Below are positions 1 to 64,000 of a stretch of 64,000 bases of DNA, piece by piece. The stretch comes from Caldalkalibacillus uzonensis (lineage in GTDB: Bacteria; Bacillota; Bacilli; Caldalkalibacillales; Caldalkalibacillaceae): NCBI RefSeq assembly GCF_030814135.1, contig NZ_JAUSUQ010000012.1, positions 1-64,000 of the forward strand, in the 5' to 3' direction. Numbering within the stretch: the first letter of the stretch is position 1; each line of letters opens with the position of its first letter. The notes under the pieces are model-generated. The model did no database searches, was not told the DNA's origin, and worked only from the letters and a program-made list of their open reading frames with translations. The position numbers and the translations under genes were made by a program.

Positions 1-95
<95 letters not shown>

Positions 96-101
96 TGGAC
101 A

Positions 102-132
102 AACCTCGTGAGAAATTCTCGCGAGGTTTTTA
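102..132 (+). terminator. rRNA operon terminator
   Basis: AACCTCGTGAG (102-112) pairs with CTCGCGAGGTT (118-128) around a short AAATT loop and runs into a T tract. It lies just after the 5S 3' end, as expected for an rrn operon terminator. Confidence 0.9.
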
Positions 133-189
133 GTGTAAAAAATCTTGTCTGACATTTATTTTTAGCATCAATTACCCAGGGCTCGTTGA

Positions 190-240
190 TTTATTTTAAT
201 CATATCAAAAACATTGGCAATTTTGGTATGATTAAATAAA
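190..240. repeat. AT-rich inverted repeat upstream of the DinB-fold gene
   Basis: The arm at 190-210 is complementary to the arm at 221-240 over about 20 base pairs, with one bulged T and one wobble, around a 10-nt loop. The repeat lies between the rRNA terminator and the ribosome-binding site at 254-261. It could be an operator, or a hairpin in the 5' leader. No T tract follows it on either strand, so a classical terminator is unlikely. I see no clear promoter for the gene that avoids this repeat. Confidence 0.6.
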
Positions 241-269
241 CATCTAAAAACTAAGAGGGGGATAGTTTA

Positions 270-758
270 GTGGATTATAGGGACGAGGTGCTGTGGAATC
301 AACTGTTTGATGTACGTCAGTATACGTTGCAAATTGTTGAAAATATAAGTGAGAGTATGATCGATATCATTCCCGCTGGACACCATAACTCCATTCGTTG
401 GAATATTGGCCACATCATATATGATCAGGATGTTTGGTTTCATCATTTCATGAAGGATGATATGGATGTGCCTGGATATTATCGGCATTTCTTTGATTTT
501 GGGACGAGTCCTTGCACCTGGAAGCAGGAGCCCCCTGCTTGGAGAGAGCTGGTAGAAGAACTCCGTATCCAACCACACCGTTTAAAAAAGAAATTTGCAG
601 GCAGACTGGATGAACCCTTACAGACCACAACAGAATTAGGAATGGGCAAACTCGGTGAAGTGATTCCACGCACGTTATATCACGAATGGTATCACTTGGG
701 GGTTATCCAGTCCATCAAGCGGTTTGCTGATAGCCGACCAGAAGATGGGGTGAAATAA
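270..758 (+). CDS. DinB-like four-helix metalloprotein (putative)
   Basis: A 162-residue protein beginning at GTG with AGAGGGGG at 254-261 as ribosome-binding site. His48 (NIGH), His138 and His142 (YHEWYH) are spaced as the metal-binding triad of the DinB/YfiT fold, and the length fits that family. Family members include bacillithiol- and mycothiol-dependent transferases and many proteins of unknown role, so no substrate can be assigned. It stands alone between the rRNA operon and the convergent niaR. An AT-rich inverted repeat precedes it and may control it. Fold assignment is fairly safe; function is unknown. Confidence 0.75.
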   Translation: MDYRDEVLWNQLFDVRQYTLQIVENISESMIDIIPAGHHNSIRWNIGHIIYDQDVWFHHFMKDDMDVPGYYRHFFDFGTSPCTWKQEPPAWRELVEELRIQPHRLKKKFAGRLDEPLQTTTELGMGKLGEVIPRTLYHEWYHLGVIQSIKRFADSRPEDGVK

Positions 759-847
759 CCATGAGGAAGATCGAGCACATCGAGCACAGGATTAGAGCAA
801 AGCATGATTAACATTATTAAAGAAATGGGGTATGTTTAAACACCTCT

Positions 848-1387
848 TTAATCTCTTTTAAGTAAGATTCCCTCTGCTTCAAGGGCTTGGCAAGCTTCAT
901 CTATCCGTTTGTCATCATTGGCTTCTACCGTATGCAGGTGTACACCTTCCGTCAGAGAAGAAAGCAGTTTGGCCTGGTTGTCTTGCACTTTACGCAAGAA
1001 ATCATGCACATCCTTTTTTGATTCAACCATTAATGAACCCTGAATTTGGCCATAAATCGGGTGTTCAACGATCACATCAACAACTTTAACACCATGCTCC
1101 ACCAAAATGGTTAACTCCCGCTCCGTTTGCTCAAATGCATGCTGACAAGCAATGACGCGCCGTTTGGGCTGAGGAGATGGGGAGCTAAGATACAAATAAC
1201 CTTGGGGAGTGGCCACGATAGGTTCATTTTTCGCTTTTAAAAGTGCGATATCCTGCACAATGACTTGGCGGCTCACACCGGTTTCCTCAGCAAGAAAGGT
1301 ACCAGTGAGGGGTTTTTTCTTGGATTTTAATAACTCTAACAAATAGTGGCGCCGTTTGTCTCCCAGCAATTTAGACATGTGCTTCAT
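848..1387 (-). CDS. niaR: NiaR, niacin-responsive repressor of NAD biosynthesis
   Basis: An N-terminal winged helix-turn-helix (about residues 5-60) is followed by a 3H domain carrying the EHPIYG motif and the GVHLHT motif near the C-terminus. This is the architecture of NiaR (YrxA), which represses nad genes when nicotinic acid is present. I place the start at the ATG at 1387 (179 residues), because GGAGG at 1393-1397 is then 5 nt away. The upstream in-frame GTG at 1393 overlaps that ribosome-binding site and is unlikely. It lies 91 nt downstream of nifS on the same strand, so the two are probably co-transcribed from the divergent nad control region and NiaR would be autoregulated. Confidence 0.93.
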   Translation of the reverse strand: MKHMSKLLGDKRRHYLLELLKSKKKPLTGTFLAEETGVSRQVIVQDIALLKAKNEPIVATPQGYLYLSSPSPQPKRRVIACQHAFEQTERELTILVEHGVKVVDVIVEHPIYGQIQGSLMVESKKDVHDFLRKVQDNQAKLLSSLTEGVHLHTVEANDDKRIDEACQALEAEGILLKRD

Positions 1388-1478
1388 GGTCACCTCCAGG
1401 CATGCCTGTAAAAAGCTTTAACTGAAGATAAGTGTAAAGGGATCAATACCGGTTTGCAACCTATCTTGATCTTGGTTG

Positions 1479-2654
1479 TTAAGATAAAGCATGACTGCTT
1501 CTGAACGTGCGGATAATCTCTTTTATCTGCTGCAGAAAATAATGGATATCTTCACTCGTTACTCCTCGTCCCAAACTGATGCGCACGGCTTGTTTGGCTT
1601 GCTCGTCGTTATAGCCCATGGCCAGCATAACATGGGACGGGGCCCAGTAGTGAGCATGACATGCTGAGCTGGTAGAAACGGCAATACCCTTTTTGGACAG
1701 TTCCTGCATCAGGGCCTGACCCTCGATTTGCTGACACAAGAAATGAATATGGGTTGGCAAGGCTAAAGAAGCGGGAACCGTCAATTGAATGCCAGGCAGG
1801 GCTTGCAATCCTTCTCTTATTGTTGTGTTCAGTTTAACATACCGGTTCCAATCTTCTGGCTGCCGTTCATGGCTCTGTTTTAAAGCATAGGCGGTACCTA
1901 TGAGACCGGGTACATTCTGTGTGCCCGAGCGCCAGCCATACTCTTGTCCCCCTCCATGGAGCAAGGGAGAAAGGCGGACGCCCCTCTGCACATACAGCCC
2001 TCCAACACCTTTCGGTCCGTAAAATTTATGGGCGGAAAAGGAGAGCAAATCCACTCCCCACTCTTCCACTTGAAAAGGAATTTTCCCCAGTGTCTGTACC
2101 GCGTCACAATGAAAGAATGGTGTTTTCGTTCCCTGTTTCAAACGTTTGGCTTTTATGAGTTGACCGATGGTGTCAATGGGTTGGAGGGTGCCCACTTCAT
2201 TGTTGGCGTGCATGACGGAGACTAGAATCGTGTGCTCGGTTAACATTTGTTCCAGCTTGTACAAGTTGATTTTCCCCTGGCTGTCAACCGGAATATAACT
2301 GATGGTAAATCCTTGTTTTTCAAGAGCGGTACAGGCCGACAGAACGGAATCATGCTCAATGGCACTGACCACAATATGCCGCCCTTGTTGTTGGTACATG
2401 TGAGCAACACCCTTGAGAGCCAGATTGTTAGCTTCCGTTCCTCCGCTGGTTAAGACAACCTTCCCCTGATTAGCCCCTAATAGATGGAGAATCTCCCTTT
2501 TTGCTTGATGCACGGCTTCGTCAGCCCGGTCACCAAAGAGATGCAGACTGCTCGGATTACCAAACACATTCAAGCAATAAGGTTTCATGGCCTCCCACAC
2601 GTGTGGATCTACCGGGGTCGTGGCTGCATGATCAAGATAAACATAACGTGGCAT
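1479..2654 (-). CDS. nifS: NifS-type cysteine desulfurase of the nad locus
   Basis: A 391-residue class V PLP aminotransferase fold. The N-terminus is the family hallmark YLDHAATTP, Lys210 in SFSAHK is the PLP-binding lysine, and Cys332 in SSACHAH is the probable persulfide cysteine. In Bacilli the NifS encoded beside nadBCA is known to help mature the 4Fe-4S cluster of quinolinate synthase NadA. The divergent arrangement with nadB and linkage to niaR support the same role here. The ATG at 2654 has GGAGG about 10 nt upstream. No IscU or SufU scaffold gene is adjacent. Its promoter is inside the shared control region at 2708-2737. Confidence 0.95.
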   Translation of the reverse strand: MPRYVYLDHAATTPVDPHVWEAMKPYCLNVFGNPSSLHLFGDRADEAVHQAKREILHLLGANQGKVVLTSGGTEANNLALKGVAHMYQQQGRHIVVSAIEHDSVLSACTALEKQGFTISYIPVDSQGKINLYKLEQMLTEHTILVSVMHANNEVGTLQPIDTIGQLIKAKRLKQGTKTPFFHCDAVQTLGKIPFQVEEWGVDLLSFSAHKFYGPKGVGGLYVQRGVRLSPLLHGGGQEYGWRSGTQNVPGLIGTAYALKQSHERQPEDWNRYVKLNTTIREGLQALPGIQLTVPASLALPTHIHFLCQQIEGQALMQELSKKGIAVSTSSACHAHYWAPSHVMLAMGYNDEQAKQAVRISLGRGVTSEDIHYFLQQIKEIIRTFRSSHALS

Positions 2655-2707
2655 CCCTTCTAACCTCCAAATAAAAATGGGTGGTCAAAAATTAAAGTTT
2701 TGTTTTG

Positions 2708-2737
2708 AGTATAGGCAAGGTAAACAACATATGTCAA
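2708..2737 (-). promoter_or_regulatory. Leftward sigma-A promoter for nifS-niaR
   Basis: Read on the minus strand, TTGACA (2737-2732) and TATACT (2713-2708) are separated by 18 nt. The -35 box falls inside the left half of the palindrome at 2727-2758, so repressor bound there would block this promoter. Confidence 0.8.
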
Positions 2738-2758
2738 GACACCTGTGTTGACATATGT
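2727..2758. promoter_or_regulatory. Probable NiaR operator, 32-bp palindrome
   Basis: ACATATGTCAA at the left end and TTGACATATGT at the right end are exact reverse complements, with an inner ACACCTGTG-type core. Only the two bases flanking the core and the central CC/GG break the symmetry. It lies between divergent nad genes whose own regulator NiaR is encoded in the locus. It overlaps the -35 boxes of both promoters. Assignment to NiaR is inferred from position and from the ACA/TGT half-site style of known Bacillus sites. A second overlapping palindrome, TTGACATATGTCAA, lies at 2748-2761. Confidence 0.75.
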
Positions 2759-2776
2759 CAACACCCCCACTATAAT
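2748..2776 (+). promoter_or_regulatory. Rightward consensus sigma-A promoter for nadBCA
   Basis: TTGACA (2748-2753) and TATAAT (2771-2776) are both perfect consensus and separated by exactly 17 nt. Transcription should start near 2783. The -35 box lies within the palindromic operator, so such a strong promoter would need repression to be useful. Confidence 0.92.
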
Positions 2777-2842
2777 GAGTCTAAATAAGACAGGATCGCT
2801 TTCATGTCATGGACACAACCTTATGTCAAAGGACGAGAAACT

Positions 2843-4432
2843 ATGAAATCTTATCAAACGGATGTACTGGTTATAGGCAGTGGCATTGCCGGTTTGTATG
2901 CCGCTTTACAACACAGTGAATACGCCCGGGTGATGTTGGTGACCAAATCGGCTTGGCCAGAGAGTAATTCCAGCCAGGCCCAGGGCGGGATTGCGGTTGC
3001 CATAGGGGAAGGGGACTCAGCTGAAGCGCATGTGGAAGATACCCTTCGGTGTGGATGCGGCATCAATGACCGTGAAGCTCTGAATGTACTAATGACCTAC
3101 AGTTTTATGGTACTAGAAGACTTATGTCGTCTGGGTGTTCCTTTTGATGCGGATGAAGCGGGCCAGCTTAAGCTTGGCCGGGAAGGGTTTCATTCATTTC
3201 CCAGGATTATTCATGCAGGGGGAGATGCCACTGGGGCTGCCATCGTGAACACTTTGATGCAGCGGGTACGGGAAGAACCCCAGATTTCCATTTATGAAGA
3301 GGCATTTGTTGAACAATTGGTGGTGGATGGAAACCGTTGTGTGGGTGCCATATTGTTTGCCCGGGGCGAGCATATCCTGGTGCAAAGCGCTGCTGTCGTT
3401 TTGGCTGCCGGTGGTTGCGGCCAGCTTTACAAGGAAACAACCAACAGTTTGTTCAGTACAGGAGATGGCATGGCCTTGGCCTGTGAGGCCGGGGCAGATC
3501 TGGCTGATATGGAATTTGTGCAGTTCCATCCCACGGCTTTGGCTGTACCCGTACATCCAAAACCCTTGGTCTCAGAAGCGGTACGGGGTGAGGGGGGCGT
3601 GTTGATCAATGATGACGGATACGCCTTTATGCCGGAGTATCATCCCTGGGGTGATTTGGCTCCGCGGGACGTGGTGGCCCGTGCCATTTTTGACCAGCAG
3701 CAAAAAGGACAGCACGTCTATTTGGATACGCCTCGTCTCGGACCGGTCTTTGGGGAGCGTTTCCCCACGATTTACCGGCGTTGCCTTCAACTTGGCTTTG
3801 ATCCCGTTAAACAGCCGCTACCTGTCACCCCTGCTGCTCACTTTATCATGGGCGGGGTTTGGACGGATGAGTGGGGGCTCACGTCACTGGACGGATTGTA
3901 TGCTTGCGGAGAGGTGGCGTGCACAGGTGTACATGGGGCTAATCGTTTGGCCAGTAATTCTCTTTTGGAGGGTTTGGTCTTTGCCAAGCGCATTAAGGAG
4001 GCACTTCAACGTGATATGGTAAGGAGACCGGCCAACATGACGGCCAGGGATGTAGTCCCCCGCTTTACAGCACAGCACTACGCTTTCTCTTTCGAGCAGC
4101 TAATAAGTCATCAGGCAACACGCAGACTGCAACAGCTGATGTGGGAGGCTGCCGGATTGGTGAGAACTGAAAGCGGGTTACGGCGACTGGAAGCGACGCT
4201 TCGCCAGTGGGAAGCTATCTGGGCTCACCATCATCCCGTGTGGACCAACATGGCCCGGGTCGCTTTGGCTATTACCCGAGCGGCTCTGGAACGAACAGAA
4301 AGCAGGGGGGCTCATTTTCGGGCGGATTACCCTTACGAACAAGAGGTATGGCAACACAAACGGACAAGGTGGAGGAGGGGCAAAGATGAATCCTCTCTTG
4401 TTGGAGGAACAATTGAAACAAGCGCTCAGTGA
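2843..4432 (+). CDS. nadB: L-aspartate oxidase NadB
   Basis: This flavoprotein oxidises L-aspartate to iminoaspartate, the first step of de novo NAD synthesis. The FAD-binding GSGIAG is at residues 12-17, followed by the SQAQGGIAVA and HAGGDATG motifs of the succinate dehydrogenase/NadB flavoprotein family. I prefer the ATG at 2843 (529 residues), because AAAGGA is 7 nt upstream and the chain then begins just before the Rossmann strand. An in-frame ATG at 2804 would add 13 residues but has a poor ribosome-binding site. The 3' end overlaps nadC by 47 nt, implying tight translational coupling. Confidence 0.96.
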   Translation: MKSYQTDVLVIGSGIAGLYAALQHSEYARVMLVTKSAWPESNSSQAQGGIAVAIGEGDSAEAHVEDTLRCGCGINDREALNVLMTYSFMVLEDLCRLGVPFDADEAGQLKLGREGFHSFPRIIHAGGDATGAAIVNTLMQRVREEPQISIYEEAFVEQLVVDGNRCVGAILFARGEHILVQSAAVVLAAGGCGQLYKETTNSLFSTGDGMALACEAGADLADMEFVQFHPTALAVPVHPKPLVSEAVRGEGGVLINDDGYAFMPEYHPWGDLAPRDVVARAIFDQQQKGQHVYLDTPRLGPVFGERFPTIYRRCLQLGFDPVKQPLPVTPAAHFIMGGVWTDEWGLTSLDGLYACGEVACTGVHGANRLASNSLLEGLVFAKRIKEALQRDMVRRPANMTARDVVPRFTAQHYAFSFEQLISHQATRRLQQLMWEAAGLVRTESGLRRLEATLRQWEAIWAHHHPVWTNMARVALAITRAALERTESRGAHFRADYPYEQEVWQHKRTRWRRGKDESSLVGGTIETSAQ

Positions 4433-5231
4433 AGATCTGGGTTTTGGGGACCGGACTACGGAGGCGGTGGTACCGGAGGAACAGTGGGCCAGCGGTGTGG
4501 TGATGGCTAAAGGAAAAGGGGTCATGGCCGGTTTGCCTGTTTTTGAACGGGTGATGCAGCTAGTTGACCACCGGGTGGAAATAACGCCTCTCGTTAAAGA
4601 GGGTGAGCGTGTTGAACAAGGGACATCTGTGATCCGTATACAAGGACCAACGCGGGCCATTTTAACCGGAGAGCGTGTGGCGCTCAATTTTTTGCAACGT
4701 TTGTCTGGCATTGCCACTGTGACGCGCCAAGCTGTTGATTTAGTTAAAGCCTACGGGACCAAGATTGCTGATACCCGCAAGACCACACCGGGTCTACGCA
4801 TGTTGGAAAAATATGCAGTCACCGTTGGAGGTGGAATTAATCACCGCCTGCGGCTGGATGACGCTGTGTTAATTAAAGATAACCATATTCATGCCGCGGG
4901 TGGGCTAAGTGAGGCAGTGCATCGGGTAAGGGAAAAAATGGGTCACACCATCTTTATCGAAGTGGAAACGGAAACCCTCGCGCAGGTGAAGGAAGCTGTG
5001 GCACTGAAGGTAAACGGCATTTTGTTGGATAACATGACCGTTCCCCAATTAAAGGAGGCAGTTGCCCTTATTCCTACTTCGATTATCAGTGAAGCTTCCG
5101 GCAATATGCGCCTGGATCATTTGGAAGCTGTGGCCCAAACCGGGGTACAGGTGATTTCTATCGGCTGGCTGACTCACTCTGCTCCATCCCTTGACCTTAG
5201 TCTTAATTTGGATGGCAGCATTAAAAAGTGA
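4386..5231 (+). CDS. nadC: Nicotinate-nucleotide pyrophosphorylase NadC
   Basis: Quinolinate phosphoribosyltransferase, converting quinolinate and PRPP to nicotinate mononucleotide. Recognisable motifs are DTRKTTPG (129-136), GGGINHRLRLDD (148-159) and KDNH (164-167), all part of the type II phosphoribosyltransferase active site. The length of 281 residues is normal. The ATG lies inside the end of nadB, preceded by GGAGGAGGGG, so translation is coupled. It sits between nadB and nadA, as in other Bacilli. Confidence 0.97.
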   Translation: MNPLLLEEQLKQALSEDLGFGDRTTEAVVPEEQWASGVVMAKGKGVMAGLPVFERVMQLVDHRVEITPLVKEGERVEQGTSVIRIQGPTRAILTGERVALNFLQRLSGIATVTRQAVDLVKAYGTKIADTRKTTPGLRMLEKYAVTVGGGINHRLRLDDAVLIKDNHIHAAGGLSEAVHRVREKMGHTIFIEVETETLAQVKEAVALKVNGILLDNMTVPQLKEAVALIPTSIISEASGNMRLDHLEAVAQTGVQVISIGWLTHSAPSLDLSLNLDGSIKK

Positions 5232-5243
5232 AGGGGGATCACA

Positions 5244-6347
5244 ATGGCACATTCACAGATAACATCCTCTTCCATCTCGCCGGAGATGTTTTATCAATGG
5301 CCAGTGGATGAGATGGAAGCACGGGTGAGAGTGATTAAACAAGCCTTAGGGGATCAACTGGTTATTTTGGGTCATCACTATCAAAAGGATGAAGTGTTCC
5401 AGTTTGCTGACTTTACGGGGGACTCTTTAAAGCTGGCCCAACTGGCGGCCCAGCAGCACCAGGCATCTTACATCGTGTTTTGTGGTGTTCATTTTATGGC
5501 GGAAACAGCGGATATTTTAACCTCTGAGAACCAAACAGTGATCTTGCCTGACTTAAAAGCAGGCTGCTCTATGGCTGACATGGCCGATGATGAGCAGGTG
5601 GAAGAATGTTGGGAACTGTTAACGGGGCTGTTTGGTGAAACCGTTGTACCCATGACCTATGTGAACTCCACAGCGGCTATTAAAGCGTTTTGCGGACGGA
5701 ACGGGGGCTTAACGTGCACCTCTTCCAATGCCAAAAACATGTTTCAGTGGGCTTTCAGCCACAAGGAGCGCATCTTGTTTCTGCCTGATGAACATTTAGG
5801 GCGCAACACAGCCGCCAGCCTGGGTATTCCATTGGAGGAGATGGCGGTTTACAATCCTCTGACCAGGGAACTGGAAGACGTCCAGACAAAGCTGGACCAG
5901 ATTAAGGTCATCTTGTGGAAAGGTTTCTGTTCTGTCCATCAGCATTTTAAGCTGGAACATGTTCAGCGGGTCAGACAAAGGGATCCGCAGATCAAAGTGC
6001 TGGTTCATCCCGAGTGCAATTATGATGTGGTCTGTGCCGCTGATGACAGCGGTTCAACGGAGTATATCATCAGGCAGGTGCAAAACGCACCACCAGGCTC
6101 CAAATGGGCCATCGGCACAGAAGTGAATCTGGTGCAGCGCTTGGCCAAAACCCACCCTGAGCAGACCATCCGCCTGCTTAACGATATGATCTGTCCCTGT
6201 TTAACCATGAACCGGATTGACCTGCCCCACCTGCTGTGGGCATTAGAGAGTATTTATCAAGGGGATAATGTCAATCCCATTCGCGTTGAAACAGATGTTG
6301 CCCGAGAGGCCCGCATTGCCCTTGAGCGAATGTTACAAAACTCTTAA
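5244..6347 (+). CDS. nadA: Quinolinate synthase NadA
   Basis: Condenses iminoaspartate with dihydroxyacetone phosphate to quinolinate, using an oxygen-sensitive 4Fe-4S cluster. The likely cluster ligands are Cys108 (AGCSMAD), the cysteine of KGFCSVHQ near residue 228, and a cysteine of the CPC motif near 317-319, matching the three-cysteine pattern of the B. subtilis enzyme. The 367-residue length is that of the long Bacillus form. It follows nadC by 12 nt and ends the nadBCA operon. The divergent NifS is the presumed sulfur donor. I see no convincing terminator before the convergent transporter gene. Confidence 0.97.
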   Translation: MAHSQITSSSISPEMFYQWPVDEMEARVRVIKQALGDQLVILGHHYQKDEVFQFADFTGDSLKLAQLAAQQHQASYIVFCGVHFMAETADILTSENQTVILPDLKAGCSMADMADDEQVEECWELLTGLFGETVVPMTYVNSTAAIKAFCGRNGGLTCTSSNAKNMFQWAFSHKERILFLPDEHLGRNTAASLGIPLEEMAVYNPLTRELEDVQTKLDQIKVILWKGFCSVHQHFKLEHVQRVRQRDPQIKVLVHPECNYDVVCAADDSGSTEYIIRQVQNAPPGSKWAIGTEVNLVQRLAKTHPEQTIRLLNDMICPCLTMNRIDLPHLLWALESIYQGDNVNPIRVETDVAREARIALERMLQNS

Positions 6348-6380
6348 AACAAGTTGAGCCACAACCCCTCTGTCTATGAT

Positions 6381-7550
6381 TTAAACACGGTGCTTTCCTG
6401 GAGAACTGAGCACATAAATGGCAGCAGGCATAAAACATAACACCATCAGCAACACAGCCAGTCCCTGATGGGTAAAGAAAGAGAAAACAAGCATAAAAAA
6501 AGCGAAGAAAGCAAGGCGCCCCACACACAGCCAAAATTCCCGGTACACCAAGAGTTCCATCATTTTGGTGAGCGGGTTGGCCTTGGCCCTCTCGACCTGG
6601 TGACGGATCGTGGCAAATTGGTTGGTGTATGATGGCACCCACAGCATAGGCAAGGAAATAGAGATCACCGCGTTAAATACAATAAAGGTGAGCGGAGAAG
6701 GAACCCATAGCGTCAGGGTCACCACTGTTGACACCAGCACACCAAGGGAAGCAATCATATGATGAAAACGTGCTAACAACTGGTGCCCTACGATGAAGTA
6801 AGTGAGCACACTAAGTAAAGCAAACAGCATGTTCCATTCACCCACATGCCACTCATTTTGCAAAAAAAGATAGATAAAAATACTGAGTGACATATGTACA
6901 AAGGCAAAGAAAAAGCCGAATGAAGCAGCAGACAATCCCACATACCCCATCCGCCGGTTAGCTGGCATAACAAAACCCCTACGCCGGTAGGCTTGAGGAA
7001 TACGCACCCGTGGTGTAAGCACGCTGCTTACTGTTTGACAGCCTAAAATGGACAGAGTCGTTATCAAAGCGGCATCATACCCCTGATGATAAATGATCCA
7101 CCCCGCTAGCGGAGGGGTGAGCAATTGAGCCAGGCCATTAATGATATATTGCAGGCTCATCACCCAGGATAAACCATCTTGATCACTAAACCACAGGGAA
7201 TAAAAATTAAGTCCGGCAAAAAACAAGCCAATGTACAGGCCGTTCAGCGCTCCTGCCAAACCGATAGCCACTAGCTGATCAAAGGTTCCCAGCAATAAAT
7301 AGAGATACAAAGTGCAAGCAGCCACCGATGAAAGCAGAAAATTGAGGCGGCTGCCCAGCCGGTACATCAAATAAGCACCTAAGACAAACCCGGCAAAAGT
7401 AAATGCAAAAGAACACATTTGGAAAAAACCCAGCAGCACCAAGCTGGCATGCTGTTTCCAGACAAAAATGTTTAAAAACAGGGTAGAGAAAGAGTAGGCT
7501 ACAGCAAAAAAGCTAAAAGTGCCGAACATAAAGAATAAGGGAACCTTCAT
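6381..7550 (-). CDS. Major facilitator-like 12-TM membrane transporter
   Basis: A very hydrophobic protein of about 389 residues with roughly 11-12 predicted membrane spans in two halves separated by a basic loop (YRRRGFVMPANRRMG) near the middle. This fits a major facilitator fold. I do not recognise a substrate-specific family. It lacks the obvious sugar-porter motifs of the niacin transporter NiaP, so a link to the adjacent nad operon is only positional. Start choice is uncertain: the ATG at 7550 begins just before the first span and has AAAGGA upstream; GTG at 7577 and ATG at 7562 are in-frame alternatives. It converges on nadA. Confidence 0.75.
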   Translation of the reverse strand: MKVPLFFMFGTFSFFAVAYSFSTLFLNIFVWKQHASLVLLGFFQMCSFAFTFAGFVLGAYLMYRLGSRLNFLLSSVAACTLYLYLLLGTFDQLVAIGLAGALNGLYIGLFFAGLNFYSLWFSDQDGLSWVMSLQYIINGLAQLLTPPLAGWIIYHQGYDAALITTLSILGCQTVSSVLTPRVRIPQAYRRRGFVMPANRRMGYVGLSAASFGFFFAFVHMSLSIFIYLFLQNEWHVGEWNMLFALLSVLTYFIVGHQLLARFHHMIASLGVLVSTVVTLTLWVPSPLTFIVFNAVISISLPMLWVPSYTNQFATIRHQVERAKANPLTKMMELLVYREFWLCVGRLAFFAFFMLVFSFFTHQGLAVLLMVLCFMPAAIYVLSSPGKHRV

Positions 7551-7707
7551 CCTTGGACACATCCTTTGCTTGTACACATGTATATGAGCAAAGGAGGACT
7601 GGCATGCAGAGGTTGGCTCCCTTCTCGGAAAATATTATGGTATAGTTATGCATAATCTTTATTAAACTGTTTTTATACATGACACCAGACCGGGGAGGGA
7701 ATGTGGA

Positions 7708-8436
7708 GTGGAACTTTTGCACGAGTGGTGGATGTGGATTCAGGATGCCCATTACCTGGAGATTACATTGCGTTTACTGCTGGCTACCTTACTTGGCGGC
7801 TTGGTTGGCCTGGAAAGGGAGCAAAGCAACCGCCCGGCCGGTTTCCGGACTCATATTTTGGTTTGTGTGGGCTCGGCTTTGATCATGCTGATCTCCATAT
7901 ATGGCTTTGAGGAATATATTAAAGAGAGAAGCCAGTACGGCTATGTGGTGGCTGACCCGGCCCGCCTGGCTGCCCAAGTGGTCAGCGGCATCGGCTTTTT
8001 GGGAGCAGGCACCATCCTCGTGCATGGCTTTGCCATTCGTGGCTTAACTACAGCGGCCTCGCTGTGGGTTGTGGCTGGCATCGGGCTGGCCTTAGGAGCA
8101 GGTTTCTACTTTGGTGCCATTCTGTCCACCGGGCTGGTACTGTTGAGCCTGATTGTCTTGAACCGCTTTGAATCGGTCGTGCTGCACAAGAGTTATTTTC
8201 ACCGTCTGGTGATCAAAGTGGAGGATCAGCCAGGAAAGTTAGGGGAGATTGCCACCACACTCGGTGAGCAAAATGTGAACATCCGCAAGTTGTCGATAGA
8301 GGAGGCCGGCCAGACAGATCCTGGTACGGTGCGCCTGGTGCTTAATATTCGTATTCCTAATACGGTCTCCATGGCCATATTAGTGGATCAATTGCGAAAT
8401 TTGGATGGTGTCAAAGAGGTGAGCATCGATAAATAA
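7708..8436 (+). CDS. MgtC/SapB-family membrane protein with C-terminal ACT-like domain
   Basis: The N-terminal half carries the MgtC signature: GGLVGLEREQSNRPAGFRTH and ARLAAQVVSGIGFLGAGTI, within about five membrane spans. The C-terminal roughly 80 residues (EDQPGKLGEIATTLGEQNVNI) look like an ACT regulatory domain. MgtC proteins are linked to growth at low magnesium and to ATP synthase control, but the role in Bacilli is not settled. The GTG at 7708 is chosen because GGGGAGGG lies 8 nt upstream. The gene is flanked by a divergent transporter and a hairpin after its stop. Confidence 0.88.
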   Translation: MELLHEWWMWIQDAHYLEITLRLLLATLLGGLVGLEREQSNRPAGFRTHILVCVGSALIMLISIYGFEEYIKERSQYGYVVADPARLAAQVVSGIGFLGAGTILVHGFAIRGLTTAASLWVVAGIGLALGAGFYFGAILSTGLVLLSLIVLNRFESVVLHKSYFHRLVIKVEDQPGKLGEIATTLGEQNVNIRKLSIEEAGQTDPGTVRLVLNIRIPNTVSMAILVDQLRNLDGVKEVSIDK

Positions 8437-8440
8437 CCGC

Positions 8441-8480
8441 AAAAAAGGGCTGCCTCCAGTTAACATGGAGGGAGCCCTTC
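8441..8480 (-). terminator. Strong hairpin whose U tract is on the minus strand
   Basis: AAGGGCTGCCTCCA (8445-8458) pairs with TGGAGGGAGCCCTT (8466-8479) around a 7-nt loop. Six A bases precede it on the plus strand, so the T tract follows the hairpin only when read leftward. In the plus direction CTGG follows. It could end mgtC-family transcription weakly, but by shape it terminates a leftward transcript for which no gene is apparent. Confidence 0.75.
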
Positions 8481-8730
8481 TGGTATTCCATTATTTCATT
8501 TTTGGACAGTTCAACCATTTCCGCTACAGAGGGAGGCACTCCCTTTCAGTCTTTGGGACTAGTGCCCATGACGAAGAATATGGCGTAATGGGCTGGAAGA
8601 AGCGGCTGACTTTCTGTCGTGTGGGCCAGTACCTTGTCGGAAATGACAAGAAAAAATGTGAATAAGATGCTACACATAAATCCCTATGTTTGAACCACAC
8701 TAAGAGCGGGAAAAATTTTGGTAAGGAGAC
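8481..8730. other. Unassigned intergenic stretch upstream of ctsR
   Basis: No protein gene is convincing here; the short open frames on both strands have no start signals or recognisable composition. Two inverted repeats are visible: GGCACT (8535-8540) with AGTGCC (8561-8566), enclosing AGTC/GACT, and CTTGTC with GACAAG near 8634-8651. Together with the minus-oriented terminator at 8441-8480, this could be a leftward small RNA. It could equally be decayed sequence. Confidence 0.4.
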
Positions 8731-8759
8731 TTGCATTTTGGGGTGGTATTACATATAAT
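8731..8759 (+). promoter_or_regulatory. Sigma-A promoter of the ctsR operon
   Basis: TTGCAT (8731-8736) and TATAAT (8754-8759) with a 17-nt spacer. Start is expected near 8766, which places the CtsR heptads directly over the initiation site. Confidence 0.92.
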
Positions 8760-8767
8760 TTAAGTAA

Positions 8768-8790
8768 AGTCAAAGATAGTCAAAGTCAAA
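8768..8790. promoter_or_regulatory. CtsR operator with three heptads
   Basis: AGTCAAA occurs at 8768-8774 and 8778-8784 with a GAT spacer, exactly fitting the CtsR direct-repeat consensus RGTCAAANANRGTCAAA. A third copy at 8784-8790 abuts the second. The site overlaps the predicted start of transcription, so CtsR binding would block initiation. Confidence 0.93.
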
Positions 8791-8871
8791 AACCTCTGTC
8801 CGGCCGCTGTGTGCTGCTGGAATGGTGGTCAGAGGTGTCCATTCACCTCAAGTCAATCCAGCTTGGAGGTT
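8791..8871 (+). promoter_or_regulatory. ctsR 5' leader with alternating complementary segments
   Basis: Four segments alternate in complementarity: A at 8791-8798 (AACCTCTG), B at 8830-8838 (CAGAGGTG), C at 8844-8852 (CACCTCAAG) and D at 8862-8871 (CTTGGAGGTT), where D contains the ribosome-binding site. A pairs with B over 7 bp, B with C over 5 bp, and C with D over 8 bp with one bulge, which hides the GGAGG. The arrangement allows exclusive open and closed forms. No function has been shown. Confidence 0.45.
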
Positions 8872-8882
8872 GACCAGGCACA

Positions 8883-9344
8883 ATGAAAAACATATCGGAT
8901 ATCATAGAGCACTATTTAAAAAGCATTTTGAACAGAAGCAAAAAGGGATATATTGAAATTCAACGGAGCGAACTGGCCGATAAATTTCAATGTGTTCCCT
9001 CTCAAATTAATTACGTGATTAAAACCCGTTTTACTGTTGAAAAAGGTTATGTGGTAGAAAGCAAGCGAGGAGGAGGCGGGTTTATCCGTATTCGCAAAGT
9101 GAGGGTTGTGGATGAGCAGCGGTACTTGCAAACCTTGCTGCACATGATAGAGGACGACATTTCCCAAGCCGCTGCTGAGGGCATCATTAACCGCTTGCAG
9201 GAGACCGATTTGATCACGGAGCGTGAGGCCCGCCTCATGAAAGCTGTGATTCAGCGCAATGTCCTCCCCTTTGATGTGCAGGTGCGGGACCATCTGCGGG
9301 CCAAGCTGCTCAAAGCGATGATGGTATCCCTCATGTATCAGTAA
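8883..9344 (+). CDS. ctsR: CtsR, class III heat-shock repressor
   Basis: Winged-helix repressor of clp genes, 153 residues. The N-terminus ISDIIEHYLK, the DNA-binding FQCVPSQINYVI segment and the glycine-rich wing KRGGGGFIRI (residues 61-70) are diagnostic. Arg62 at the wing tip is the position known to be a McsB phosphorylation target in related CtsR. GGAGG at 8865-8869 is 13 nt from the ATG, longer than usual, and may be sequestered in a hairpin. A stop codon lies in frame 12 nt upstream, so no longer form is possible. First gene of ctsR-mcsA-mcsB-clpC, controlled by its own operator. Confidence 0.97.
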   Translation: MKNISDIIEHYLKSILNRSKKGYIEIQRSELADKFQCVPSQINYVIKTRFTVEKGYVVESKRGGGGFIRIRKVRVVDEQRYLQTLLHMIEDDISQAAAEGIINRLQETDLITEREARLMKAVIQRNVLPFDVQVRDHLRAKLLKAMMVSLMYQ

Positions 9345-9391
9345 TCATATATGCTTGATGAATTCCTTGTTAACAAAGGAGTGATAGGGCA

Positions 9392-9913
9392 ATGCACTGT
9401 CAAGAATGTGGTGAACGTCCGGCTACTTTACACTTTACCAAGATTATCAACGGTCAGAAGACCGAGATTCATCTGTGTGATGTGTGTGCCAAGGAAAAAG
9501 GGGAAGCACTTCCTGGTCTGAACAACAGTTTTTCCATCCATAATCTGTTATCGGGATTGCTTTCCTTTGATCCGTCCGGTGGATCGGCTGAGACCGCCTA
9601 TGCCCAGCCCTTGCGTTGTGAACGGTGTGGCTTAACCTATGCCCAGTTTTCCAGAAGCGGGCGGTTTGGTTGCGCCCACTGTTATCGTGTCTTTGGCGAC
9701 CGGCTGGAGCCATTGTTTAAGAAAGTGCATAGCGGTAACGTCAGTCATCATGGCAAAATTCCCCGCCGCTCCGGCTCACGACTGAAGTTAAAACGGGAAA
9801 TCAACGTGAAAAAGCAAAAGTTACAGCAGGCGGTGGCCAATGAAGAATTTGAGCGGGCCGCCGAGCTGCGAGACGAGATACGTGAGTTGGAGAAACTATT
9901 GTCTCAAGAATGA
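9392..9913 (+). CDS. mcsA: McsA, zinc-binding activator of the McsB arginine kinase
   Basis: 173 residues with four CxxC pairs (Cys3/6, 29/32, 76/79, 94/97), forming two zinc sites, and a C-terminal UVR-like helical hairpin (about 135-170). McsA activates McsB and binds metal or redox stress signals. AAAGGAG precedes the ATG at good spacing. It lies 47 nt after ctsR and 13 nt before mcsB. Confidence 0.96.
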
Positions 9914-9926
9914 GGAGGGGCGAAGT

Positions 9927-10997
9927 ATGTCGCTACAACGCTTTATTAATCAAGCTTTAAGTGACTGGATGAAAGGAGGCGGGCCTGACGAAGATATTGT
10001 CATCTCCAGCCGCATCCGTCTGGCCCGCAACTTGACGGATATCCCCTTTCCCCTGATTGCCACCCGTGAACAACTGGAACAAGTGGTGGCCAAGATGGAC
10101 AAAATACTGGAAAAAAGCAAAAACAATCAAGCCTTGGGAACCTTGGAATTGTTGCGCATGGAGAACTTGAGCTCCCTGGAGAAAAAAGTGCTGGTGGAAA
10201 AGCACCTGATCAGTCCCCACCTGGCTGAGGAAGCAAGGGCAGGCGCTGTGATTTTAAGTGAGAATGAATCGATCAGCATCATGCTCAATGAAGAGGACCA
10301 TTTGCGCATCCAGTGTCTTTTTCCTGGTTTCCAGCTGAACGAAGCCTGGACCCAGGCCAACAGCATTGATGACTGGCTGGAGATGAATGTGGACTTTGCC
10401 TTTGATGAAAAGCGTGGTTATTTGACCAGTTGCCCAACCAATGTGGGCACCGGCTTGCGCGCCTCGGTGATGATGCATCTGCCAGCTTTGGTCATGTCCC
10501 AGCAAATGAACCGCATTTTACCGGCGATTAATCAGCTGGGTCTGGTGGTACGGGGCATTTATGGTGAGGGTAGTGATGCCCTAGGAAACATCTTCCAGAT
10601 TTCCAATCAGATTACTCTGGGCCGTTCTGAAACAGAAATCATTGAGGATTTGGGCAATGTGGCTAAGCAATTGATTGAACAGGAAAGGCAGGCACGCAAA
10701 CGGCTCTTGGATTCGTCCCGCCTGAAGTTGGAAGACAGAATCTACCGTTCCTACGGTATTTTAGCCAATGCCCGGGTTATAGAGAGCAAAGAGGCCATGC
10801 AGCGTTTGTCAGACGTGCGTTTGGGTATTGATCTGGGCTTGATTCAAGGTGTCTCATCCACCATCTTAAACGAGCTGATTGTCTTGACCCAGCCCGGATT
10901 TTTGCAACAGTATGCCGGGCAAATGTTGTCCCCTGATGAGCGGGATATCAGGCGGGCAAAATTAATCCGGGAGCGTTTATTAACACAAGAAATTTAA
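9927..10997 (+). CDS. mcsB: McsB, protein arginine kinase
   Basis: 356-residue member of the phosphagen kinase superfamily that phosphorylates arginines on CtsR and on proteins destined for ClpCP. Motifs include SSRIRLARN (27-35), NEEDHLRIQ, and [13 protein letters not shown], plus RDIRRA near the C-terminus, the RDxxRA phospho-arginine pocket. The ATG at 9927 is chosen because GAGGAGGGG lies just upstream and homologues start there. A 29-codon in-frame extension into mcsA has no ribosome-binding site. Confidence 0.96.
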
Positions 10998-11028
10998 TAT
11001 ATCAATAACAAAATGGAGGTGTTTGCAG

Positions 11029-13467
11029 ATGATGTTTGGACGTTTTACGGAGCGTGCACAAAAAGTACTGGCCTTGGCTCAAGAAGAAGCGATGCGTTTA
11101 GGGCATAACAATATCGGCACAGAACATATCCTGCTTGGACTTGTCCGTGAAGGGGAAGGGATTGCTGCCAAAGCCCTGCAAGCTTTAAATCTGGATATGG
11201 AAAAAATCCGCAAAGAAGTAGAGACATTGATCGGCAAAGGAATGGAAACAACGGACAACATCCATTATACCCCCCGGGCCAAAAAAGTGATTGAGCTGTC
11301 CATGGATGAGGCCCGGAAGCTGGGCCACACTTACGTGGGCACAGAACATGTGCTGCTGGGCTTGATTCGTGAAGGGGAAGGCGTGGCGGCCCGAGTGTTA
11401 AACAATCTGGGTGTCAGCCTGAATAAAGCCAGACAGCAGGTGCTGCAGCTGTTGGGCTCCAATGAAGCGATGACCACCGGTCCTCAGGGAGGACAGGGCG
11501 GCGCAGCCAACACGCCTACGCTGGACAGCCTGGCCCGTGATTTGACGGCCATTGCAAAAAACGATGAGCTGGACCCTGTCATTGGCCGCAGCAAAGAGAT
11601 TGAACGGGTTATCCAGGTGCTCAGCCGCCGGACCAAAAACAATCCTGTACTGATCGGGGAACCGGGTGTTGGTAAAACCGCCATTGCCGAAGGGCTGGCC
11701 CAGCGCATTGTCAATAACGAAATTCCCGAAACCTTGCGAGGCAAACGGGTCATGACCCTGGATATGGGCACCGTGGTGGCTGGCACCAAATACCGTGGCG
11801 AATTTGAAGACCGCTTGAAAAAAGTAATGGATGAAATCCGCCAGGCTGGCAACATCATTTTGTTTATTGATGAGCTGCATACCCTGATCGGTGCTGGCGG
11901 TGCGGAAGGGGCTATCGATGCCTCCAACATCCTGAAACCGGCCTTAGCCCGCGGAGAGCTGCAGTGCATTGGGGCCACCACCTTGGATGAATACCGTAAA
12001 TACATTGAGAAAGATGCTGCCCTTGAACGGCGCTTTCAGCCCATTATGGTTGACCCGCCCTCCATCGAAGATGCGATTTTGATCCTGAAAGGTTTGCGTG
12101 ACCGTTACGAAGCGCACCACCGGGTCAAAATTACCGATGAAGCCATTGAACAGGCGGTTAAGCTGTCTGACCGGTATATTACCGACCGTTTCCTGCCGGA
12201 CAAAGCCATTGATCTGATCGACGAAGCGGCCTCCAAGGTACGGCTCAAGTCCTACACCGTGCCGCCTAACCTAAAAGAGCTGGAGCAAAAACTGGAGGAG
12301 ATTCGCAAGGAAAAAGATGCCGCTGTCCAAAGCCAGGAATTCGAAAAAGCAGCTTCCTTGCGCGATACAGAACAAAAACTGCGTGAAGAACTGGAAAAAA
12401 CAAAGAACGACTGGAAGGAAAAACAGGGTCAGACAGACTCTGAAGTGACGGCCGAAGACATTGCCGACATTGTGGCCAGCTGGACAGGTATCCCGGTGAA
12501 AAAACTGGCTCAGGAAGAAAGCGAACGCTTGCTTAACATGGAAGACATCTTGCATCAGCGGGTCATTGGGCAGGACGAAGCGGTTAAAGCCATCTCCAAA
12601 GCGATTCGCCGTGCCCGGGCCGGTCTGAAAGATCCGAAACGCCCCATCGGCTCCTTCATCTTCCTTGGACCGACCGGTGTGGGTAAAACCGAGTTGGCCA
12701 AAGCAGTGGCTGAAAGCCTGTTCGGGGATGAAAATGCGGTGATCCGCATTGACATGTCCGAGTATATGGAGAAGCATACCACTTCCCGCTTGGTGGGCTC
12801 ACCACCGGGCTATGTGGGCTACGAGGAAGGCGGCCAGCTGACGGAAAAAGTGCGACGCAAGCCATATTCCGTGATTTTGCTGGACGAAATTGAAAAGGCC
12901 CATCCTGATGTATTCAATATCTTGCTGCAAGTCCTGGAAGATGGGCGTCTTACCGATGCCAAAGGACGCACAGTGGACTTTAAAAACACCGTCATTATCA
13001 TGACCTCCAACGCAGGGGCCGAGCTGTTGAAAAAAGGCACCACACTGGGCTTCCAGGCTGACAGTGCGGAGCAAAACTATCAAAACATGAAGGATAAAGT
13101 GATGGGTGAACTGAAGCGCATGTTCCGCCCTGAGTTTTTGAACCGTATCGATGAAGTGATTGTCTTTCATTCCCTGGAAGAAGAGCACCTCATGCAAATT
13201 GTGGATCTCATGGCCAAACAATTGCAGAAGCGCTTAAAAGAGCAGGATATCGAGTTCTCCCTGACCGATGCTGCCTTGCGCCATATTGTCAAGGAAGGTC
13301 ACGATCCGCAATATGGGGCCAGACCATTGCGCCGGGCTCTACAACGCATGGTGGAGGACCGCCTGTCCGAAGAATTGCTACAGGGCAACATCAGCAAAGG
13401 TGATTCAGTCTTGATCGATGTAGAAGACGGGCAACTGAAAGTGGTTAAAAAAGAATCTGTTCAGTAA
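11029..13467 (+). CDS. clpC: ClpC, AAA+ unfoldase of the ClpCP protease
   Basis: 812 residues: two Clp N-terminal repeats (about 1-145), first AAA+ domain with Walker A GEPGVGKT (210-217), a middle domain with a UVR-like coiled coil (about 420-465), then the second AAA+ domain with GPTGVGKT. It unfolds substrates tagged by arginine phosphorylation or brought by adaptors. The ATG at 11029 has GGAGG 9 nt upstream; a further in-frame ATG follows at once. Last gene of the operon, followed by a terminator. Confidence 0.98.
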
Positions 13468-13476
13468 GCCGCATCA

Positions 13477-13523
13477 TTGGCTTTTGCTGGCACCACAGGC
13501 TCTGCAAAAGCCAAGTTTTCTTT
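13477..13523 (+). terminator. Terminator after clpC
   Basis: TTGGCTTTTGC (13477-13487) pairs perfectly with GCAAAAGCCAA (13504-13514) around a 16-nt loop, followed by GTTTTCTTT. It closes the ctsR operon before the radA promoter. Confidence 0.88.
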
Positions 13524-13531
13524 AATTTAAT

Positions 13532-13560
13532 TTGTAAAAGTGATACATTTAACATATAGA
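13532..13560 (+). promoter_or_regulatory. Putative promoter of radA-disA-pssA
   Basis: TTGTAA (13532-13537) and TATAGA (13555-13560) with a 17-nt spacer, just after the clpC terminator and about 27 nt before the radA start. Both boxes deviate from consensus. Confidence 0.55.
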
Positions 13561-13586
13561 TAATCATACATATCAGGTGGAACGTG

Positions 13587-14969
13587 ATGGCCAAGAAAAA
13601 AACAACGTTTGTCTGCCAGGAATGCAGTTATGAATCACCAAAATGGATGGGACGCTGCCCGGGATGCAATACCTGGAATAGTATGGTCGAAGAGCGCATA
13701 GATTCTGTACCATGGGCGGCTGGAAAGGGACCTAGCTCAAGAGAGAAGAAGGCTAGTCCCGTACCTGTTACCCAGATCAAGGCTGTGGAAGCCCCCCGCT
13801 TACCGACAGGCGTCGGGGAATTTGACCGGGTTCTCGGCGGCGGTGTGGTGCCCGGTTCCCTGGTGCTGTTTGGGGGTGATCCTGGTATCGGCAAATCCAC
13901 ATTATTGCTGCAAATGGCTGGGATCCTAAGTGAACAGGCCCAGCGTGTCTTATATGTGTCGGGAGAGGAATCCCTCAAACAAATCAAAATGCGTGCCGAC
14001 CGGCTGGAAATTGGGGCTGATGATCTTTTTATTTTGACTGAGACCCAGATTGATGAGATTGAGAAGCATATTAATCAGGTAGAGCCTCAAGTGGTGGTCC
14101 TCGATTCCATTCAAACCGTCTACCATCCTGATGTCACCTCCACACCTGGCAGTGTGGCTCAAGTGCGGGAATGTACAGCCGCTTTAATGCGGATCGCCAA
14201 AATTAAGGGGATTGCCGTATTCTTGGTTGGACATGTTACTAAGGAAGGGGCTATTGCCGGGCCCAAAATTTTGGAGCATATGGTTGATGCAGTGATTTAC
14301 TTTGAAGGAGAACGGCATCATACGTATCGTATTTTGCGGGCCGTCAAAAACCGCTTTGGCTCGACCAATGAAATCGGCATTTTTGATATGCATGAGTCAG
14401 GACTGCGTGAAGTGGTCAACCCTTCTGAAATGTTTTTGGAGGAACGTGCCCATGGAGCGGCTGGTTCCATTGTGGTGGCCAGCATGGAAGGAACGCGCCC
14501 CGTTCTTGTTGAATTACAAGCTTTAGTGACACCGACCAGTTTTGGCACGCCGAGACGAACGGCAACCGGGGTTGATCATCTGCGTCTTGCGCTGATGCTG
14601 GCTGTTTTAGAAAAGCGGGTTGGCCTTTTGCTGCAAAATCAGGATGCTTACATCAATGTGGCTGGTGGTGTGAAGTTAAATGAACCGGCTCTGGACTTGG
14701 GCATGGCCATCAGCCTTGCCTCCAGCTTTCGGGACAAACCTACCAGTCCCTATGATGTGGTCATCGGCGAAGTGGGTTTGACCGGGGAAGTCAGAGGTGT
14801 ATCCCGCATTGAGCAGCGCTTGGCGGAGGCGCGGAAGTTAGGGTTTAAGCGGGCCATTATACCGTCTAAAAATACAGTGGGATGGGAGTTGCCCAGTGGC
14901 ATTGAAGTGATCGGTGTACAGTCGGTTAAAGAGGCCATAGAGGTTGTACTAGAGGGGGAGACGATATGA
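13587..14969 (+). CDS. radA: RadA (Sms), DNA repair and recombination ATPase
   Basis: 460 residues: N-terminal zinc finger with Cys10, Cys13, Cys24 and Cys27, a RecA-like ATPase core with Walker [11 protein letters not shown] (96-105), the RadA-specific KNRFG motif, and a C-terminal Lon-protease-like domain. RadA drives branch migration at recombination intermediates. The ATG at 13587 is 6 nt after AGGTGG and gives the usual MAKKK start; a GTG one codon upstream is less likely. It overlaps disA by ATGA. Confidence 0.97.
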
Positions 14970-16039
14970 CAGAGAAAGAAAAGCATGATCAAACAGCAGC
15001 CGTCTTAAAGCTTGTGGCGCCTGGAACTCCTTTGAGAGAAGGGTTGGAGAACGTGCTGCGGGCCAAAACAGGCGCCCTGATTGTCATCGGCTACAGCAAA
15101 GAGATGATGAACATGGTGGATGGCGGCTTTTCAATCAACTGTGAATTTACGCCGGCCAACCTGTACGAACTGGCCAAAATGGATGGCGCCATTATTCTCA
15201 GTCAGGACGCCAAGCGCATTTTATTTGCCAACACCCAGCTTGTCCCTGATTCGTCTATTCCTTCCCGTGAAACCGGTATACGCCACCGCACGGCAGAACG
15301 GGTGGCCAAACAGACGGGGCATTTGGTCATTTCCATCTCTCAGCGACGCAATGTGATCACCTTATACCAGGGCAATTTCCGCTATGCTTTACGGGATATC
15401 GGCGTCATTTTAACCAAAGCCAATCAAGCGATTCAAACATTGGAGAAATATAAAGCTGTCCTGGACCAGGCTCTGACCAATTTGAGCGCTCTGGAATTTG
15501 AAGAGCTGGTTACCTTGCATGAAGTGGCCATGGTGATCCATCGCATCGAAATGGTATTGCGTATTAAAGCGGAGATCAACCGCTACATCCATGAACTGGG
15601 GACGGAGGGCCGTTTGATCAGCATGCAGCTGGCAGAGCTGGTCTCCAACGTGGAAGAAGAGACCTATTTATTGTTAAAGGATTATTGCCGCAATCAGGAT
15701 GAAGATCCGGCCCGTATTTTAAGCGAATTGAAAAAGCTGTCCTCCGATGAGCTCTTGGAAAACAACATGATTGTGCGTTTGCTCGGTTACTCACCCAATG
15801 TGAATGCCCAAGAAGAACCTGTCTCACCCCGGGGATACCGCATTTTACATAAAATCCCCCGCCTGCCCAGTGCCATTGTGCACAACTTGGTAGATAAGTT
15901 TGAAGAGCTGCCCCAGGTGATGATGGCCTCCATTGAGGAACTGGATGAAGTGGATGGGGTTGGTGAAGTCAGGGCCAGAACAATCAAGGAAGGATTATTG
16001 CGGATTCAAGAACAAATGTTCATTGATCGTCATATTTAA
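14966..16039 (+). CDS. disA: DisA, DNA-integrity scanning diadenylate cyclase
   Basis: 357 residues. The N-terminal DAC domain has DGA (73-75) and RHRTAER (106-112), the c-di-AMP synthase active-site motifs. A helical linker and a C-terminal helix-hairpin-helix DNA-binding domain follow. DisA makes c-di-AMP while scanning DNA for recombination intermediates and pauses at damage. The start overlaps the radA stop by ATGA, consistent with their known functional link. Confidence 0.98.
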
Positions 16040-16060
16040 CTAGCAAGGTGGGGACATATC

Positions 16061-16786
16061 ATGATAACCAGAAGTATTCCAAGCTTGTTTACATTGGGTA
16101 ATTTATTTCTAGGCATGATGGCCATTCTATTGGCCATTCAGGATGAACCCCGCTATATTGACTATGCTGCGATCTTAGTCATCATCGGCATGGTATTGGA
16201 TGGATTGGACGGCCGTATGGCCCGCATGTTGAATGCCGCCAGCGACTTTGGCAAGGAGTTGGACTCTTTATCTGATATCGTCACATTTGGGGTTGCCCCC
16301 AGTGTGATCATGTACCTGGTTGTTTTGCATCAACTGGGGCCATGGGGGATTGCTATCACAGCCTTATTTCCTATTTGCGGTGCGCTCAGGCTGGCCCGGT
16401 TCAGTGTTCAGCCCGGTATACCCGGTTTTTTTGTAGGGTTGCCCATTACGGCCGCAGGAGGGGTTTTGGCTACTTTCGCTTTGTATCACTCTATTTTCCC
16501 GCCTTTGTTTTTGCCCATCGGTATGATTATTTTATCGTTATTGATGGTGAGCCGGATCAAATATCCTAACTTTAAAAAGGTAGGTGTGCCCCGGGCGGCT
16601 TTTTGGATCACCCCGCTCATCATTGGAGCCGTGGCTCTATTGGCTTATCGTTTTCCGTCCGAGTTTCCCAAAATCGTTTTTATTCCTTTGGTTGGATATG
16701 CAGCTTACGGAATCAAAAAAAGCATTGAAAAAAGCTGGCGGCACAAAGTGAAAAAGAAGCGTGACAACCACCTGGGACGCCGCTGA
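16061..16786 (+). CDS. pssA: CDP-diacylglycerol-serine O-phosphatidyltransferase
   Basis: 241-residue integral membrane enzyme of the CDP-alcohol phosphatidyltransferase family, starting phosphatidylethanolamine synthesis by making phosphatidylserine. The signature DG(x2)AR(x8)G(x3)D(x3)D is complete at about residues 49-70 (DGLDGRMAR through DSLSD). Several membrane spans follow, and the C-terminus is strongly basic. No psd gene is visible nearby. It lies 21 nt after disA and before yacL, a position it does not have in B. subtilis. A terminator follows. Confidence 0.93.
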   Translation: MITRSIPSLFTLGNLFLGMMAILLAIQDEPRYIDYAAILVIIGMVLDGLDGRMARMLNAASDFGKELDSLSDIVTFGVAPSVIMYLVVLHQLGPWGIAITALFPICGALRLARFSVQPGIPGFFVGLPITAAGGVLATFALYHSIFPPLFLPIGMIILSLLMVSRIKYPNFKKVGVPRAAFWITPLIIGAVALLAYRFPSEFPKIVFIPLVGYAAYGIKKSIEKSWRHKVKKKRDNHLGRR

Positions 16787-16792
16787 GCATTT

Positions 16793-16817
16793 AGTACGAA
16801 AAAAGTTCGTACTTTTT
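16793..16817 (+). terminator. Terminator after pssA
   Basis: AGTACGAA (16793-16800) pairs with TTCGTACT (16806-16813) around a 5-nt loop, running into five T bases. Confidence 0.88.
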
Positions 16818-16870
16818 GCCTAGGAAAGGTTGACGAGAGACAGCTATTTGTGCTAACATCTTTATTTTGT

Positions 16871-16900
16871 TTGACAATCTTATTTGAGATATGATATCCT
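16871..16900 (+). promoter_or_regulatory. Promoter between pssA and yacL
   Basis: TTGACA (16871-16876) and TATCCT (16895-16900) with an 18-nt spacer. It would start a transcript near 16907 that meets a terminator at 16977-17003 before yacL. Confidence 0.6.
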
Positions 16901-16906
16901 AAATTT

Positions 16907-17003
16907 GGAATCCTTGTTCATCATTTTCACTGAACCGCTCTTTGGCCAACCAAAATAGGAACACCAAGAATGGCTCATGCGTCCCCTATGGGCGCATTTT
17001 TTT
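16907..17003 (+). ncRNA. Candidate small RNA or yacL attenuator leader
   Basis: About 97 nt lie between a sigma-A-like promoter and an intrinsic terminator, with no start codon and ribosome-binding site for a peptide of note. This could be an independent small RNA, or a leader whose terminator controls yacL. I do not recognise the sequence as a known riboswitch class. Confidence 0.4.
16977..17003 (+). terminator. Terminator or attenuator upstream of yacL
   Basis: ATGCG and CCC on the left pair with GGG and CGCAT on the right, with one bulged T, around a CTAT loop, followed by a T tract (16997-17003). It is 80 nt upstream of yacL. Confidence 0.8.
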
Positions 17004-17082
17004 CAAAGTGGGCGAATAATATGCTTGAAATGAGGTTTTGATTTGGAAATTTTGTTAATAATGATAGAAGGAGGTGACAGCC

Positions 17083-18183
17083 ATGTTAAAACGGATGATA
17101 CAAGTTTTCCTGGCTTTTGTTGGCGCCATTTTAGGTTTTTATTTCGGGGCGCAAGTCATGGCCATGTTAGAAACGCTATTAAATCTGGGTTTATCCGATT
17201 CCTTGATTGAGGAAAGTGTGGTCAACGCAATTATATATGCTCTTTTAGGTGCGGTTTTATTTGGTTTACTATCGGTGTGGTTGGCTGAATACGTTGTCAA
17301 TGTGATGAGCTGGGCTGAGGAGCGCCTGCTTAAAACGCCTGTGGCTGATTTGTTTTTTGGGGTCATGGGCCTGATCGTCGGCTTGCTGATTGCATTTCTG
17401 CTCAGTTTTCCCTTCAATAACATTCCGGTCGCCAGCCAGGTGTTGCCCGCCTTGTTTGCCATCTGTTTCGGTTATATCGGATTTCAAATTGGTTTTAAGA
17501 AGCGCGACGAAATGATTACGCTTTTCACACTGGGGCGCTTGGGCAAAGAAAAGAAAGCAAATACCCCAGAGGGGGGCGACCACAAGATTTTGGATACCAG
17601 TGTGATTATTGATGGACGCATCGCTGACATCTGCCAAACGGGGTTTATTGAAGGAACCATCGTCATCCCCGGATTTGTGCTGGAGGAGTTACAGCATATT
17701 GCTGATTCCTCTGATGACTTAAAGCGCAACAGAGGCCGCAGAGGATTAGATGTGCTCAATCGCATTCAAAAGGAAAAGTCAGTTAAAGTGCTTATTTATG
17801 AAGGGGATTTTGAGGATGTACATGAGGTGGACAGCAAATTGATCCGCCTGGCCAAAGTGTTGAATGGTAAAGTCGTGACCAATGATTTCAATCTGAATAA
17901 AGTGTGTGAGTTACAAGGTGTACCCGTGCTGAACATTAATGATTTGGCCAATGCTGTTAAACCTGTTGTCCTGCCAGGTGAAGCACTGACCGTCCAGGTG
18001 ATCAAAGACGGAAAAGAGCAAGGACAGGGCGTGGCTTATTTGGATGATGGCACGATGATTGTAGTGGAAGGTGGCCGGGAGCACATTGGCAGCAAAATTG
18101 ATGTGTTGGTGACCAGTGTGCTGCAAACCTCGGCAGGACGGATGATCTTCGCCAAACCCAAAGTGTATGAAAAGGCCTTATAA
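17083..18183 (+). CDS. yacL: YacL-type PIN/TRAM membrane protein
   Basis: 366 residues. About four membrane spans occupy residues 1-145. A PIN-like nuclease domain follows ([14 protein letters not shown] near 170-183; VTNDFNLNK), then a C-terminal TRAM domain (about 300-355). Family members are conserved in Gram-positives but have no agreed function; RNA binding and cleavage are suggested by the domains. The ATG at 17083 has AAGGAGG 8 nt upstream; an in-frame GTG at 17074 overlaps that site and is rejected. Confidence 0.9.
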
Positions 18184-18197
18184 TGTGATGAAGTACC

Positions 18198-18229
18198 ATG
18201 GCTGTTGCCTCGGCAACAGCCATTTTTTC
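18198..18229 (+). terminator. Terminator after yacL
   Basis: ATGGCTGTTGC pairs with GCAACAGCCAT around a CTCG loop over 11 bp and runs into six T bases. Confidence 0.93.
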
Positions 18230-18250
18230 TCTGTTGGTCCGGGATATCTT

Positions 18251-18260
18251 TTGCTACAAT
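18251..18260 (+). promoter_or_regulatory. Putative extended -10 promoter of ispD-ispF-gltX
   Basis: TGCTACAAT (18252-18260) fits an extended -10 element. The upstream TTGGTC (18234-18239) is only 15 nt away and weak. It lies between the yacL terminator and ispD. Confidence 0.5.
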
Positions 18261-18285
18261 AAAGTAAGCTAGGAAGGAGAATATG

Positions 18286-19002
18286 ATGAAAGTCAGTGGG
18301 ATTATTGTGGCTGCCGGGAAGGGTAGGCGCATGGGCTTGGGCAAAAACAAGGCCTTTTTGGATTTAAACGGAAAACCGCTGTTGATACACACTTTGTCCC
18401 GTTGGCAACAGTTTAACTGCATCACAGAGCTCACCGTTGTTGTGGGGAAAGAGGATTTGAATTTAGTCCAAGAACTGGTTAAACAGCATGGTTTGAGTAA
18501 AGTGAGCCAGGTGGTGACTGGCGGGAAAGAGCGCCAGGAAAGCGTCTTTCTCGGTTTACAAGCCGCAGGTAAAAGCAAACCGGATATCGTTTTGATTCAT
18601 GATGGTGCCCGTCCATTTGTGACCGAGGAACATGTTGGGCAGTTGGTGGATGCTGTCCAGCAGCATGAGGCAGGCGTTTTGGCTGTTCCGGTCAAAGATA
18701 CAATCAAAGTGGCAACAAATGGGCTCATTGAGAAAACCTTGGAACGCTCCAGGTTGTGGGCGGCCCAAACACCGCAAGGGTTTAGATACGGGCTGATCAT
18801 GGAAGCCCACCAGCAAGCTAGACGAGAGAACAGGGAGGCAACGGACGATGCGGCTTTGGTGGAAGCAATGGGCCGCGCTGTCTATATTGTCCCGGGAAGC
18901 GAGTATAATATAAAATTGACAACACCCGAAGATATTGAGTTGGCCCGTTCCATACTGAAGAGGAGTGAAGAGCATGATGATGCGAATAGGACAGGGCTTT
19001 GA
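18286..19002 (+). CDS. ispD: IspD, 2-C-methyl-D-erythritol 4-phosphate cytidylyltransferase
   Basis: Third enzyme of the non-mevalonate isoprenoid pathway, adding CMP from CTP to MEP. The nucleotide-binding GKGRRMG follows the first strand, and HDGARPF is the substrate-binding motif. 238 residues, normal length. Two adjacent ATG codons exist (18283, 18286); the second has better spacing to AAGGAGA. The 3' end overlaps ispF by 29 nt. Confidence 0.96.
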
Positions 19003-19456
19003 CGTGCACCAGTTACAGGAGGGGCGTCCCCTCATCATTGGCGGTGTTAACATCCCTTACGACAAGGGATTGTTGGGCCATTCAGATGCCGATGTTTTAT
19101 TGCATGCCATTAGTGACGCCATCCTGGGTGCCATTGGAGAAGGAGACATTGGCCGGCATTTTCCAGACACGGACCCGGCTTACTTCAATGCTGATTCCTA
19201 TCAGCTGTTGTGTCAGGTGTGGCAGTTGGCCCAAGAAAAAGGATATTCCCTGGGTAATGTGGATGCCACCATCATCGCCCAGAAGCCGAAGCTGGCCCCG
19301 TATATTCCCCAGATGGTGAAACGTGTCGCCAAAGCTTGCCAGGGCAAGGAAACACAGGTTAATATTAAAGCAACAACGACGGAAAAGCTGGGTTTTTGCG
19401 GCCGGGAAGAGGGGATTGCTGCTCAGGCCGTTGTCCTCTTAATTGGTACGCCTTGA
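18974..19456 (+). CDS. ispF: IspF, 2-C-methyl-D-erythritol 2,4-cyclodiphosphate synthase
   Basis: Zinc enzyme of the MEP pathway that cyclises the IspE product. Asp10 and His12 in GFDVH and the histidine of LLGHSDAD are the metal ligands. 160 residues from the ATG at 18974, which has GAGGAG 8 nt upstream. It starts within ispD, so the pair is translationally coupled, as is common. Confidence 0.97.
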
Positions 19457-19505
19457 CGATGGGCCTGTTGGACATGCTATGATTATATGTTGGAAGGTGA
19501 AGCTG

Positions 19506-20975
19506 ATGAAACAAGTAAGAGTGCGCTATGCGCCAAGCCCAACCGGGCATTTACATATAGGCAATGCCAGAACGGCGCTGTTTAATTATTTATTTGCCCG
19601 CCATTACCAGGGCCAATTTGTCATTCGCATTGAAGATACGGACCAGAAGCGCAACGTGGAAGGTGGTGAAATCAACCAGCTGAACTATCTGAAATGGCTG
19701 GGGATTGACTGGGATGAAAGTATTGACAAGCCCGGTGCCTATGGTCCTTATCGGCAAAGCGAGCGCCTGGACATTTATCGGCAATATGCCCAAATGTTGA
19801 TGGATCAAGGTTTGGCTTATAAGTGCTATTGTACGGAAGAGGAACTGGAGAGAGAGCGTGAAAGGATGAGAGCGCAAGGCATCATGCCGCGCTATTCCGG
19901 TAAATGCCGAAATCTGACGGCGGAAGAACAGCAAGCCTTGGAAGCGGAAGGCCGAAAGCCCAGTATCCGTTTCCGGGTTCCGGAAAACAAAACGTATACC
20001 TTTAACGATATGGTCAAGGGACCGATTAGTTTTGAATCCAGTGATTTTGGTGACTTTGTCATCGTTAAGAAAGACGGCTGGCCCACCTATAACTTTGCCG
20101 TTGTCGTGGACGACCATCTGATGGAGATTACCCATGTGCTGCGTGGGGAAGACCATATTTCCAACACGCCACGGCAAATGATGATCTATGAAGCTTTGGG
20201 GTGGGAGATCCCCACGTTTGGTCACATGACCCTGATTGTCAACGAAAACCGTAAGAAGTTAAGCAAGCGGGATGAAACGATTATTCAGTTTATTGAGCAA
20301 TATCACGAGTTAGGTTATCTACCGGAAGCCCTGTTCAATTTTATTACGCTGTTGGGCTGGTCTCCAGCAGGGGAGGAAGAGATTTTTTCCCGTGAAGAAT
20401 TTATCCGCATGTTTGATGAAAAACGCCTGTCCAAAAGCCCGGCTGTGTTTGACGCCAATAAGCTGGCTTGGATGAACAACCATTATATTAAACAGCTTTC
20501 AGCCGATGAAGTGGTTGAGCTAGCGCTGCCTTATTTGCAGAAGCAAGGTTATTTGCCGCAGGAGTTGACACCGGAGCAACATAAATGGGCCACACAGCTC
20601 ATTCTCTTATATCAGGAGCAGATGCGTTACGGAGCCGAAATTACCAAGCTGGCCGCTCTGTTCTTTAAGGAAGAGATCACTTATGACTCCGAAGCGATGA
20701 CCATCTTAAGCGAGGAGCAAGTACCGGCTGTCTTGCAATCGTTTTTAGCGCAGGTGGAGCAAGTGGATCCGTTTGAGGCGGATAACATCAAGCAAGCGAT
20801 TAAGGCGGTTCAAAAAGAAACAGGAGCAAAGGGCAAGAAACTGTTTATGCCCATTCGGGTCGCCTGTACAGGTCAAGCCCATGGCCCGGATTTAACCCAG
20901 TCGTTAACCTTATTGGGCCGGGATAAAGTCCGCTCCCGTCTGCGGGAGGCTTTAAAACAGCTGCAAACCGTTTAA
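19506..20975 (+). CDS. gltX: Glutamyl-tRNA synthetase
   Basis: 489-residue class I aminoacyl-tRNA synthetase. [12 protein letters not shown] (9-20) includes the HIGH motif, and KLSKR near residue 250 is the KMSKS equivalent. Bacilli usually use a non-discriminating enzyme that also charges tRNA-Gln; whether that holds here cannot be read directly. The ATG at 19506 follows GGAAGGTGA; the longer in-frame start at 19443 would read into ispF and is not supported. The cysE promoter lies just past its stop codon. Confidence 0.97.
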
Positions 20976-20981
20976 TATTCG

Positions 20982-20990
20982 TGTTATAAT
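20982..20990 (+). promoter_or_regulatory. Extended -10 promoter of the cysE leader
   Basis: TGTTATAAT is a perfect extended -10 (TGnTATAAT), lying 7 nt after the gltX stop. The -35 region is weak. Start is expected near 20997. Confidence 0.75.
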
Positions 20991-20996
20991 CACCAT

Positions 20997-21375
20997 AAAA
21001 CTTTGACACTTTGACGCATAAACTAATAGCATCCATACCAGGACAGCGGCTCAGGCTAGCATATGGCAACGCGATGAGAAGGAAGAGTACCATAAAGGAC
21101 CGTGTCCCAGAGAGAGCTACCCATGGCGGATCAGGACGCTATGCGGCTGGAAGTAGCTCACACCGCTTTATGGGAATGCCCCTTCGAGTGCAAAGTTGAA
21201 GGTGAACCAGTAAACTTTGCCGGGAGACCCCCGTTATCACAATGAAGAGAAACATTCTCTCTGCCTAACAGCAGTACCCGTTGTGCTGCCTGTCTAGAAT
21301 CGAGGCCAAAGGGAATGTTTAAACAGAGTGGAACCGCGGGTTAAACCGTCTCTGTCAGGCAGAGGCGGTTTTTTG
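20997..21375 (+). promoter_or_regulatory. T-box riboswitch, probably tRNA-Cys specific
   Basis: A leader of about 380 nt carries the canonical T-box AGAGTGGAACCGCGG (21325-21339) just before a terminator. Upstream are GAAGAGTA (K-turn type) and AGAGAGCT elements of Stem I. Uncharged tRNA would pair with the T-box and favour the antiterminator. A cysteine specifier is inferred from the downstream genes. Two TGC triplets are candidates (21177-21179 and 21189-21191), and I cannot choose between them without folding. Confidence 0.93.
21344..21375 (+). terminator. T-box terminator hairpin
   Basis: AACCGTCTCTG (21344-21354) pairs with CAGAGGCGGTT (21360-21370) around TCAGG and runs into six T bases. 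It is the off-state structure of the cysE T-box. Confidence 0.92.
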
Positions 21376-21422
21376 ATTTTGCGCCTTTCATAACTACTCG
21401 GAATCGTAAGGAGGGGATTGCC

Positions 21423-22094
21423 ATGTCTTTCTGGAAAACGATCAAGGAAGATATTCAAGCTGTGTTTGACCGGGATCCGGCAGCCAGAAGCACGTTTGAA
21501 GTGGTCATGACTTATTCCGGCTTGCATGCCATCTGGTTTCACAGGCTGGCCCATGCCTTATATAAGCGTAAATTTTTCTTTTTGGCCCGGTTTATTTCCC
21601 AATTGAGCCGCTTTCTTACTGGAATCGAAATTCATCCCGGAGCCAAAATCGGCAAAGGTTTGTTTATTGACCACGGCATGGGAGTTGTCATTGGGGAAAC
21701 ATGTGAAATCGGGGATTATGTCACCATTTATCAAGGTGTTACGCTGGGGGGGACAGGGAAAGAAAAAGGAAAGCGTCACCCCACCATTGAAGACCATGTG
21801 CTGATCTCCTCCGGAGCCAAAGTGCTGGGGTCCATTACTATTGGCCACCATTCCAAAGTGGGGGCCGGGTCTGTGGTGCTGAAAGATGTGCCGCCTAACT
21901 CCACGGTGGTTGGCATACCGGGACGGGTGGTGGTTCAGGACGGGGAACGCATTCCCCATGATTTGGATCATGTCAACTTGCCTGACCCTGTCGCAGATAT
22001 GCTGCGTCATATGGAACAGGAAATAAATAAACTGAAAAAAGAAGTGGAAGAATTAAAGAAAGGAACGGGTGTCCATGTCCATCAAGATTTATAA
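21423..22094 (+). CDS. cysE: Serine O-acetyltransferase
   Basis: Makes O-acetylserine, the carbon skeleton for cysteine. 223 residues: helical N-terminal domain, left-handed beta-helix of hexapeptide repeats (about 70-185, with [17 protein letters not shown]) and a charged C-terminal coil. AAGGAGGGG lies at good spacing before the ATG. Under T-box control and overlapping cysS by 20 nt, so cysteine supply and tRNA-Cys charging are co-regulated. Confidence 0.97.
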
Positions 22095-23466
22095 TACCTT
22101 GCAGCGTGCCAAAGAACCCTTTGTGCCTCTAGAAGAGGGCAAAGTGAAAATGTACGTGTGCGGTCCGACAGTGTACAATCACATCCACATTGGCAACGCC
22201 CGTCCGGCCATCTTTTTCGATACCGTGCGCCGCTATTTTGAATACAAGGGCTATAAGGTGACCTATATCCAAAACTTTACTGATGTGGATGATAAAATTA
22301 TTAAGGCTGCCCAGGAAGAAGACACATCGGCCCAAGAGATCGCAGAGACCTATATCAAAGCCTATGTGGATGTGGCCGAAAAACTGAATATTAAGCCGGC
22401 CACAGCCCATCCTAAGGTCACAGAAAATATGGAGGAGATTATCGCTTTTATTCAAGAGCTGATCAATAAAGGGCTGGCCTATGAGGCTGACGGTGACGTC
22501 TACTACCGCACCCACAAGTTTAAGGAGTACGGCAAGCTGTCTCATCAAAATACGGATGAATTACTGGCCGGCGCCCGTGTGGATGTGAACGAGAAGAAGG
22601 AGTCTCCCCTCGATTTTGCTTTATGGAAAAAAGCCAAACCTGGTGAAGTGTACTGGGAAAGTCCCTGGGGCAAAGGAAGGCCCGGCTGGCATATTGAATG
22701 TTCAGCCATGATAAAAAGGTATCTGGGAGACACCATTGATATCCATGGCGGAGGAGCGGACTTGACATTCCCCCACCATGAAAATGAAATTGCCCAGACG
22801 GAAGGATTGACCCGCAAACCTTTAGCCCGGTACTGGATGCACAATGCCATGCTGACCATCAATCACCAAAAAATGTCTAAATCACTTGGCAATTTTATTA
22901 GGGTTAATGAGCTCCTCGAGCGGCATGATCCACAAGTGTTCCGCTTCTTTATGCTGAGCGGGCATTACCGCAGTCCGATTAACTATAGCGAGGAACTGTT
23001 GGCCCAGGCTGAGAATGGCATGGAACGGTTGAAAACCACCGTGGCCAATCTGGATCATGCCCTTGGTCAAGATGTTTCCGTTAACGCCAAAAAGACAAAG
23101 ACTGTGACCAAATGGAAAGCCAAGTTTGAGGAGGCCATGGATGACGATTTTAACACGGCTAATGCTATCAGCGTGCTGTTTGAACTGTCCAGAGAAGCGA
23201 ACACTTATCTGAATCAGGGAGAGGCAAATCCCGCCCAGTTAAAAGCTTTCCGGGACACATTGGTGGAACTGGCTGATGTGCTGGGCCTTAAGTTAGAAGA
23301 AGAAACCGGCCTGTTGGATGAAGAGATTGAACGGTTGATTGAGGAACGCTCTCGGGCCCGCCAAGCCAGGGATTTTGCGACAGCGGACCGTATCCGTGAC
23401 CAATTGGCGGCCCAAGGCATTATTCTGGAAGACACCCCTCAAGGTGTGCGCTGGCGCAGAAAGTGA
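22075..23466 (+). CDS. cysS: Cysteinyl-tRNA synthetase
   Basis: 463-residue class I synthetase. HIHIGNARP is the HIGH region and KMSKS occurs in [10 protein letters not shown]. The cysteine in YVCGPTVYN and that in WHIECSAMI belong to the zinc site that recognises cysteine. The ATG at 22075 gives the usual MSIKIYNTL start; GTG at 22069 would add two residues. It starts inside cysE. Confidence 0.97.
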
Positions 23467-23472
23467 TGATCA

Positions 23473-23898
23473 ATGTTAAAGACGACGTTCAATTTACCCC
23501 AATCACCACACTTGTATAACGGATTAACATTGGCTTATGTGGGCGATGCCGTCTATGAGGTCTACGTCCGTATGCATCTGCTCGAGTTGGGCAAAACCCA
23601 GTCTCACCGCCTGCATCAGGCCGCAACCCGCTATGTGTCGGCCAAAGCACAAGCCAAAGTCATGAGCAGCTGGTTAGAACAAAACGTGCTGACGGAGGAA
23701 GAATTGGAGATTGTGAAGCGGGGGCGGAATGCTAAGGTGCGCACCGTCCCCAAACATACCAACCTGGCCACATATCGCTTGGGTACAGCTTTTGAAAGCT
23801 TGGTGGGTTACTTATACTTGGACAATCGTCTGGAGCGACTGGAGGCATTGATTAAAGAAGCCTATGCCATCATAGAAGGGGATGGGAACGAAGCGTGA
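23473..23898 (+). CDS. mrnC: Mini-ribonuclease 3
   Basis: 141-residue RNase III catalytic domain without the double-stranded-RNA-binding domain, used to mature 23S rRNA ends in Bacilli. LAYVGDAVYEVYVR is the catalytic signature with the conserved Asp. It starts 6 nt after cysS with a weak ribosome-binding site, suggesting coupling. The stop overlaps the rlmB GTG start. Confidence 0.95.
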   Translation: MLKTTFNLPQSPHLYNGLTLAYVGDAVYEVYVRMHLLELGKTQSHRLHQAATRYVSAKAQAKVMSSWLEQNVLTEEELEIVKRGRNAKVRTVPKHTNLATYRLGTAFESLVGYLYLDNRLERLEALIKEAYAIIEGDGNEA

Positions 23899-24638
23899 CG
23901 CAGGAATGGATTGCAGGAAAAAATCCGGTGCTGGAAGCCTTGCGTGCCCGGCATCCGCTCAACAAAATATGGATTGCTCAAGAAACAAAGAGTGCTTGGA
24001 TTAAAGACTTGATCCGCCTTGCTAAGGAACAAGGCATCGTTATTCAACATGTGCCCAAGAAAAAGATTGATCAAGTGACGGGAGAGATGGCCCACCAAGG
24101 TGTCTTGGCCTTTGTGGCTGCTTACCAATACGCTGATCTGGATACACTGTTCCGCCGGGCCGAAGAGAGAGGGGAACCCCCTTTCTTGCTCATCTTGGAT
24201 GGGATAGAGGATCCCCATAACCTGGGTTCCATTTTGCGGACGGCAGATGCCGTGGGGATACACGGAGTGATCATACCCAAGCGGCGGGCGGCAGGCCTGA
24301 CAGCTACTGTGGCCAAAACATCAGCTGGGGCGATTCACTATGTGCCTGTTGCCAGGGTGACCAATTTGGCGCAAACCGTTGAAGCACTAAAAGCGAGGCA
24401 GATGTGGGTATGTGGGACGGATGCTGATGCTAAACAGGACTTCCGCCAGGCTGATTTTACCATACCAACGGCCGTGGTCATTGGCAATGAAGGCAAAGGG
24501 ATCAGCCGCCTGCTGCGTGAAAAGTGCGATTATCATGTGAAGATTCCGCTCGCTGGCCAGGTCAGTTCACTCAATGCCTCTGTGGCCGCTTCACTGTTAA
24601 TGTATGAAGTTTACCGCCAGCGCCACCCTGTTTCATAG
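23895..24638 (+). CDS. rlmB: RlmB-type 23S rRNA 2'-O-methyltransferase
   Basis: 247-residue SPOUT methyltransferase with an N-terminal RNA-binding domain. The knot motifs are clear: EDPHNLGSILRTADA, VVIGNEGKGIS, and LNASVAASLLMYE at the end. Family enzymes methylate a guanosine in the 23S peptidyl-transferase region; the exact target in Bacilli is inferred. GTG start overlaps mrnC by GTGA. Confidence 0.93.
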   Translation: MTQEWIAGKNPVLEALRARHPLNKIWIAQETKSAWIKDLIRLAKEQGIVIQHVPKKKIDQVTGEMAHQGVLAFVAAYQYADLDTLFRRAEERGEPPFLLILDGIEDPHNLGSILRTADAVGIHGVIIPKRRAAGLTATVAKTSAGAIHYVPVARVTNLAQTVEALKARQMWVCGTDADAKQDFRQADFTIPTAVVIGNEGKGISRLLREKCDYHVKIPLAGQVSSLNASVAASLLMYEVYRQRHPVS

Positions 24639-24650
24639 GGGAGGATGGCC

Positions 24651-25160
24651 GTGGAGGAAATATTGATTGTTGACGGCTATAACATTATTGGCGCAGCGGA
24701 AGAGGGGTTGCCCTTTGCTCGGGACCGTTTGGAAGATGCCAGGGATTGGCTGATTGATAAACTTGCTGATTATCAGGGGTATACAGGAACAAAGGTCTAC
24801 GTTGTTTTCGATGCCCATTTGGTTCCTGGTGTCGGCAAGGTGTACAAGGAACGCAAAATTGAAGTGATTTATACGAGAGAAAAAGAAACGGCCGACGAAT
24901 GTATTGAAAAGCTGGTTCGTCGCTTAAAACGTGTCCAGCGTCAAATTTATGTGGCCACTTCCGACTACACCGAACAGCGGGTCATCTTTGCTGAAGGGGC
25001 CTTGCGCAAATCAGCCCGGGAACTGTTGATGGAACTTAATAATGTAGAGGTCAAAATCCGGCAAGACGTCCAAGAAAAATATCAACAAAAACCCAAATCT
25101 AAATTTCCGCTTACGAAGGAGATGGCTGAAATTTTCGAAAAGTGGAGAAGAGAAAGCTAG
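24651..25160 (+). CDS. yacP: NYN-domain ribonuclease YacP (Rae1-like)
   Basis: About 169 residues with an NYN/PIN-like fold: LIVDGYNIIGA at the start, VVFDAH, and TSDYTEQ with acidic metal ligands. The B. subtilis homologue Rae1 cleaves mRNA in the ribosomal A site. Start is uncertain. The GTG at 24651 has GGGGAGG 6 nt upstream, while the ATG at 24645 directly abuts that site. Last gene of the cysE cluster, 12 nt after rlmB. Confidence 0.9.
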   Translation: MEEILIVDGYNIIGAAEEGLPFARDRLEDARDWLIDKLADYQGYTGTKVYVVFDAHLVPGVGKVYKERKIEVIYTREKETADECIEKLVRRLKRVQRQIYVATSDYTEQRVIFAEGALRKSARELLMELNNVEVKIRQDVQEKYQQKPKSKFPLTKEMAEIFEKWRRES

Positions 25161-25167
25161 CCTTGTG

Positions 25168-25196
25168 TTGACGCGGTTTACGGGCTCCGGTATAAT
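25168..25196 (+). promoter_or_regulatory. Sigma-A promoter of sigH
   Basis: TTGACG (25168-25173) and TATAAT (25191-25196) with a 17-nt spacer. B. subtilis sigH is repressed by AbrB; no AbrB site can be read here by eye. Confidence 0.9.
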
Positions 25197-25235
25197 ATAA
25201 CATACACATCAAAAGAGGGGCTCGGAGGGATCACG

Positions 25236-25892
25236 TTGCGCGCACAGTGCCAGGAAAAAGACAGCCAAGTTCTTGACTTGGAACAGCTACCTGACGAAGA
25301 AGTGGTTGAACTGATTAAGCAAGGCGATCTAAAGGCGCTTGAGTACCTGATTAACAAATACAAAAGTTTTGTTCGAGCCAAAGCCCGTTCCTACTTTCTG
25401 ATCGGCGCTGATCGTGAAGATATCATCCAAGAAGGTATGATCGGTCTGTACAAGTCCATTCGTGACTATAAGGAGGACAAGCTGACCTCGTTTAAAGCGT
25501 TTGCGGAACTGTGCATTACCCGGCAAATGATTACGGCCATAAAAACCGCCACCCGTCAGAAACATATCCCTCTTAATTCCTATGTTTCCTTGGACAAGCC
25601 CATCTATGACGAAGAGTCAGACCGCACCTTGCTAGATATCCTCTGTGGCACAAAGGTAACGGATCCGGAAGAATTGATCATCAACCAGGAAGAATTTGAT
25701 GACATTGAAGTGAAGATGAGTGAAATTTTAAGTGATTTGGAGCGCCGGGTGTTAATGCTCTATTTGGATGGCCGGTCCTATCAGGAGATTGCCGTCGACC
25801 TGAATCGTCACGTCAAATCGATTGATAATGCCTTGCAGCGGGTGAAACGTAAACTGGAGCGCTATTTGCAAGTGCGGGAAGAAAACGCATAA
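25236..25892 (+). CDS. sigH: RNA polymerase sigma-H factor
   Basis: 218 residues with region 2 (FVRAKARSYFLIGADREDIIQEGMIGLY is split across the conserved core; see AKARSYFLIGADRED) and region 4 helix-turn-helix (YQEIAVDLNRHVKSIDNALQ). Sigma-H drives early sporulation and competence genes. The TTG start at 25236 is preceded by CGGAGGG at good spacing and has no better in-frame alternative. Followed by a terminator. Confidence 0.97.
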   Translation: MRAQCQEKDSQVLDLEQLPDEEVVELIKQGDLKALEYLINKYKSFVRAKARSYFLIGADREDIIQEGMIGLYKSIRDYKEDKLTSFKAFAELCITRQMITAIKTATRQKHIPLNSYVSLDKPIYDEESDRTLLDILCGTKVTDPEELIINQEEFDDIEVKMSEILSDLERRVLMLYLDGRSYQEIAVDLNRHVKSIDNALQRVKRKLERYLQVREENA

Positions 25893-25897
25893 GCCAC

Positions 25898-25937
25898 AAC
25901 ACCAGGCAGGAAATGCTCATGTTTGGTGTTTTTTTTA
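25898..25937 (+). terminator. Terminator after sigH
   Basis: AACACCA (25898-25904) pairs with TGGTGTT (25924-25930), with additional pairing inside, then eight T bases. Confidence 0.85.
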
Positions 25938-25950
25938 TGTTACTTTGTTA

Positions 25951-25959
25951 TGCTATGAT
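25951..25959 (+). promoter_or_regulatory. Possible extended -10 promoter of the methyltransferase gene
   Basis: TGCTATGAT fits an extended -10 element between the sigH terminator and the methyltransferase start. No good -35 is seen. Confidence 0.45.
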
Positions 25960-25992
25960 AGTTTAAAAATTTAAGTAAAAGCGGTGGACAGA

Positions 25993-26637
25993 ATGGGGTT
26001 AAACTATACGGGAGAACGTGTCATTCCGGAGTTGATGAATCCGATGAACAGCCTGCTTTTGGAACATTTGGCCCGGTATTCGTTTGCCATTCCTTACCTG
26101 CGGGGGCGTGTACTGGATATTGCCTGCGGGTCAGGGTATGGTGCTTTTATGATGGCCAAGGTTAGGCGCAAATCGATTAAGGAGCTGGTGGCAGTTGATT
26201 ATGACCACCAAACAATCGAGTATGCGCTCAAGCAGTACCATCACCCCTTGATCAACTACCGGCAGGAGGATGCGCTCGATCCTGCTTTGCCGGACAAACT
26301 GGGGCTGTTTGACACCATTATCAGCTTTGAAACCCTTGAGCATCTCCCTGATGACCGCCAATTTATGCACCAACTCTACCACATGCTGAAACCGGGAGGG
26401 ACGCTTGTTCTATCCACCCCGTTTGGGCAAGGAAGGGGTAAACCGTGCCGCACTCCGTTCCATGTCCATCAACTCACTCAAGGCGAGTTTATTGAACTTT
26501 TTACGCCGTTTGCCGACGTTCAATATTATCTGCAAACAGGTGTGGCCATAGAGCGAGCGGAGGAGGAGAGCGGACGGCTCCTGACTTGCCGTCCTGGCGT
26601 CAGGTATGCCATCGGTATCGCTGTTGCCGTTAAATAA
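25993..26637 (+). CDS. Class I SAM-dependent methyltransferase, substrate unknown
   Basis: 214 residues. Motif I VLDIACGSGYG and the acidic AVDYD end of the second strand bind SAM; SFETLEHLPD and PGGTLVLSTP complete a methyltransferase 11-type fold. The N-terminal YTGERVIPE box is typical of a family found beside varied genes. GGTGG precedes the ATG; an in-frame GTG at 25984 is an alternative. It is monocistronic between sigH and rpmG, an insertion relative to B. subtilis. A small-molecule or polysaccharide substrate is possible, but nothing here decides it. Confidence 0.85.
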   Translation: MGLNYTGERVIPELMNPMNSLLLEHLARYSFAIPYLRGRVLDIACGSGYGAFMMAKVRRKSIKELVAVDYDHQTIEYALKQYHHPLINYRQEDALDPALPDKLGLFDTIISFETLEHLPDDRQFMHQLYHMLKPGGTLVLSTPFGQGRGKPCRTPFHVHQLTQGEFIELFTPFADVQYYLQTGVAIERAEEESGRLLTCRPGVRYAIGIAVAVK

Positions 26638-26647
26638 GCCACCTCCA

Positions 26648-26670
26648 ATGTCAAGGGGTTAAATTGACAT
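26648..26670. promoter_or_regulatory. Inverted repeat over the rpmG -35 box
   Basis: ATGTCAA (26648-26654) and TTGACAT (26664-26670) are exact reverse complements with a 9-nt spacer; the right half contains the TTGACA of the rpmG promoter. This is operator-like, but the spacing also allows a weak hairpin. Confidence 0.4.
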
Positions 26671-26693
26671 GTTTGGCCAAACTGTGCTAAAGT
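26664..26693 (+). promoter_or_regulatory. Promoter of rpmG-secE-nusG
   Basis: TTGACA (26664-26669), 18-nt spacer, TAAAGT (26688-26693) preceded by TGC, so both a perfect -35 and an extended -10. Confidence 0.75.
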
Positions 26694-26795
26694 ATGTGGG
26701 TAGGCATGTCTTTGCATGCGTTTTTTGTTTGCCCGGAAATCAATGAACGCTCTCAGTGATATAGATGAAGTCTTAATGAGAGGAGGCAGTGCCTG

Positions 26796-26945
26796 ATGCG
26801 TGTTACAGTGACACTGGCATGCACCGTATGTCATCAACGTAACTACACGACCGAAAAAAATAAACGCCACAATACGGAGCGCATTGAGATGAAAAAGTAT
26901 TGCAAGTTTTGCAATGAGCACACCTTGCATCGTGAAACCAAGTAA
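26796..26945 (+). CDS. rpmG: 50S ribosomal protein L33 (zinc-binding form)
   Basis: 49 residues, too short for ordinary ORF cut-offs. Two CxxC pairs (ACTVCHQ and YCKFCNE) show the zinc-binding C+ paralogue. GGAGG lies 9 nt before the ATG. First gene of an operon with secE and nusG. The roughly 100-nt leader holds a short GCATG/CATGC hairpin followed by GTTTTTTG near 26705-26725, possibly an attenuator. Confidence 0.95.
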
Positions 26946-26994
26946 CCTGTTTAGTTAGGTTATGAGTGATGATTGAGGAATTGGGGGTGGCAGT

Positions 26995-27210
26995 ATGGGT
27001 TTTCTGGCCAGAATTGGCAGAGGCTTTAAAAAAACAGGGACTTTTTTCCGCGATTGTTGGTTAGAATTGAAAAAGGTACGCTGGCCTAACCGGAAGGAAA
27101 TGGTTAACTATACCCTTGTTGTGATAGTGACCGTTGCCTTTGTCACGGTGTACTTTGCGATTATTGATCTGGGGCTGTCTCGCCTGCTGCAGCTATTCTT
27201 TGGAAATTAA
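26995..27210 (+). CDS. secE: SecE preprotein translocase subunit
   Basis: 71 residues: an amphipathic cytosolic helix (FFRDCWLELKKVRWPNRKEM), then one membrane span (about 38-62). It clamps SecY in the SecYEG channel. Located before nusG as in nearly all bacteria. Confidence 0.96.
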   Translation: MGFLARIGRGFKKTGTFFRDCWLELKKVRWPNRKEMVNYTLVVIVTVAFVTVYFAIIDLGLSRLLQLFFGN

Positions 27211-27246
27211 TCCAAAGGGAGGATTGGACAAAGCGTCCGACTCATG

Positions 27247-27780
27247 ATGGAAAAAAGATGGTATGTGGTGCATACGTATGCCGGCTATGAAAACAAGGTC
27301 AAAAAAAATCTGGAAATGCGCGTAGAAACGATGCAAATGACCGACAAAATCTTTCGGGTGTTGGTTCCTCAGGAGGAAACGACCGAGATTAAAGACGGTC
27401 AAAAGAAAAAAGTGATGAAGAAGAAGTTTCCCGGCTATGTGCTGGTCGAGATGATTATGACCGATGACTCCTGGTATGTGGTGCGCAACACCCCCGGGGT
27501 AACAGGGTTTATCGGCTCCTACGGCGGCGGCTCCAAACCCACTCCCCTTCTACCGGAAGAGGTCGATGCCCTTCTCAAGCAGATGGGTATTCACGAACCG
27601 AAAGTGAAAGTTGACTTCCGCGTAGGAGATAATGTCAAAGTAAAAGAGGGTCCGTTTGCCGATTTTGTAGGTACCATTGAAGACATTTCTGACGAGAAAC
27701 AAAAAGTGAAAGTCAGAGTGAATATGTTCGGGCGGGAGACACCTGTCGAGCTGGACTTTGCCAAGGTGGAAAAAGTGTAA
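27247..27780 (+). CDS. nusG: Transcription elongation/pausing factor NusG
   Basis: About 177 residues with an NGN domain (WYVVHTYAGYENKV, GYVLVEM, RNTPGVTGF) and a C-terminal KOW domain (VKEGPFADFVGTIEDI). Two adjacent ATG codons (27244, 27247) cannot be separated. The nearest strong ribosome-binding site, GGGAGG at 27218-27222, is over 20 nt upstream. The gap can form GGAC/GTCC, which may bring the site closer. Confidence 0.95.
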   Translation: MEKRWYVVHTYAGYENKVKKNLEMRVETMQMTDKIFRVLVPQEETTEIKDGQKKKVMKKKFPGYVLVEMIMTDDSWYVVRNTPGVTGFIGSYGGGSKPTPLLPEEVDALLKQMGIHEPKVKVDFRVGDNVKVKEGPFADFVGTIEDISDEKQKVKVRVNMFGRETPVELDFAKVEKV

Positions 27781-27884
27781 AATTTTCCTCTTGCCCGGCT
27801 CCCATATTTTTTGCAAAAAAGATTGAAACTTCGCCGGAGTTATGTTAACTTTTATATGTTCTAGGGTTAAGGAGGTGTTTTGCT

Positions 27885-28310
27885 GTGGCGAAAAAAGTCA
27901 TCAAAGTAGTCAAACTGCAAATCCCTGCCGGCAAGGCGAATCCTGCACCGCCCGTTGGTCCTGCCTTGGGTCAAGCTGGGATTAACATCATGGGATTTTG
28001 CAAAGAGTTTAATGCTCAAACACAAGATAAAGCGGGTTTAATCATTCCTGTGGAGATTACGGTATATGAAGACCGTTCTTTCACCTTTGTAACCAAAACG
28101 CCGCCTGCCGCTGTGCTCCTGAAGAAAGCAGCTGGCATTGAATCTGGGTCAGGTGAACCGAATAAAACAAAAGTGGCAACCATCAAACGGGACAAGGTAC
28201 GTGAAATTGCTGAGATGAAAATGCCTGACCTGAATGCTGCCGATGTGGAGGCTGCCATGCGCATGGTAGAAGGCACAGCACGCAGCATGGGTATCGTTAT
28301 TGAAGACTGA
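27885..28310 (+). CDS. rplK: 50S ribosomal protein L11
   Basis: 141 residues, GTG start 8 nt after GGAGG. The N-terminal domain ([20 protein letters not shown]) and the C-terminal rRNA-binding domain are complete. L11 forms the GTPase-associated centre and is needed for RelA activation. Followed by a large hairpin and rplA. Confidence 0.98.
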
Positions 28311-28318
28311 TGCAGAGC

Positions 28319-28374
28319 GAGGCAGGCTGGCGGGGGAGGGGCAGAACCTGTTCCTGGGTTTCGCCTCCTGCCTC
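28319..28374 (+). promoter_or_regulatory. GC-rich hairpin between rplK and rplA
   Basis: GAGGCAGG (28319-28326) pairs with CCTGCCTC (28367-28374), and GGCG (28329-28332) with CGCC (28362-28365), with an inner AACC/GGTT. No T tract follows, so this is not a terminator. Position immediately before rplA makes it a candidate L1-binding autoregulatory site or RNA-processing site. Confidence 0.55.
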
Positions 28375-28434
28375 ACATTGCCCTTCAATCACGTGGGAGG
28401 TTAAACCGCTAATACCACTTAAGGAGGATAAATC

Positions 28435-29130
28435 ATGGCTAAAAGAGGCAAAAAATACCAAGAAGCTGTGAAGCTGATTGACAAGGAAAAAACATACGAT
28501 TTAGAAGAAGCTGTAGAGTTGGTTAAAAAAGCGGCTACAGCCAATTTTGACGAAACGGTAGAATTAGCCGTGAAATTGGGTGTTGATCCTAAAAAAGCTG
28601 ACCAGCAAATCCGCGGAGCTGTTGTGTTGCCCCACGGCACTGGTAAAACCCAGCGTGTACTGGTTTTCGCCAAAGGAGAAAAAGCCAAGGAGGCTGAACA
28701 AGCTGGTGCTGACTATGTTGGGGATGAGGATCTGATCAATAAAATTAACCAAGGCTGGTTTGAATTTGATGTGGTTGTGGCTACCCCCGACATGATGGCT
28801 CAGGTTGGTAAGCTGGGGCGTGTGTTGGGACCGAAAGGGTTAATGCCCAACCCCAAAACAGGTACGGTGACATTCGAAGTAGCTAAAGCTGTGGAAGAGA
28901 TTAAAGCCGGTAAAATTGAGTACCGTGTCGATAAATCTGGTAACATTCACGTTCCCGTTGGTAAAGTATCCTTCGACACAGCCAAATTAATCAATAACAT
29001 TAACACAGTGATGGAAGCTTTGATCAAAGCCAAGCCGGCTGCGGCCAAAGGCACCTACCTGCGTAATGTATCATTGAGCTCAACGATGGGTCCTGGCGTT
29101 CGTGTCACCACAACGAAATTTGCCAGTTAA
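28435..29130 (+). CDS. rplA: 50S ribosomal protein L1
   Basis: 231 residues, full length, with the conserved [20 protein letters not shown] segment. L1 forms the mobile stalk near the E site and represses its own mRNA in many bacteria. AAGGAGG lies 8 nt upstream of the ATG. Confidence 0.98.
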
Positions 29131-29137
29131 GATAAAC

Positions 29138-29166
29138 TTGACTTTTACCGCTCAAAATGATAGCAT
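29138..29166 (+). promoter_or_regulatory. Promoter of rplJ-rplL
   Basis: TTGACT (29138-29143), 17-nt spacer, TAGCAT (29161-29166), just after the rplA stop. Confidence 0.7.
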
Positions 29167-29179
29167 CTTGTTTGTGTTT

Positions 29180-29350
29180 AACTGAATAGCATCATGCTTA
29201 GACATGCCGTAGACAGAAGGTGCCCAAGAGGGCTTAATTTCCTTCCGAGGCGTGGGTCAGATTTTTCTTCATGCTGCTGGTCAGTACAGATCCAGCATTG
29301 CCCGAGAGAAATCCCTATCCTTCGTCTGTCTACAGGCGAAGGATTTTTTA
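29180..29350 (+). promoter_or_regulatory. L10 leader
   Basis: The roughly 170-nt leader contains the GACAGAAGGTGCCC...GGGCTTAAT region typical of Firmicute L10 leaders and ends in an intrinsic terminator. The L10-L7/L12 complex is known to bind such leaders and repress its own synthesis. Confidence 0.85.
29317..29349 (+). terminator. L10 leader attenuator
   Basis: ATCCTTCG (29317-29324) pairs with CGAAGGAT (29337-29344) and runs into a T tract, 31 nt before rplJ. Confidence 0.85.
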
Positions 29351-29379
29351 ATTGGGACATTTGCTTAGGAGGTGTGAGA

Positions 29380-29892
29380 ATGGGAACAGCACTGGAGCAA
29401 AAAAAGCAGCTTGTTGAAGATATTGCCGCCAAACTGCGCGAGTCCAAAGGAACTGTTTTGGTTGATTACCGTGGCCTTGATGTTGCGGCTGTCACCGAAT
29501 TGCGCAAACAATTAAGAGAAGCTGGCTGTGAATTTAAGGTGTATAAAAACACCCTGGCCCGCCGGGCAACAGAATCGATTGAATTAACCGATCTTGATCA
29601 GTATTTGGTGGGCCCCACGGCGATGGCTTTCAGCCCGGAAGATGCGATTGTGGCAGCCAAAATTTTGCACAAGTTTGCCAAGGATCATGATGCACTGGAA
29701 ATCAAAGCCGGTGTCGTTGAAGGGCAAATTGTAAGCAAAGAAAAAGTGGAAGAACTGGCTGACCTGCCTTCCCGCGAAGGATTGCTGGCTATGTTGCTCA
29801 GCGTGATGCAAGCCCCTATCCGCAACTTCGCGCTTGCAGTTAAAGCTGTGGCTGAGCAGAAAGAAGAAGCGGGTGAACAAGCGGAAGCATAA
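29380..29892 (+). CDS. rplJ: 50S ribosomal protein L10
   Basis: 170 residues from the ATG at 29380, which has GGAGG 8 nt upstream and gives the standard MGTALEQKK start. The longer open frame to 29194 runs through the leader RNA and is not coding. L10 anchors L7/L12 dimers to the ribosomal stalk. The C-terminus is rich in Ala and Glu. Confidence 0.97.
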
Positions 29893-30001
29893 ACCTGCCT
29901 TATCAACAGGCAAGACGGTTAAGAGGCTTGCCGGGCGGTATGCCTAATATTAATCCAAATTGACATGAATGTGAAAAAACCATTCTAAGGAGGCTAATGT
30001 C

Positions 30002-30367
30002 ATGACTAAAGAACAAATCATTGATGCGCTGAAAGAAATGACTGTTCTTGAACTGAATGAATTAGTGAAAGCGATCGAAGAAGAATTTGGTGTTGAAGCT
30101 GCTGCTCCGGTTGCTGTTGCTGGTGCCGCTGCTGCAGGTGCTGCTCAAGAAGAGCAAACTGAATTTGATGTGATCTTGGCCAACGCTGGAGCGTCCAAAA
30201 TTAACGTGATCAAGGCTGTTCGTGAAATTACAGGCCTTGGCTTAAAAGAGGCTAAAGCCCTTGTTGATGAAGCGCCGAAACCGATTAAAGAGGGCGTATC
30301 CAAAGAGGAAGCTGAAGAAATTAAGTCCAAGCTTGAAGAAGCAGGTGCCACCATCGAACTTAAATAA
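30002..30367 (+). CDS. rplL: 50S ribosomal protein L7/L12
   Basis: 121 residues: N-terminal dimerisation helices, Ala-rich hinge (about 35-52), and C-terminal domain ([30 protein letters not shown]). It recruits translational GTPases. Confidence 0.98.
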
Positions 30368-30378
30368 GCACCCAGGGA

Positions 30379-30405
30379 AACCCGCTGCGAGACAGCGGGT
30401 TTTTT
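30379..30405 (+). terminator. Terminator after rplL
   Basis: AACCCGCTG pairs with CAGCGGGTT around a 5-nt loop, then six T bases. Confidence 0.93.
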
Positions 30406-30464
30406 GCCTATTCTAAACAAATAACGAAACGTTTTTTTGTATTGAAGGAGGTCTCTTGTGACGG

Positions 30465-31067
30465 ATGACCGAACATTACTATTCCCAGAACCCTGAAGTG
30501 GGGCATCGCTTGGAATTGATAGAAGTGACGCTGAAGGGGCAACCGTTAAAACTGTATACTGACCAGGGTGTGTTTTCCAAAAAACGGGTTGATTTCGGGA
30601 CCCGTCTGTTAATTGAAACAGCTAAACTGCCCTGGGAGGGAACCATCGTGGATGTGGGTTGCGGCTATGGCCCTATTGGCCTGGCGGTGGCCAAGGAATC
30701 GGCCCGGCGCCAGGTGGTGATGGTGGATATTAATCGCCGGGCTGTAGAACTTGCACAAAAAAATGCCCGGTTGAATGATATTCACAATGTCAAAGTGATA
30801 GAGAGCAACCTTTTAGAAGCGGTCAAAGGAAAGCCGTTTGATGCTGTCCTGACCAACCCTCCCATCCGTGCTGGAAAAGCGGTGGTGTTCCGTCTGTTTG
30901 AACAAAGCTATGACGTACTGAAAGAGCCTGGTGGCGTATTATGGGTTGTCATTCAGAAGAAGCAAGGTGCGCCTTCTGCGGTTAAAAAGCTGGAAAACCT
31001 CTTTGGGCAAGTGGAGGAAGTAGAGAAGAAGAAAGGGTATCGCATTATAAAAGCCATCAAATCATGA
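30465..31067 (+). CDS. RsmC-like class I methyltransferase (YbxB family)
   Basis: 200 residues. IVDVGCGYGPIGL binds SAM and NPPIRAGK is the catalytic NPPx motif of N-methyltransferases acting on nucleic-acid bases. It resembles the single-domain YbxB proteins found between rplL and rpoB in Bacilli; the RsmC N-terminal domain is absent. A 16S rRNA guanine target is likely but unproven. GGAGG is 13 nt from the ATG, a long spacing. Confidence 0.9.
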   Translation: MTEHYYSQNPEVGHRLELIEVTLKGQPLKLYTDQGVFSKKRVDFGTRLLIETAKLPWEGTIVDVGCGYGPIGLAVAKESARRQVVMVDINRRAVELAQKNARLNDIHNVKVIESNLLEAVKGKPFDAVLTNPPIRAGKAVVFRLFEQSYDVLKEPGGVLWVVIQKKQGAPSAVKKLENLFGQVEEVEKKKGYRIIKAIKS

Positions 31068-31110
31068 CCTTTCAATAAAATGATTGACTGTCCACTTGAT
31101 TTGTGTTATT

Positions 31111-31132
31111 GTTATAAAATGCGAAATATAAT
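31111..31132 (+). promoter_or_regulatory. Possible promoter region of rpoB-rpoC
   Basis: Two -10-like boxes lie here: TATAAA (31113-31118) preceded by TGT as an extended -10, and TATAAT (31127-31132). Neither has a well-spaced -35. They would give an rpoB leader of about 180 nt. Confidence 0.45.
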
Positions 31133-31172
31133 ATGCTCAGTGAGAAAGACTTTTTGGCGTTTGTCAAGAGGT

Positions 31173-31210
31173 TGTCCTGAAAAAGGTATGAACGTTATTT
31201 TTTTCGGGCA
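31173..31210 (+). promoter_or_regulatory. Hairpin in the rpoB leader
   Basis: TGTCCTGAAAAA (31173-31184) can pair with TTTTTCGGGCA (to 31210) with one bulged T and one wobble. No T tract follows the right arm. Possible processing or attenuation element. Confidence 0.35.
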
Positions 31211-31310
31211 CCCTAATACAATAGAGCATGTCTATTCAACCAGGGTCTCTTAAGCTGTAAGCTGATCCTTTTTTGTGTTTTGGAGATTACAAACAATGAG
31301 GGGTGAGAAG

Positions 31311-34300
31311 ATGGCTCAGCTTGTTCAATACGGACGCTACCGCCAAAGAAGAAGTTATGCGCGCATTAAGGAGGTACTGGATCTTCCCAACCTGATTGAA
31401 GTTCAGCAAGCCTCTTACCAATGGTTTCTGGACGAAGGTTTAAAAGAATTGTTCGAAGAAATATCCCCCATTGAAGACTTTGCAGGCAATCTTGTCTTAG
31501 AGTTTATTGATTATAGCTTAGGAGAGCCCAAATACTCGGTTGATGAGTCTAAAGAACGCGATGTGACTTACGCCGCACCCTTGCGCGTCAAGGTGCGCTT
31601 GATTAATAAAGAGACAGGTGAGGTTAAAGAGCAAGACGTGTTTATGGGCGACTTCCCGCTCATGACTGACACCGGCACATTTATTATCAACGGTGCCGAG
31701 CGTGTCATTGTCAGCCAGCTCGTACGCTCCCCCAGTGTCTATTATAGTGAGAAAGTGGATAAGAACGGTAAAGTAGGTTACACAGCCACCGTGATCCCCA
31801 ACCGCGGAGCGTGGCTTGAGTTAGAGACTGATGCCAAAGATGTGATCTATGTCCGCATTGATAGAACACGCAAGCTCCCGGTTACTGTCCTGCTCCGTGC
31901 CCTCGGCTTTGGCAGCGATCACGAGATTATTAATCTTTTAGGAGAAGACCCGTATCTGCGTCAGACCTTGGAGAAGGATAATACCGATTCCACCGAAAAG
32001 GCGCTGATTGAAATCTATGAGCGCCTGCGCCCAGGCGAACCGCCGACAGTGGAAAATGCCAAAAGTTTGCTGGAATCCCGTTTCTTTGATCCCAAGCGCT
32101 ATGATTTAGCCAGTGTGGGACGCTATAAAATCAACAAGAAACTGCATATCAAGAACCGGTTGTTTAACCAGCGCTTGGCAGAAACCTTGGTGGATGCCGA
32201 AACAGGGGAAATCATTGCCGAAGCTGGCCAACTGATTGACCGGCGCACATTGGATAAGATCATGCCCTATTTGGAAAAGGGGGCTGGATTGCGTAAATAT
32301 AAGCCTTACGGCGGCGTCATCGAAGATGAGATCAATGTGCAAACCATCGATGTGTTTTCCCCCCGGGAAGATGAAAGTGGCGAAATCGTGCGCATCATTG
32401 CCAACGGCCAAGTAGATAAAAAAGTAAAGCATATTACACCTGCGGATATTATTGCTTCCGTTAGCTATTTCATCAACTTGCTGCACGGGATCGGTAACAC
32501 TGATGATATTGACCACTTGGGCAACCGTCGTTTGCGTTCAGTTGGCGAGCTGTTACAAAATCAGTTCCGCATTGGATTAGCCCGTATGGAACGGGTTGTT
32601 CGCGAACGGATGTCCATTCAGGATGTGAATGCAATCACGCCGCAGGCGTTGATCAATATCAGACCGGTGATTGCTGCTGTCAAAGAATTTTTTGGCAGCT
32701 CCCAGTTATCCCAGTTTATGGATCAAACCAACCCGTTGGCTGAGTTAACCCACAAACGTCGTTTGTCTGCCCTCGGACCCGGTGGTTTAACCAGGGAACG
32801 GGCAGGATTTGAGGTGCGCGACGTTCACCACTCCCACTATGGGCGGATGTGTCCCATTGAGACGCCTGAAGGACCGAACATTGGTTTGATCAACTCTTTG
32901 TCTACCTACGCTCGCATCAATGAGTATGGTTTTATTGAGACGCCCTACCGTAAAGTGGACCCTGAAACCCATCGGGTTACCAATCATATAGAGTATCTGA
33001 CAGCGGACGAAGAAGACAACTATGTGATTGCCCAAGCCAACGCCCCTCTTGACGAGGAAGGGAACTTTAAGTCAGATGAGATTGTGGCCCGTTATAAAGA
33101 GGAAATATTAACCGTATCCAAGGACCGCGTAGACTATATGGACGTCTCACCCAAACAAGTGGTCTCTGTTGCTGCGGCTTGTATTCCTTTCCTGGAGAAT
33201 GATGACTCTAACCGGGCTTTAATGGGTGCTAACATGCAGCGGCAAGCTGTACCGCTATTAACGCCCCGCGCTCCTATTGTGGGCACCGGCATGGAGTACA
33301 AGGCGGCGAAAGATTCAGGTGCTGCTGTGGTTGCTAAATACCCCGGTATTGTGGAACGGGTCACCGCCAGGGAGATCTGGGTCCGCCGTGTGGAAGAGGT
33401 AAACGGTAAGGAAACAAAGGGCCAACTGGATAAATACAAGCTGCTAAAATTTATGCGTTCCAACCAAGGCACGTGCTATAACCAGCGCCCCATTGTCAAG
33501 GAAGGCGACCGGATTGAAAAAGGGGATATCATTGCCGACGGCCCTTCCATGGAAAAGGGCGAACTGGCCTTGGGACAGAATGTGCTGGTTGGCTTTATGA
33601 CTTGGGAAGGGTACAACTTTGAGGATGCCGTTATTTTAAGTGAGCGCCTGGTTAAGGATGACGTGTACACCTCCATTCACATTGAAGAATATGAGTCGGA
33701 AGCCCGGGATACTAAGCTGGGTCCGGAAGAGATTACCCGCGACATTCCTAATGTGGGTGAAGATGCTTTGAAGAACCTGGATGAGCGCGGCATTGTGCGC
33801 ATCGGTGCTGAAATCAAGGATGGGGATATCCTTGTGGGCAAAGTGACGCCCAAAGGGGTCACCGAGCTGACCGCTGAGGAGCGCCTGTTGCATGCCATCT
33901 TTGGCGAAAAAGCCCGGGAAGTGCGCGACACCTCCCTGCGCGTACCTCACGGGGGTTCAGGCATCGTGCTCGATGTGAAGGTGTTTACCCGTGAAAATGG
34001 CGATGAGCTGCCTCCAGGCGTTAATCAGCTGGTTCGTGTCTACATTGCCCAAAAACGGAAAATTTCCGAAGGGGACAAAATGGCAGGGCGGCATGGTAAC
34101 AAAGGTGTTATCGCCCGTATCTTGCCTGTGGAGGATATGCCCTATATGCCTGACGGTACACCTCTTGATGTGATGCTTAACCCATTAGGGGTCCCCTCCC
34201 GGATGAATATTGGGCAGGTCCTTGAGCTGCACCTTGGCATGGCCGGACGCTTGCTCGGGGAACACATGGCCAGTCCGGTCTTTGACGGGGCCACCGAGGA

Positions 34301-34841
34301 AGATGTATGGCAAACACTGGAAGAAGCGGGGATGGACAAAGATGGCAAGACTGTGCTGTATGACGGAAGGACAGGGGAGCCATTTGACAACCGCGTTTCT
34401 GTCGGTGTGATGTATATGATTAAACTGGCTCATATGGTGGATGACAAAATTCACGCCCGTTCAACCGGCCCCTATTCGCTGGTCACTCAGCAGCCCCTGG
34501 GTGGTAAAGCACAGTTTGGCGGCCAGCGCTTCGGAGAGATGGAGGTATGGGCGCTTGAAGCTTATGGTGCGGCTTACACCTTGCAAGAAATCTTAACCGT
34601 CAAGTCGGATGATGTGATTGGCCGTGTCAAAACCTATGAAGCCGTCGTCAAAGGGGAGAATGTACCTGAGCCTGGGGTCCCTGAGTCATTTAAGGTTTTA
34701 ATCAAAGAGTTACAAAGCCTGGGCATGGATGTGAAGATTCTTTCCTCTGACCAGCAGGAGATCAGCATGCTGGAATTTGATGAGGATGAAGACCAAGGGG
34801 AAGGCAATCAGGCCGGCGCTGAAGCCCAAGAAGCGAAATAA
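31311..34841 (+). CDS. rpoB: RNA polymerase beta subunit
   Basis: 1176 residues from the ATG at 31311, which follows GAGGGGTGA and gives the usual MAQLVQYGR start; the ATG at 31296 is an in-frame alternative. The rifampicin-binding region [20 protein letters not shown] is wild-type in form. The acidic C-terminal tail is shorter than in B. subtilis. It is followed 61 nt later by rpoC. Confidence 0.98.
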
Positions 34842-34902
34842 GGCGGCGTCTTGCACGTGAAGGATAACTGACTAAACCTGACAAACGTGGGAGGTATGCT
34901 CC

Positions 34903-37900
34903 TTGATCGACGTTAATAATTTTGAGTATATGCAAATTGGATTAGCGTCACCGGATAAAATCCGCTCCTGGTCCTACGGGGAAGTTAAAAAACCGGAAAC
35001 GATCAACTACCGTACGTTGAAGCCGGAAAAAGAAGGATTGTTTTGTGAGAAGATCTTTGGCCCCACCAAAGATTGGGAGTGTCACTGCGGTAAATACAAG
35101 CGCGTCCGTTACAAAGGGGTTGTTTGTGACCGGTGTGGCGTAGAAGTGACGCGCTCCAAGGTACGCCGGGAGAGAATGGGGCATATCGAATTGGCAGCCC
35201 CTGTCTCTCATATTTGGTACTTCAAAGGCATTCCGAGCCGCATGGGCTTAACGTTGGATATGAGCCCCCGGGCTTTGGAAGAAGTGATTTACTTTGCTTC
35301 TTATGTGGTCATCGATCCCGGTGAAACGCCTCTGGAAAAGAAGCAGCTGCTGTCTGAAAAGGAATATCGCAGCTACCGTGAAAAATACGGTCAAGCTTTT
35401 AAAGCGGGAATGGGTGCCGAAGCGATTAAGGAGCTGCTCTTGGATCTTGATCTTAATAAAGAAGTGGAGATGCTGAAGGAAGAACTGAAGACAGCCCAGG
35501 GCCAGCGGCGCAACCGTGCCATCAAGCGGTTGGAGGTACTTGAAGCTTTTAGGCATTCCAATAATGATCCGTCGTGGATGATATTGGATGTCTTGCCGGT
35601 TATTCCCCCTGAGCTGCGCCCGATGGTCCAGCTGGACGGTGGCCGTTTTGCCACATCCGACCTGAACGATTTGTATCGCCGGGTGATTAACCGTAACAAC
35701 CGCCTAAAGCGTCTTCTAGATCTTGGGGCTCCGGAAATCATCGTTCAAAATGAAAAGCGGATGTTACAAGAAGCTGTTGATGCTTTGATTGATAACGGCC
35801 GCCGCGGCCGCCCCGTAACCGGCCCGGGCAACCGTCCGCTGAAATCGCTCAGTCATATGCTGAAAGGGAAGCAGGGGCGTTTCCGTCAAAACTTGCTCGG
35901 GAAACGTGTGGACTACTCCGGCCGTTCCGTTATTGTCGTAGGTCCGCAACTTAAAATGTACCAGTGCGGTTTACCCAAAGAGATGGCCTTGGAGTTGTTT
36001 AAGCCCTTTGTCATGAAGGAGCTAGTCCGCCGTGAAATCGCCCATAACATTAAAAGTGCCAAGCGTAAAGTAGAGCGTGTCAATCCTGAGGTGTGGGATG
36101 TTCTGGAAGATGTGATTAAAGAGCATCCGGTGCTGTTAAACCGCGCTCCCACCTTGCACCGTCTAGGGATTCAGGCTTTTGAACCGATCTTGGTTGAAGG
36201 GCGGGCCATTAAACTGCACCCATTGGTGTGTACGGCCTACAATGCGGACTTTGACGGTGACCAGATGGCCGTTCACGTGCCGTTATCGGCCGAAGCCCAA
36301 GCTGAGGCACGCATCTTGATGTTGGCGGCCCAAAACATTTTAAACCCCAAAGACGGCAAACCGGTTGTGACACCGTCACAGGATATGGTGCTGGGCAACT
36401 ATTACATCAGCATGGAAAGAGCGGGGGCGATCGGAGAAGGAAGCATTTTCTACAGCCCTGCAGAAGCCATCTCAGCTTACCACAACGGTTACGTTCACCT
36501 GCATACCCGCATCGCCATTAAAGCCAGCTCTTTGAACAAAGCGGCTTTTACTGAGAAACAGAAAGATGCGTTATTGATTACGACCGTGGGCAAAATTATC
36601 TTTAATGAGATCATGCCTGAATCGTTCCCGTACATTAATGAACCGACCAAAGAAAACTTGCAGCACAACACCCCTGATAAATACTTCATTTTTGACAAAG
36701 GTGTCAATGTCAAAGAAAAGATTGCTGAAATGCCGCTTGTGCCCCCGTTTAAGAAAGGATTTTTGGGGGATATCATTGCTGAGGTGTTCAAGCGCTTCCA
36801 GATTACCGAAACATCCAAAATGCTGGACCGCTTGAAAGATTTGGGATTCTCTTACTCCACCAAGGCCGGTATTACCATTGGTATCGCCGATATTGTGGTT
36901 TTGGGCGAAAAGAAAGAGATCTTGGAACGGGCCGAAAAAGAAGTGGCAGTCGTGACCAAGCAGTTCCGCCGCGGTCTCATTACCGAAGAAGAGCGGTATG
37001 ACAAAGTGATCTCCATCTGGAGCAAGGCCAAGGATGAGATCCAGGAGAAACTGATGAAGTCACTGGATCAGCTGAACCCGATCTTTATGATGGCTGACTC
37101 TGGCGCCCGTGGTAACGCCTCTAACTTTACCCAGCTGGCCGGTATGCGCGGTTTGATGGCCAACCCGTCGGGACGGATTATTGAATTGCCTATCAAGTCC
37201 AGCTTCCGGGAAGGCTTAACGGTGTTGGAGTACTTTATCTCCACTCACGGGGCGCGTAAAGGTTTGGCTGATACGGCCTTGAAGACTGCAGATTCCGGTT
37301 ACCTGACCCGCCGTCTGGTTGACGTGGCTCAAGACGTGATTGTCCGCGAAGAGGATTGCGGTACAGACCAGGGTGTGGACGTCACTGCCTTGCAAGATGG
37401 GCGTGAAGTGATTGAATCGCTGACCGAGCGGATTGTGGGCCGTGTGGCTTTCGAGACGGTGAAGCATCCGGAAACCGGTGAAGTGCTGGTCCACCCCAAT
37501 GAATTAATTACGGAAGATATTGCTGCCCAAATTGAGCAGGCCGGCATCAACAAGGTGCGTATCCGCAGTGTCTTTACCTGCCGTACCAAACACGGTGTCT
37601 GTCAGAAGTGTTACGGACGTAATCTGGCCACTGGTAACATGGTGGAAATTGGTGAAGCGGTAGGCATTATTGCCGCCCAATCCATTGGGGAACCAGGTAC
37701 CCAGTTGACTATGCGCACCTTCCACACCGGTGGTGTTGCAGGTGATGACATCACCCAAGGTTTGCCCCGTGTGCAGGAATTGTTTGAAGCCCGCAACCCG
37801 AAAGGGCAAGCGGTTATCTCTGAAGTGGACGGTGAAGTGACGGAGATCAAGGAAGTGAAAGACCGCCGTGAAATTGTCGTCCAAGGGGAAGTGGAAGCCC

Positions 37901-38547
37901 GCAGTTACCCTGTGCCCTACGGCTCCCGTCTGAAGGTGAGTGTGGGTGACAAAGTGAATGCCGGCCAGGATATGACCGAAGGTTCCGTGGATCCCAAGGA
38001 ACTGCTTAAAGTCCAAGGAGTACGCGGTGTACAAACCTATCTGTTAAAAGAGGTTCAAAAAGTGTATCGTATGCAAGGGGTTGAAATTGGCGACAAACAT
38101 ATTGAAGTGATGGTTCGTCAGATGCTGCGCAAAGTGCGCGTCATTGACCCCGGCGATACAGATCTCTTGCCCGGCGCGTTTATCGACATCCACGAATATG
38201 AGGAAGCCAACACCAAAATGTTTGCCCAAGGCGGCCGTCCGGCGACAGCGCGGCCTGTCTTGCTGGGGATTACCAAAGCTTCCCTTGAAACGGACTCCTT
38301 CCTGTCGGCTGCGTCCTTCCAGGAAACCACGCGTGTCTTGACCGATGCAGCCATTAAAGGAAAACGTGATCCACTGTTGGGCCTGAAAGAAAACGTGATT
38401 ATCGGCAAGCTGATTCCGGCCGGAACAGGAATGGCCCGTTACCGTATGACCAAGGTGGTTCATGCAGCCCAAGAACAAACCATGGAAGGTGAGAAAATTC
38501 AAGCACCGGAAGTGGATCAGGATGAACCAGTGGCCATTGAAAAATGA
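34903..38547 (+). CDS. rpoC: RNA polymerase beta' subunit
   Basis: 1214 residues, TTG start with GGGAGG 11 nt upstream. The N-terminal zinc site ([20 protein letters not shown]), catalytic NADFDGDQM and second zinc site ([15 protein letters not shown]) are intact. The length matches B. subtilis. A consensus promoter for the next operon starts 3 nt after the stop codon. Confidence 0.98.
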
Positions 38548-38549
38548 TA

Positions 38550-38578
38550 TTGACAGGCAAACTTGAGGATGATATTAT
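38550..38578 (+). promoter_or_regulatory. Promoter of the str operon
   Basis: TTGACA (38550-38555), 17-nt spacer, TATTAT (38573-38578), immediately after rpoC. Confidence 0.88.
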
Positions 38579-38621
38579 ATCAATTGTGTGTCAGAAAGTC
38601 CTGTGACTTTGGAGGATGCTT

Positions 38622-38873
38622 ATGTCTTATGAAAAAGTAAAGCAGGCACAAAAATTTAAAGTGGGCTTAAAGCAAACATTAAAAGCGGTTGAGCGGGGAG
38701 AAGCAGAAGAGGTGATCATCGCCCAAGATGCTGATCCGCACCTGATTTCTCGCATTCAAACCGCATGCGAAAACCATCAAGTTCCTGTCAGCTATGTTGA
38801 TTCCATGCGCAAACTTGGCAAAGTATGCGGCATTGATGTCGGTGCCGCCAGCGTCGTCATCGAAAAGGCATAA
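38622..38873 (+). CDS. rplGB: L7Ae-family ribosomal protein (YbxF/RplGB)
   Basis: 83 residues of the L7Ae/L30e/Gadd45 fold that binds RNA kink-turns (GLKQTLKAVERGEAEEVIIAQDA begins the core; see VIIAQDADPHL and VCGIDVGAAS). In Bacilli this protein sits before rpsL and binds K-turn RNAs, with no essential role known. The ATG at 38622 is 6 nt after GGAGG; the ATG at 38616 directly abuts it and is rejected. Confidence 0.92.
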   Translation: MSYEKVKQAQKFKVGLKQTLKAVERGEAEEVIIAQDADPHLISRIQTACENHQVPVSYVDSMRKLGKVCGIDVGAASVVIEKA

Positions 38874-38880
38874 ACAGGAT

Positions 38881-38916
38881 GTTTTTGTTCAGGCGGCAAA
38901 CCGCCTGGACAAAAAC
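38881..38916. promoter_or_regulatory. Long perfect hairpin between L7Ae-like gene and rpsL
   Basis: GTTTTTGTTCAGGCGG (38881-38896) pairs with CCGCCTGGACAAAAAC (38901-38916) over 16 bp with one G-T pair and a CAAA loop. It is not followed by a T run (TTTACTT), so it is at most a weak terminator. Candidate processing or translational control element for rpsL. Confidence 0.7.
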
Positions 38917-38978
38917 TTTACTTGTGTCTTGGATGAACCGCCCGGATCTGTGTGCATGAATTGGAAGGAGGTGTCAAT

Positions 38979-39392
38979 ATGCCAACCATCAATCAGCTTG
39001 TACGCAAAGGCCGCAAAGCAAAAGTGACCAAGTCCAAATCACCTGCTCTGCAAAAAGGCTATAACAGCTTCCGCAAGGAGCAAACCAATCAAAGTTCTCC
39101 TCAAAAACGTGGTGTATGTACACGTGTAGGTACCATGACCCCCAAAAAGCCGAACTCTGCCCTGCGTAAGTATGCACGTGTGCGCTTAACCAACGGCATT
39201 GAGGTTACGGCATATATCCCTGGTATCGGCCACAACTTGCAAGAGCACAGCGTGGTGCTGATCCGCGGCGGGCGTGTGAAGGACCTGCCTGGTGTTCGTT
39301 ACCACATTGTGCGTGGGGCTTTGGATACCGCTGGTGTTCAAGACCGCAAACAAGGTCGCTCCAAATACGGTACGAAGCGGCCCAAGAAATAA
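38979..39392 (+). CDS. rpsL: 30S ribosomal protein S12
   Basis: 137 residues. The decoding-centre loop [10 protein letters not shown] carries the wild-type lysine associated with streptomycin sensitivity. AAGGAGG precedes the ATG at 38979; the upstream in-frame ATG at 38952 is not in homologues. Confidence 0.98.
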
Positions 39393-39531
39393 GCCGGCAT
39401 TGATCTTTAATAACATTGATTTTAAATAAGGTTACAAGTTAAAGGATATGTAGGATAAAGGGAAGAGCCGGATGGCGCGGAAGGAGCCGTTGCCGTTCGG
39501 CCCCACTATGGTCATAAAGGAGGGAGACACG

Positions 39532-40002
39532 ATGCCTCGCAAAGGTCCTGTACCACGTCGAGACGTACTACCAGATCCAATTTACAACAGCAAGCTGGTT
39601 ACCCGCTTGATTAACCGCATTATGAAAGACGGAAAAAAAGGGAAAGCTGAGCGCATTCTGTACCGTGCCTTCGATATTGTTCGTGAGCGGACAGGCAAAG
39701 ATCCAATGGAAGTTTTTGACCAGGCGCTTAAAAATGTGATGCCCGTGCTTGAAGTTAAGGCACGCCGCGTGGGTGGTGCCAACTATCAAGTACCCGTTGA
39801 GGTTCGCCCTGAACGACGCATCTCTTTAGGTTTGCGCTGGATTGTCAATTACGCCCGTCTGCGCGGGGAGAAAACGATGGAAGAGCGTTTGGCTGCCGAA
39901 ATTATTGATGCGGCCAACAATACGGGAGCAGCGGTTAAAAAGCGTGAAGATACACACAAGATGGCTGAAGCCAACAAAGCATTTGCCCACTATCGCTGGT
40001 AA
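39532..40002 (+). CDS. rpsG: 30S ribosomal protein S7
   Basis: 156 residues from the ATG at 39532 ([10 protein letters not shown]), preceded by AAAGGAGGG. S7 nucleates assembly of the 30S head. An in-frame ATG at 39472, with AAGGGAAG upstream, would add 20 residues (see findings). Confidence 0.97.
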
Positions 40003-40040
40003 GCGGATGCTATATACTGCTCAAGAAAGGAGAAGAAGGT

Positions 40041-42116
40041 ATGCCTAGGGAGTTCTCCTTAGAGAAAACGCGCAATATCGGGATCATGGCCCATATTGAC
40101 GCAGGGAAAACAACCACGACCGAGCGCATCCTGTTCTATACCGGCCGCACGCACAAAATTGGAGAAGTCCATGAAGGTGCGGCAACCATGGACTGGATGG
40201 AACAAGAGCAAGAGCGTGGTATTACGATCACCTCGGCTGCAACCACTGCACAATGGAAGGGTCACCGGATCAATATTATTGATACGCCTGGGCACGTCGA
40301 CTTCACCGTTGAAGTTGAGCGTTCGCTGCGAGTATTGGACGGTGCAGTGGCAGTTCTAGACGCTAAAAGCGGGGTTGAGCCGCAAACTGAAACAGTTTGG
40401 CGCCAGGCGACCACTTACCATGTGCCTCGTATTGTTTACGTCAACAAGATGGATACGGTGGGTGCCGATTTCCTAGCTTCTGTCAAAACCCTTGAAGACC
40501 GCTTGCAAGCCAAGCCGGTTCCGGTGCAGCTCCCCATTGGGGCAGAGGACACCTTCGAAGGGATTATTGACCTTGTGAGCATGAAAGCTTATTACTACCT
40601 GGATGATCTGGGCACACGCAGTGAAGCCCGGGAGATTCCCGATGATTACAAGGAGTTAGCTGAGGAATGGCGCACGCATTTGATTGAAACCGTGGCTGAA
40701 ACTGATGAAGAATTAATGATGAAATATCTTGAAGGTGAAGAGTTGACCGTTGAAGAAATCAAGGCTGCGCTGCGTAAAGGAACATGTAACCTTGAATTTT
40801 ATCCTGTGTTCTGTGGTTCTTCTTACAAGAACAAAGGCGTTCAGCTTTTACTAGACGGCGTTGTCGATTACCTACCTTCCCCGCTGGATATTCCGGCCAT
40901 TAAAGGTGTGCTGCCGGATAGCGAGGAGGAAGTCACTCGTGAGGCTGATGACAACGGACCGTTTTCTGCTCTGGCCTTCAAGATTATGTCTGATCCCTAT
41001 GTGGGTAAACTAACATTCTTCCGAACTTACTCCGGTACACTGAAATCCGGTTCTTACGTGCTCAACTCTACGAAGGGCAAACGGGAACGCATTGGGCGTA
41101 TCCTGCAAATGCATGCCAATCACCGGGAAGAAATCTCCGAAATCTATGCCGGTGAAATTGCAGCTGCGGTTGGCTTGAAAGATACCACAACGGGTGATAC
41201 ATTGTGCGATGAGAAAAACCCGGTTATCTTAGAGTCTATGACTTTCCCAGAGCCCGTGATTAAGCTGGCCATTGAGCCCAAAACCAAAGCGGACCAGGAG
41301 AAAATGGCCATCGCCCTGGCAAAACTGTCTGAAGAAGACCCCACTTTCCGTACGGAAACGGACGAAGAAACTGGACAAACCACCATTGCCGGTATGGGTG
41401 AGCTTCACTTGGACATTATCGTAGATCGTCTGAAACGGGAGTTCAAAGTGGAAGCAAATGTGGGCAACCCGCAAGTGGCCTACAAAGAAACCTTTACCAC
41501 ACCGGCCAAAGTGGAAGGGAAGTTTATTCGCCAGTCCGGCGGACGCGGTCAATACGGCCATGTATGGATCGAATTCGAACCGCTGGAAAGAGGACAAGGC
41601 TTCGAATTTGTGAACAAAATTGTCGGTGGGGTTGTGCCTAAAGAATACATTCCTGCCGTACAGCAAGGTGTCGAAGAAGCCATGCAAAATGGTGTCTTAG
41701 CCGGTTATCACATGGTTGACTTAAGGGCAACCCTCTTTGATGGAAGTTATCACGATGTGGACTCCAGTGAGATGGCCTTTAAGATTGCTGCCTCCATTGC
41801 TTTGAAAGAAGCAGCCAAAAAATGTAACCCTGTCTTGCTCGAGCCCATTATGAAAGTAGAAGTGGTTGTACCTGAAGAATACATGGGTGACGTGATGGGT
41901 GACATCAACTCCCGCCGCGGACGTGTCGAAGGTATGGATACGCGTGGTAACGCCCAAGTGATTCGGGCCATGGTGCCACTGTCCGAAATGTTTGGTTATG
42001 CAACAGCACTCCGTTCCCGCACCCAAGGCCGGGGAACATACACCATGGTCTTTGATCATTATGAGGAAGCACCGAAATCCATTGCTGATGAGATCATTGA
42101 AAAGTCAAACGCCTAA
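40041..42116 (+). CDS. fusA: Elongation factor G
   Basis: 691 residues, full length, five-domain translocase. The G1 motif [12 protein letters not shown] lies near residue 17-28, with G3 DTPGHVDFT and G4 NKMD present. AAAGGAG precedes the ATG. Confidence 0.98.
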
Positions 42117-42157
42117 AGGGTATACCTATTGCAAGGTCAGTTTTCATGTTGTAAGCT

Positions 42158-42202
42158 AAGAAAGGATTCACTTATCCACCGTCCGGTGATGGATCCTTTC
42201 TT
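42158..42202. promoter_or_regulatory. Hairpin in the tuf leader
   Basis: AAGAAAGGAT (42158-42167) pairs with ATCCTTTCTT (42193-42202), enclosing a second stem CACC/GGTG (42177-42188). No T tract follows. It may mark RNA processing between fusA and tuf. Confidence 0.6.
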
Positions 42203-42259
42203 GCTACACATAAACTTATACTTAAAACCAATTCTCTTAATTAAAGGAGGAACATCATA

Positions 42260-43450
42260 ATGGCTAAAGAAAAATTTGAACGTACCAAGCCGCACGTTAA
42301 CGTTGGTACGATTGGTCACGTTGACCATGGTAAAACCACTTTAACTGCCGCAATTACGACTGTATTAGCTCAAGCTGGTAAAGCTCAAGCTCAAGCATAT
42401 GATGCCATCGACAAAGCACCTGAAGAGCGTGAGCGCGGAATCACTATCTCTACCGCACACGTTGAGTACGAAACTGACAATCGTCACTATGCTCACGTTG
42501 ACTGCCCGGGACACGCTGACTATGTTAAGAACATGATTACCGGTGCTGCTCAAATGGATGGTGCCATCCTGGTTGTATCTGCAGCTGATGGTCCGATGCC
42601 CCAAACTCGTGAGCACATCCTGCTGTCCCGTCAGGTAGGCGTGCCAGCGATCGTTGTCTTCCTGAACAAATGCGATATGGTTGACGACGAAGAATTGCTG
42701 GAACTTGTTGAAATGGAAGTGCGTGACCTGCTTTCTGAATACGAGTTCGATGGAGACAACGTACCAGTGATCAAAGGTTCCGCTCTGAAAGCATTAGAAG
42801 ATCCTTCCAGTGAGTGGGGTCAAAAAATCCTTGAATTAATGGATGCTGTAGACGAGTACATCCCCACACCTGAGCGTGATGTGGACAAACCGTTCCTGAT
42901 GCCTGTTGAGGACGTCTTCTCCATCACTGGTCGTGGTACGGTTGCCACTGGCCGCGTTGAGCGCGGTGTTATCAAAGTGGGCGACGAAGTAGAAATTCTT
43001 GGTTTAACTGAAGAGCCTAAGAAAACCACTGTCACTGGGGTAGAGATGTTCCGCAAAATCCTTGACCAAGCTGAAGCTGGTGACAACATCGGTGCCCTTC
43101 TGCGCGGTATTGACCGTGACGAAGTTGAGCGTGGTCAGGTGCTGATTCAACCTGGTACTGTTAAAGCTCACAAGAAATTCAAATGCCAAGTTTACGTGTT
43201 AAGCAAAGAAGAAGGTGGTCGTCATACGCCATTCTTCTCCAACTATCGTCCGCAGTTCTACTTCCGCACCACTGACGTAACCGGCGTTATCAAGCTGCCT
43301 GAAGGCGTTGAAATGGTGATGCCTGGCGACAACGTTGAAATGGAAGTTGAACTGATCTCTCCAATTGCCATTGAAGATGGAACCCGCTTCGCTATCCGCG
43401 AAGGCGGACGCACTGTAGGTGCTGGCGCCGTTACTGAAATTATTGAGTAA
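42260..43450 (+). CDS. tuf: Elongation factor Tu
   Basis: 396 residues, three domains. [20 protein letters not shown] and NKCDMVDD are the G motifs. It delivers aminoacyl-tRNA. AAAGGAGG is well placed. Followed by a strong terminator, which ends the str operon. Confidence 0.99.
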
Positions 43451-43494
43451 GGGCCAGAACCTTGTGCTTATCCTGATTTGGGCCAGTCATAACA

Positions 43495-43531
43495 ACAAGC
43501 CGTGTAGAACCCTCTCTACACGGCTTGTTTT
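43495..43531 (+). terminator. Terminator after tuf
   Basis: ACAAGCCGTGTAGA pairs perfectly with TCTACACGGCTTGT over 14 bp around a 6-nt loop, then TTTT. Confidence 0.95.
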
Positions 43532-43658
43532 GTGCAGCTGGTTTGTGGACTATAATTTTCCTTCATTAATTAGGGTGGAAAAAACCCGGTGAAACTTGCG
43601 TTTTGCGCTTATTTATTATATGATAGTCAAGTGCCTGACAGGATAGCCGAAACTTTCC

Positions 43659-43687
43659 TTGCATGATGCTGTAGAATTCGGTATAAT
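43659..43687 (+). promoter_or_regulatory. Promoter of the S10 supercluster
   Basis: TTGCAT (43659-43664), 17-nt spacer, TATAAT (43682-43687). Another TATAAT at 43551-43556 lacks a good -35. Confidence 0.9.
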
Positions 43688-44131
<444 letters not shown>

Positions 44132-44203
44132 TGTTTGATATGGAGACTATTGTTTTTGAGGATAGGAAGCTTAAAAGAACAATGTGATTAGGAGGTGGAC
44201 TTC

Positions 44204-44830
44204 ATGACCAAGGGTATCTTAGGTAAGAAGCTGGGCATGACCCAAGTATTTGCAGAAGACGGGACGCTTATTCCTGTAACGGTGATCCAAGCTGGTCCGT
44301 GTGTCGTCATGCAAAAGAAAACCGAAGAAAACGATGGTTACGAAGCCATTCAGCTTGGTTTTGAGGATAAAAAAGCACACCGTGCCACTCGTCCGGAAAG
44401 AGGGCATGCCGGCAAAGCTAACACGACGCCTAAGCGCTACATTAAAGAGATTCGTGGCGTAGATTTGAATCAATATGAAGTTGGTCAGGAAGTAAAAGTA
44501 GATATTTTTGAAAACGGAGAATATGTGGATGTGACAGGTACATCCAAAGGGAAAGGATTCCAGGGTGCCATCAAGCGTCATGGTTTTTCCCGCGGACCAA
44601 TGTCACACGGCTCCCGTTATCACCGTGGTCCTGGTTCTCTAGGTGCCATCGATCCGATGCGGGTCTTCAAAGGCCGCCCGTTACCTGGACGCATGGGCCA
44701 TGACCGGGTGACCATTCAAAAGCTTGAAGTAATTAAAGTGGATCCTGAGCGCAACCTGTTGTTAGTGAAAGGTTCCGTACCAGGGCCCAAAAACAGCTAT
44801 GTGATGGTTCGTTCTTCTGTTAAGGCTTAA
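44204..44830 (+). CDS. rplC: 50S ribosomal protein L3
   Basis: 208 residues. Start ATG 44204 lies 9 nt after GGAGG; a GTG three codons upstream overlaps that site. The central extension [20 protein letters not shown] reaching the peptidyl-transferase centre is intact. Confidence 0.97.
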
Positions 44831-44862
44831 TGGGAAACGTTTGGATGAAAGGAGGAAATATC

Positions 44863-45486
44863 ATGCCTAAAGTAACACTATATAACCAAAACGGCTCTTC
44901 AGTTGGTGAAATAGAACTGGCCGACAGTGTCTTCGGCATTGAGCCTAATCAACACGTGCTCCATGATGCAGTCGTGATGCAGCGTGCTGCGATGAGAGCC
45001 GGCACACATGCGACCAAAAACCGCGCCGCTGTTCGTGGTGGTGGACGTAAACCCTGGAGACAAAAAGGAACTGGCCGTGCCCGCCATGGTTCAATTCGTG
45101 CGCCTCAATGGGTTGGCGGTGGCGTTGTGTTTGGACCAACCCCACGCGACTATGGTTATAAATTACCGAAAAAAGTTCGCCGCTTAGCCATTAAATCTGC
45201 TCTTTCTTCTAAAGTGAAAAACGAGGAAATTAAAGTGCTGGAAAGTTTACAGCTTGCACAACCCAAAACGAAAGAAATGGTCAACATCCTCAAAAACTTG
45301 GATGCTAACCGCAAAGCGTTAATTGTGACTGACAGCTATGATGACAACGTGGCGCTGTCCAGCCGCAACATTCCGGGAGTCACCTTTGTGACTGCTGAAG
45401 GGATCAATGTGCTGGATGTTTTAACCCATGACACATTGATTATCACCAAGGATGCTGTAGCCAAAGTGGAGGAGGTGTTTCAATAA
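44863..45486 (+). CDS. rplD: 50S ribosomal protein L4
   Basis: 207 residues from ATG 44863 (AAGGAGG upstream). The exit-tunnel loop ([20 protein letters not shown]) is conserved. An upstream in-frame ATG overlapping the rplC stop is not supported. The stop overlaps the rplW start by one base. Confidence 0.97.
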
Positions 45487-45776
45487 TGAAAGATCCTCGC
45501 GACATCATCAAGCGTCCGATTATTACTGAGCGCTCCACTGATATGATGGAACAAAACAAGTATGTGTTTGAAGTGGACGTTAAAGCCAACAAAACGGAGA
45601 TCAAGAAAGCCGTTGAGCAAATTTTTGACGTTAAAGTGGTTAAGGTGAACACCATTAACATGAAGAAAAAACCGAAGCGGTTTGGACGTTTCAGTGGGTT
45701 TACTCCCCGCCGCAAAAAAGCAATCGTCCAACTGTCTGAGGACAGCAAGCCGCTGGAGTTTTTTGAAGGTGCGTAA
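45486..45776 (+). CDS. rplW: 50S ribosomal protein L23
   Basis: 96 residues ([15 protein letters not shown]...). L23 lies at the tunnel exit and docks trigger factor and SRP. Start overlaps the rplD stop as TAATG, so translation is coupled. Confidence 0.97.
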
Positions 45777-45804
45777 GGTAAATTGACGAAAGGAGGACAT
45801 GAGC

Positions 45805-46635
45805 ATGGGTGTTAAAAAATATAAACCAACTTCTCCTGGCCGTCGTAACATGTCTGTTTCAACATTTGAAGAAATTACGACGGATCAGCCAGAAAAATCC
45901 TTGCTTGCCCCGTTAACAAAAAAAGCGGGACGTAACAACCAAGGCCGGATTACCACTCGTCACAGAGGTGGTGGTCATAAGCGCAAATACCGCATCATTG
46001 ACTTCAAACGCAACAAAGATGGAGTTCCCGGTCGTGTGGCTACGATTGAGTATGATCCCAACCGTTCAGCCAATATCGCACTGATTCACTATGTAGACGG
46101 CGAAAAACGCTATATCTTACACCCCAAAGGATTAAAAGTGGGTGACATGATCGAATCCGGTCCTGAAGCTGACATTAAGGTGGGTAACGCACTGCCTTTG
46201 GAAAACATCCCTGTGGGTACCGTCATTCATAACATTGAGCTCAAGCCCGGTAAAGGCGGACAGTTGGTTCGTGCTGCTGGTACGGAGGCCCAATTGCTTG
46301 GTAAAGACGGCAACTATGCCATCGTTCGTCTCAACTCTGGTGAGGTGCGTATGATCCGTAAAGAGTGTCGTGCGACGATCGGTCAAGTCGGCAATGTGGA
46401 TCATGAACTTGTGCGCATCGGTAAAGCGGGCCGTTCCCGTTGGCTGGGCAGACGTCCGACTGTACGCGGATCAGCGATGAACCCTGTTGATCACCCGCAT
46501 GGTGGTGGTGAAGGTAAAGCACCGATTGGACGCAAATCACCGATGACACCTTGGGGCAAACCAACACTGGGTTATAAGACACGTAAGAAGAACAATCCAT
46601 CTGACAAGTATATTATTCGCCGTCGCAAAAAGTAA
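45805..46635 (+). CDS. rplB: 50S ribosomal protein L2
   Basis: 276 residues. ATG 45805 is 8 nt after GGAGG, and the ATG two codons upstream is too close. The C-terminal [12 protein letters not shown] with the conserved histidine near the peptidyl-transferase centre is present. Confidence 0.98.
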
Positions 46636-46689
46636 TGTTTTAGTGATAAGTATCGTGTCTAACAATCGTTTGAAGGGAGGGACCATTTC

Positions 46690-46968
46690 ATGGGTCGCAG
46701 CTTGAAAAAAGGACCTTTTGTCGATGACCACTTGATGAAGAAAATTGAAGCATTGAACGAAAAAAATGAGAAAAAAGTGATTAAAACATGGTCCAGACGT
46801 TCCACGATCTATCCTGAATTTGTCGGACATACGATTGCCGTCTATGACGGACGCAAACATGTACCGGTGTACATTACTGAAGATATGGTCGGTCATAAGC
46901 TTGGAGAATTTGCACCAACCCGTACCTTTAAAGGTCATGCGGGAGACGACAAGAAAACGAAGCGCTAA
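46690..46968 (+). CDS. rpsS: 30S ribosomal protein S19
   Basis: 92 residues ([31 protein letters not shown]), complete. It binds the 30S head with S13. AAGGGAGGG upstream. Confidence 0.98.
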
Positions 46969-46990
46969 GCTTGAGGGGAGGTTATGACAC

Positions 46991-47332
46991 GTGGAAGCAA
47001 GAGCAGTAGCCAGATTCGTGCGGATTGCTCCTCGTAAAGTCCGCCTTGTGATTGACTTGATTCGAGGGAAGCAAGTCGGAGAAGCGATTGCCATCTTAAG
47101 ACATACGCCTAAAGCGGCATCCCCGGTCGTGGAAAAGCTTTTGAAATCAGCGATCGCTAATGCAGAGCACAATTACAATATGAATCCTGATGATCTCGTT
47201 ATTAGCAAAATCTATTGTGACGAAGGTCCTACTTTAAAACGATTCCGCCCTCGTGCTATGGGGCGTGCAAGCCGGATCAACAAACGTACGAGCCACATTA
47301 CCGTCGTATTGACAGAAAAGAAGGAGGGTTAA
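46991..47332 (+). CDS. rplV: 50S ribosomal protein L22
   Basis: 113 residues, GTG start after GGGGAGG. The beta-hairpin loop lining the exit tunnel ([19 protein letters not shown]), where macrolide-resistance mutations arise, looks normal. It is followed 3 nt later by rpsC. Confidence 0.97.
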
Positions 47333-47335
47333 TGC

Positions 47336-47995
47336 GTGGGTCAAAAAGTAAGTCCTAAAGGTCTCAGGATCGGCATTATTCGTGACTGGGAATCCAAATG
47401 GTACGCCGATAAGGAATATGCCGACTACCTGCACGAAGACCTTAAAATTCGCAACTACATTGAAGAGAGATTAAAAGACGCCGCTGTTTCCACCATCGAA
47501 ATTGAGCGTGCAGCTAACCGCATCAACATCACCATTCACACAGCCAAGCCCGGCATGGTGATTGGTAAAGGCGGTTCTGAAGTAGAGGCGCTGAGAAAAG
47601 CACTCAATCAACTGACTGGCAAGCGGGTTCACCTAAACATTAGTGAAATCAAACAACCCGATCTTGATGCCAAGCTGGTGGCTGATAATATTGCCCGTCA
47701 AATTGAAAACCGTATTTCCTTCAGACGTGCCATGAAACAAGCCATCCAGCGCACGATGCGTGCCGGCGCCAAAGGGATTAAGACAATGGTCAGCGGACGT
47801 TTGGCTGGTGCAGACATCGCCCGCAGTGAAGGGTATAACGAAGGTACGGTTCCGTTGCACACCTTACGTGCAGATATTGACTATGGAACGGCAGAAGCTG
47901 ACACCACCTACGGTAAAATCGGTGTCAAAGTGTGGATTTACCGCGGAGAAGTTCTTCCTCAGAAGAGAACGAAAAGAGCGGAAGGAGGTCAATAA
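47336..47995 (+). CDS. rpsC: 30S ribosomal protein S3
   Basis: 219 residues, GTG start with AAGGAGGG upstream. The KH domain ([17 protein letters not shown]) and the mRNA-entry helicase residues are present. Confidence 0.97.
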
Positions 47996-47997
47996 TC

Positions 47998-48432
47998 ATG
48001 TTGATGCCTAAACGTGTGAAGTACCGCAAAGAGCACCGCGGCAGAATGAAAGGGCGCGCCAAAGGCGGTACTGAGGTTGCCTTCGGTGAATACGGTTTGC
48101 AAGCCCTTGAGCCGGCCTGGATCACCAACCGCCAAATCGAAGCGGCTCGTGTGGCTATGACACGTTATATCAAACGTGGCGGTAAAGTGTGGATTAAAAT
48201 CTTCCCATCCAAACCCTACACCAAGAAGCCATTAGAGGTGCGCATGGGTTCCGGTAAAGGTTCTCCAGAAGGATGGGTTGCTGTTGTCAAGCCTGGCAAA
48301 GTGATGTTTGAACTGGCCGGCGTGCCTGAAGATGTTGCTCGTGAAGCATTAAGATTAGCCTCGCACAAACTTCCGATCAAAACGAAGTTTGTAAAACGTG
48401 AAGGTTTGGGTGGTGAGCCAAATGAAAGCTAA
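47998..48432 (+). CDS. rplP: 50S ribosomal protein L16
   Basis: 144 residues from ATG 47998 ([15 protein letters not shown]), preceded by GGAAGGAGG. The [13 protein letters not shown] loop near the A site is conserved. A longer frame into rpsC is not supported. The 3' end overlaps rpmC by 11 nt. Confidence 0.97.
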
Positions 48433-48625
48433 TGAATTGCGCAACATGACCACTGCCGAAATCGAACAAAAAATTGCAGCTTTAAAAGAAGAATTATTTA
48501 ACCTCCGTTTCCAGTTGGCAACAGGACAATTGGACAATACGGCACGCATCCGCCAGGTGCGCAAAGATATTGCTCGTGCCAAAACTGTATTGCGTGAAAG
48601 AGAACTGGGAATTAACTCTAAATAA
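48422..48625 (+). CDS. rpmC: 50S ribosomal protein L29
   Basis: 67 residues, two-helix protein at the tunnel exit ([19 protein letters not shown]). The ATG lies inside rplP with GGTGGTGAG as ribosome-binding site. Confidence 0.96.
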
Positions 48626-48643
48626 TCGAAAGGAGGTTACATC

Positions 48644-48907
48644 ATGGCAGAACGTAATAATCGCAAAGTTCAAATCGGTAAAGTGGTAAGCGACAAAATG
48701 GATAAAACCATTACTGTTGCAGTTGAAACGTACAAAATGCACCCGCTGTACAAAAAGCGTGTGAAATATACCAAGAAATATAAGGCCCATGACGAGCATA
48801 ACCAAGCTAAAGTGGGCGATATCGTTAAAATCATGGAAACTCGCCCGCTGTCCAAAGACAAGCGCTGGCGTCTGGTTGAAATCGTAGAAGAAGCTGTGAT
48901 CATCTAA
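48644..48907 (+). CDS. rpsQ: 30S ribosomal protein S17
   Basis: 87 residues with the OB-fold signature [14 protein letters not shown] and [23 protein letters not shown] upstream. Confidence 0.97.
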
Positions 48908-48965
48908 TCCTAAACCAGATCTAATCTAACATGAACTTCTCGCTAAGAAGAGAGGAGGTTACAAG

Positions 48966-49334
48966 ATGATTCAACAAGAAACACGTTTAAAAGTGGCTGA
49001 CAACTCCGGAGCAAGAGAGCTGTTATGTATCAAAGTATTGGGTGGATCCGGCCGCAAATATGCCAACATCGGAGACTTAATCGTCTGTTCTGTGAAGGAA
49101 GCAACACCCGGAGGCGTTGTCAAAAAAGGTGATGTAGTCAAAGCTGTTGTTGTACGCTCTAAGCGAGGTGTTCGCCGTAAAGACGGATCTTACATCCGTT
49201 TTGACGAAAATGCCGCCGTGATCGTGCGTGATGATAAAAGCCCCCGTGGCACACGTATTTTCGGCCCTGTGGCTCGTGAACTGCGTGACAAAGACTTTAT
49301 GAAAATTATCTCCCTGGCGCCTGAAGTGCTTTAA
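48966..49334 (+). CDS. rplN: 50S ribosomal protein L14
   Basis: 122 residues ([30 protein letters not shown]), complete. Part of the 30S-interface bridge. AGAGGAGG upstream. Confidence 0.98.
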
Positions 49335-49388
49335 AAAGGGCTAGAACGACCAGATCCTGAGATTGAACAGGTAGGAGGTGCACAACAG

Positions 49389-49703
49389 ATGCATGTAAAG
49401 AAAGACGACATGGTCATGGTGATTACCGGCAAAGACAAAGGGAAAAAGGGACGTGTGATCGCCGCCTATCCCCGTCAAAACCGCGTGCTGGTTGAAGGGG
49501 TGAACATGGTAAAAAAGCATCAGAAGCCTAACCAGGCTAACCCTCAGGGGGGCATTATTACCAAAGAAGCACCAATCCATGTCTCCAACGTTATGCCGAT
49601 CGATCCCAAAACAGGCGAACCTACCCGAGTGGGCTACAAAGTGCTGGAAAACGGCAAGAAAGTGCGTATCGCCAAAAAGTCCGGTGAACCATTGGATAAA
49701 TAA
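49389..49703 (+). CDS. rplX: 50S ribosomal protein L24
   Basis: 104 residues with an N-terminal KOW motif ([20 protein letters not shown]). An assembly initiator. GGAGG is 9-10 nt before the ATG. Confidence 0.97.
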
Positions 49704-49729
49704 TTGAGTGTGAAAGGAGGTTATCACTC

Positions 49730-50272
49730 ATGGCTGCAAGATTACAGGAAAAATACCGCAGCGAAGTCGTTCCTTCATTAATGCAAAAGTTCAATTACAA
49801 AAGCATCATGCAAGTGCCTAAAATCGAAAAAGTCGTCATCAACATGGGGATTGGTGAAGCAGCCCAAAATGCCAAAGTGCTGGACGGAGCTGTTTCCGAT
49901 CTGGAGGCCATCACAGGCCAAAAACCCGTCATTACCCGTGCTAAGAAATCCATTGCCGGTTTTAAAATTCGTGAGGGGATGCCGATCGGTGTCAAAGTCA
50001 CCCTGCGTGGCGAACGGATGTATCATTTCCTGGATAAGTTATTTAATGTGGCCCTGCCCCGCGTACGTGACTTCAGAGGTGTATCACCTAAATCCTTTGA
50101 TGGACGCGGCAACTACACCTTGGGCTTAAAAGAACAGCTGATCTTCCCTGAGATCGACTACGACAAAATTGATAAAGTGCGCGGAATGGACGTTGTGATT
50201 GTGACCACAGCACAAACTGACGAAGAATGCAAAGCCTTGCTTGATGAAATGGGCATGCCTTTCAAAAAATAA
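49730..50272 (+). CDS. rplE: 50S ribosomal protein L5
   Basis: 180 residues ([34 protein letters not shown]). Binds 5S rRNA in the central protuberance. AAAGGAGG upstream. Confidence 0.98.
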
Positions 50273-50319
50273 GGAACGGTTGAAAGATCACAATTGCTTG
50301 TAAGGAGGGAATGAACACA

Positions 50320-50505
50320 GTGGCCAAAAAATCCATGATCGCCAAAGCAAAGCGTAAGCCGAAATTTAAAGTGCGTGCTTACACCCGTTGTGAGCGCTGC
50401 GGCCGCCCCCATTCGGTTATGCGCAAATTCAAACTGTGCCGTATCTGTTTTCGTGAATTGGCCTATAAAGGTCAAATTCCAGGTGTGAAAAAAGCAAGTT
50501 GGTAA
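50320..50505 (+). CDS. rpsN: 30S ribosomal protein S14, zinc-binding type Z
   Basis: 61 residues with CERCGRPHS and CRICFREL, the two CxxC pairs of the zinc form. The GTG at 50320 gives the standard MAKKSMIAK start; the ATG at 50311 abuts the ribosome-binding site. Confidence 0.97.
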
Positions 50506-50537
50506 TCCCGAGCTTGGGAAGGAAGGAGGTAATTTGA

Positions 50538-50936
50538 ATGGCAATGACAGATCCTATTGCAGATATGCTGACACGTATTCGTAATGCCAATGCTGTTCGT
50601 CACCAATCATTAGAGGTTCCTGCTTCAAATCTCAAAAAGCAAATTGTTGAGATTTTAAAGCGTGAAGGTTTTATCCGTGATGCCGAGTACATTGAAGATA
50701 ACAAACAAGGGATTATCCGTATCTATCTCAAATACGGCCCGAACAACGAACGGGTTATTACCGGACTGAAACGGATTTCGAAACCCGGCTTGCGCGTGTA
50801 CGCCAAAAGTAATGAGCTGCCCCGCGTTTTGGGTGGTTTGGGTATTGCGATTATCTCTACATCCAAAGGCGTTATGACTGATAAAGAAGCGCGCCAGCAA
50901 AAAGTGGGCGGCGAGGTTATCGCTTACGTTTGGTAA
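50538..50936 (+). CDS. rpsH: 30S ribosomal protein S8
   Basis: 132 residues ([34 protein letters not shown]). S8 binds helix 21 of 16S rRNA and is the spc-operon repressor in E. coli; whether that applies in Bacilli is unclear. AAGGAGG upstream. Confidence 0.98.
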
Positions 50937-50963
50937 AGACAGAACAGAAATGGAGGTGTTTGT

Positions 50964-51500
50964 ATGTCACGCACTGGTTTGAAACCGGTCCAAATCCCCG
51001 ATGGGGTGGAGATCAAAATTGACGGCACCCATGTGACCGTTAAAGGGCCAAAAGGTGAACTTTCCCGTCAGTTTCATCCTGATATGATGATCAACATTGA
51101 AGACAATCAAGTGGTCGTCAAAAGACCCACTGACAATAAACAACACAAATCCCTGCACGGCACTACCCGCTCCCTGATCGCCAACATGGTGGAGGGTGTC
51201 ACCAAGGGATATGAGAAAAACCTGGAGTTAGTTGGGGTCGGCTACCGGGCCCAAAAAAGCGGCAACAAGCTGGTCTTGAACGTAGGTTACTCTCATCCTG
51301 TTGAAATCGTTCCTGAAGAAGGTATTGAGATTGAAGTTCCTTCCCAAACCAAAATTACGGTTAAAGGGATTGACAAAGAGCGTGTCGGCGCTGTGGCCGC
51401 TAACATTCGCGCTGTCCGTGAACCAGAGCCGTATAAAGGAAAAGGGATCCGCTACGAAGGTGAACAGGTACGCCGTAAAGAGGGTAAAACAGGTAAGTAA
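50964..51500 (+). CDS. rplF: 50S ribosomal protein L6
   Basis: 178 residues with the duplicated L6 fold and the C-terminal [24 protein letters not shown] after GGAGG. Confidence 0.98.
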
Positions 51501-51512
51501 GGAGGGTAAGCA

Positions 51513-51881
51513 ATGATCACCAAAGTGGACAAAAATAAAGCGCGCAAAAAGCGCCATGCCCGTGTGCGCCGCAAATTGTTCGGTACGGCAGAACGTCCGC
51601 GGCTCAATGTCTTCCGTTCCACTAAACATATCTATGCACAGCTGATCGATGATATGGAAGGTAAAACACTTGTCTCTGCTTCCACTTTAGATAAAGAATT
51701 ACGCGATCAGATCGAATATGGCGGTAAAATTGAGGCTGCTCAGCAAGTTGGGGCATTACTGGCTAAGCGTGCCGTCGAAAAAGGATACAAACAAGTGGTG
51801 TTTGACCGTGGTGGTTATCTCTATCATGGCCGGGTAAAAGCTTTGGCCGATGCAGCCCGTGAAGGTGGTTTGCAATTCTAA
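51513..51881 (+). CDS. rplR: 50S ribosomal protein L18
   Basis: 122 residues ([35 protein letters not shown]). 5S rRNA-binding protein. It starts 12 nt after rplF with AAGGAGGG. Confidence 0.97.
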
Positions 51882-51902
51882 TGTTAGAAGGAGGGAAAAC
51901 AC

Positions 51903-52400
51903 ATGCAAATCGATCCGAATAAATTAGAACTTGAAGAAAAAGTGGTCGCCATTAACCGTGTGGCTAAAGTGGTTAAAGGTGGACGCCGCTTTAGATTCAG
52001 CGCCCTTGTCGTGGTTGGGGATCGCAATGGCCATGTTGGCTTCGGCTTAGGTAAAGCAGGAGAAGTGCCCGATGCCATCCGCAAAGGGATTGAAGCAGCT
52101 AAGAAAAATTTGGTTAAAGTACCGATTGTCAAATCAACGATTCCCCATGAAATCATTGGCCATTATGGCGCTGGCAAAGTGCTGTTGAAACCCGCTTCCA
52201 AAGGTACAGGAGTTATCGCTGGCGGTCCTGTGCGTGCGGTTTTGGAATTGGCTGGTGTGCAAGACATCCTCACCAAATCACTGGGCAGCTCCAATGCCAT
52301 TAACATGGTTCAAGCCACCTTTGAAGGCTTACAGCGCTTGAAAACAGCTGAAGAAGTGGCCAGATTACGGGGTAAGACCGTAGAGGAACTGTTAGGATAA
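51903..52400 (+). CDS. rpsE: 30S ribosomal protein S5
   Basis: 165 residues: double-stranded-RNA-binding-like N-terminal domain ([16 protein letters not shown]) and C-terminal domain ([18 protein letters not shown]). The spectinomycin-related VKGGRRF loop looks wild-type. Confidence 0.98.
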
Positions 52401-52413
52401 GGAGGGAGAACAG

Positions 52414-52602
52414 ATGGCGAAAAAATTGGAGATCACCCTCAAACGCAGTGTGATTGGTCGTAAACCCGATCAACGTAAAACGATCGAAGCACTAGGCCTG
52501 AAGAAACGCCATCAAACCGTGATGCATCAAGACAATGATGCGATCCGCGGCATGATCAATAAAGTGAGTCATTTAGTGGAAGTAAAAGAAGTGGAACAGT
52601 AA
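52414..52602 (+). CDS. rpmD: 50S ribosomal protein L30
   Basis: 62 residues ([25 protein letters not shown] is the conserved start; see [13 protein letters not shown]). AAGGAGGG precedes the ATG, 13 nt after rpsE. Confidence 0.96.
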
Positions 52603-52635
52603 AACTCTTGGTAAGCAAAGAGGAGGTGTGTTATT

Positions 52636-53075
52636 GTGAAACTGCATGAGCTGAAACCTGCACCTGGATCACGCAAAGAGCGCAAACGTGTTGGCCGTGG
52701 TATTGGCAGCGGCACAGGTAAAACTGCAGGCCGTGGAACCAAAGGTCAGAATGCCCGTTCCGGAGGCGGCGTCCGTCCTGGGTTTGAAGGTGGTCAAATG
52801 CCACTCTACCGTCGTTTGCCTAAACGCGGATTTAAAAATCCGACCCGCAAGGAGTATGCGGTTGTCAACCTGGGCACGTTGAACCGTTTTGAAGAAGGCA
52901 CCACTGTGACACCTGAGCTTTTGAAAGAAACTGGCGTGGTGAAGAATTTAAAGGACGGTCTTAAAATTTTGGGTGAGGGCGACTTAAAGGTGAAGCTAAC
53001 CGTTAAAGCCAATAAATTCTCCCAATCCGCCATCGAAAAAATTGAAGCTGCTGGTGGAAAAACTGAGGTGATTTA

Positions 53076-53076
<1 letters not shown>
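52636..53076 (+). CDS. rplO: 50S ribosomal protein L15
   Basis: 146 residues, GTG start with GGAGG 10 nt upstream. The glycine- and basic-rich N-terminal tail ([19 protein letters not shown]) threads into 23S rRNA. The stop overlaps the secY start as TAATG. Confidence 0.97.
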
Positions 53077-55791
<2,715 letters not shown>

Positions 55792-55807
55792 GGGACAGGT
55801 GAGGATT

Positions 55808-56113
55808 GTGACTGATTCACAAGCAGTACCCCAAGTTGGCCAAATTGTTCGTATCCTGCGCGGCCGGGATGCCGGGCAATACGCGATTGTGATCAAAGTG
55901 GTGGATGAACGTTTTGTCCTGATTGCGGATGGCAATAAACGTAAATTTGACTCCCCTAAAAAAAAGAATGTGAAGCATTTAGAGTTGTATCAACATGTTG
56001 CAACCGTCGTGCAAGAGAGCATTGAGGAAACAGGGCGTGTCACAAATGGTAAATTACGCTTTGCCTTGAACAAGTTTAAGGAAACTTTAGATGACGAGGA
56101 GAAAGGAGAGTGA
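55808..56113 (+). CDS. KOW-domain RNA-binding protein (L14e/YbzG-like)
   Basis: About 101 residues. An N-terminal KOW/SH3-like domain ([22 protein letters not shown], shown as [16 protein letters not shown]) precedes a basic region and a helical tail rich in Lys and Glu. It matches the small L14e-like protein encoded between map and infA in Bacilli; its role is unknown. GTG at 55808 has GGTGA 5 nt upstream; GTG at 55799 is an alternative adding three residues. Confidence 0.85.
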
Positions 56114-56117
56114 TTCC

Positions 56118-56336
56118 ATGGCCAAAGAAGATGTGATTGAAATGGAAGGCACTGTGATCGAACCTTTACCGAATGCCATGTTCCGTGTAGAATTAGAGAA
56201 TGGTCATAAGGTGCTTGCCCATGTCTCTGGTAAAATCAGAATGCATTTTATCCGCATTTTGCCGGGAGACAGGGTAACGGTTGAACTATCGCCTTATGAT
56301 CTCTCTCGTGGTCGAATCACTTACCGTTACAAATAA
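56118..56336 (+). CDS. infA: Translation initiation factor IF-1
   Basis: 72-residue S1/OB-fold protein ([41 protein letters not shown]). ATG 56118 after AAAGGAGAG, 4 nt past the previous stop. Confidence 0.98.
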
Positions 56337-56355
56337 CCCGTTTGCTTTTGTGTAA

Positions 56356-56499
<144 letters not shown>

Positions 56500-56522
56500 C
56501 AACCGTTAGGAGGTGTACAGTT

Positions 56523-56891
56523 ATGGCACGTATTGCTGGTGTCGATATTCCCCGCGATAAGCGTGTTGAAATCGCCCTCACTTATATCTACGGTATTGGC
56601 CGCCCAACCGCGCAGAAAATCTTGCAGGAGACCGGGATTAACCCGGATACCCGTGTACGTGATTTAACGGAAGAAGAAACGGCCAAAATTCGTGAGTACA
56701 TTGACCGCAACCTCAAAGTTGAAGGTGATCTGCGCCGTGAGGTGTCGCTTAACATCAAGCGTTTAATTGAGATCGGCTGCTATCGGGGCATCCGTCATCG
56801 CCGCGGATTACCGGTACGTGGTCAGCGCACCAAAACCAATGCGCGTACACGCAAAGGTCCTCGCCGCACAGTGGCTAATAAGAAAAAATAA
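56523..56891 (+). CDS. rpsM: 30S ribosomal protein S13
   Basis: 122 residues ([39 protein letters not shown]). Helix-two-turn-helix and basic C-terminal tail intact. GGAGG upstream. Confidence 0.98.
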
Positions 56892-56911
56892 TCTAAAGGA
56901 GGGATTAGGCT

Positions 56912-57307
56912 ATGGCTAAACAAAGAACGAGAACACGCGTTAAGCGTCGGGCACGTAAAAATGTGGAGTCCGGCATTGCCCACATAAAATCTACGTTTAA
57001 CAACACCATTGTGACCATTACGGACAAACACGGGAATGCAATTGCTTGGTCCAGCGCCGGTAATGTTGGTTTTAAAGGGTCACGCAAAAGCACGCCATTT
57101 GCAGCCCAAATGGCAGCTGAAGCAGCTGCTAAGGAAGCAATGGAACATGGCATGAAAGAAGTTGAAGTGATGGTTAAAGGGCCCGGAGCCGGCCGTGAAG
57201 CGGCCATTCGTTCCCTTCAAGCTGCCGGCCTTGAAGTGAACACCATCAAAGACGTGACGCCCATCCCGCACAACGGATGTCGCCCACCAAAACGCCGTCG
57301 CGTCTAA
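56912..57307 (+). CDS. rpsK: 30S ribosomal protein S11
   Basis: 131 residues ([33 protein letters not shown]). Platform protein by the Shine-Dalgarno helix. AAAGGAGGG upstream. A structured 141-nt gap follows before rpoA. Confidence 0.98.
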
Positions 57308-57309
57308 GC

Positions 57310-57373
57310 AAGGAAATCCCGGTTACCTGCTGTTAACAGGTCAAACCGGCGTAACAATGGTATAAATTTCCTT
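57310..57373 (+). promoter_or_regulatory. Structured element between rpsK and rpoA
   Basis: An outer stem AAGGAAAT (57310-57317) with ATTTCCTT (57366-57373) encloses an inner hairpin: CCGGTT (57319-57324) with AACCGG (57344-57349), continued by ACCTG/CAGGT with a 2-nt bulge and a 7-nt loop. No terminator T tract follows. Candidate autoregulatory or processing site. Confidence 0.55.
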
Positions 57374-57448
57374 GATTTGTGCCATACTGAAATGGTAAGC
57401 AAAATGTGTCTTGTAGGCGATTTGGCGTTTTGAAGGAGGGTTCGTTGG

Positions 57449-58393
57449 ATGATAGAAATCGAAAAGCCGAGGGTTGAAGTGGTGGAAACAGCGGAAGACG
57501 GCACTTACGGCAAGATCGTTGTTGAACCATTGGAGAGGGGCTATGGCACCACACTGGGGAACTCCTTGCGCCGTGTTTTGCTCTCTTCACTCCCAGGGGC
57601 AGCCGCCCGTACGGTTCAAATTGAAGGTGTTTTGCACGAGTTCTCGACGATTGAAGGGGTTGTGGAAGACACCACGGAAATCATCTTGAATCTTAAGCAG
57701 CTTGCCCTTAAGATTCATACTGATGAAGAAAAAACGCTGGAGATCGATGCAGAAGGAAAAGGCGTCGTTACCGCTGCCGATATTCGCCATGACAGTGATG
57801 TGGAAATTTTAAACCCAGACCTTCATATTGCCACTCTGGCTGAGGGTGCCAGACTTCATATGAAAATTACAGCAGGACGGGGCCGTGGTTATGTTCCGGC
57901 GGAAGGGAATAAGCGAGCCGATCTTCCGATCGGCGTCATTGCCATTGACTCGATTTATTCTCCCGTCTCCAGAGTGAATTATCAGGTGACCAACACCCGT
58001 GTGGGACAGGTGACCAACTATGACAAATTGACCTTAGAGGTGTGGACAGACGGCAGTCTGCGCCCGGAAGAAGCAGTCAGCCTGGGAGCCAAAATCTTAT
58101 CAGAGCATCTCGCGCTCTTTATCGGCCTGACAGATGAAGCCCAAGAAGCAGAAATCATGGTGGAAAAAGAGGAAGACCAAAAAGAAAAAGTCCTTGAAAT
58201 GACCATCGAAGAACTTGACTTATCGGTACGCTCCTATAACTGCTTAAAGCGGGCGGGGATTAATACGGTGCAGGAATTGACGCAAAAAACGGAAGAAGAC
58301 ATGATGAAAGTCCGCAACCTCGGAAAAAAATCGCTTGAAGAAGTACAGGCCAAACTGGCCGAACTCGGCCTGTCTTTACGCAGTGATGATTAA
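57449..58393 (+). CDS. rpoA: RNA polymerase alpha subunit
   Basis: 314 residues: N-terminal dimerisation domain ([20 protein letters not shown]) and C-terminal domain (about 240-314) with [19 protein letters not shown] for activator and UP-element contact. GAAGGAGGG upstream. Confidence 0.98.
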
Positions 58394-58433
58394 GACACCT
58401 TAGAACAAGACTTGCAACAAGGGGGGAAACGAG

Positions 58434-58796
58434 ATGGCTCGAAAATTAGGACGCAAAACAGGCGCTCGCAAAGCGCTGTTGCGTGATTTGGTGACGGATC
58501 TGTTTATTTATGAACGCATCGAAACAACAGAGGCAAAAGCAAAAGACGTACGTTCCATTGCTGAAAAAATGATTACATTGGCTAAACGGGGAGATCTTCA
58601 CGCCCGCCGTCAGGTGGCTGCTTTTGTCCGCAAAGAAGTGGCTGATACCGAGTCGGGCAAGGATGCCGTTCAAAAGCTGTTTGACGATATTGCACCTCGC
58701 TTTGAAGACCGTCAAGGGGGCTACACACGCATCTTAAAACTGGGTCCCCGCCGCGGAGACGGTGCACCTATGGTTTATCTTGAACTGGTTGAGTAA
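58434..58796 (+). CDS. rplQ: 50S ribosomal protein L17
   Basis: 120 residues ([33 protein letters not shown]). Last gene of the supercluster; a terminator follows. Confidence 0.97.
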
Positions 58797-58850
58797 ATGG
58801 TATACTTCTTCAAGCTGTAAAATAGATACGTTAAACCACTTGTCAAGCCA

Positions 58851-58895
58851 AAGGGCGAGGACAGAATATGACCTTTCTGTCATTGCCCTTTTTTG
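58851..58895 (+). terminator. Terminator after rplQ
   Basis: AAGGGC, GACAGAA on the left pair with TTCTGTC, GCCCTT on the right with small internal mismatches, then six T bases. Confidence 0.9.
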
Positions 58896-58914
58896 TACTT
58901 TTTATGTCACCTTT

Positions 58915-58923
58915 TGCTATAAT
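58915..58923 (+). promoter_or_regulatory. Extended -10 promoter of ecfA1-ecfA2-ecfT-truA
   Basis: TGCTATAAT is a perfect extended -10. TTGTAC at 58893-58898 is a weak -35 at 19 nt. Confidence 0.7.
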
Positions 58924-58973
58924 AAGGTTAACCTATGGACACACAAAATAAAACACGCTAAACAGGTGGTTTG

Positions 58974-59801
58974 ATGATTCAATTTGAGAATGTCTCTTTT
59001 TCCTATACGGATATGGCTGAGCCTCTGATCAAAAAGATCTCCTTCTCCATTAAACAAGGAGAGTGGGTGGCCATCATTGGCCCCAATGGGTCAGGCAAAT
59101 CAACAATCGGCAAATTGATCAACGGCTTGCTCATTCCTGACAGCGGCACCATCAGGGTCAAAGGGCTTGATCCTGCCATTGACCAGGAACGGTGGCAGGT
59201 CCGCCGCACGGTAGGCATGGTGTTTCAAAATCCTGAAAATCAACTGGTAGGCACCACTGTCATGGATGATGTGGCCTTTGGCCTGGAGAATCTGGGTGTG
59301 TCACCAGAGGACATGCTGCCCATTATACAGCACAGTTTGAAAAAGGTAAACCTGTGGGAGTATAGGGAGCAGGAACCTCATCATTTGTCTGGCGGGCAAA
59401 AGCAGCGCTTAGCCATTGCCTCTGTCCTGGCCATGAAGCCGGAGGTACTCCTGTTTGATGAGGCCACATCCATGCTGGACCCTGTGGGGCGCCAGGAAGT
59501 GGTGGCTATGATGCACCTGTTGCACCGGGAAGGTTTGACTGTGATCAACATCACCCATGATATGGATGAAGCCCAACAGGCAGAACGTGTCATGCTGATT
59601 GCCGGGGGCAAGATTGCCGCCGACGGGCCGGCTCGAGAGATTTTAAGCCAAGCGGACCTGCTCAGGACTCACCGTTTGGATCCCCCTTTTGCTGTTGAAG
59701 TAAGAGAAGCACTTAAGAGCCAGGGGCTGTCCCTGGCTGATACCATACACACGAAAAAAGAGCTGGTTGAGGCGCTATGGAAATTATCACAAAGCACTTA
59801 G
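58974..59801 (+). CDS. ecfA1: ECF transporter ATPase A1
   Basis: 275 residues. Walker A GPNGSGKST (36-44), signature LSGGQKQR and Walker B LLFDEATSMLDP. Energises shared ECF vitamin transporters (group II), whose substrate subunits are encoded elsewhere. ATG 58974 follows AGGTGG. Overlaps ecfA2 by 25 nt. Confidence 0.96.
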   Translation: MIQFENVSFSYTDMAEPLIKKISFSIKQGEWVAIIGPNGSGKSTIGKLINGLLIPDSGTIRVKGLDPAIDQERWQVRRTVGMVFQNPENQLVGTTVMDDVAFGLENLGVSPEDMLPIIQHSLKKVNLWEYREQEPHHLSGGQKQRLAIASVLAMKPEVLLFDEATSMLDPVGRQEVVAMMHLLHREGLTVINITHDMDEAQQAERVMLIAGGKIAADGPAREILSQADLLRTHRLDPPFAVEVREALKSQGLSLADTIHTKKELVEALWKLSQST

Positions 59802-60646
59802 GTTATATCTATTACCCTCGTACTCCGTTTGCCAGAAGGGTATTAAAGGATGTTAATATCCACATCAAAGAGAATCAGCTGGTGGCTGTTGTCGGTCATA
59901 CTGGCTCCGGAAAATCGACACTCATTCAACATTTTAACGGCTTGCTCAAACCGACGGAAGGATATGTGCAAGTGGGCCCAAATAAGCTTGAGGCGAAGCA
60001 AAAGAAAGCGCCCATCCTCTATGATTCTATCGGGCTTGTCTTTCAATATCCGGAACATCAGTTGTTTGAGGAATCTGTTGAAAAAGATATCGCCTTTGGT
60101 CCCAAGAACCTGGGCTGGCCGGAAGACTTGATCAAACAGCGTACAAGACAAGTCATCTCTAAAGTGGGACTCGATCCTTCCTACCTCAGCCGTTCACCGT
60201 TTGAGCTGAGCGGGGGAGAAAAGAGAAGAGTGGCGATTGCCGGGGTGCTGGTCATGCAGCCGGATATTCTTATTTTAGACGAGCCAACCGCTGGCTTGGA
60301 TCCAGAAGGTCAGCGCCAGATGTTGGAGATGATGGCGGGCTGGAAGAAAGAGCAGGGGAAAACGGTCATATTAGTGACCCATCAGATGGGCCATGTGGCG
60401 GAATATGCTGATGAGGTGATCGTCATGGCAGACGGACAGGTCAAATGGCAGACCACGCCAGTGGCATTGTTTACTCAACATGCCGACCAATTGTCTCAGC
60501 TTGGTTTGGAGATACCGCCTCTTATTCAACTGGTTCAAAAGCTTAATGAGCGGCTGGAGCATCCGCTCAAGATCTCCTCAACCAAAAAGGAAGCTGTACT
60601 CAAAGCGATAGCAAGTCGCATTAAAGGAGCAAAGATAGGGATATGA
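59777..60646 (+). CDS. ecfA2: ECF transporter ATPase A2
   Basis: 289 residues. Walker A GHTGSGKST (40-48), signature LSGGEKRR, Walker B LILDEPTAGLDPEG. Forms the heterodimer with EcfA1. Starts inside ecfA1 and overlaps ecfT by ATGA. Confidence 0.96.
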   Translation: MEIITKHLGYIYYPRTPFARRVLKDVNIHIKENQLVAVVGHTGSGKSTLIQHFNGLLKPTEGYVQVGPNKLEAKQKKAPILYDSIGLVFQYPEHQLFEESVEKDIAFGPKNLGWPEDLIKQRTRQVISKVGLDPSYLSRSPFELSGGEKRRVAIAGVLVMQPDILILDEPTAGLDPEGQRQMLEMMAGWKKEQGKTVILVTHQMGHVAEYADEVIVMADGQVKWQTTPVALFTQHADQLSQLGLEIPPLIQLVQKLNERLEHPLKISSTKKEAVLKAIASRIKGAKIGI

Positions 60647-61452
60647 CAAGGTTAGGCATGGTCAGTATAGGCCAATATGTGCCTGGGCAGTCTGTGGTTC
60701 ACCGTTTGGATCCCCGGACCAAGCTGGTGTCCGTCTTTTTAGTCATCATCGCCATTTTTACAGCCAGACAGGGATGGTCCTATGCCCTGGCCTCCGGTTT
60801 TGTCCTGGGCGCAGTGATGTTATCCCGTGTTCCCTGGTCTTTTATCTGGCGCGGGTTGAAACCGGTATGGATCATTTTGGCCATTACCTATCTGTTTCAT
60901 ATCTGGTTTACCCGTGAAGGGGAGGTATTATGGACAATAGGCCCTATCTCCTTTTACGAGGGAGGCGTGATCCAGGGTGCTGTGATAACTTATCGGATTG
61001 TTCTCTTGGTCATCATTGCTTCTCTGGTCACCCTGACCACCCCTCCTCTTGTCTTAACCAACGGCTTGGAACGCATGATGCAACCCTTGACCAAGTGGCG
61101 CTTTCCAGCCCATGAATTTGCGCTGATGGTGGCCATTGCCCTGCGCTTTATTCCGACTTTGTGGCAAGAAGCAGATAAGCTCATTAAAGCCCAGTTGGCC
61201 AGAGGGGCCCCGCTGGCCAGTGGCTCGGCATGGAAACGGGTGACAGCGCTGATTCCTATTTTAATCCCCCTCTTTCTGTCCGCTTTCAAGCGGGCTGAGG
61301 ATTTGGCCTTGGCTATGGAAGCCCGGGGTTACCGGGGGGGAGAAGGACGGAGTCAGTTCAGACAGCTAAAGATGCACATGAGGGATTATGCAGCGCTAGT
61401 GATTACGGTTGGATATTGCTTGTTGCTGGTGATGATTGAGGTGATTCGATGA
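60643..61452 (+). CDS. ecfT: ECF transporter membrane subunit T
   Basis: 269 residues, about five to six membrane spans, with the two cytoplasmic Ala-Arg-Gly coupling motifs (AQLARGAP and AMEARGYRG) that dock into EcfA1/A2. No S component is adjacent, as is usual for the general ECF module. Confidence 0.95.
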   Translation: MTRLGMVSIGQYVPGQSVVHRLDPRTKLVSVFLVIIAIFTARQGWSYALASGFVLGAVMLSRVPWSFIWRGLKPVWIILAITYLFHIWFTREGEVLWTIGPISFYEGGVIQGAVITYRIVLLVIIASLVTLTTPPLVLTNGLERMMQPLTKWRFPAHEFALMVAIALRFIPTLWQEADKLIKAQLARGAPLASGSAWKRVTALIPILIPLFLSAFKRAEDLALAMEARGYRGGEGRSQFRQLKMHMRDYAALVITVGYCLLLVMIEVIR

Positions 61453-62291
61453 GCGAACAAGGTACTGGGGTGAACAAATGGAAATGTACCATTGCTTATG
61501 ATGGCAGTGCTTATGCAGGCTTTCAGCGCCAGCCTAATGCGGTCACCATTCAAGGCCAGCTTGAAACAGTTTTAGAACGCATGCATCGCCACCCGGTACA
61601 AGTGGTGGGATCCGGCCGGACGGATGCTGGTGTCCATGCCCGGGGGCAAGTGGTTCACTTTGAAAGCAATCTCTCGCTGGATGAAAAAGCATGGATCAAA
61701 GCCCTCAACACCCAGTTACCGGCTGATATCCGCATCCTGCACGCGGAGAAAGTGCCTGCCGCTTTTCATGCCCGCCACGATGTACGCAGTAAACAGTATC
61801 GCTACTTTATCTATCATGCTCCTGTGCACTCCCCCTTTGTCAGACACTACAGCTGGCATGTGCCCGTCCCTTTGGATATCACCCGTATGCAGGAAGCTGG
61901 TTGTGTGTTAGAAGGCACCCATGACTTTACAGCCTTCAGTTCGGCTAAAACTGAGATCAAAGATAAAGTAAGAACGATCGAGCGGTTGGAAGTCCAAGTG
62001 CACTCTCCGGCGTCTGGCAGCAACAGCAGCCAGACAATGCTGGCAGACTTGCCTGTACAGGTAACTACCCATAAAGAGAGTACAGAGGGGAAGCTGATCA
62101 CGGTGATCTGTACAGGAACCGGTTTTTTGTATAACATGGTACGTATTATCGTGGGCACCTTAATTGAAGTGGGTAAAGGGAAAAAGTCACCTAAGGAGGT
62201 AGAGCGGGCTTTACGGGAAAGGGACCGGGACTTGGCCGGGCCCACAGCGCCTCCTCAGGGACTGTTTCTGTGGGATGTCTTTTATGAGTAA
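61449..62291 (+). CDS. truA: tRNA pseudouridine synthase TruA
   Basis: 280 residues; modifies positions 38-40 of tRNA anticodon arms. Catalytic Asp59 in GSGRTDAGVHA. About 33 residues longer than the B. subtilis enzyme, mainly from a Ser/Thr-rich insertion at about 186-214. The start overlaps ecfT by ATGA, with GAGGTGA upstream. Confidence 0.96.
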   Translation: MSEQGTGVNKWKCTIAYDGSAYAGFQRQPNAVTIQGQLETVLERMHRHPVQVVGSGRTDAGVHARGQVVHFESNLSLDEKAWIKALNTQLPADIRILHAEKVPAAFHARHDVRSKQYRYFIYHAPVHSPFVRHYSWHVPVPLDITRMQEAGCVLEGTHDFTAFSSAKTEIKDKVRTIERLEVQVHSPASGSNSSQTMLADLPVQVTTHKESTEGKLITVICTGTGFLYNMVRIIVGTLIEVGKGKKSPKEVERALRERDRDLAGPTAPPQGLFLWDVFYE

Positions 62292-62370
62292 ATATCTGAT
62301 ACAAGCATCTTTTTTACGCTCGCTGGATGATGGACAAGTGCGGTGAGCGTTTGAAACACAAGCTGGAACC

Positions 62371-62399
62371 TTGACTCCCAACAATAGATGTTGTATTAT
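62371..62399 (+). promoter_or_regulatory. Promoter of rplM-rpsI
   Basis: TTGACT (62371-62376), 17-nt spacer, TATTAT (62394-62399). Confidence 0.85.
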
Positions 62400-62405
62400 A
62401 TTCTT

Positions 62406-62492
62406 TGGTATTTTTCTTTCCACTAAAAAGCCCCGTTACGTGGATTGAAAATAGATGATAGCGGAAGATTGATGGAATCGCATAATTAGGAG
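62406..62492 (+). promoter_or_regulatory. Probable L13 leader
   Basis: The roughly 95-nt untranslated region before rplM occupies the place of the L13 leader RNA known in Bacilli. I can see position and length but did not confirm the fold; an AGCGG...CGCAT type region near 62460-62482 may pair. Confidence 0.45.
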
Positions 62493-62500
62493 GGAACAAC

Positions 62501-62932
62501 ATGCGTACCACTTATATGGCTAAGCCAAACGAAGTAGAGCGCAAATGGTATGTGGTGGACGCTGAAGGGCAAACATTGGGTCGTTTAGCCTCTAAAGTGG
62601 CCAGCATTTTGCGAGGAAAACATAAGCCTGAATATACACCACATGTGGATACTGGTGATTTTGTGATCGTGATCAACGCTGACAAAGTGCACTTAACCGG
62701 TGATAAGTTGAACAAGAAAATCTATTATCGCCACTCTCGTTATCCTGGCGGTTTGAAGCAGTTTACAGCTGCTGAAATGCTGAAAAACAAACCGGAGCGT
62801 GTCATTGAATTGGCTGTGAAAGGCATGCTGCCCAAAGGCCGTCTGGGACGTAAGCAAGGTAAAAAGCTGTTCGTTTATGCCGGAAGCGAGCACCCGCATC
62901 AAGCACAAAAACCGGAAGTTATTGAACTGTAA
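62501..62932 (+). CDS. rplM: 50S ribosomal protein L13
   Basis: 143 residues ([37 protein letters not shown]). GGAGGG is 7 nt before the ATG, which matches the homologues' MRTT start. Confidence 0.98.
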
Positions 62933-62946
62933 GGAGGGTATCCATT

Positions 62947-63339
62947 TTGGCACAAGTAACATATTACGGGACTGGACGTCGTAAGGAATCCGTTGCTCGT
63001 GTGCGCCTTGTCCCTGGTGACGGAAAAATCATCATTAATAAACGGGATATCAATGAATACTTTGGCTTAGAAACGCTGAAAAAGATTGTCAGACAGCCCC
63101 TGCAGCTGACAGAAACGGAAGGGCAATATGATGTCCTTGTTAACGTGAAAGGCGGCGGTTTTACCGGTCAAGCTGGTGCCATTCGTCACGGCATCTCCCG
63201 CGCGCTGTTGGAAGCTGACCCTGAATTGCGCCCTGTGCTGAAAAAAGCCGGTTTCCTGACACGTGATCCGCGCATGAAAGAGCGTAAGAAATACGGTCTT
63301 AAAAAAGCACGCCGTGCACCTCAATTCTCCAAACGTTAA
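62947..63339 (+). CDS. rpsI: 30S ribosomal protein S9
   Basis: 130 residues, TTG start with AAGGAGGG upstream. The C-terminal [12 protein letters not shown], whose final Arg touches P-site tRNA, is intact. Followed by a terminator. Confidence 0.98.
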
Positions 63340-63365
63340 AAAACGTCCAATATGCTTATTTATCA

Positions 63366-63392
63366 GTCCGGACCAAGGTCCGGCTTTTTTTA
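63366..63392 (+). terminator. Terminator after rpsI
   Basis: CCGGACC (63368-63374) pairs with GGTCCGG (63377-63383), extended by AG/CT, then seven T bases. Confidence 0.92.
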
Positions 63393-63447
63393 TTGCATAT
63401 CCTTGTCCTGAGGCTCGTATACATGATAAGGACAAGGGGGAAAAGGG

Positions 63448-64000
63448 ATGAAACAAAAACTTGTGCCAATAATAGTCATCAGTTTGGTCATGGCTTTAGG
63501 CATATATATGCTCACTGATGCCATTGAGCGTGGAGCCAAATCTGCGTTAGGCCTTCCCTTAACCGGTCAGATTATCATTATAGATCCGGGGCATGGTGGC
63601 AGGGACGGGGGGGCCAGCAGCCGTTCGGGTATTGTGGAAAAGGATGTGGCTTTAGCCATTAGCATTTATCTGCGCGATTTGTTGCAGCAAGCGGGTGCTT
63701 TTGTGATCATGACCAGAGATACCGATGTGGATCTTGCCTCAGAAGAGGCCCATCGCTTGGGGAGGCGCAAAAAGGAAGATTTAATGAACAGGGTGAAACT
63801 GATCAACCAGAGTCAGGGGGATTTGTATGTGTCTATTCACCTCAACAGCATCACCTCACCCAACTGGAGAGGGGCCCAAACCTTTTATAACCCCCTGTGG
63901 GAAGAAAGTGAGCGCCTGGCGCGGTTTGTACAGGATGAGCTAATCCGTAATTTGGAAAACACCAACCGGCACGCCAAAAAAAATCAGGATATTTATATTT
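63448..64000 (+). CDS. cwlD: CwlD, N-acetylmuramoyl-L-alanine amidase (3' part outside window)
   Basis: The first 184 residues of an amidase 3 domain protein. An N-terminal membrane anchor (about 5-25) is followed by the catalytic domain: His49 (DPGHGGRDGG), Glu64 (GIVEKD) and the His of SIHLNS near 131 are the zinc ligands. In Bacilli CwlD acts in the forespore with PdaA to make muramic lactam in the spore cortex. The position after rpsI matches that gene. The end of the gene is beyond the window. Confidence 0.93.
   Translation, partial: MKQKLVPIIVISLVMALGIYMLTDAIERGAKSALGLPLTGQIIIIDPGHGGRDGGASSRSGIVEKDVALAISIYLRDLLQQAGAFVIMTRDTDVDLASEEAHRLGRRKKEDLMNRVKLINQSQGDLYVSIHLNSITSPNWRGAQTFYNPLWEESERLARFVQDELIRNLENTNRHAKKNQDIYI

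Follow-up and report, generated by a model that had tools for sequence, protein, structure and literature searches.

The nad locus and its divergent promoters

Two gene sets diverge from a 188-bp gap (2655-2842) in the window, the term used here for the whole 64,000-nucleotide stretch of Caldalkalibacillus uzonensis DNA that was analysed. Leftward, on the minus strand, a gene for a nifS-like cysteine desulfurase recognized by domain search (1479..2654) comes first in its unit and is followed by niaR (848..1393; start codon approximate), encoding a niacin-responsive repressor. The plus strand carries nadB (L-aspartate oxidase, 2843..4432; TIGR00551, 567 bits against a cut-off of 453), nadC (nicotinate-nucleotide diphosphorylase, 4386..5231; TIGR00078) and nadA (quinolinate synthase, 5244..6347; TIGR00550). 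These domain matches bear out the gene names nifS, niaR, nadB, nadC and nadA proposed in a preliminary description of this DNA. The nadB start at 2843 was picked by eye from a stretch resembling a ribosome-binding site; the mechanical frame opens at 2804. A scan of 1300-1600, covering the nifS-niaR junction, found neither promoter- nor terminator-like sites, which fits a single unit in which niaR would regulate itself. Beyond nadA, adjoining and convergent with it, lies a 398-aa frame (6381-7577, minus strand) that by eye resembles a membrane transporter and had no match in an NCBIfam search. The only RNA family above threshold in 1-8000 was 5S rRNA; its gene (1-95, plus strand) is already under way where both window and contig start, so that the nad locus may closely follow the end of an rRNA operon.

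The niaR product has the composition of the NiaR (YrxA) repressor, an N-terminal HTH_11 domain (PF08279, 61 bits) and a C-terminal 3H domain (PF02829, 120 bits; cut-off 25 for both), and its nearest solved structure is that of B. halodurans NiaR (7cv0, E 1.3e-52). Residues H85, E93, H152 and H154, invariant in 18 aligned NiaRs, align with H83, E91, H150 and H152, given as the metal/niacin residues of BhNiaR in PMC7713382. A scan of viral contigs with this protein found no relatives.

Within the gap, two sets of sigma-A hexamers point away from each other with spacers in the 16-18 bp range. The nadBCA promoter (2748..2776, plus strand) combines TTGACA (2748-2753), a 17-bp spacer and TATAAT (2771-2776), a 12/12 match; that of nifS-niaR (2708..2737, minus strand) has TTGACA (2737-2732), an 18-bp spacer and TATACT (2713-2708), matching at 11/12. 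The claim of two divergent strong promoters, the nadBCA one of perfect consensus, thus holds.

Both -35 hexamers lie inside a 32-bp imperfect palindrome (2727-2758, centre 2742.5), as previously described; 14 of its 16 pairs match, and its score was reached in none of 5000 dinucleotide shuffles of the gap. A second palindrome on the rightward -35 had been placed at 2748-2761; it is indeed present, its true extent being the perfect 20-mer GTGTTGACATATGTCAACAC at 2745-2764, the sole perfect palindrome of at least 16 bp in the 64-kb window. A perfect 20-bp palindrome arose in 1 of the 5000 shuffles. Underlying the larger symmetry is a row of three ACANNTGT modules in 12-bp steps (2727-2734, 2739-2746 and 2751-2758) which together make up the 32 bp. 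The ends of ACANNTGT are the same on either strand, so that repeating the module creates larger palindromes, and the 32-bp palindrome results. The full module pair, ACANNTGTNNNNACANNTGT, occurs exactly at four places in the 3.88-Mb genome, two in the gap and two inside reading frames.

Candidate NiaR cores on both -35 boxes

The type I NiaR operator is given as TGT-N4-ACA (PMC7713382), and the gap contains it twice. Candidate core 1, TGTCAAGACA (2732..2741, centre 2736.5), has as its left six bases the nifS-niaR -35 on the minus strand; the right six bases of candidate core 2, TGTGTTGACA (2744..2753, centre 2748.5), are the nadBCA -35 on the plus strand. The cores stand 12 bp apart with the module ACACCTGT common to both, an arrangement of two TGT-N4-ACA cores that none of the 5000 shuffles produced. 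The earlier proposal that the half-sites include the -35 hexamers therefore survives in the form that each -35 lies inside a candidate NiaR core. When the 64 kb were ranked with a symmetric matrix trained on 54 relatives' gaps (window, sibling species and one metagenome-derived relative, L115, left out), core 1 came first with 27.8 bits, core 2 second with 16.4 and the third place scored 6.1. In the whole genome TGTCWWGACANNTGT occurs without mismatch only in the nifS/nadB gap.

Further candidates in the gap were set aside. A third core, TGTCAACACC at 2756-2765, was dropped with a matrix score of -0.6 for the 20-base site 2751-2770, and TATGTCAA at 2822-2829 was taken as chance. The type II NiaR operator, ACA-N5-TGT, is that of the Thermotogales; its one match in the gap, ACAACATATGT at 2724-2734, is absent in the sibling species and a match is found in 8 of 60 relatives' gaps, so that it is unconserved and probably fortuitous.

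Across the genome, neither pattern exceeded its control. With at most one mismatch, the 20-bp module pair was found at 14 places in the genome vs 16 for the pattern read backwards, and TGTCWWGACANNTGT gave 18 rows vs 20 in the control. Fourteen of the TGTCWWGACANNTGT rows are outside the gap, and 12 of these overlap frames of at least 100 codons, some at the frame end only; the remaining two, L182 and L186, overlap none. With the exact module pairs outside the gap both lying within open reading frames and the near-matches no commoner than in controls, we do not claim a wider NiaR regulon in this genome; weaker sites may exist. A transporter gene with a near-match (L040/L194) was rejected, as the match falls within its frame and only a general drug-transporter model fits the product, below the cut-off. 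The genome also holds a frame resembling nicotinate phosphoribosyltransferase.

Taken with the regulator encoded next door, these features make it very probable that the gap is a shared operator-promoter region of NiaR (YrxA), with two cores, each on one -35, from which NiaR would repress both units with nicotinic acid. Put in physiological terms, candidate sites on both start signals would very likely let a vitamin-B3 sensor shut down both NAD-synthesis gene sets, and itself, when B3 is plentiful. We infer from sequence the binding, its occupancy by one or two dimers, the start sites and the repression, which would proceed as follows. NiaR carrying zinc and nicotinic acid would bind TGT-N4-ACA as a dimer. 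With core 1 covering the nifS-niaR -35, core 2 the nadBCA -35 and the two overlapping in the row of three ACANNTGT modules, bound repressor would hide both -35 boxes from RNA polymerase; nicotinic acid would thereby turn off niaR itself along with de novo NAD synthesis and the cysteine desulfurase that serves it. With a separate core for each -35, occupancy may be by one dimer or by two. On 22-bp sites two dimers 12 bp apart would overlap, and joint binding may perhaps be impossible.

The preliminary description had instead placed one repressor at the centre of the 32-bp palindrome, closing both arms together. Such a single NiaR dimer on 2742.5 would account for the high symmetry and for the position of both -35 boxes inside it; nonetheless, we regard it as very unlikely. 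Cores of the published type centre here on 2736.5 and 2748.5; the midpoint of the palindrome, 2742.5, lies between these two, at the centre of the ACACCTGT module. The palindrome is a consequence of the repeated modules. Moreover, the dyad drops to 12/16 pairs in the sibling species and to 10/16 in L115, and what the gaps of most relatives have in common, by eye, is the TGT-N4-ACA core and not the 32-bp dyad (the class A gaps described below). Joint repression of both arms, niaR included, stands as in the arrangement published for Bacillus (PMC7713382); the palindrome as the unit of binding does not. The earlier interpretation is therefore partly supported, right in outline and wrong in register, and its choice of NiaR as the repressor is very likely correct, the candidate operators matching the published TGT-N4-ACA (PMC7713382).

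That the palindromes belong to another regulator, or to chance, is harder still to believe. The perfect 20-bp palindrome is admittedly more symmetric than NiaR sites need; against this, the site, the adjoining regulator gene and the conserved relatives all agree, and the shuffles make chance very unlikely.

A weightier objection to a two-core NiaR operator is that only core 1 may be a true operator. Core 2 would then owe its existence to a strong TTGACA that follows the outer TGT of the first operator; a dimer on core 1 would repress nifS-niaR directly and would act on nadBCA by obstructing the adjacent polymerase. The difference in score (27.8 vs 16.4 bits) speaks for this explanation, as does the fact that ACA comes free with TTGACA. 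Comparison with the sibling species (L043) cuts both ways. Core 1 is identical there, and the promoters occupy the same places, with spacers of 17 and 17 and a nadBCA promoter that is again 12/12. Its core 2, TATATTGACA, lacks the G of TGT, keeps 5 of 6 fixed letters and scores 11.7 bits, weaker still than in the window; even so, it stands in phase with one mismatch, so that the phase of core 2 is common to both species of the genus. The sibling also preserves most of the outer modules, including the outer TGT at 2756-2758, which lies beyond the -35 and argues against a mere by-product. Within the window, core 2 is far above the next best site (6.1 bits). Among relatives, 52 of 60 gaps lack two cores 12 bp apart, in keeping with a single operator; such pairs nevertheless recur in 8 of the 60. 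On balance we consider the one-operator explanation possible and rather unlikely.

The alignment with the sibling adds a point on register. Of the 10 pairs in the 20-bp palindrome (centre 2754.5), 9 are kept there, two of them through changes on both sides (simulated p ~0.009, for a test picked after seeing the alignment), which suggests that the right-hand dimer may use another register, with its dyad at 2754.5.

Divergent gaps of relatives and descent of the layout

The relatives' gaps were assembled from 25 regions around relatives' NiaR, of which 12 with a nifS match were used and 13 left out, and from 80 further loci, the best 80 of at least 597 stretches. Of the resulting 92 loci, 27 had no nifS match and 5 no divergent nad gene, leaving 60 gaps (57 next to nadB, 3 next to nadA), the window itself excluded; since near-copies are included among the relatives counted, the 60 are not independent. 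TGT-N4-ACA was present in 56 of the 60 gaps, against a mean of 3.9 and a maximum of 12 in 200 shuffled sets. Exact TGTCAAGACA occurred in 44 and TGTCTTGACA in 5, so that 49 contained one or the other (shuffled mean 0.025). The operator is conserved in the nifS-nadB gaps of relatives, which speaks for core 1. An alignment of related gaps had been suggested earlier as a check; it upheld the TGT-N4-ACA cores, core 1 above all, and not the 32-bp dyad, which loses pairs in the sibling where core 1 is unchanged.

The four gaps devoid of TGT-N4-ACA have TGACAAGACA in its place. In all, TGACAAGACA replaces TGTCAAGACA in three Halalkalibacter and two Listeria gaps (L128, L130, L139, L140 and L074), an identical single change shared by two distinct groups.

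Promoter position relative to the core divides most of the gaps into three classes. Class A, defined by the core TGTCAAGACA or TGTAAAGACA with window and sibling left out, comprises 45 of the 60. Here the core occupies the nifS -35 position, and in 41 of 45 the core contains TTGACA with a TAnnnT -10 spaced 17 or 18 bp from it. Upstream of the core comes the nad promoter, which overlaps that of nifS and has TTG at -32 and TG at -12, counted from the core, in 45/45; from these distances, the core would sit near the nad transcription start. All 45 also show a weaker match 12 bp left of the core (5 of 6 letters, never 6), which coincides with the nad -10 region and the outer operator and so is perhaps no second site. 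Class A includes two genomes from the same order as the window (L049 and L050), in which nadA rather than nadB adjoins nifS.

In class B (5 of 60: L061, L063, L064, L066 and L067) the nad -35 falls within the core. Class C consists of the window, its sibling, whose second core is one letter short, and L115, a metagenome genome on a long branch with a rightward promoter of 9/12; its feature is a pair of cores at a distance of 12 bp, both of which contain TTGACA. Another eight gaps belong to none of the three classes, namely two from Listeria, three from Halalkalibacter, L055, L056 and L103. In L055 and L056, two genomes of one family, the core is TGTCTTTACA near the estimated nadB start, and a simple scan gave no clear promoter. 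The eight gaps with two TGT-N4-ACA cores at 12 bp are six of class A, L103 and L115; among them, only L115 has TTGACA in both cores, the second core otherwise being without it.

A pattern search covered 398 genomes of the taxonomic class. With at most one mismatch, TGTCAANACANNTGTNTTGACA, which requires TTGACA in each core, was found in three: the window's own, that of the sibling, with one mismatch, and G314, where the match falls within an open reading frame and was dropped as an operator. This third match (L199:1501-1522) is probably a coincidence; the frame there looks by eye like an isochorismatase/nicotinamidase. A looser two-core pattern, TGTNNNNACANNTGTNNNNACA, turned up in at least 164 of the 398, is often expected by chance and was used for no count.

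The trees bear on how these layouts are related. NadA separates class A plus others (50 rows) from B plus C (8 rows) with support of 100/98; in the NiaR tree the window pair is split off from class A plus others (53 rows) with 92/88, and once L115 is taken out, it shares an unresolved fork with class A. The class C forms are thus placed between A and B by the NadA tree, and less surely by the NiaR tree. The evidence that class C bridges A and B is mixed, and the class may instead have branched late from A; L049 and L050, of the same order and with class A gaps, speak for a window form derived from A. As a tentative and rather doubtful proposal, in the window's genus the -35 of each back-to-back promoter would sit in its own NiaR core, the cores, with one module in common, would take up two dimers cooperatively in a 12-bp phase, and the arrangement may be an intermediate by which the nad promoter changed operator side with control kept. 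If so, class C would join the two single-core forms, with the core on the nifS -35 or on the nad -35.

Comparison with known NiaR systems

In Bacillus the nifS and nadBCA operons have a common promoter region (PMC7713382). The nifS-yrxA/nadBCA locus of the NiaR/YrxA regulon has the same genes in the same divergent order as the window, and the same position of a core at the nifS -35; B. spizizenii (L111) and other close relatives stood in for the B. subtilis gap in this comparison. The window differs from class A gaps in that its nadB promoter is shifted 48 bp to the right and has its -35 in the second core, which makes the promoters back-to-back.

For B. halodurans, NiaR with niacin shifts a nifS-nadB oligonucleotide with a Kd of about 0.5 uM, and the DNA used contains TGTCTTGACA (PMC7713382). 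Read on its other strand, that DNA matches the gap of H. halodurans (L113) by eye, aligned on core 1. Halalkalibacterium (Bacillus) halodurans thus resembles the window in its TGT-N4-ACA core and zinc/niacin residues, and DNA homologous to the window's gap was bound in the gel shift (PMC7713382); it differs in having one TGT-N4-ACA core and a rightward promoter of 7/12 upstream of it. The niaX, pnuC and nadC sites of Streptococcus pneumoniae are 22-bp palindrome-like elements with TGT-N4-ACA, with two candidates at nadC (PMC5343564); unlike in the window, these sites do not lie in a nifS-nadBCA divergent gap, and at nadC only one of the two was functional (PMC5343564).

Class B gaps are like the window in that the core (TGTCTTGACA or TGTATTGACA) holds the rightward nad -35, with the -10 17-18 bp away and 11/12 matches each, and unlike it in having a single core whose left half is not TTGACA for the nifS side. 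Paenibacillus lacisoli (L103) shares two cores 12 bp apart, both scoring high (16.1 and 23.2 bits); in this species and in the six class A gaps with such pairs, the second core, 12 bp to the right, is without TTGACA, unlike in the window. In L081 and L095, the two class A gaps that were scored, the second core reaches 6.1 and 4.0 bits and by eye runs into the ribosome-binding site.

In the literature searched, which included PMC5343564, PMC3735044 and PMC7713382 but not the primary YrxA/NiaR-regulon papers, no description was found of a layout in which both -35 boxes have a core. That NiaR jointly controls nifS and nadBCA is established knowledge, so much so that its presence in the window was to be expected; what seems to be new is the core on each -35, and the window very likely holds a conventional NiaR switch whose layout is unusual. 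Around one conserved core the promoters are arranged in three ways: the nad promoter may stand on either side of it, or each -35 may have a core to itself. Together these arrangements form a small natural series for following how a promoter moves relative to a repressor site with control kept, and for the question of cooperation between NiaR dimers at 12 bp.
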